A DNA stretch of 23,879 bases from a virus: the IMG/VR virus record IMGVR_UViG_3300040806_000881, positions 1 through 23,879 of that record. One strand, given 5' to 3'. Positions 1 to 23,879 of this stretch are shown piece after piece (the stretch's first letter is position 1; every line of letters starts with the position of its first letter). The notes beneath the pieces were generated by a model that saw nothing but the letters and a program-made list of their open reading frames with translations, was not told the DNA's origin and made no database searches. The translations under genes were made by a program, and so were the position numbers.

Positions 1-673
1 TACTGAATCCAGTTGAAGTACGGATAGCCTCAATAGACTTCGCCATACTAGGGGTGATTGTCTGCCCTGTGGTCAGGCCGAACTGGACGGCTGCGTTGAT
101 GCCCCCAGCGCCCAAACGGTAATCTGTGAGATCCCGACGTTGGTTCATAGCCTGCATCTGTGACATGCCGGTCATCTGTTGCGTGAGCATGTTTAACTTG
201 TCCGCACTAGAGGCGTATGCAATACCCCTATCAATACGGGCATCCAACTGTCCCATACCTGCGCTAATGAAGGGGGCCGCTACAGCAGCAGCGCCTCCGA
301 CTTTCGATACGCCGGAAAGCAGACGAGATGTAGTTGATGGCGCTGCCGCTGGTGCCTGACTGGTGTTCTTAAACTCGGGTGGTTTAGGCGTGTTAGGACC
401 GTCGCCGCTAGCAACGTCACTACCACCATCACCAGAGCCACCCATGCCGCCCATATAGGACTGCATTGACTTAGCAGCCTTGGCGAGTTTCTCCATCTCC
501 TCGCGCCACTGTTTGGTGATGTCACGAGCATCCTTGAGGTGCTTCTTCAGTTCACCTAACTGCTGGGAATCGATGCGGAGGGACGACTTTACCTCAGAGC
601 GCATACGGCCATTATTGCCGAGAAGACTCTGTTCCCCGACCTGAGCCTCAGGACCCTGAGGTGTATTTACCAT
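1..673 (-). CDS. Tape measure protein, N-terminal part (cut by window edge)
   Basis: An open frame starts at ATG 673-671 and runs without a stop to the window edge (224 residues seen). GGAGG lies 5 nt before the ATG, just after the stop of the preceding chaperone frame. Residues about 25-70 are charged and probably helical or coiled-coil. Residues 74-110 are a Gly/Ser/Pro-rich linker, 126-140 are an Ala/Gly-rich hydrophobic stretch, and the rest is helical and rich in Met and Gln. Known biology: the tape measure gene normally follows the two-frame tail assembly chaperone, and its product sits inside the tail tube, sets tail length and is ejected with the DNA. The assignment rests on position and composition. 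The unseen C-terminal part could carry membrane helices or a peptidoglycan hydrolase. Confidence 0.7.
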   Translation of the reverse strand, partial: MVNTPQGPEAQVGEQSLLGNNGRMRSEVKSSLRIDSQQLGELKKHLKDARDITKQWREEMEKLAKAAKSMQSYMGGMGGSGDGGSDVASGDGPNTPKPPEFKNTSQAPAAAPSTTSRLLSGVSKVGGAAAVAAPFISAGMGQLDARIDRGIAYASSADKLNMLTQQMTGMSQMQAMNQRRDLTDYRLGAGGINAAVQFGLTTGQTITPSMAKSIEAIRTSTGFS

Positions 674-684
674 AAAAGCCTCCG

Positions 685-879
685 CTAGTTATCGCGCCAC
701 TTAGCCATACGGTACCAGAAGTCCCGTTGGCGAACTGACATAGATTTGATGTCTGAAAGACTAAACCCGTTGTACTGCAAGGCTATGGATTCGTATTCCC
801 AATATAAGATTTTCAGATTAACCGAGTAAAAGGGAGACCCAGTCAAGAAGGATAGGCATGTCCTCTCCGCAACTTGCAC
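685..879 (-). CDS. Tail assembly chaperone, second-frame extension (gpT-like)
   Basis: This frame overlaps the end of the 818-1621 gene and is offset +1 (equivalently -2) from it. The conserved-looking part lies after the overlap: aromatic-rich with YWEYESIALQYNGFS, then SVRQRDFWYRMAKWR. In many long-tailed phages the tail chaperone is made in two forms, the longer by ribosomal frameshift near the end of the first frame. Here the two frames could be joined at the CCC-TTT stretch (827-835), giving a fusion of about 312 residues. An independent GTG start at 879 with an upstream GGAGG about 15 nt away is possible but poorly spaced. It lies directly before the tape measure gene, as expected for this function. 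Confidence 0.6.
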   Translation of the reverse strand: MQVAERTCLSFLTGSPFYSVNLKILYWEYESIALQYNGFSLSDIKSMSVRQRDFWYRMAKWRDN

Positions 880-1621
880 ACTGGGTGTCCACCTCCTCCA
901 GTGTAGGTCCTACCTTGACCTCAAGGAGGCTATTAATCAACTTTTTGCGATCTCCTACATTTAGTGAGCGTGCCCACTTGAGGGGATCTTCGGGGGCCTT
1001 ACCCTTAGGCCACATTGCACACCGTGACAGCATCACGGTGTTGAGTTCCGCATCGTTCTTCGACTTCTCTTGTGCGTAGACCGTATCTTCGCCGTTAGGT
1101 AGACGGAGAGTTACAACTCCCTTTGACGTCTCCACCTTGAGTCCCTTACGGATATCAAAGTCCGGGTAGTGAACTGGGAAGTCCTCGTCCAAAACGAGTT
1201 CTACATCGTTCTTAGTTTTACACGAGGAGCAGACCATGTTGATGAGACGGGTGTCACCGTAGGTGGCTTTTACAACACCCAAGTACAGGAGGTCCCTGTC
1301 GGCCAGCATCAACTTATTAACGATGGCCTTTGACTTGGGGCTACCGTCAATAGGCAGTTCACCGATACGCACAACAGCGCGTGCCAGCAAAGATGCCATG
1401 TAGTCGGAGTACAAGAGACCCTTCTTGGTCTCCAGCCCTGCCAAATACTCCTCGTCCTCTCCGGTAAGTTCCCTTACCTCAGCCTCGGTATGCCATACGT
1501 CGTTATCAGCGTCATGAATACCGCGAATAAGTTCGATGGTTACCTGTGGAACTCCCGGCATAGACGGGACCGGTTCGGCCATAGCAGTGTTAATAGCCGC
1601 TGCGTCGTCGGACTCAGCCAT
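818..1621 (-). CDS. Tail assembly chaperone (gpG-like), first frame
   Basis: 267 residues from ATG 1621, with AGGAG 6 nt upstream. It lies between the tail tube and tape measure genes, where the tail assembly chaperone is normally encoded. It is acidic at the N-terminus and has two Cys pairs, CSSC in the middle and CASC about 20 residues from the end; the latter suggests a small metal site. The C-terminus (ILLDWVSLLLG) ends inside the overlap with the second frame. In siphoviruses and many myoviruses such proteins coat the tape measure protein during tube polymerisation and are absent from the virion. In T4 the comparable assembly factors are the baseplate hub chaperones gp26 and gp51, which is an alternative description. 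No fold-level proof is available by eye. Confidence 0.6.
   Translation of the reverse strand: MAESDDAAAINTAMAEPVPSMPGVPQVTIELIRGIHDADNDVWHTEAEVRELTGEDEEYLAGLETKKGLLYSDYMASLLARAVVRIGELPIDGSPKSKAIVNKLMLADRDLLYLGVVKATYGDTRLINMVCSSCKTKNDVELVLDEDFPVHYPDFDIRKGLKVETSKGVVTLRLPNGEDTVYAQEKSKNDAELNTVMLSRCAMWPKGKAPEDPLKWARSLNVGDRKKLINSLLEVKVGPTLEEVDTQCASCGEDMPILLDWVSLLLG
827..835 (-). promoter_or_regulatory. Candidate programmed frameshift site in the chaperone pair
   Basis: On the minus strand the first frame reads TCC CTT TTA CTC GGT TAA, and the second frame reads CCC TTT TAC through the same bases. Joining needs a +1 slip (TCC to CCC) or a -2 slip (CTT TTA to CCC TTT). The homopolymer pair CCC-TTTT lies five codons before the first-frame stop (820-818). 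This matches the usual place of frameshifts in tail chaperone genes, but it is not a canonical -1 heptamer. Confidence 0.45.
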
Positions 1622-1661
1622 GTTGTACTCCTAATCTAGGTTGTCTGGTATACGTATGTTA

Positions 1662-2282
1662 TCAGGTAAGTGATGCGAGAGTCTGCTCGCTAATGCTACC
1701 GTTGGCGCTATCCGACCAGAGGATGTCGAATCCCTCGTGGTTGACGACCAACTGCTGGATGAGGATTGACGAGTCACCAGCGTTGAGGTCACCGAGCGAG
1801 TACGAAGCAGGCCAGCAGTTGAACAACTTATACCCCAACTTTGCGGCGGGGGTAGCGTTACCGGCTGGGTTCGACCCATACGGCTGAGCATACGCACCAC
1901 TTGAAACGGGGTGGTCGTAAACAGCGACAGTGATGTCGCAGCGGTAATCGTTAGCGCTGCTCGTTGAGCCTGCGTTGTTACCACCGCCTTGCGCCCATGA
2001 GTGCATGAACTGCTGCCAAACGTAGAGGTCGTTCTGGTCAGCAAATACACCCTTTGTAAAGGTGACGGGACCGTAGTCCGACTGACCAACCATCTTATGC
2101 GGATGGGTGTTCATGCCGCCTTCACGGTAGGCAATCATCTCGTTCTGAACGGTGAGACCAGAAACGACGGAGAATCCCATCGTGGCTTCAGCGTTCATGT
2201 TGTCCTGAAGCGCGCCTGTGGGCTGGATAATGACCTTGAACTTAAAGTTCCTGATCGGGTCGGTGACTGATGCACGTGCCAT
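1662..2282 (-). CDS. Tail tube protein (T4 gp19-like)
   Basis: 206 residues. The N-terminus has the pattern DPIRNFKFKVII, followed by MGFSVVSGLTVQNE and YREGG. This is the typical signature of the phage tail tube family related to T4 gp19 (Pfam Phage_T4_gp19): a beta-barrel that stacks as hexameric rings to form the inner tube through which DNA passes. Length is close to the family norm (T4 gp19 is 163 residues). The middle part, residues about 100-140, is a Gly/Ser/Asn-rich loop that could face the sheath. It follows the sheath gene by 20 nt, the conserved sheath-tube order of contractile tails. Confidence 0.92.
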   Translation of the reverse strand: MARASVTDPIRNFKFKVIIQPTGALQDNMNAEATMGFSVVSGLTVQNEMIAYREGGMNTHPHKMVGQSDYGPVTFTKGVFADQNDLYVWQQFMHSWAQGGGNNAGSTSSANDYRCDITVAVYDHPVSSGAYAQPYGSNPAGNATPAAKLGYKLFNCWPASYSLGDLNAGDSSILIQQLVVNHEGFDILWSDSANGSISEQTLASLT

Positions 2283-2302
2283 GTGTGCTTACTCCTTGGT
2301 TA

Positions 2303-3901
2303 TCAGACGGTTTCGACAGCGTTGCTGCCGCCCGTCCACTGGCTGAGGTTAATGACGATGAACTCGGCGGGGTACTGGAGGGCAACCCCGATCTCAATGT
2401 TGACAATCCCTTGGTCAATCGATGCTGACGTGTTGTTGGTCGAATCACACACCACGAAGAAGGCTTCGGAGGCGTTAGCACCCTTGAGTCCACCAGAGCG
2501 GTAGAACTCGGCAAGGAAGCCTGAGGTCACGATGTTGACGCGGCTCCAAAGGTTGGCATCGTTCGGCTCAAAGACTGCGAACTGCGTCAACTGCTTCAGG
2601 GAGTCCTTCAAGTAGTTCAGCGTACGACGGACAGGGATGAACTTGTCCGATGTGGTGCGGGACAGGGTACGAGCACCGTACACAACAACCCCAGCGCCCG
2701 GAACGGCCTTGAAGGTGTTGACATACGGGTTACCGTCGTACAGAGTTCCGATGTCGGCATCGGACAGGTTGATTGCCGTACCAAGAGCGCCACGGATCTC
2801 AGCGTTGTATCCAGCGGGGGCCTTGGCGACTGAGCGCTGGACCTCTGTGCGGACCATGAGACCAGCGACAGCACCTCCGGGGTAGGTCGTGCGGATAGCG
2901 CCGGGACCGGTCTTGGCCGGATCGACCATCTTCAGTGCCGGAGCGTAGTGAGCGGCGTAACCACCAAGTCCAGAGAAGTTGGAGGCGGTGGTCTGGAGAT
3001 CACTCAGATCAGCAGAGGTCTTTTCCGGGTCAATGAGGACAAATGAGTCGCCACGAGCAGATGCCTTATTGACCAGCGGGCTAAGCGCCGTGCTGGAGGT
3101 CTGCCCGACAGCGTTCAGGAGCAACGTACCGCTGATGGTGTCGACAGCATCAACACGCCCAGCAAAGTCCTGAGGACCAACAATGCCTTCAGCGCCTCCT
3201 GCCAAGTCAACCGCAGTCGTGTGGTAGACGAGGCGAGCATCTGCATCGGCAGTCGAAACGCCGCTGATGCGGATGTACTTGCTGTAGGTGTTGATAACGG
3301 CATCGACGTAACGGCTACCGTCTGGGTCAAGCGTGACTGCGGGCCAGCGCTCAACTTCAACTCCACCCAACTTCACAACGACGGTGAATGAACCGTAGGT
3401 GCCGTCGGTGGTCTCATCCAGACCAGAGATGACCGAGCCGCCTTCACCTGAGAGGGCCTCAATTTGCACCGAGAGGCTGTTGCCCCAAGTGCCGTCGCTG
3501 ATTGCCACGACGTCGAAGAGCGATGCTGATGCACCCTCGCCAGCGCTAGCGCCGGTATTGCCGGTCGGGTAGAACGGGACGTCCAAGTATTCGGCTGAAT
3601 CTGGGGTGACGCTATCAGCCGTACCACCAACAGTATCGTACGTACCGACCACGCGGACGACGTAGCACGAACGACCGCCATTGGCGAAGTAGTGGTAGAC
3701 GGCGTATCCGAGGTCGTAGGCGTTCTTCAGGTCACCAAAGGTACGCTTGTATGTCGTCCAGTCAGTGATCAAAGTGGCGCTGGTCGGGCCACGCTCAGCA
3801 GATCCAAAGAACACTGCGGCGGTGCCACCAGTAACGGTGGGGGCGATGTTTGCCAGAGCGCTCTCGTTGACATAAACACCGGGGGTTGAGTAAGTAGGCA
3901 T
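2303..3901 (-). CDS. Tail sheath protein
   Basis: 532 residues from ATG 3901, with AGGAG about 9 nt upstream. The N-terminus (STPGVYVNE) is the classic opening of contractile-tail sheath subunits, followed by a GTAAVFFGSAERGP segment and an NGG motif near YYFANGG-type sequence; the C-terminal third carries the conserved sheath core with an FVVCDSTNNT-like strand and a PAEFIVINL end. The sheath surrounds the tube and contracts to drive it through the host envelope. Residues about 110-280 are the variable outer domain. It is adjacent to the tube gene. Contractile tail morphology of the phage is inferred mainly from this gene. Confidence 0.94.
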   Translation of the reverse strand: MPTYSTPGVYVNESALANIAPTVTGGTAAVFFGSAERGPTSATLITDWTTYKRTFGDLKNAYDLGYAVYHYFANGGRSCYVVRVVGTYDTVGGTADSVTPDSAEYLDVPFYPTGNTGASAGEGASASLFDVVAISDGTWGNSLSVQIEALSGEGGSVISGLDETTDGTYGSFTVVVKLGGVEVERWPAVTLDPDGSRYVDAVINTYSKYIRISGVSTADADARLVYHTTAVDLAGGAEGIVGPQDFAGRVDAVDTISGTLLLNAVGQTSSTALSPLVNKASARGDSFVLIDPEKTSADLSDLQTTASNFSGLGGYAAHYAPALKMVDPAKTGPGAIRTTYPGGAVAGLMVRTEVQRSVAKAPAGYNAEIRGALGTAINLSDADIGTLYDGNPYVNTFKAVPGAGVVVYGARTLSRTTSDKFIPVRRTLNYLKDSLKQLTQFAVFEPNDANLWSRVNIVTSGFLAEFYRSGGLKGANASEAFFVVCDSTNNTSASIDQGIVNIEIGVALQYPAEFIVINLSQWTGGSNAVETV

Positions 3902-3904
3902 TGG

Positions 3905-4618
3905 TTAGAACTCCTGAGGTTGGGAGATGGTTAAAACGTGTGGATCGCTTCGTGTCTCTTGTAGTACGCCGCTTACAGTGTCCACTCGTGGCACCGATGC
4001 GATGTCATTCTGTGGAATTTCTGAGTTAATTTGAACTGTAAAGACCTTTCGGAAAATACGCTTGTTATATCCGGCTTCTTGATCCAAGAGGTCTGCCTGC
4101 CGCCAGTTTAGTAGATCGCAGCGACGGATGGTGCCATCTTCGGGTATTTCAATAAAACCCCGACGGAGAGGGAACACGTAGCGCAAAAGCGCTGCCGTCA
4201 TCTGGCGATCATGCCGCTGGCTACGGCAGTAGGTGGTTACTTGGTAGGTTAGATCTACTGGGACGAAGGACTCTATATGAATAAAGCCAGACGACCCAGC
4301 GATCTCGCTAAGTCCTGCGGCGTCGTATTCGGATGGGAAATAGTCCAGATACTTATTGTGTCGATCAGTGTCTGAGTCAGGGATTACAGTGTCGTTGGTG
4401 TAGTAGTAATCGACTTCTGAGTGCTGACGGTTACGAGCGTGATTGATATTGATCAACTCAATCGTGATAAACGGGTAAGACTTCTCGGTCTCTCCATCTG
4501 GGTAGCGGAAAAAGACCTTAGCCGTACGCTGTTGGTTGCGGTCGTCAGAGACATAGATGTTCTGGAGACGTGCCTTGAGGGCCGCATCTTCGGCAAGGGT
4601 GAAACCGGGATTAGCCAA
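3905..4618 (-). CDS. Putative tail terminator / tail completion protein
   Basis: 237 residues. The start is TTG at 4618, chosen because AGGAG (4630-4626) lies 7 nt upstream; the start overlaps the end of the preceding gene by 8 nt. The protein has mixed alpha/beta character with many polar residues: an N-terminal helix, then strands such as KSYPFITIELINI and FIHIESFVPVDLTYQVTTY, and a Met/Leu helix (QMTAALLRYVF). A protein that probably caps the tail and follows the neck genes directly before the sheath is normally the tail terminator. I recognise the pattern IxxTYQVxxYCRSxRHDRxM as resembling such proteins, but the assignment is mostly positional. Confidence 0.5.
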   Translation of the reverse strand: MANPGFTLAEDAALKARLQNIYVSDDRNQQRTAKVFFRYPDGETEKSYPFITIELININHARNRQHSEVDYYYTNDTVIPDSDTDRHNKYLDYFPSEYDAAGLSEIAGSSGFIHIESFVPVDLTYQVTTYCRSQRHDRQMTAALLRYVFPLRRGFIEIPEDGTIRRCDLLNWRQADLLDQEAGYNKRIFRKVFTVQINSEIPQNDIASVPRVDTVSGVLQETRSDPHVLTISQPQEF

Positions 4619-5009
4619 AGTTCAACTCCTCTGCCATTCTTTCTTTGAGGTCTTGGTTGAATTGGCTCTTGTTCTTTGCTGCAAAAGAGCGGATCAGGGG
4701 GTTAGGTGCCGACTCTGGTGTGCCATATTCCAGTTCAGTGATGTCGGGGGCACCGGCAACTGTGCCGTATTGGATCTGCCCGTCCTCCACACCGACCTTC
4801 AAGAAGGGGGCATACGCCATCCATTCGGCATCCATAACGGCGTCATACCGCATCTCGGTCGTTGCTGAGTCACTCAACTCCTCGATCAAGTCCTCAAGCA
4901 CGCCAACAAAGCCATTAGTGAACGCATCTAGGGCATCGGCTGTGCCGAAGTTACCGCTGATAAATGGCTTGATAGAACCAAGATCACTGTAAATCTGAGA
5001 AGCCCCCAT
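4611..5009 (-). CDS. Putative neck/minor tail protein (HK97 gp10-like)
   Basis: 132 residues from ATG 5009, with GGAGG about 7 nt upstream. The C-terminal part reads LEYGTPESAPNPLIRSFAAKNK and then a helix. A YGT...P-LIR pattern followed by a helix resembles the end of HK97 gp10-type neck/tail-completion proteins (EFGT...PFLRPA). The N-terminus is helical with an acidic LEDLIEELSDS segment. Its place between the stopper-like and terminator-like genes supports a head-tail interface role. Similarity to gp10 is by eye and weak. Confidence 0.4.
   Translation of the reverse strand: MGASQIYSDLGSIKPFISGNFGTADALDAFTNGFVGVLEDLIEELSDSATTEMRYDAVMDAEWMAYAPFLKVGVEDGQIQYGTVAGAPDITELEYGTPESAPNPLIRSFAAKNKSQFNQDLKERMAEELNFG
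4626..4630 (-). promoter_or_regulatory. Ribosome binding site deciding a TTG start
   Basis: AGGAG on the minus strand, 7 nt before TTG 4618, inside the 3' end of the upstream gene. No ATG or GTG with a comparable site lies nearby, so the TTG is the likely start of the terminator-like gene. Confidence 0.7.
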
Positions 5010-5043
5010 AGGCTTTCCTCCGTGGTTCTATGCGTTGTAAGGC

Positions 5044-5088
5044 GGTACTAGGCACACAGCGCTCGCTGCATACGCATACCATAGTACC
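5044..5088 (-). other. Structured intergenic segment with nested inverted repeats
   Basis: Between the stop at 5091-5089 and the next gene (start 5009) lies a 79-nt gap. It holds a perfect 7-bp inverted repeat, GGTACTA (5044-5050) with TAGTACC (5082-5088), enclosing CAGCGCTCGCTG (5057-5068), which can form its own short stem. There is no U-run, so it does not look like an intrinsic terminator; it could be an RNA processing or translation control element. It is the longest gap in the neck-gene region. Confidence 0.35.
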
Positions 5089-5628
5089 CTATGATGGGAA
5101 CGAAGTAGGCCAAGGAAGGTCGTAAACCTCAGGATTTCTGGGGCCGAATGAGAACGGCATCTCCTGATCTGGGAAGATTTCGTAACCAGTAATGGCAATC
5201 ACGGACTCACCACTAGGGTTATCCCTATTGAGGCGACCCGTTACACGGTATGAACGCACCTTGTAGTAGCGAGAATCGTACTCAAATACGTCGTTTAGGT
5301 GATCTTGGTATTCACGTGGGTTGCTAACACCCGCAGCCTGCATGTCCTTGAACAGCACAGTCGCACGGAGGTTTTGGGTGGGAAGTCGGCCATCGTCAAT
5401 GGCGCGGAACTCGTCCTCAACCTCTTCAACGTAGATGGTCGGGATAATCAAACCACGTTCGTATGTTTTGCCACCAATACCGGGGGCACCCTCGTCGTAC
5501 ACATCGTCGTACACGCTTCCACCAGAACCGAGGTTCTTGAACTCGTACCAGACAAGCGACTCCCCAGCCTCACGGTTGCGGTACCTAACGTGCTTATTGA
5601 TGAGGCTCAGTTCACGTCGGGGGTCCAT
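5089..5628 (-). CDS. Putative head-tail stopper / head closure protein
   Basis: 179 residues. ATG 5628 overlaps the stop of the upstream gene (TGATG), so it is translationally coupled. The predicted structure is beta-rich, with strands such as RGLIIPTIYVEEV, RATVLFKDM, RYYKVRSYRVTGRL and SVIAITGYEIF. Second gene of the neck cluster, it sits where the SPP1 gp16-type stopper is found. Stoppers form a ring under the adaptor and plug the filled capsid. No diagnostic motif is recognisable; assignment is by order and beta-rich composition. Confidence 0.45.
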   Translation of the reverse strand: MDPRRELSLINKHVRYRNREAGESLVWYEFKNLGSGGSVYDDVYDEGAPGIGGKTYERGLIIPTIYVEEVEDEFRAIDDGRLPTQNLRATVLFKDMQAAGVSNPREYQDHLNDVFEYDSRYYKVRSYRVTGRLNRDNPSGESVIAITGYEIFPDQEMPFSFGPRNPEVYDLPWPTSFPS

Positions 5629-6428
5629 CAGTACTGTCCTGTGGAGAGATAGCCGGGAGGCGGCTCACCGTCTAGGTATACCTCTTGACGAGTGTCGTCT
5701 GATTCCTCTTCGACATTGATAAGACCATCATCGATATCAGGCCATATACGCTCAATCGGGCCGTAGTCACCAACTTCACGCGGCTTGTACAGCGGTACGA
5801 GGCGATTGGTCGTGCGGCTGATTCGACGTAGGCTAACAACCTCCAGACGCTCCAGACCGATGTTGAGGGCCTGAGCACGTCGGTTGTACTCAGCAGACCA
5901 ATAATCAAGAAGGCTAGACACCATGCGGTAGCGCTGTGACGCCTGAATGTGGACTGACTCGGAGGTGATGACGTCAATGTCACGGCTGTACTCAGACAAC
6001 AGACCCCACAACGCCTGCACAAGTGTGTGGATACCAATGACGTCCGCTACAGCGGGGGCCATATTGGCGAGAGGCACCTTGAGGTTGTGCGTGTTGAGAT
6101 TGATCGCCATGTCAGCATAGAAATCCATGTCCTCGGGAAGCAACCACTCGTAGTAGTACCCCTCAACCATAAGGGTGTCCCCAGAAGACAACTGAGGCAC
6201 TAGCCGCACTAGACCATTACGAGCGTCTAGTTCGTACTGTGAGGTCAGCAACACCGATGCGGAAGACCCGCCTTGAGGAACGTATGCCACGTACAGGCTG
6301 TCGGCCTCCACGTTCGGCTTACCCAGATCATAGGACTTGCCCATGGGGACAAACGACTGTTGAAATGGCTTCTTGAAGTCCCGCAGATAGTTGCGGGCAG
6401 TTGTAATGATCTCTGCTTTAGTAGCCAT
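5628..6428 (-). CDS. Putative head-tail adaptor/connector protein
   Basis: 266 residues. ATG 6428 overlaps the stop of the collar-fibre gene upstream (TGATG). The N-terminus is helical (KAEIITTARNYLRDF), followed by a beta segment ending in VEGYYYEWLLPEDM, then a long helical part (about residues 120-200) with ADVIGIHTLVQALWGLL and YRMVSSLLDYWSAEYNRRAQAL. A helical bundle with a beta insertion in the first neck gene is consistent with the adaptor that docks below the portal (SPP1 gp15 or HK97 gp6 role). The C-terminal tail is acidic and Pro/Gly-rich. It is first of four neck genes but is separated from the capsid gene by the whole fibre block. Confidence 0.45.
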   Translation of the reverse strand: MATKAEIITTARNYLRDFKKPFQQSFVPMGKSYDLGKPNVEADSLYVAYVPQGGSSASVLLTSQYELDARNGLVRLVPQLSSGDTLMVEGYYYEWLLPEDMDFYADMAINLNTHNLKVPLANMAPAVADVIGIHTLVQALWGLLSEYSRDIDVITSESVHIQASQRYRMVSSLLDYWSAEYNRRAQALNIGLERLEVVSLRRISRTTNRLVPLYKPREVGDYGPIERIWPDIDDGLINVEEESDDTRQEVYLDGEPPPGYLSTGQY

Positions 6429-8497
6429 CAGTCCTCCCTAGTGAAGTACAGGGTGACTGTAAGCGGTCCTTCATCAGATGTATTTGCCGAATCGATATCA
6501 AATGTAAGCAGAGCGTCGTTAGCAATAGCGTTATCGCTGATGACTGCTGGCGTGGCAGCGGTCAACGAGGAACTTTCACCAACGTCAATCGTAATCTCCG
6601 TGCTGAGAACGCTAGTACCGCCCTCATTGACGTCGATAGTCACCGCATCGTTGGTGTTGGTACCGTTACGGTTTGCCTTAACAGCGGTGAGTGTTGCCGC
6701 CCATGGCATACGGTAGTACGCAGCACCCGCTTGGCTGGCGGGGAGCGCCCCAGAACCAGCGAGTTCGATGGTCACTACTTCTTCTCGTGCCTCGGAGAGG
6801 ATGTCTGAACCATCCTGTGCGGTAGCGTTGACAGTACCGGTTGCACGGATGAGCCAACGAACGTAGGTAGAGTCTGGGACATTTGTAAAAGGGGTGCCAG
6901 ATCCAGCACTTCCACTAGAGACGTTAGAAGCGCTAGTAGTCGGGTTCGTATTACCGGTATTCGCTGCACTGCTATTACCGGCGTTGGCCGTGTGACCATG
7001 GCTCCCAGCATCAGCCGCATTGCCAGTTCCGCTAAAGGTGTGTGAGTGGCTACCGCCTGAACTGGAGTTACCGCTCACATTAAGTGTGTGCGAGTGGTTG
7101 CCACCCGAGTCTGCGGAGTAGTTACCGTCACCGTGTGTGTGGTTACCAGAACTGGTCAACCCAAAACCATGGTAAGTGACTGCCATCCCTATGCCGGGGG
7201 CGGTATTACTGTAAGGAATGGCGTAGTATCCACCATCCTGAGATACATATGAGGTGCGTCTGGCGATCTCATACGATGAGTTGTTCCACTGAGCGTTCCA
7301 GTAACCTAGAGATGTGTGGTTGTGATTGCCCCCACCATCCGAGTTACCACTCACACCGTGAGTGTGCCCAGTGTGGGTGCTAGTAGTACCAGAGTAATTG
7401 CCGTCTGCGTGAGTGTGACCAGTGTGGTCACCGGTGTTACCACTAGCGTTAGTGTTGTGCCCATGGGTACCAGCAGCAGTAATAGAAACACTATGGTTGT
7501 GTGCAATCGTGTGAGAGTGGCTGACTGTGTGGGTATGCCCTGCCAACGTATGGGTATGGGCAGGCATGTTGGCAATACTCAGAGTAGTGGTGTCGTTACC
7601 TGTGTTATTGCCAGCGGTGTTTGCCGTAGTCGTACCCTTGAGGTGCTTAGCATTGAGATTAGGTAGAGCGAAGGTAGTGCTACCGTCGCCTGCGCCATAC
7701 TTTGTACCAAATACGCTGAACAACTCGCTGTACGTAGAACGAGATACTGTTTGTCCGTTGGCTTCCAGATAGCCAGTGGGGACGCTAGAGGTACTGAGCC
7801 ATGCGATTACGCTACCGACTGGGATTTGGGGGCCGGTGTTCTGAGCGAGTTCGATCCATGTACCCAGACTGTTCTTAACGTACACACCAGAGGCAGTCGT
7901 CCCCTCAGGAATGTTTGTGCGGTAGTACAGGCTACCCTTATAGCCCGCTCCAGCACTGGGAGCGGTGGTCCCTTGGTTGACGATGCTTGACGTCACCATC
8001 AGGCGACGGTCGGTAATACGGCTCGTCGTGATGTTCTGGGTACTTTGTCGGTAGATAGATGCCAGTACGACATCTGTGGAGAGGTCGATGTTTGTCAGCG
8101 GGTCAAACGTCGCCCCCGCAGCCAAGGTGTTTTGGCTCGGTGGGAACTCTGGGTTTGCCAACTCATCGTTACCGACGACGGTGGTCAGGTTAGCCGTCCC
8201 ACCTGAAACACGGACGACAATCAGGTCAAAGCGTGCGTCAGTAGGTGCGACCGGGAGGGCAAACGTCGACTGACCCGACACGATGTAGGGCTGTCCGGCG
8301 AGGACAACCACACCGCCCGAGACGGTAACAGAGGTGTTAGAAGCGGCGAGGGCAGTGACCTCACATCCTGAGACGACACCAGAATAGCCAGCATTACCCA
8401 GAATCTCAAAGTCCAGAGAGTCTGGTTCAGCCTGATCCAGATTCTGGTACTTTGCACCGCTAGCGGTGTCTGTAGCGTTGGGTATAATAAAGGCCAT
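6428..8497 (-). CDS. Tail fibre/adhesin with tail-collar domain and HxH needle
   Basis: 689 residues; ATG with GGAGG about 6 nt upstream. Residues 1-170 form an N-terminal attachment-type domain (RFDLIVVRV near 89 and a DRRLMV end). Residues 225-290 are a Phage Tail Collar domain (PVGSVIAWLS, PTGYLEANG, DGSTTFALPNL). Residues 314-502 contain twelve HxH motifs: eight before and four after a His-poor stretch at 395-452. In the T4 long-fibre tip (gp37), HxH motifs on three chains bind iron ions along a thin needle with the receptor-binding head at its end. The remaining C-terminal part (about 555-689) is a separate beta-rich domain with PWAATLTAVKAN and VLSTEITIDVGESSS, of a type seen in phage surface proteins. 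Likely a trimeric host-recognition protein. Confidence 0.85.
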   Translation of the reverse strand: MAFIIPNATDTASGAKYQNLDQAEPDSLDFEILGNAGYSGVVSGCEVTALAASNTSVTVSGGVVVLAGQPYIVSGQSTFALPVAPTDARFDLIVVRVSGGTANLTTVVGNDELANPEFPPSQNTLAAGATFDPLTNIDLSTDVVLASIYRQSTQNITTSRITDRRLMVTSSIVNQGTTAPSAGAGYKGSLYYRTNIPEGTTASGVYVKNSLGTWIELAQNTGPQIPVGSVIAWLSTSSVPTGYLEANGQTVSRSTYSELFSVFGTKYGAGDGSTTFALPNLNAKHLKGTTTANTAGNNTGNDTTTLSIANMPAHTHTLAGHTHTVSHSHTIAHNHSVSITAAGTHGHNTNASGNTGDHTGHTHADGNYSGTTSTHTGHTHGVSGNSDGGGNHNHTSLGYWNAQWNNSSYEIARRTSYVSQDGGYYAIPYSNTAPGIGMAVTYHGFGLTSSGNHTHGDGNYSADSGGNHSHTLNVSGNSSSGGSHSHTFSGTGNAADAGSHGHTANAGNSSAANTGNTNPTTSASNVSSGSAGSGTPFTNVPDSTYVRWLIRATGTVNATAQDGSDILSEAREEVVTIELAGSGALPASQAGAAYYRMPWAATLTAVKANRNGTNTNDAVTIDVNEGGTSVLSTEITIDVGESSSLTAATPAVISDNAIANDALLTFDIDSANTSDEGPLTVTLYFTRED
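6992..7558 (-). repeat. HxH repeat ladder encoded in fibre gene (12 motifs)
   Basis: Codes for residues 314-502 of the collar fibre. HxH motifs start at residues 314, 321, 327, 333, 345, 361, 378, 392, 453, 468, 484 and 500. The first four are 6-7 residues apart with a hydrophobic residue between; the others are about 14-17 apart in Gly/Ser/Asn-rich sequence. The gap at 395-452 encodes the presumed tip. Confidence 0.85.
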
Positions 8498-8509
8498 CTG
8501 GCCCTCCTA

Positions 8510-8522
8510 TATCAGAGAGTGT
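8510..8522. repeat. 13-bp direct repeat, copy 1
   Basis: TATCAGAGAGTGT on the plus strand; it overlaps the stop codon of the 8512-8760 gene. The second copy at 8783-8795 lies just upstream of that gene's start, so the two copies bracket the gene. Confidence 0.5.
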
Positions 8523-8760
8523 CGTAGACGTTGCCTGCCTTGACCAGATAGTTGTACAGGTCAAGAGGCAGGTCGTAGCGGTGACCGTCGATGAAATCCC
8601 ACTTAGTGGTACCCCAGTACATCGTCCACGTACCCTTGATCTTTGCGTTCTTCGTGGTGGGGGCGACGATGGTCGGCGCAGGCTTGGGGGCTGGGGCCGG
8701 TGCTGGTTCGTCCTCTTCGATGAGGAATTCTGCAATCTGGGTGGTCTTGTTGGTAGCCAT
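8512..8760 (-). CDS. Small hypothetical protein with Pro-Ala linker
   Basis: 82 residues from ATG 8760, with AAAGGAG 7 nt upstream. Residues 1-17 are polar/acidic, about 18-35 are an alternating Ala-Pro-Lys linker (PAPAPAPKPAPT), and the remainder (about 36-82) is a small aromatic-rich module (GTWTMYWGTTKWDF, then DLPLDLYNYLVKAGNVYDTL). I do not recognise a named family. Lying between two fibre genes and flanked by short direct repeats, it could be a small virion decoration protein or a movable module. An extended Pro/Ala linker joining a short N-terminus to a compact C-terminal domain suggests an attached, flexible domain. Confidence 0.6.
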   Translation of the reverse strand: MATNKTTQIAEFLIEEDEPAPAPAPKPAPTIVAPTTKNAKIKGTWTMYWGTTKWDFIDGHRYDLPLDLYNYLVKAGNVYDTL

Positions 8761-8782
8761 GTTGGTTCTCCTTTGACAGGTC

Positions 8783-8795
8783 TATCAGAGAGTGT
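8783..8795. repeat. 13-bp direct repeat, copy 2
   Basis: TATCAGAGAGTGT on the plus strand, in the 72-nt gap between the S74 fibre stop and the start of the small 82-residue gene; identical to 8510-8522. Some 13-mer repeats are expected by chance in 24 kb, so only the bracketing position is notable. Confidence 0.5.
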
Positions 8796-8832
8796 AGCAG
8801 GTGGATAATGGTTAGGGGGCGGACTCTATCGC

Positions 8833-10653
8833 TTACACGGCTTCCAGTTCAGCAATACGTGATTCAAGTTCACGCACATATTTGATGAGATGCTGAGTCA
8901 CGTTGATATGCTCTGTGTACAGGGCCTGAGTATCGACTGATTCAATCAATCTATCTTCAGAAAAACCGACCGCGTGCTCCCCATAAACGTCATAAACTTC
9001 CTCAGCAATAAAGTGAAGTCGATTTCGCACCTGACGATAGCGCGGGCATGGGTCTTCCTCGGTCCCATAACACCACCCTTTACCGCATACGTGCTCAATC
9101 CTGTCAGCCCTGTCATTGACGCACTTAGCAGCCTCGCACTCAAGACGGTTCTCATGCGTGTCGCATCCAACCCACCACTTATCATGCGGCTTATGAATTG
9201 AGTCGTATACAACAGGACGTAGCGAAACTAATTTATCAAAAGCGGCGTCTCTATCCGACGGCGCTATCCCCTCCACCTCATAGGCGTTCCTAATGTTCTC
9301 TTTGAGGCGCATAGTGGATGCACCGAAGGAACCATTATAAGTAACGCCACCAGTTCCGCATGAAAGTCGCCACACATTATCGACGTACAAAACAAGGTAG
9401 CCATTGTACGCAGCGACCATCTTAGTATTGTCGTAGTCCCTAGTTACCCCAATTGCAATTGCAGGGTCTAGAGCGTTCTGCCAAGAACACTCAATACCAC
9501 CAGTAGCGGAGCCGTACTCACTACCTAAATAGATTGCTCCAACGCCACCGTTACCGCCAGTCAGAATAACCTGACCGTTGCCACCGTCTGTTCTTAGGTA
9601 ACTACCGGCTATTGTGTAGCCAGAGGCATAAATGTTAGTTGCGTCAAGATAGCCCCTGACATCGATGGTATTTCCAGACTCTCCAAGGTACATCCTCTGA
9701 GAGCCGTCTTGACCGTACCAATGCTGCGACTGAAGTACATAGAAAGACGTATCCCACCTTGGTGCGCTAACTGAGTAAGAGTTTGTGTTGACAGAACTGG
9801 AGGTCATCCTCCCTCTAAAGACACCATTCCCAGACGAGTCAATTGTCAGGTTCTGGGTTGACGCTCGGTTCCTGAAGTAGTAGGTATCGCTGTCGACGTA
9901 GAACTGCCCGCTGTTGATGTCGAAGTAGGAGTTGCCGTAAGCGTCCTGTGGTCGCCAATAGTTAGATCCTCCAGCAAAAGAATTGGTGGAATTACCAGAG
10001 GCAATGTTGATGTTCCCGCTCATGGTGCCGCCAGACAACGGCAAATACGTTGAATGACTATGGCTATCGTCGGCTACAACGATTGCATTATATGTACCTG
10101 AAACATCACCGCCGAATGTAGTGGAGGTAGTTAAAGCAGTTGACGCATCTTGCTTTGTCGCAATGCTACTGGTGATAGTCGTAGCAAAGTTGGCGTCATC
10201 TCCCAGTGCTGCTGCGAGTTCATTCAGGGTATCCAATGTTTCTGGGGCGGTATCCACAAGGTTAGAAACCGCAGTATCCACATATGTTTCAGTAGCAAAC
10301 ACCTGAGCCGAGCCGCCGTCTGGCACCATGCTGACATTACTACCGTCATAAGAAATGACCATGCCACCGAGATCGATACTGTTACCAGAAAGGTACAGGT
10401 CACGGAACCTATACGTTGCCGAACCTAAGTCGTAGGTTACGTCTGTATCGGGGAGCAGTGAGCCAGACAACGACCTACTGCCATCTGCCAAGAGGTATTG
10501 GGTGTGGTCGTCGTCCTCTAAGCCCCCCAGTGTTCCGTGGTCAGAACCAGAAGACGTAACAAGGTTCCAGACAGTACCGTTCCATGTCCACGTCTTGTCT
10601 CCTAGAACAACCGTCTGCCCTACGGAGGGGGAATCAGGGAAGTCAATAGCCAT
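8833..10653 (-). CDS. Tail fibre with C-terminal S74 autoproteolytic chaperone
   Basis: 606 residues; ATG overlaps the upstream stop (TAATG). Residues 1-34 (FPDSPS, then KTWTWNGTVWN) match the N-terminus of the fibre at 10988-12370, a shared attachment module. Then come fibre-shaft motifs: DDDHTQYLLADGSR (47-60), ETLDTLNELAAALGDD (138-153) and YLPLSGGTMSGNI (203-215). Residues 446-606 are a peptidase S74 / intramolecular chaperone domain: STMRLKENI gives the catalytic Ser446 and Lys451 (Ser, then Lys five residues on, as in endosialidases), with HFIAEEV and a C-terminal coiled coil. The domain helps the fibre trimer fold and then cuts itself off before Ser446. Unusually, residues 497-536 form an insert with six cysteines. 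Codon and base use looks more AT-rich than in capsid genes. Confidence 0.88.
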   Translation of the reverse strand: MAIDFPDSPSVGQTVVLGDKTWTWNGTVWNLVTSSGSDHGTLGGLEDDDHTQYLLADGSRSLSGSLLPDTDVTYDLGSATYRFRDLYLSGNSIDLGGMVISYDGSNVSMVPDGGSAQVFATETYVDTAVSNLVDTAPETLDTLNELAAALGDDANFATTITSSIATKQDASTALTTSTTFGGDVSGTYNAIVVADDSHSHSTYLPLSGGTMSGNINIASGNSTNSFAGGSNYWRPQDAYGNSYFDINSGQFYVDSDTYYFRNRASTQNLTIDSSGNGVFRGRMTSSSVNTNSYSVSAPRWDTSFYVLQSQHWYGQDGSQRMYLGESGNTIDVRGYLDATNIYASGYTIAGSYLRTDGGNGQVILTGGNGGVGAIYLGSEYGSATGGIECSWQNALDPAIAIGVTRDYDNTKMVAAYNGYLVLYVDNVWRLSCGTGGVTYNGSFGASTMRLKENIRNAYEVEGIAPSDRDAAFDKLVSLRPVVYDSIHKPHDKWWVGCDTHENRLECEAAKCVNDRADRIEHVCGKGWCYGTEEDPCPRYRQVRNRLHFIAEEVYDVYGEHAVGFSEDRLIESVDTQALYTEHINVTQHLIKYVRELESRIAELEAV

Positions 10654-10985
10654 TATTCAGGTTCCAAGTACTCTGGATGAATGATGTAGATATCGGGGGG
10701 CGTAGGAATAACTACATTCTCAATGTCGTCTACATCGAGCATGTCACGAAGTTCTTGTCGATAAGTAGTCCACGCCTGCTTATCCTCGTCAGAGAGGGGG
10801 CTGTCATTTCCTACCGTCCAGTCTGTAGACGCTAGCCATGAGTTGCGGAAACCCCGAACAAATCTGGTCTTTTCCTCAGCATCCCATGGCGGATTGTCAT
10901 AGTCGGGATGAACACCATTAACGACATCCATATCTAACTTAGTGAGAAAGGTATCTACGTACGGTTTGATGTCTTCAAATGCCAT
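10653..10985 (-). CDS. Tail-assembly-chaperone-type protein (Phage_tail_APC-like)
   Basis: 110 residues. The core reads FRNSWLASTDWTVGNDSPLSDEDKQAWTTYRQELRDM: a short helix, an SDWT-type turn, then a helix with WxxYRQxLRD. This is the pattern of the small phage protein domain called Phage_tail_APC, frequently placed next to fibre genes in tailed phages. The C-terminus is Pro-rich with PTPPD. ATG 10985 starts 2 nt after the upstream fibre stop, and its own stop overlaps the next fibre's ATG, so all three are likely co-translated. A role in folding or assembling one of the adjoining fibres is the simplest reading; it has not been shown to be directly involved. Confidence 0.65.
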   Translation of the reverse strand: MAFEDIKPYVDTFLTKLDMDVVNGVHPDYDNPPWDAEEKTRFVRGFRNSWLASTDWTVGNDSPLSDEDKQAWTTYRQELRDMLDVDDIENVVIPTPPDIYIIHPEYLEPE

Positions 10986-10987
10986 GA

Positions 10988-12370
10988 TTACGCCTTGATG
11001 ATGTAGTTGAGAACGATGTAGGGCTGAACGATGGTGTGCGCCCCACCTGAACCTGTATTACCCAATGTTACCGTGTGATTATGGCTGATGCCGTGAGTGT
11101 GAGCCATGTTGTGCTTGTGAGTCAGATCGTGCGTGTGGTTGGCACTATTATTGCCGGTCGTCGTGTTGTGAGTGTGGTTAGCGCTCTGGTTACCGGTGTT
11201 GCCACTGTGAGAGTGAATGTTGTCCAAGTTGACGCCGCTGGTGTTGTGACTGTGGTTGGCATTAATATTACCAGTATTACCATGAGAGTGGTTGTAGTTC
11301 AGATTGGCGCTGTTCGTGTTACCCGTATACCACAACTGGATGTTGTAAGAACCTGACTGAACACGGAAACTTCCTGCCGAGTTGATGTACACATCTTCTC
11401 GTTGGGCAAACGAGGCGTTACCGTCAGAAATGCCGTGAGAGTGATTCCAGTCCAAGTTCACAGCGTTTGTTCCGTGACTGTGGTTAGCACTCTGCGTGTT
11501 GTTGTTATGCGAGTGGTTGTAGTTGATGTTGTGAGCGTTCGTGTTGAACGAACCGTGCGTATGGTTTGCACTATTGTTACCGGACGTACCGTTATGGGTG
11601 TGGTTCGCACTTTGATTACCAGTGCTGTTCTTGGCTGCGTTGTTGGTGTTATCCAACCCGGCACTCGTGTAAGTATTGGAGTTACCTGAGTTAGCGGTGC
11701 TCTGAGCGTTCGTGGCGGCGTTGTGGTTATGGCTGGGGATCTCTGACTCGGTCAGAGTGTGAGTCTTAGCACCACCGGTCTGTGCGAGGGTGGCGAAGTC
11801 ACCATCACCTGTGTCTAGGCCAACGGGGACCTTTCCTTTGAGGTTGGGGACGTTGAAGGTCGTACTGCCGTCACCGGAACCATACTGGTCGCCCACCACT
11901 GCATACAGTTCTGCGTACGTTGTACGGCTGACTGCTGATCCATCACACAGTAACCAACCTGTGGGGGCCGTTGCCCCAGCGTAGAGGCTGACTGAGCCGG
12001 AGGGCTGATAGGCAATGGGGTAATACGTGCTGCTGTCACCGCTGAACTCCCAGCGGTCATCAGTCTCGTTCCACCGGATAGTGGCGTTGTCAGCATCGCC
12101 ACGCTCAACCTCAATACCTGCGTCAAGCGAGGGCGTCCCCGTCTGCTCAGCGTTGAGGGTAATGATGTTGTCCTCAACCGTCAGTTGGGTGGTGGAGATA
12201 GTTGTGCTGGCCCCCTGTACGGTGAAGTCGCCTGTAACTGTCAGCGAGGGGAGGGCGGTCGGTACCTCAGCGGAAACACGCTTCCACACAGTTCCATTCC
12301 ACACCCATGTCTTACCGTCAAGGGTGTAGGACTCATTGAGGGAGGGGCTATTAGGAAAGTTAATAGGCAT
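10988..12370 (-). CDS. Tail fibre with tail-collar domain and HxH needle tip
   Basis: 460 residues; ATG overlaps the upstream stop (TAATG). Residues 1-33 are the same attachment motif as in the S74 fibre (FPNSPS, KTWVWNGTVWK). Residues 45-110 are a module known in cyanophage fibres (VEDNIITLN, DAGIEVERG, IRWNE, WEFS). Residues 122-190 are a Phage Tail Collar domain (PSGSVSLYAG, APTGWLLCDG, GDGSTTFNVPNLKGKVPVG). Residues 214-432 hold fourteen HxH motifs, interrupted at 313-360 by a His-free stretch. The end (VQPYIVLNYIIKA) is the strand that usually closes a collar domain. As in T4 gp37, the chain probably runs out along a metal-stabilised needle, forms a tip, and returns. Predicted receptor-binding protein. 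Confidence 0.87.
   Translation of the reverse strand: MPINFPNSPSLNESYTLDGKTWVWNGTVWKRVSAEVPTALPSLTVTGDFTVQGASTTISTTQLTVEDNIITLNAEQTGTPSLDAGIEVERGDADNATIRWNETDDRWEFSGDSSTYYPIAYQPSGSVSLYAGATAPTGWLLCDGSAVSRTTYAELYAVVGDQYGSGDGSTTFNVPNLKGKVPVGLDTGDGDFATLAQTGGAKTHTLTESEIPSHNHNAATNAQSTANSGNSNTYTSAGLDNTNNAAKNSTGNQSANHTHNGTSGNNSANHTHGSFNTNAHNINYNHSHNNNTQSANHSHGTNAVNLDWNHSHGISDGNASFAQREDVYINSAGSFRVQSGSYNIQLWYTGNTNSANLNYNHSHGNTGNINANHSHNTSGVNLDNIHSHSGNTGNQSANHTHNTTTGNNSANHTHDLTHKHNMAHTHGISHNHTVTLGNTGSGGAHTIVQPYIVLNYIIKA
11075..11731 (-). repeat. HxH repeat ladder encoded in fibre gene (14 motifs)
   Basis: Codes for residues 214-432. HxH motifs start at 214, 257, 270, 286, 297, 310, 361, 373, 386, 399, 412, 418, 424 and 430. 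Most spacings are 12-13 residues; the last four motifs are exactly 6 apart (HxHxxx hexads). The DNA is a degenerate repeat dominated by GTG-rich plus-strand sequence, which creates spurious Val-rich reading frames on the opposite strand. Confidence 0.85.
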
Positions 12371-12633
12371 TACAACAACTCATTGTCGGACTGTGCCTGA
12401 CGTTCAGCAGCAGACTGAATTTCAGCAGCAAGGACAACCTGTTCCTTGTTTGCTGGGATGCTGTCCACTTCTGGATCATTAGTCATGCGCTCAACCTCTT
12501 CTTGATAGATTTGGTCGATTGCCTGACGGCAACGGTTATGCACCGCATTGTCAATCCAGTCCTGAGGGTCGAAAGCGACGTAGCGAAGTGCCTTGTCCTC
12601 TGCGTCTGTGAGTGTAATTACGTACTCTGCCAT
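12370..12633 (-). CDS. Small hypothetical protein between fibre genes
   Basis: 87 residues beginning MAEYVITLTDAEDKALRYVA. The start is ATG 12633: AAGGAG (12645-12640) lies 6 nt before it and overlaps the stop of the upstream fibre. An in-frame TTG at 12651 lies upstream of that site and is unlikely. The protein is acidic and helical (YQEEVERM, then an Ala/Gln-rich helix AAEIQSAAERQAQS). Small proteins opening with this kind of ITLTDAEDKAL strand-helix are common next to phage fibre genes, but I cannot name a function. Its stop overlaps the ATG of the next fibre (TAATG), so the pair is coupled. It could be a fibre chaperone. Confidence 0.7.
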   Translation of the reverse strand: MAEYVITLTDAEDKALRYVAFDPQDWIDNAVHNRCRQAIDQIYQEEVERMTNDPEVDSIPANKEQVVLAAEIQSAAERQAQSDNELL

Positions 12634-12639
12634 ATTTGT

Positions 12640-12645
12640 CTCCTT
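12640..12645 (-). promoter_or_regulatory. Ribosome binding site deciding the start at 12633
   Basis: AAGGAG on the minus strand, 6 nt before ATG 12633, overlapping the TAA stop (12646-12644) of the C1q-like fibre gene. It argues against the longer TTG start at 12651. Confidence 0.75.
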
Positions 12646-14617
12646 ACCCAATCAGGAATCCACTAAACGAGTTCCAGTACTGACCGGCACTCATCTGATA
12701 GTTGGTGTCGGCACTATAAACACGTATTTCTGCATAGTCGTTAGCGTTCATACGCATAACAGCAGAACCACTTCTGTTTCTGTCCTGACTCGCTGTCGTG
12801 TATTGAGCACCCTGATAAAGCCTAGTTTGCTCAACACCATTCTTATACAGGGAAATGACAAACTGAGTAGCGTTCTGGCTTACGTCAACATTGTACACGT
12901 TGAGAGTCGTGTTGAATTGATAGTTACCTGTGACGGGAGCGACGAACCTGTAGTTGGAAGTGTTGTAGTTACCACCGCTATCAAACAGTTCAGAATTGAA
13001 TGACATGATACTCCAGCCAGCACCATGTGTAGGGTTAGAGCCGCTGCGATAAGCGTAGAAGCATGGCTGGTTCGGCATCGTGACAGTACCGTCCTGATAG
13101 GTACGCATAGCAACTACTTGTGCGCCAGCCTGAGCATCCATCTCAACATCGAAGGTGTTGTCGTTACCTGCGCCACTACCCCTGTATTTGAGCGTCATCC
13201 CGTAATCAGAATCAGTTGAGAACTGATCTGTGCCAACACGGATGATGTCAATATCGGTGTTCTCTGCGTCAATCCAGAACACAGGATTCGGGTTAGTGGC
13301 ACCAGCAACGTCGTAGTAAAAACTGTGACCAGTTCTCATGTTGATATCGCCGTCAACGTCTAATTTGTACGACGGGGATGTCGTACCGATACCGACATTG
13401 CCAGACGAATCAATCGTCATCCTGTCATTGGTGCCATTAGTCTGAAATCTAAGTCTTGCACCGTTGGGGTTGCGAAGAACAACGTCGTCAGGGGAACCGT
13501 AAGTCGAACTGCTGGGAGTTTCTTTGTACAAAATGTGCGAATCTGATCCGACGCGATCAAACATGATTCCATTGCCGACAGGAACAACTATGTCACCATT
13601 TACATCCAGTTCTTGACTGGGTGCTGTTGTACCGATGCCGACACGGCCAGAATCGTCAATACGCATACGCTCTGAGCCGTCGCTATTGAATATAATGTTT
13701 GTGCCAGCCTGTTCATTGTTGTAGTCAGCGTCAATAATCAGCGACCCAACACCTGAACTTGCGCTAATGCGAGATTCTGCGTTTGTGTCCGTGTCGGTGA
13801 AAATGAGATAAGGGGTTGAGTTGCTGATGTGTATGTCCCCAGCCACATCCAGTTTGTACGCAGGTGTTGTTGTACCGATACCTAGCCGATTGTTCGTATC
13901 ATCCCAAACCAGATTGCTGGCATCACTAGAGAACGTACCACCTGAAGCAAACTGGATAGCACCATCAGTACCAGAAGCAGCAGCACTCGCTGCACCGACC
14001 TCAACCCATTGCTGGCTAGAACCGTCGTCATAGTAGACATAGGTCTTTGCTGTGGAGGTATCAAACCATAGGTCACCGTTAGAGGGGCTGCTGGGGGCGG
14101 TGTCGCTCGTGGTCATGGCGATCACGCCAGCGGTACCTACCTCAACCCACTGCTGAGAGTCACCGTCGTCGTAGTAAACGAACATCGAACCGGTGTCGGT
14201 TTCGTACCAGAGGTCACCAGACTCTGGGTCGGCGGGGGCACCGTCAGAGGTGGTAACGCTTGCACCACCACCGCCAGAAGCGATCTCCCACGTGCTGTTG
14301 GTGCGGATATAGAGAAGGTTGTTAGTGGTATCGATGGCGAGGGCACCATCAGGAAGACTCAGCGTCGGCGTACCAGCCGTCGTAACCGTAATAATGCCAC
14401 CGTCTGCCTGAAGGGCATCGTCAGTCTTGAGGCGATCAGCAGCGTCACGATAAAGGTTGACATCGCCAGCAGCAGCACCACTACCCCAAACGACCTTGCC
14501 CCCAGCCTCAAACTTGATGCGGTCATTTGTATCTCCAGCAACAGATACGGCAACAGCATCAGATGCTGCTGATGCAAGATCCCGTACTGTAATGCCTGTA
14601 GTGAACTTCTGAGCCAC
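12644..14617 (-). CDS. Tail fibre with C-terminal C1q-like domain
   Basis: 657 residues from GTG 14617 (AAGGAC about 8 nt upstream). Residues about 122-161 and 168-208 are two copies of a module (GDLWYETDTG / GDLWFDTSTA, then YYDDGxSQQWVEVG). Three GIGTT-P motifs start at 246, 328 and 409, each followed by LDVxGDI, a shaft repeat of about 81 residues. Residues about 517-657 look like a C1q/TNF-type jelly roll: FVAPVTGNYQFNTTL, ISLYKNG, an alternating hydrophobic strand AVMRMNANDYAEIRVYS, and the closing SFSGFLIG. C1q domains form trimers and bind diverse ligands, so this is a likely receptor-binding head. The last third is richer in A and T than the first third. Confidence 0.8.
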   Translation of the reverse strand: MAQKFTTGITVRDLASAASDAVAVSVAGDTNDRIKFEAGGKVVWGSGAAAGDVNLYRDAADRLKTDDALQADGGIITVTTAGTPTLSLPDGALAIDTTNNLLYIRTNSTWEIASGGGGASVTTSDGAPADPESGDLWYETDTGSMFVYYDDGDSQQWVEVGTAGVIAMTTSDTAPSSPSNGDLWFDTSTAKTYVYYDDGSSQQWVEVGAASAAASGTDGAIQFASGGTFSSDASNLVWDDTNNRLGIGTTTPAYKLDVAGDIHISNSTPYLIFTDTDTNAESRISASSGVGSLIIDADYNNEQAGTNIIFNSDGSERMRIDDSGRVGIGTTAPSQELDVNGDIVVPVGNGIMFDRVGSDSHILYKETPSSSTYGSPDDVVLRNPNGARLRFQTNGTNDRMTIDSSGNVGIGTTSPSYKLDVDGDINMRTGHSFYYDVAGATNPNPVFWIDAENTDIDIIRVGTDQFSTDSDYGMTLKYRGSGAGNDNTFDVEMDAQAGAQVVAMRTYQDGTVTMPNQPCFYAYRSGSNPTHGAGWSIMSFNSELFDSGGNYNTSNYRFVAPVTGNYQFNTTLNVYNVDVSQNATQFVISLYKNGVEQTRLYQGAQYTTASQDRNRSGSAVMRMNANDYAEIRVYSADTNYQMSAGQYWNSFSGFLIG

Positions 14618-14633
14618 GACTCAGTCCTTTCTA

Positions 14634-14649
14634 AGGGGCCGCAACCCCT
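14634..14649 (-). other. Short hairpin between two fibre genes
   Basis: AGGGG (14634-14638) and CCCCT (14645-14649) can pair around a 6-nt loop in the 36-nt gap between two fibre genes, immediately before the Shine-Dalgarno site of the next gene. Only 5 bp and no U-run, so it is a weak candidate for translational control. Confidence 0.3.
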
Positions 14650-14653
14650 ATTA

Positions 14654-16087
14654 TCAGCCCGTGACGACGACTCGATAAGCGCTGGTATTGGGAGCCGTAG
14701 CGAACGTCACCGTTACGGTGTTCGTGTTCGTACGGACCACATCAGCGATCACCGTGTCATACGTCGTGTTGTCAAACACCTGAACGATCACATCCTGCGT
14801 ACCGAAGTAGTGATTCACAGCGAACGATGTATTACTGGAGTCGCCCACATCCACAGCGGCAACTCGTGCCAATGTAGTGTTGGCGTACCCGCTGGTAGTC
14901 TCAGCGAGGTTGTCACGAGCGTCGGCGGCGGTGCTGGCACCGGTACCACCGTGAGCCACAGCGACATCGGTAGCCTCCCAGACACCAGTAGAAACCGTGC
15001 CCAGCGTAGTGATGCTGGACTGACCGACGTAGTTAGAGTCAATGTCGACGGCATCTGCACTAACACTGATTCGGTTAGACGTACCACCCACGGCGAGGGG
15101 GCTACCGGCTCCACCTGTAAGACCATCGCCAGCCACCGAAGCGTTAAGGTGAGTTTCCGTGATACCAGCGGCCTTGACCTGAAGGTCATCAGCGCTGATT
15201 TCAAGCGTGCTGTCATCGACATTGACATCCAGCGTGTTGGCCTGTGTCCCGCTCTTTGAGAGACCTTCACCAGCCTCAATCTGGCCAGCGCCAGAGAACT
15301 TAGCAAAGGTGAGTCCCGTGGTATCAAGAGTGACTGTACCGTTGTTCGTCAGCACCCATCCACTGTCAGCGTTGGCATCACCCTCTTCAACAAAGGTGAA
15401 CAATCCGGGGGTGACCTCAGCGTCAGAATCAGCGTCGGTAGAACGGGTCCAGTTACCGCTGGTGCTAACGACGTAAATACCGTTCTCAGAAGAAGTACCT
15501 TGATCCTTGACTAGGATACGGTCACCATCAGCGAGAGAGACATTGTCTACCGTCGTCGTAGTGTTGGTCAGGGAGATGTCTCCAGTAGTAGCAACACGCA
15601 CCGAAGCCTTAACGTCTAGACCGGAACGTGCTGCATCGACGTACCCCTTGTTGGCAGCATCGCTGGCATCGGTGGGAGCGACAAGGCCGGTGACCTTGTT
15701 GGCCGTGATGTCGTTGGCGGCAAAGTCACCGCTGGCGTCGCGAATGACCAGACGAGAAGCCGTAGCAGCAGCAGTAGCGTTATCCAACTTGGTCTTGTCA
15801 ACAGCAGACATGAGACCATCGACCGAAGTCGTGGCGTTGTCAATGCTAAGACTGACAGCACCGTCAGAGGCGGTGCTGACGTTGAGAGCGGTGGTGGTGG
15901 ACGAGACCGAGGTGAGCAGAATCAACCACTCGGTACCGTCATAATACTTCAGCGCATCTTCGGCACTGTTGTAAAAGAGTCGACCTTCAAAGTTGCCCGT
16001 AGTCGGGTCAGTCGTGTCGGTGTGAAACTTGGCATTGACCAGTTCGTTCTGCTTGAGGTCAATATTTGTTAAAAATTGCTGTGCCAC
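14654..16087 (-). CDS. Tail fibre protein, beta-structured
   Basis: 477 residues from GTG 16087 with AGGAGGT 5 nt upstream. N-terminus MAQQFLTNIDLKQNELVNA is a known opening for tail fibres of actinobacterial and other phages, followed by a FYNSAEDALKYYDGTEW module (residues about 38-54). The middle holds NKGYVDAARSGLDVKASVR and then DGDRILVKDQ, ENGIYVV, FTFVEEGDANADSGWVL, a well-known fibre module; HGGTGASTAADARDNL follows. The C-terminal about 60 residues (VNHYFGTQDVIVQVF to SAYRVVVTG) form a beta domain similar to the end of the neighbouring 158-residue protein. It is first of the large fibre genes after the capsid. The receptor is unknown. Confidence 0.8.
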   Translation of the reverse strand: MAQQFLTNIDLKQNELVNAKFHTDTTDPTTGNFEGRLFYNSAEDALKYYDGTEWLILLTSVSSTTTALNVSTASDGAVSLSIDNATTSVDGLMSAVDKTKLDNATAAATASRLVIRDASGDFAANDITANKVTGLVAPTDASDAANKGYVDAARSGLDVKASVRVATTGDISLTNTTTTVDNVSLADGDRILVKDQGTSSENGIYVVSTSGNWTRSTDADSDAEVTPGLFTFVEEGDANADSGWVLTNNGTVTLDTTGLTFAKFSGAGQIEAGEGLSKSGTQANTLDVNVDDSTLEISADDLQVKAAGITETHLNASVAGDGLTGGAGSPLAVGGTSNRISVSADAVDIDSNYVGQSSITTLGTVSTGVWEATDVAVAHGGTGASTAADARDNLAETTSGYANTTLARVAAVDVGDSSNTSFAVNHYFGTQDVIVQVFDNTTYDTVIADVVRTNTNTVTVTFATAPNTSAYRVVVTG

Positions 16088-16097
16088 TACCGACCTC

Positions 16098-16574
16098 CTA
16101 AGTCAGATACGCAGTGCCAGAAAAGGGTGCTGTAAATTCAATCTGAATCTCACTTGTGCTTAGGTATGTTACCGTACCTACAACCACCGTGCCGGTCGAA
16201 TTGACCACGGTAACAGATGGGTAACCCCCTAGGTCATGTGTGATAGTCCATGTTGACGAGGCCGCTCCCTGAATGTACACATTGCGTCTCGTTATACCGG
16301 AAGCCTGAAAGAAGGGGGTTGCTGGCCACCCTGATTCAGTCTTAGGCCCATAAATGTAATAAGGCTCTTGGGTGAAAAAATAGTAGTCCCCTACGATACC
16401 CAAATCGTTAGTAGGAGGATTAATGGCACCGCTAATGAGCGATGAACCAGCGGCACCCTGAGCACCGGTGCTGAAGACCTCAATCTGGGTAGTGGCGTCT
16501 ATGACCTCAATTACGTTAGTAATAGGGTCTACGACGACTTCATATACCTCATTGAAGACTTCGACGTTACTCAT
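16098..16574 (-). CDS. Small tail-fibre-like protein
   Basis: 158 residues; ATG overlaps the upstream stop (ATGA). Residues about 1-35 are beta (VYEVVVDPITNVIEVIDATT), followed by a short collagen-like TGAQGAAGSS stretch. The C-terminal part (about 105-158) has STWTITHDLGGYPSVTVV, then VVVGTVTYLSTSEIQIEFTAP and FSGTAYLT. This HxLG-xP-V ... F-AxFSGTA pattern is a C-terminal domain frequent on phage fibre and appendage proteins and resembles the end of the next fibre. Probably a short virion appendage. Which partner it binds is not visible. Confidence 0.65.
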   Translation of the reverse strand: MSNVEVFNEVYEVVVDPITNVIEVIDATTQIEVFSTGAQGAAGSSLISGAINPPTNDLGIVGDYYFFTQEPYYIYGPKTESGWPATPFFQASGITRRNVYIQGAASSTWTITHDLGGYPSVTVVNSTGTVVVGTVTYLSTSEIQIEFTAPFSGTAYLT

Positions 16575-16927
16575 ATCCTAAATACGTCCGATCTGATGAC
16601 AAACGCACCCAGAAGTAGACGAGTCACTTCACCGCTGCTGGAGGTGAGTTCCAGTGTGTAGGTGTATTGACTCGGGGCGATATCCATATCATCTGCTGAT
16701 ACGGACAATGTGATAGTACCTGCATCACCACCGAGAGAGATGCGACCGTTAGCGGTGCTGAGGGTCAGCACAATGTTAATGGCAGTTGTCTTCTCTCGGA
16801 TAACCATCTCAGCGCTGTAGCCAGATAGGTCGATCAGGTTATTGTTAGCGTCTTTCCACTTGATGACCTGAGTGAACGTGGCACCCTTGTCAGCAGTGAA
16901 ACCATAGGTTGCCGCAAGTGCAGTCAT
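16571..16927 (-). CDS. Putative baseplate/fibre-associated beta protein (BppU-N-like)
   Basis: 118 residues, all beta-rich. It begins with a YGFTADKGATFTQVIKWKD strand pair, then LIDLSGYSAEMVIRE, and ends TYTLELTSSSGEVTRLLLG. The sequence GATFxxxIxWKDxxxNxIDLSGYxAxMxIR is the pattern of small phage proteins related to the N-terminal domain of baseplate upper proteins, which often sit beside fibre genes. It is first of the genes after the capsid hairpin and overlaps the next gene (ATGA). A likely adaptor that attaches a fibre to the virion, but direct evidence is lacking. Confidence 0.6.
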   Translation of the reverse strand: MTALAATYGFTADKGATFTQVIKWKDANNNLIDLSGYSAEMVIREKTTAINIVLTLSTANGRISLGGDAGTITLSVSADDMDIAPSQYTYTLELTSSSGEVTRLLLGAFVIRSDVFRI

Positions 16928-16950
16928 CGTTAGTCTCCTCTACAGACTGG

Positions 16951-16985
16951 AAAGGGACGGGGGCGCTGTGGCCCCCGCCCCTTCT
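16951..16985 (-). terminator. GC-rich hairpin downstream of the capsid gene
   Basis: On the minus strand GGGGCGGGGGC (16981-16971) pairs with GCCCCCGTCCC (16964-16954) over 11 bp with one G-T pair, around a 6-nt loop (CACAGC), then TTT. It lies 26 nt after the major capsid stop and before the fibre block. The U-run is only three bases, so it may be a partial terminator or an RNA-stabilising hairpin that lets capsid mRNA accumulate more than fibre mRNA. Confidence 0.6.
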
Positions 16986-17010
16986 ACCAGTACCTTAGTT
17001 GGCGGGTTTA

Positions 17011-18093
17011 TCAGGAGATAGCGCCACCAAGCGTGTTGAGGATGACACGGGACTCGTGGGTGATCATACCGAAGCCCCAGATGGCGTACCATGCCAAGCC
17101 GTGCTCACGACCGAAGTCGATCACACCACCGTCACGCAGTTCAACCGGGAGGCTGATGGCGTGACCGAAGGCATTGTCACCAATCATGATGGCGTTGTAT
17201 GACTCAGTGTTCGTGTCGCCACCAACACCCGAGTCAGGGAGGCCAGCGGCAATGGCGCTGGTGTCCAGACCGCGAGTGACCTGCGTGGTCTCAATGAACA
17301 CGACGTCGTAGATACGACCGATCTCACCGAGCATGAAGTTACCGGGGGCGGCGTACTTCGTGACTTCGATGAACTCCGGCCAATCACGGAGCGCACGGCT
17401 CTGCGACGGGTGAACGAAGCAGACGTAGGTGTCGCCCAAGCGCGGGATGTTCTGACCAGCGAGAACCTCAACTGCGTCCTTGATGGAAGCAGGCGAGAGG
17501 TATCCCGGTGAAGCAGCGGTGCCGACCGTGCCAGCATCGTACGGGCTGAGTGCGCCACGAGCCGAAGCAGCGGTGCGACCGAAGACGACGCTAGGAGCGA
17601 CGGCTGAGCCACCACCGAACGGAACTGCGTTCTGGTACAGGGTGTTACGTGCCTGCGTGTCCATGGACTGAGCCATGTGACGACCGAGGAGACGTGAGGC
17701 CGAAGCCATGACGTCATCGAAGGCTGCGTTGAGGAGCAGTTCGGTGACGGCAACAGCCTTACCGTGCTCCTTGACGGTGATCTGGATCTGCGAAGCGGTG
17801 AGCGACACCGGCTCCATACGCACACCCTCGGTGAGTTCCGACCCAGTCTGGTCGACATCGAGGTTGTTGTAACGCATGAAGTTGATGGTCAGACCGGGCT
17901 GAACGCCGAGTTCGGTCTTCTTGACGGCGAACTGCTCAAAGCGAAGCACTGGCATCGCTTGGAACAAGATCTCCTTCGACCAGATCTGCTGGATTGCTGG
18001 GGAGAGAGTGGCGTCAGACGAGTAGCCGGTCGTGGTAATCGAACCAAGATCGGCTCCGGTGATCGCGCCACCTGCGGGTGCGGGAAGGGCCAT
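17011..18093 (-). CDS. Major capsid protein, N4-gp56 family
   Basis: 360 residues from ATG 18093 with GGAGG about 8 nt upstream. Family-like features: LSPAIQQIWSKEILFQAMPVL near residue 30, FEQFAVKKTELGVQPGLTINFMRYNNL (about 52-78), LTEGVRMEP, then ITVKEHGKAVAVTELL. This is the layout of the N4-gp56-type HK97-fold capsid family (N4 gp56 has about 401 residues). Hydrophobic strands such as IGRIYDVVFIETT and the C-terminal GLAWYAIWGFGMITHESRVI fit the A domain. About 420 copies or more form the icosahedral head. It follows scaffold and portal, the standard order, and precedes a hairpin. Confidence 0.9.
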   Translation of the reverse strand: MALPAPAGGAITGADLGSITTTGYSSDATLSPAIQQIWSKEILFQAMPVLRFEQFAVKKTELGVQPGLTINFMRYNNLDVDQTGSELTEGVRMEPVSLTASQIQITVKEHGKAVAVTELLLNAAFDDVMASASRLLGRHMAQSMDTQARNTLYQNAVPFGGGSAVAPSVVFGRTAASARGALSPYDAGTVGTAASPGYLSPASIKDAVEVLAGQNIPRLGDTYVCFVHPSQSRALRDWPEFIEVTKYAAPGNFMLGEIGRIYDVVFIETTQVTRGLDTSAIAAGLPDSGVGGDTNTESYNAIMIGDNAFGHAISLPVELRDGGVIDFGREHGLAWYAIWGFGMITHESRVILNTLGGAIS

Positions 18094-18133
18094 TAGATTA
18101 TCCTCCGTGGGATATTGGGTTGATGGTTAAGTT

Positions 18134-18913
18134 TTATCGACCTCTAAAAGAGGCTGATGCCAAGAGCCTGTCTCGGACTTGTGCGTACTGATCCATCGAC
18201 ATCCCGGCAATATCCGCCGAAGTGTAGGTTTGCTGCTCCGTCATATTCTCCAATGGCCCAGATGGGGTTGATCCCGTTGCCGGGACTCCCCGCAGACGCT
18301 GCTGTTGAGGCATCGCCTGCTGGATATTCTCCAGAATAGCAGAAGTTCTGGTTTTTACAGCCGAAATTGCGCTTTCAATCTCATCTTCTGTGTTGCCACG
18401 AATAAAATCCAGCAACTCAGGCATGATGTTGTCTTGCTCTTCGGCAATACGGCGGGACTTGAACGACTCCAACTCCTGAAAGCGGCGCTCCTGCTCAAGC
18501 ACTGCCTTCTGAGCCTCAGATTCCTGCTGAAGCGTGGTGAACTTCTCCTCCCACTCCTGCTGAGCAGTATTGATGCGCTGTTGGAACTCATCCTCTTTCT
18601 TCATGAGGAGTTCCTTGGCTGACATCTCTTCTTCCTCACGGAGGCGACGCTCTTCTGCCTCACGGGCAGCAATCTCCTCTGCGAGTCGCTTCTGCTCTTC
18701 GCGCTCGTGGTTGAAGATCTCCACTTGCTCCTGCAACTTGGAAATCTTGTCGTACAACTTGTCCTTCTCCTGACGGCGGATGGCCTCTACCTCATCCTGC
18801 GAGAACATGCGAGTGTTCGCTTCACGCTGAGTGGTGGGGGCTACCTGTTCAGGAGCGGCCTGTTGGACAGGGGTATCAATGGTGACAGCGTCACCAGTCA
18901 TTTCTTCTGACAT
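18134..18913 (-). CDS. Capsid scaffolding protein
   Basis: 259 residues from ATG 18913 with a GAGG site about 8 nt upstream. Residues about 35-150 are a long, highly charged coiled coil rich in Glu, Gln, Lys and Arg (EEIAAREAEERRLREEEE). A flexible Gln/Pro/Gly-rich region follows (about 200-225), and a C-terminal helix ends MSMDQYAQVRDRLLASASFR. This organisation, a central coiled coil with a short C-terminal capsid-binding helix, is typical of scaffolds encoded between portal and capsid genes. It guides shell assembly and is lost before packaging. No serine protease motif is seen in it, unlike fused protease-scaffold proteins. Confidence 0.85.
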   Translation of the reverse strand: MSEEMTGDAVTIDTPVQQAAPEQVAPTTQREANTRMFSQDEVEAIRRQEKDKLYDKISKLQEQVEIFNHEREEQKRLAEEIAAREAEERRLREEEEMSAKELLMKKEDEFQQRINTAQQEWEEKFTTLQQESEAQKAVLEQERRFQELESFKSRRIAEEQDNIMPELLDFIRGNTEDEIESAISAVKTRTSAILENIQQAMPQQQRLRGVPATGSTPSGPLENMTEQQTYTSADIAGMSMDQYAQVRDRLLASASFRGR

Positions 18914-18965
18914 TGTTTCTACCTCACGTAGTCATGCTTATATGGCTTGAATGGATTCCGTATTG

Positions 18966-20663
18966 TCAGTCTGAATCGGGCACACGTCGTTGAGCCAAGT
19001 TGGCTCCGTATGCTCGCTGCACCAATTGATTTACTGCGTCGCCGGAGGGGGCAACCCCCGGCATTACTCCCGATCCCTCTTGTGCGGAACCGGCAGAAGT
19101 GACATCCGACCCACCAGCGCTGGTAACTCCATCGCCGTTGGCAGGCTGTGCCCCATCTGGGGATACCATACCAGTAAGGGCCATAACGGATGCGGATATC
19201 TGTGCGTTGAGAAGTTCGAGAGCGCCCTGATCCATGGCGTCGTCACGCAACTCCTCAAAGACCTCGGCCATCTTCTCGTTCGGGAACTCTTCACCAAGGG
19301 CACGTAGAGCGCCTCGCTTAGATTCAAGTCCCATAGCCATCTTGGCCTGCAACTCATTCAACTTGATCAACTGGTCGACCGGCAATGGATCAGGCCAGTG
19401 GATAGCCGTACGATATGTCATTGGATCACGAGGATCTAGCATTTGCATCTGGTCCGGCTCTGGGAATGTCGCCTCTGCCGGGTTCCACTGCAAGGACATT
19501 GGTTCGTGTACCGCCTGAGTGCGGATGATGAGTTCGTTCAACTGAACGAGTCCCTTAGTGAAGTGGGTCCGCTTCATGTGATAGCGGTTCATCATCGGCT
19601 GGTACTGGATAGCGAGGGCCACACCAGAGGTGTTGGAGATTGGCTGAGTCCTACCGAGAGCGGACTCGGGGACGCCAGTAATCTCGTGCATGGCCTGCTT
19701 GATGACCTCTAGGTACTGCAATGCACCAGACATCTCGCCTTTAGATTCTAGGTTATACACGCGAGAGTCTTTAGGTAGACCAGCCCATACCTTCTTAGCG
19801 CCACGCTCTAACTGTGAAGCCTTGGCACCGGTGATGATGGTCACGGGGGCGCTGTGGTAGTTGATGATGTCCGAAACCTCGGACATCTTTTCATTCATCT
19901 CGCGGTTCAGCGGGATGATGTCCCAGATGTCAGACTGTCCCCACGGTGATGAGGAAATACTGACGTTAGGAATATGGATAACAGGTACCTTACCGATGGG
20001 GTTCTCATACTGGTCGATCAACTCATCGTTGATGTACTGCTCAACAGTCTCATCGGTGAGAATCTCAGTAAAGGTGTAAACCTGACGGGTGCCCTCGGGG
20101 CTGGTGCCCCAGAACCGGTACTTCAACTTGAAGCGAAGAATACGATCACGGTCGTGAGGGTGATACTCGGGGAAGCAGTGAGCGGGGTTTAGGGGAATGA
20201 TACGGGTTTTACCAGAATGGATAACACCTAGGGTGTCCTCCCATGGCTCTTCGTATGCGACTTTGACGAAGCAGTCACCGGTGACACCGGCCAACTGACC
20301 CATCTCCCACAGAACCTTGCTCTTGTCGTTGTCGACTTCCCAGACCTTCTGTAGAAGGTGGGGGATGATCGCACCAGTTGCTTCTGGGGTCTTGAACTGG
20401 ACGCCACGACCAAAGCAGAAGTTCGTGATGTAGTCCGACATGGTGCGGACGTAGTTCAAGTAGATGTTCTGCTCACCCATCTCACGGCGGTGAGACCAGT
20501 GGTGACCGAGATACCACGCCCATGCTGCTGAGTAACGGTTTAGGCGAGGGCCATGAATTTCAAACTCTTCGTCGGCCAGTTCAACCAAGCCAAGGGGCGA
20601 TATAGCGACAGTAAGGTCGCTGGAACTAGCCCTATAACTTGGAGACCAAAAATCAACTGGCAC
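18966..20663 (-). CDS. Portal protein
   Basis: 565 residues from GTG 20663 with GGGAG 6 nt upstream (20674-20670). Features typical of portals: YLGHHWSHRREMGEQNIYLNY near residue 50, a stretch GDCFVKVAYEEPW (about 150), then IPLNPAHCFPEYHPHDRDRI, and a conserved portal core in the second half with ITGVPESALG and SGVALAIQYQPM. The last about 60 residues are Gly/Ser/Ala-rich and disordered. The dodecameric portal forms the unique vertex through which DNA is packaged and ejected. It resembles SPP1 gp6-type portals more than the T4 gp20 type. Scaffold and capsid genes follow directly. Confidence 0.9.
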   Translation of the reverse strand: MPVDFWSPSYRASSSDLTVAISPLGLVELADEEFEIHGPRLNRYSAAWAWYLGHHWSHRREMGEQNIYLNYVRTMSDYITNFCFGRGVQFKTPEATGAIIPHLLQKVWEVDNDKSKVLWEMGQLAGVTGDCFVKVAYEEPWEDTLGVIHSGKTRIIPLNPAHCFPEYHPHDRDRILRFKLKYRFWGTSPEGTRQVYTFTEILTDETVEQYINDELIDQYENPIGKVPVIHIPNVSISSSPWGQSDIWDIIPLNREMNEKMSEVSDIINYHSAPVTIITGAKASQLERGAKKVWAGLPKDSRVYNLESKGEMSGALQYLEVIKQAMHEITGVPESALGRTQPISNTSGVALAIQYQPMMNRYHMKRTHFTKGLVQLNELIIRTQAVHEPMSLQWNPAEATFPEPDQMQMLDPRDPMTYRTAIHWPDPLPVDQLIKLNELQAKMAMGLESKRGALRALGEEFPNEKMAEVFEELRDDAMDQGALELLNAQISASVMALTGMVSPDGAQPANGDGVTSAGGSDVTSAGSAQEGSGVMPGVAPSGDAVNQLVQRAYGANLAQRRVPDSD

Positions 20664-20707
20664 TATGTGCTCCCGTCAGACGTACGTACACTAAACAGAA
20701 TAGCAGA

Positions 20708-20875
20708 TTACTTTCCGCTCTTCTTCTTCTTTGCGGCGTTCATGTTGTCAACAAGATTCGGGTAAGGACGACCCGCTTTCTTGGCAGAAGCCTTAGCCTT
20801 GGCCTTCTGCGAGGGCGTCAACTTCTTGTCGGACTTTGTTGGGTCTTTCTTGTCCCAGACCTTCTTTTCTGCCAT
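20708..20875 (-). CDS. Small lysine-rich conserved phage protein (55 aa)
   Basis: 55 residues, too short for usual ORF cut-offs. ATG 20875-20873 overlaps the preceding stop (TAATG), which indicates translational coupling; the stop is TAA 20710-20708. The sequence opens MAEKKVWDKKDPTKS, contains LTPSQKAKAKA and GRPYPNLVDNM, and ends in a Lys run. Seventeen Lys and one Arg give a very basic, probably disordered chain. Proteins with the motif AKKAGRPYPNLVDN are, from memory, common next to portal or terminase genes in phages of aquatic bacteria. Function is unknown; nucleic-acid or capsid binding is a guess based on charge. Confidence 0.75.
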   Translation of the reverse strand: MAEKKVWDKKDPTKSDKKLTPSQKAKAKASAKKAGRPYPNLVDNMNAAKKKKSGK

Positions 20876-21147
20876 TACTTCTTTCCTCTATTACGAGCAC
20901 GGTTAGTGCTGGCGTCCTCTGCGACGAGTTTCCCACTCTTGGTGTGGGACATATCTTTCTTCGCTACTGGCTTCTTGCTGTTCTTGTCGTTGGGGCCGTC
21001 GATACCACGGTCACGACGCTCAGCACGACGTTCGACCTTCTTGTCCTTGACGGACTGCTTCTGGTCATACTCCTTCTGATACTCGGCCTTCTTCTTCCGA
21101 GCGTCAGGATTGTCTTGGTAATACTTGGCAGTTTTACGAGGGGCCAT
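20875..21147 (-). CDS. Small basic conserved phage protein (90 aa)
   Basis: 90 residues from ATG 21147, which overlaps the previous stop (TGATG); AAGGAG lies 8 nt upstream, so the longer GTG start at 21153 is not needed. It opens MAPRKTAKYYQDNPDARKKK and ends KDMSHTKSGKLVAEDAS then NRARNRGKK. 29 of 90 residues are Lys or Arg. I recognise this pattern (PRKxAxYYxxNP and DMSHTxSGxLV) as a small conserved protein in cyanophages and related phages, without known function. The chain is likely unstructured in solution, and it is coupled to both neighbours. Confidence 0.75.
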   Translation of the reverse strand: MAPRKTAKYYQDNPDARKKKAEYQKEYDQKQSVKDKKVERRAERRDRGIDGPNDKNSKKPVAKKDMSHTKSGKLVAEDASTNRARNRGKK

Positions 21148-21443
21148 CACCACTTCTCCTTGTCAGCCCAATAGGCGGCTGACATTTTGCCCTTCTTGAT
21201 GTTGGCACCATGGCGGGCCTTGAAGGAGGCGCGCTTCTTCTTCATCGCCTCTGACTCCCCAGCCTTCGGCTTGCCAGCAGTCTTTGCACCCTGCTCACCG
21301 AAGCGGATCAACTTGACCTGATCACCCTGCTTAGCGAGTACCGCGTGTGACTTTGACGGATGACCGGGGGTCTTCTTGGGCTTGTTGTACCCCTCAAAGG
21401 TAATACCACCTCGGGTGTACTTGGATTTCTTATCTTCTGCCAT
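21147..21443 (-). CDS. Small basic protein, DUF6321-like
   Basis: 98 residues from ATG 21443. The core HAVLAKQGDQVKLIRFGEQGAK followed by KKKRASFKARHGANIKKGKMSAAYWADKEKW is the recognisable pattern of a small phage protein family I recall as DUF6321. The C-terminal half has FKARH and a WADK end. It has 25 basic residues, and His and Trp residues are conserved-looking, though no enzymatic motif is evident. It is first of three coupled basic genes between the exonuclease and the portal. Function unknown. Confidence 0.75.
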   Translation of the reverse strand: MAEDKKSKYTRGGITFEGYNKPKKTPGHPSKSHAVLAKQGDQVKLIRFGEQGAKTAGKPKAGESEAMKKKRASFKARHGANIKKGKMSAAYWADKEKW

Positions 21444-21452
21444 GACTTACTC

Positions 21453-22193
21453 CTACACGGACTTAGTGGATACTTTATTCAACACACCTGCTACACGAGA
21501 ATAGCCTTCACAATTCTTACATTGGATGACTTGGTACGTTGCTGTTGGCGTATGGGCAAAACCGCGCTTCTGGTACTCACCATGACCGCAGCGGGGGCAT
21601 CCGTCAATGTCGCCACCGTATAGACCACGGTGCGGGTGGTTCTTGATCCAAGGCAGTAGACGCTCATATACTTTCTCGGTGAGCACAACGTCCTGCATGT
21701 TGTACTTCTTCATAGTCGCCCATGCCTTGCGGTCGTCTTTCATGCAGCGCAACCACAGGTCGAATCCATCATGCTGAAGTTTTGATCCAATGCCCAGTTC
21801 AGTAGCGACATGTTGCAACTTGTTGCTTGTGAAGCGGAACCGTTGCTTGACCACAGTCATCAGGTCGATGTCAGTGTAGGGACTCGGGGGCGGATATCCC
21901 GCTAGTACGAACTCCCTATTCAAGTGCTTCATATCAAAGGACTTGCTGTTGTACCCGACCACAACGTCTGCCTCATCTAGCATGTCCCAAGCACGCTTGA
22001 CCATCTCTTCATGTCCGTCATGGTGGTCGCTAGAGAAATGAACTTTGCGATCTCCGTACCACTTTGCAGCCCACGAGATGACAGTACCGAACTCCTCAAC
22101 TTGGTTGAGTCCGACGTTCTGGTCCCACAGTCCCCAGACGTAAGCCAGACTGGGGCGTGTCTCAATGTCAATGGTTAGGATACGGATGCCCAA
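21453..22193 (-). CDS. DEDDy 3'-5' exonuclease-like protein with C-terminal zinc ribbon
   Basis: 246 residues. Start chosen as TTG 22193, because AAGGAGG (22207-22201) lies 7 nt before it; a GTG at 22214 lies upstream of that site. RNase H-fold exonuclease motifs: ExoI DIET (D9, E11), ExoII GYNSKSFD (N82, D87) and ExoIII YNMQD (Y164, D168), the DEDDy arrangement of DNA polymerase-type proofreading domains. It is a stand-alone exonuclease with no polymerase domain. Residues 199-228 have CPRC and CKNC, a zinc ribbon. Such proteins process DNA ends or act in recombination or repair. It is odd to find it just upstream of the capsid genes. The fibre genes and other structural genes show no link to it. 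Confidence 0.82.
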   Translation of the reverse strand: MGIRILTIDIETRPSLAYVWGLWDQNVGLNQVEEFGTVISWAAKWYGDRKVHFSSDHHDGHEEMVKRAWDMLDEADVVVGYNSKSFDMKHLNREFVLAGYPPPSPYTDIDLMTVVKQRFRFTSNKLQHVATELGIGSKLQHDGFDLWLRCMKDDRKAWATMKKYNMQDVVLTEKVYERLLPWIKNHPHRGLYGGDIDGCPRCGHGEYQKRGFAHTPTATYQVIQCKNCEGYSRVAGVLNKVSTKSV

Positions 22194-22200
22194 TGGAGCA

Positions 22201-22207
22201 CCTCCTT
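22201..22207 (-). promoter_or_regulatory. Strong ribosome binding site before a TTG start
   Basis: AAGGAGG on the minus strand, 7 nt before TTG 22193. It is close to a perfect match to the anti-Shine-Dalgarno sequence and sits inside the coding part of the alternative GTG start (22214), which it therefore disfavours. Confidence 0.75.
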
Positions 22208-22241
22208 GTGGCACGTGTCACAAGTTAGTATACACCGAGAG

Positions 22242-23693
22242 TCAGAATAGAGTTGGATTGTTGCGGGCGTCTATCTTCGCCTGCTTTTTGGCAGCACGTT
22301 CTTCTTGCTTTGCCGCCTTAGCAGCGTCACGCTGAGCGGCGTTAAATGCCTTGTCACCACCAGCCTGCCTACGTCCCTCAGTCCACACGGTTTCCTGAAG
22401 AAGGGAACTTGGAGTATAGATGTCGTTACCGAACTGGTCGAAAGACACTGCTCCTAGTTTGCGGCTCAGCCTTTGAATTGCTTCATTGTGCTGAGCGCTA
22501 ACAGTTGCAACCGGTGTGATGCGGGCATCTCCCTGAGGTAGTCCCAGCGATTTCTTCGTTTGTGCATCGGGGGAAAGTGGAAAGTCTTTGTCCGCAAGCC
22601 TTTTTGCTGGGGAGTATGTCCTAGTGGAAGACTTACCAGAGCGGTCGGTAATACTACGAGTCGACTGCAAAGGCTGTCCTGATCCGGTACCGACCATCCA
22701 AGTGTCAATCGCTGTAGGAGAGTCTTCCCGAAGAGGATACGGTCGTGGTTCATTCTCCTTTTGAGAGAAAACAAACATTCCCTGCCCGCTATGTTGCGTT
22801 CCAGCGGCTACATCACGAATGTGAGCACTAATTGAGTGATAGTCAACTTCTTCAACACTTCCGGGGTTTGACTGTGCCTGCATCTCAGCGTAAGCCGCTG
22901 TCTTAGGTGTCTTACTAACGTCGTACACGTCGGCGGGGTCCACCTCACCCCTAGCAACCTCAAGAGCCGCGCCCACGTTTTCTTGGTGTGCTCTACCTGC
23001 TTCGACAGTTGCCTTTTTCAGGCCATCGTCGCCACCGAAGTCTGGTCTAGGCAATTCTGGTGCCCTCTTCGACCCCCCAGCGTCGTAAGCGTTCCATGCA
23101 CTTGCTGTTGACGCAATCTCACCTAACTCTCGTGATGGGATACTGCTAACCGTGCGACCGTTAATAGCCTTTGACTTTTCAGTTGAAACCAACTTGCTAA
23201 TACCACCTAGGCTTGTGGTTTCATCTTCGGGAGTTTTACCAGCAGAAAGACGACCACCCATAGCGGTAATCTGTCGGCCAGTCAGCCCAGCAGATGGCTC
23301 TACAGACGCTTCCTGTCCACGACGGTGCTCAAAGTACCAACCAGTACCGGGGATTGCCGTACCCGAGTCGATACCGCGCTGTATTGCTGAACTGTACAGA
23401 GCCTCGTAGTTTTTGCCAATCTCTGAGATAGTGGTTGGCTTGTCTACGACGTCACCCGACTCGCGCAAGTGCTTAGCCATATCGGCACCTTTTTGCGCCG
23501 TTTCCCTGACAGCCGGTTTGTTAGAGGTATCTGCTGCTCTTGTACGAAGACGATCCTCCGTGTAGGGCAGGCCTGAAAGAGCGTTGCCACCACGCGCCTC
23601 GCCTAGGCGCTTGTCTAATTCACGCTTCTTACCTTTAAACGCAGGATCATCCCAAGTCACGTAGTTGTCTACGAAAGTACGTTCTTCTGACAT
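22242..23693 (-). CDS. Hypothetical phage protein, 483 aa, unassigned
   Basis: ATG 23693 with AGGAG 7 nt upstream. I do not recognise it firmly. Visible features: a charged N-terminal segment (to about 80); IPGTGWYFEHRRG near residue 115; LTGRQITAMGGRLSAGKTPE about 20 residues later; an Asp/Gly-rich middle; a patch VDYHSISAHIRDV (about 280) followed by an Arg/Pro-rich loop and TAIDTWMVGTGSG; then VSAQHNEAIQRLSRKLG, SSLLQETVWTEGRR and a Lys/Ala-rich C-terminal helix. The WYFE ... IDTW ... LQETVW order is reminiscent, from memory, of phage DUF7178-type proteins, but this is weak. It could be a virion-internal protein. It lies upstream of the portal group. Confidence 0.65.
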   Translation of the reverse strand: MSEERTFVDNYVTWDDPAFKGKKRELDKRLGEARGGNALSGLPYTEDRLRTRAADTSNKPAVRETAQKGADMAKHLRESGDVVDKPTTISEIGKNYEALYSSAIQRGIDSGTAIPGTGWYFEHRRGQEASVEPSAGLTGRQITAMGGRLSAGKTPEDETTSLGGISKLVSTEKSKAINGRTVSSIPSRELGEIASTASAWNAYDAGGSKRAPELPRPDFGGDDGLKKATVEAGRAHQENVGAALEVARGEVDPADVYDVSKTPKTAAYAEMQAQSNPGSVEEVDYHSISAHIRDVAAGTQHSGQGMFVFSQKENEPRPYPLREDSPTAIDTWMVGTGSGQPLQSTRSITDRSGKSSTRTYSPAKRLADKDFPLSPDAQTKKSLGLPQGDARITPVATVSAQHNEAIQRLSRKLGAVSFDQFGNDIYTPSSLLQETVWTEGRRQAGGDKAFNAAQRDAAKAAKQEERAAKKQAKIDARNNPTLF

Positions 23694-23695
23694 GG

Positions 23696-23879
23696 TTATC
23701 TCCTACAGTTCTCTGCAAATTCCTGAAAGCAGTATCGGCGGGAATACCGTGCGATGGCGTAGGGAGCAACGGGGAGCGGTATTTGCTCGGTACCCGTTAG
23801 GTGCTCACCCACGCCATCTACGGCGACATCAGTTCCTACTGCATCTCCTGATGCAGCGACATCTCCACCGGATGGGGCG
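23696..23879 (-). CDS. C-terminal end of an unknown gene (cut by window edge)
   Basis: Only one frame stays open from the window edge to a TAA at 23698-23696, two bases before the next ATG. It gives 60 residues. The first about 28 are Ala/Gly/Val/Asp-rich (APSGGDVAASGDAVGTD); the rest is a compact segment ending IPLPVAPYAIARYSRRYCFQ and then EFAENCRR. The next gene's Shine-Dalgarno site overlaps its end, consistent with an operon. I cannot identify it. A terminase C-terminus is possible by position only. Confidence 0.5.
   Translation of the reverse strand, partial: APSGGDVAASGDAVGTDVAVDGVGEHLTGTEQIPLPVAPYAIARYSRRYCFQEFAENCRR

Follow-up and report, generated by a model that had tools for sequence, protein, structure and literature searches.

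The window, meaning the whole stretch of DNA analysed here (23.9 kb), carries on its minus strand the structural module of a phage with a contractile tail, in the order portal, scaffold-like gene, major capsid protein, fibre block, connectors, sheath and tube, followed by the beginning of the tape measure. Its capsid protein is 60% identical to that of Streptomyces phage BRock, with which the window is collinear for portal, capsid, connectors, sheath and tube, so that an actinobacterial host is possible. In the region 3905-17000 the fibre genes are flanked by the capsid gene on one side and the head-tail connector genes on the other, which is unusual for tail fibres; the equivalent slot of the same module in BRock holds gp141, annotated as a tail fibre.

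Two of these genes encode collar-needle fibres, which we call A and B (Table 1). Full-length relatives of fibre A occur in loci L003, L004 and L005, and a relative of fibre B, 72% identical, in L004. Profile searches matched only collar and general tail-fibre families, and the collar domain that the sequence-only reading had assigned to both proteins was recovered in each. A further scan for needles like that of B returned a near-identical fragment only.

Table 1. Features of the two collar-needle fibres and of neighbouring genes in the window.
Feature	Position	Strand	Basis
Fibre B, 689 aa, collar-needle fibre with extra C-terminal domain	6428..8497	-	ORF; PF07484, E 1.6e-18
B collar domain, residues 230-283	7649..7810	-	PF07484
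B base cluster, outgoing arm, residues 314-335, HxH every 6-7 residues	7493..7558	-	
B outgoing needle arm, residues 345-394, four HxH rungs	7316..7465	-	
B His-free tip, residues 395-452	7142..7315	-	HxH scan
B return needle arm, residues 453-502, four HxH rungs	6992..7141	-	
B collar-closing strand, residues 541-552, PDSTYVRWLIRA	6842..6877	-	Position and sequence
B C-terminal domain, residues 553-689 (137 aa)	6431..6841	-	After closing strand
606-aa fibre	8833..10653	-	Body replaced in L004 and L005
Chaperone-like tail-fibre assembly gene	10653..10985	-	PF16778, 6.7e-11; directly after fibre A
Fibre A, 460 aa, collar-needle fibre	10988..12370	-	ORF; PF07484, E 3.4e-23
A N-terminal module, residues 1-34	12269..12370	-	53% identity to 606-aa fibre, E ~1e-9
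A collar domain, residues 125-182	11825..11998	-	PF07484
A collar-exit HxH, residue 214 (IPSHNH)	11723..11731	-	Motif scan
A outgoing needle arm, residues 257-312, five HxH rungs	11435..11602	-	
A His-free tip, residues 313-360	11291..11434	-	Positional match to T4 gp37 932-959 (PMC6957217)
A return needle arm, residues 361-414, five HxH rungs	11129..11290	-	
A base cluster, return arm, residues 412-432, HxH every 6 residues	11075..11137	-	
A collar-closing strand, residues 449-460, QPYIVLNYIIKA	10991..11026	-	C-terminal end of A
657-aa fibre with C1q-like end	12644..14617	-	Flanks fibre A

Both fibres contain long ladders of HxH motifs. In fibre A these lie at residues 214, 257, 270, 286, 297 and 310 and, beyond the tip, at 361, 373, 386, 399, 412, 418, 424 and 430; in fibre B they lie at 314, 321, 327, 333, 345, 361, 378 and 392 and, beyond the tip, at 453, 468, 484 and 500. 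The totals of 14 and 12, as the sequence-only reading had counted them, compare with a mean of 3.7 in 2000 composition-preserving shuffles of the ladder stretch of either protein (maximum 11 for A and 12 for B). The HxH-free breaks also fall where they had been placed. That each ladder is interrupted once proved right as far as the tip break is concerned, but A has a second HxH-free stretch, from 214 to 257; because residue 214 is a collar-exit motif separated by this gap from 257, the A ladder is not strictly interrupted once.

Fibre A ends, as had been claimed for the 460-residue protein, in a collar-closing strand, QPYIVLNYIIKA, which is invariant in four relatives and matches T4 gp37 residues 1010-1026 in position. 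The closing strand of fibre B is not terminal: STYVRWLI at 543-550, where AlphaFold2 placed a weak strand at 548-551, is followed by the C-terminal domain. This domain is the most conserved part of B (91% identity to L004), and it is matched in phages of Rhodobacteraceae, Sphingomonas and Microcystis.

The T4 gp37 tip, whose structure is known (PDB 2XGF), comprises the D10 collar and the D11 stem and tip; the halves of the collar are residues 811-881 and 1010-1026, the tip (932-959) lies within a gap in the HxH motifs, and seven irons are arrayed along the needle (PMC6957217). Like fibres A and B, it combines a collar and a closing strand with HxH motifs along both arms and a single tip free of His. 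A chain that turns back at the break must have stretches of matching length from collar to break and from break to closing strand. T4 gp37 served as the structural control, and the sequence rule places its arms around the HxH gap 929-966. Outgoing and return arms measure 46 and 51 residues in T4 gp37, 96 and 88 in A, and 78 and 88 in B; the needle lies between the collar and the closing strand (449-460 in A, 541-552 in B), where the arms of the family end. Among non-redundant phage ladders the two arm lengths correlate, with r = 0.75 (n = 29) or r = 0.77 (n = 32), and the mean difference between them is 11 residues, versus 81 when the tip is assigned to a random gap (0 of 5000 placements as low).

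Close relatives that differ in arm length tend to differ almost equally on both sides of the tip. The changes in outgoing and return arms are 12 and 12 residues between A and L005, 12 and 11 between L078 and L097 (81% identical), 2 and 2 between L112 and L137 (82%), 25 and 25 between L112 and L152 (74%), and 12 and 13 between L117 and L118 (75%). Over 126 changed pairs with at least 50% identity, which are not independent of one another, these changes correlate with r = 0.95. Leaving aside the collar-exit and base motifs, A and its L004 relative have 5+5 rungs and the L005 relative 4+4, and in many ladders the spacings of one arm exactly mirror those of the other, as in L112, where spacings of 11, 11, 13, 13 and 13 occur on either arm. 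The exceptions are the longer, 14-motif protein of L118, which breaks the arm rule, and L085, which shows an unmatched change relative to its relatives; we read these, without proof, as a misplaced tip and a lost rung. The matched arms of relatives constitute good evidence for the predicted hairpin needle fold, and an antiparallel, out-and-back course of the A and B arms over matched lengths appears well supported. We further consider it somewhat more probable than its negation that collar-needle fibres across phages lengthen or shorten their needles by whole HxH rungs (≈11-13 residues, or 2), with both arms altered at the same level.

To describe how the motifs of the two arms would combine, we merged the arms with one free stagger, fitted by minimising the variance of the tiers, and fitted the shuffles likewise. 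The merged tiers are spaced 7, 7, 7, 9, 9 and 7 residues in T4 gp37; 7.5, 5.5, 6.5, 4.5, 8.5, 7.5, 5.5, 7.5, 5.5, 6, 6 and 6 in A without its collar-exit motif; and 7, 7, 8, 9, 7, 9, 7, 5, 6, 6 and 7 in B. The stagger that fitted best was -7 to -7.5 for T4, A and B, -7 for L005 and -9.5 for L004. Compared with shuffles of the in-arm spacings, tier evenness gave P values of 0.017 for A, 0.009 for B and 0.35 for T4 alone, the last not significant, although the evenness is partly by construction because the stagger was chosen by variance minimisation. The even tiers of A and B fit a collinear arrangement of the motifs of both arms. Fibre A carries its base cluster on the return arm and fibre B on the outgoing arm; either cluster lies opposite an HxH-free stretch of the partner arm (in A, 412-432 opposite 217-256), as one tier per axial step would require. 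The base of T4 gp37 is arranged alike, with 980, 989 and 998 opposite the gap 885-915.

Both fibres thus have a collar, a closing strand, an HxH ladder, a single tip, matched arms and even merged tiers. We estimate a probability of about 0.85 that they are trimeric collar-needle fibres built like the gp37 tip, running out and back with metal-pinned tiers. The chain would exit the collar, go out along a thin needle, form the His-free tip and return to close the collar; the HxH pairs of the two arms would interleave into an axial row of ≈13 (A) or 12 (B) histidine tiers, predicted at roughly one per 5-9 residues. We infer a trimer whose needle would be pinned by metal, probably iron, at one ion per tier, and in which the tip would be the likely point of contact with the host surface and bind a receptor. 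The out-and-back, gp37-like layout proposed from sequence alone is upheld by the matched arms, the mirrored rung spacing, the ≈7-residue stagger and the T4 positive control. AlphaFold2 monomers of the needles had mean pLDDT values of 38 (A, 14 sequences) and 41 (B, 9 sequences), a very low confidence, so direct structural support was not obtained from them.

HxH motifs are also found in spikes and needles that run one way, such as the Sf14 spike (PMC11821841), and A and B could on that ground be parallel trimeric β-shafts with metal sites, the His-free break being an insertion without a turn. Nothing in such a shaft predicts that the arms flanking the break should match in length and co-vary or that their spacing should be mirrored, and the closing strand must in any case come back to the collar; this reading is already largely refuted, and we consider it very improbable. 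We give just as little credence to the idea that the histidines merely belong to a low-complexity linker rich in N, S, T and H with no metal role. N, S, T, G and H are indeed abundant in the arms, but the HxH motifs occur far above shuffled expectation, their regular spacing is matched between arms, and in T4 mutating H929/H931 abolishes function (PMC6957217). No array turned up in a search of the DNA for tandem repeats, which excludes fresh slippage as the origin of the ladder.

As judged from their sequences, A and B add two longer members to the gp37-type collar-needle fibres already known. They share with T4 gp37 the matched arms, the ≈7-residue stagger and closely spaced HxH motifs on a single arm opposite an HxH-free stretch, and differ from it in having arms about twice as long and 14 and 12 motifs rather than 7, in their unrelated tips, in needles without sequence similarity and, in B, in the further C-terminal domain. 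The collar fibres of the cyanophages Synechococcus phage Sf-FR1 and S-T4 likewise have a collar and one central break, with 15-17 HxH motifs in mirrored spacing, but their spacing is more regular (13 or 10 throughout) and their tips and N termini are different. The best match of known structure is the long tail fibre gp34 of Anabaena phage A-1(L) (PDB 8KEC; E 7.6e-15 with B); the match to A and B is limited to the collar and the start of the ladder, and the attachment domain is different. The authors of that work likened the fibre arm to T4 gp37 (PMC10966104). The same likeness has been drawn for two HxH fibres with fewer motifs than A and B, gp12 of Alteromonas phage R22Y (six motifs; PMC11705849) and gp23 of Burkholderia phage E094 (seven; PMC8174754), and the parts of these reports available to us contain no analysis of arm-matching.

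The sequence-only reading had also described A and B as paralogues and set their 14 and 12 motifs against the seven iron sites of T4. The kinship stands at the level of the collar superfamily, whereas close paralogy does not: A and B have only the collar in common (43% identity), and in a collar tree, where 59 of 84 other collars are nearer to A than B is and 26 are nearer to B than A is, they are not sisters, so we rejected them as recent paralogues. Nor are their motif counts exceptional, for S-T4 and L139 have 17 and Sf-FR1, L086 and L087 have 15. Beyond the immediate relatives of A, the collars nearest to its own include those of L133 and L110, proteins with a single HxH motif, which indicates that ladder length changes quickly in the collar family.

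A location of A and B on the head or neck instead of the tail is suggested by the gene order, with the fibres between capsid and connectors, by the slot shared with BRock gp141, and by a 477-aa neighbour that matches a head-decoration family. We think it unlikely: a tail-fibre assembly gene comes after A, and in the 56-kb relative G001 no further collar fibre was found downstream of the baseplate genes, which makes A and B the likely adsorption fibres of the phage. A role of their tips as fast-evolving host-range determinants is suggested by analogy with T4, in which tip residues contact LPS and OmpC (PMC6957217), and by the lack of any match to either tip among 50,697 phage records. The prediction that the two inserts would be variable host-specificity segments was not supported: tip and needle identities are similar in every available relative, an outcome that the sequence-only reading had itself named as refuting, though it is seen here in few sequences: the A tip is 52% (L004) and 60% (L005) identical against 52-84% for the A needle arms, and the B tip 64% against 56% and 64% for its arms. 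With only three distinct A and two distinct B sequences, the power of this comparison is low, and it says merely that excess tip variation is not visible. Such a role for the tips is doubtful also because neighbouring fibres have been swapped while A and B stayed whole.

The 657-aa fibre is identical to its L003 counterpart for 150 residues and then unrelated over the C-terminal two thirds, whereas the genes around it share 96-100% identity with those of L003; the counterpart (L003:1337-3103) has an unrelated body with a chaperone-like tail end, which points to an adhesin exchanged recently. The swap involves the near-identical L003/L058. In L004 and L005 the 606-aa fibre is retained only up to residue ≈70-110 and replaced beyond. 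The likeness of its first 34 residues to the N terminus of fibre A suggests a common attachment module. Exchange of host range is better sought in the 657- and 606-aa fibres than in the needle tips, which suggests that these neighbours, rather than the tips, are the variable adhesins.

That the arms should match is a consequence of the T4 structure; we did not find this matched-arm rule stated in the literature searched, which lacked most subscription journals, and its novelty is uncertain. Calibrated on T4, matched arms provide a sequence-only test for gp37-like hairpin needles where no structure exists, and they locate tips without alignment. If needles do change by matching rungs, the arms would stay in register with one histidine tier per ≈5-9 residues, and sequence alone would give the position of the tip, the length of the needle and the number of metal sites. 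It would also pose an evolutionary question, open to test, namely how two segments far apart in a single gene come to gain or lose matching rungs in step.
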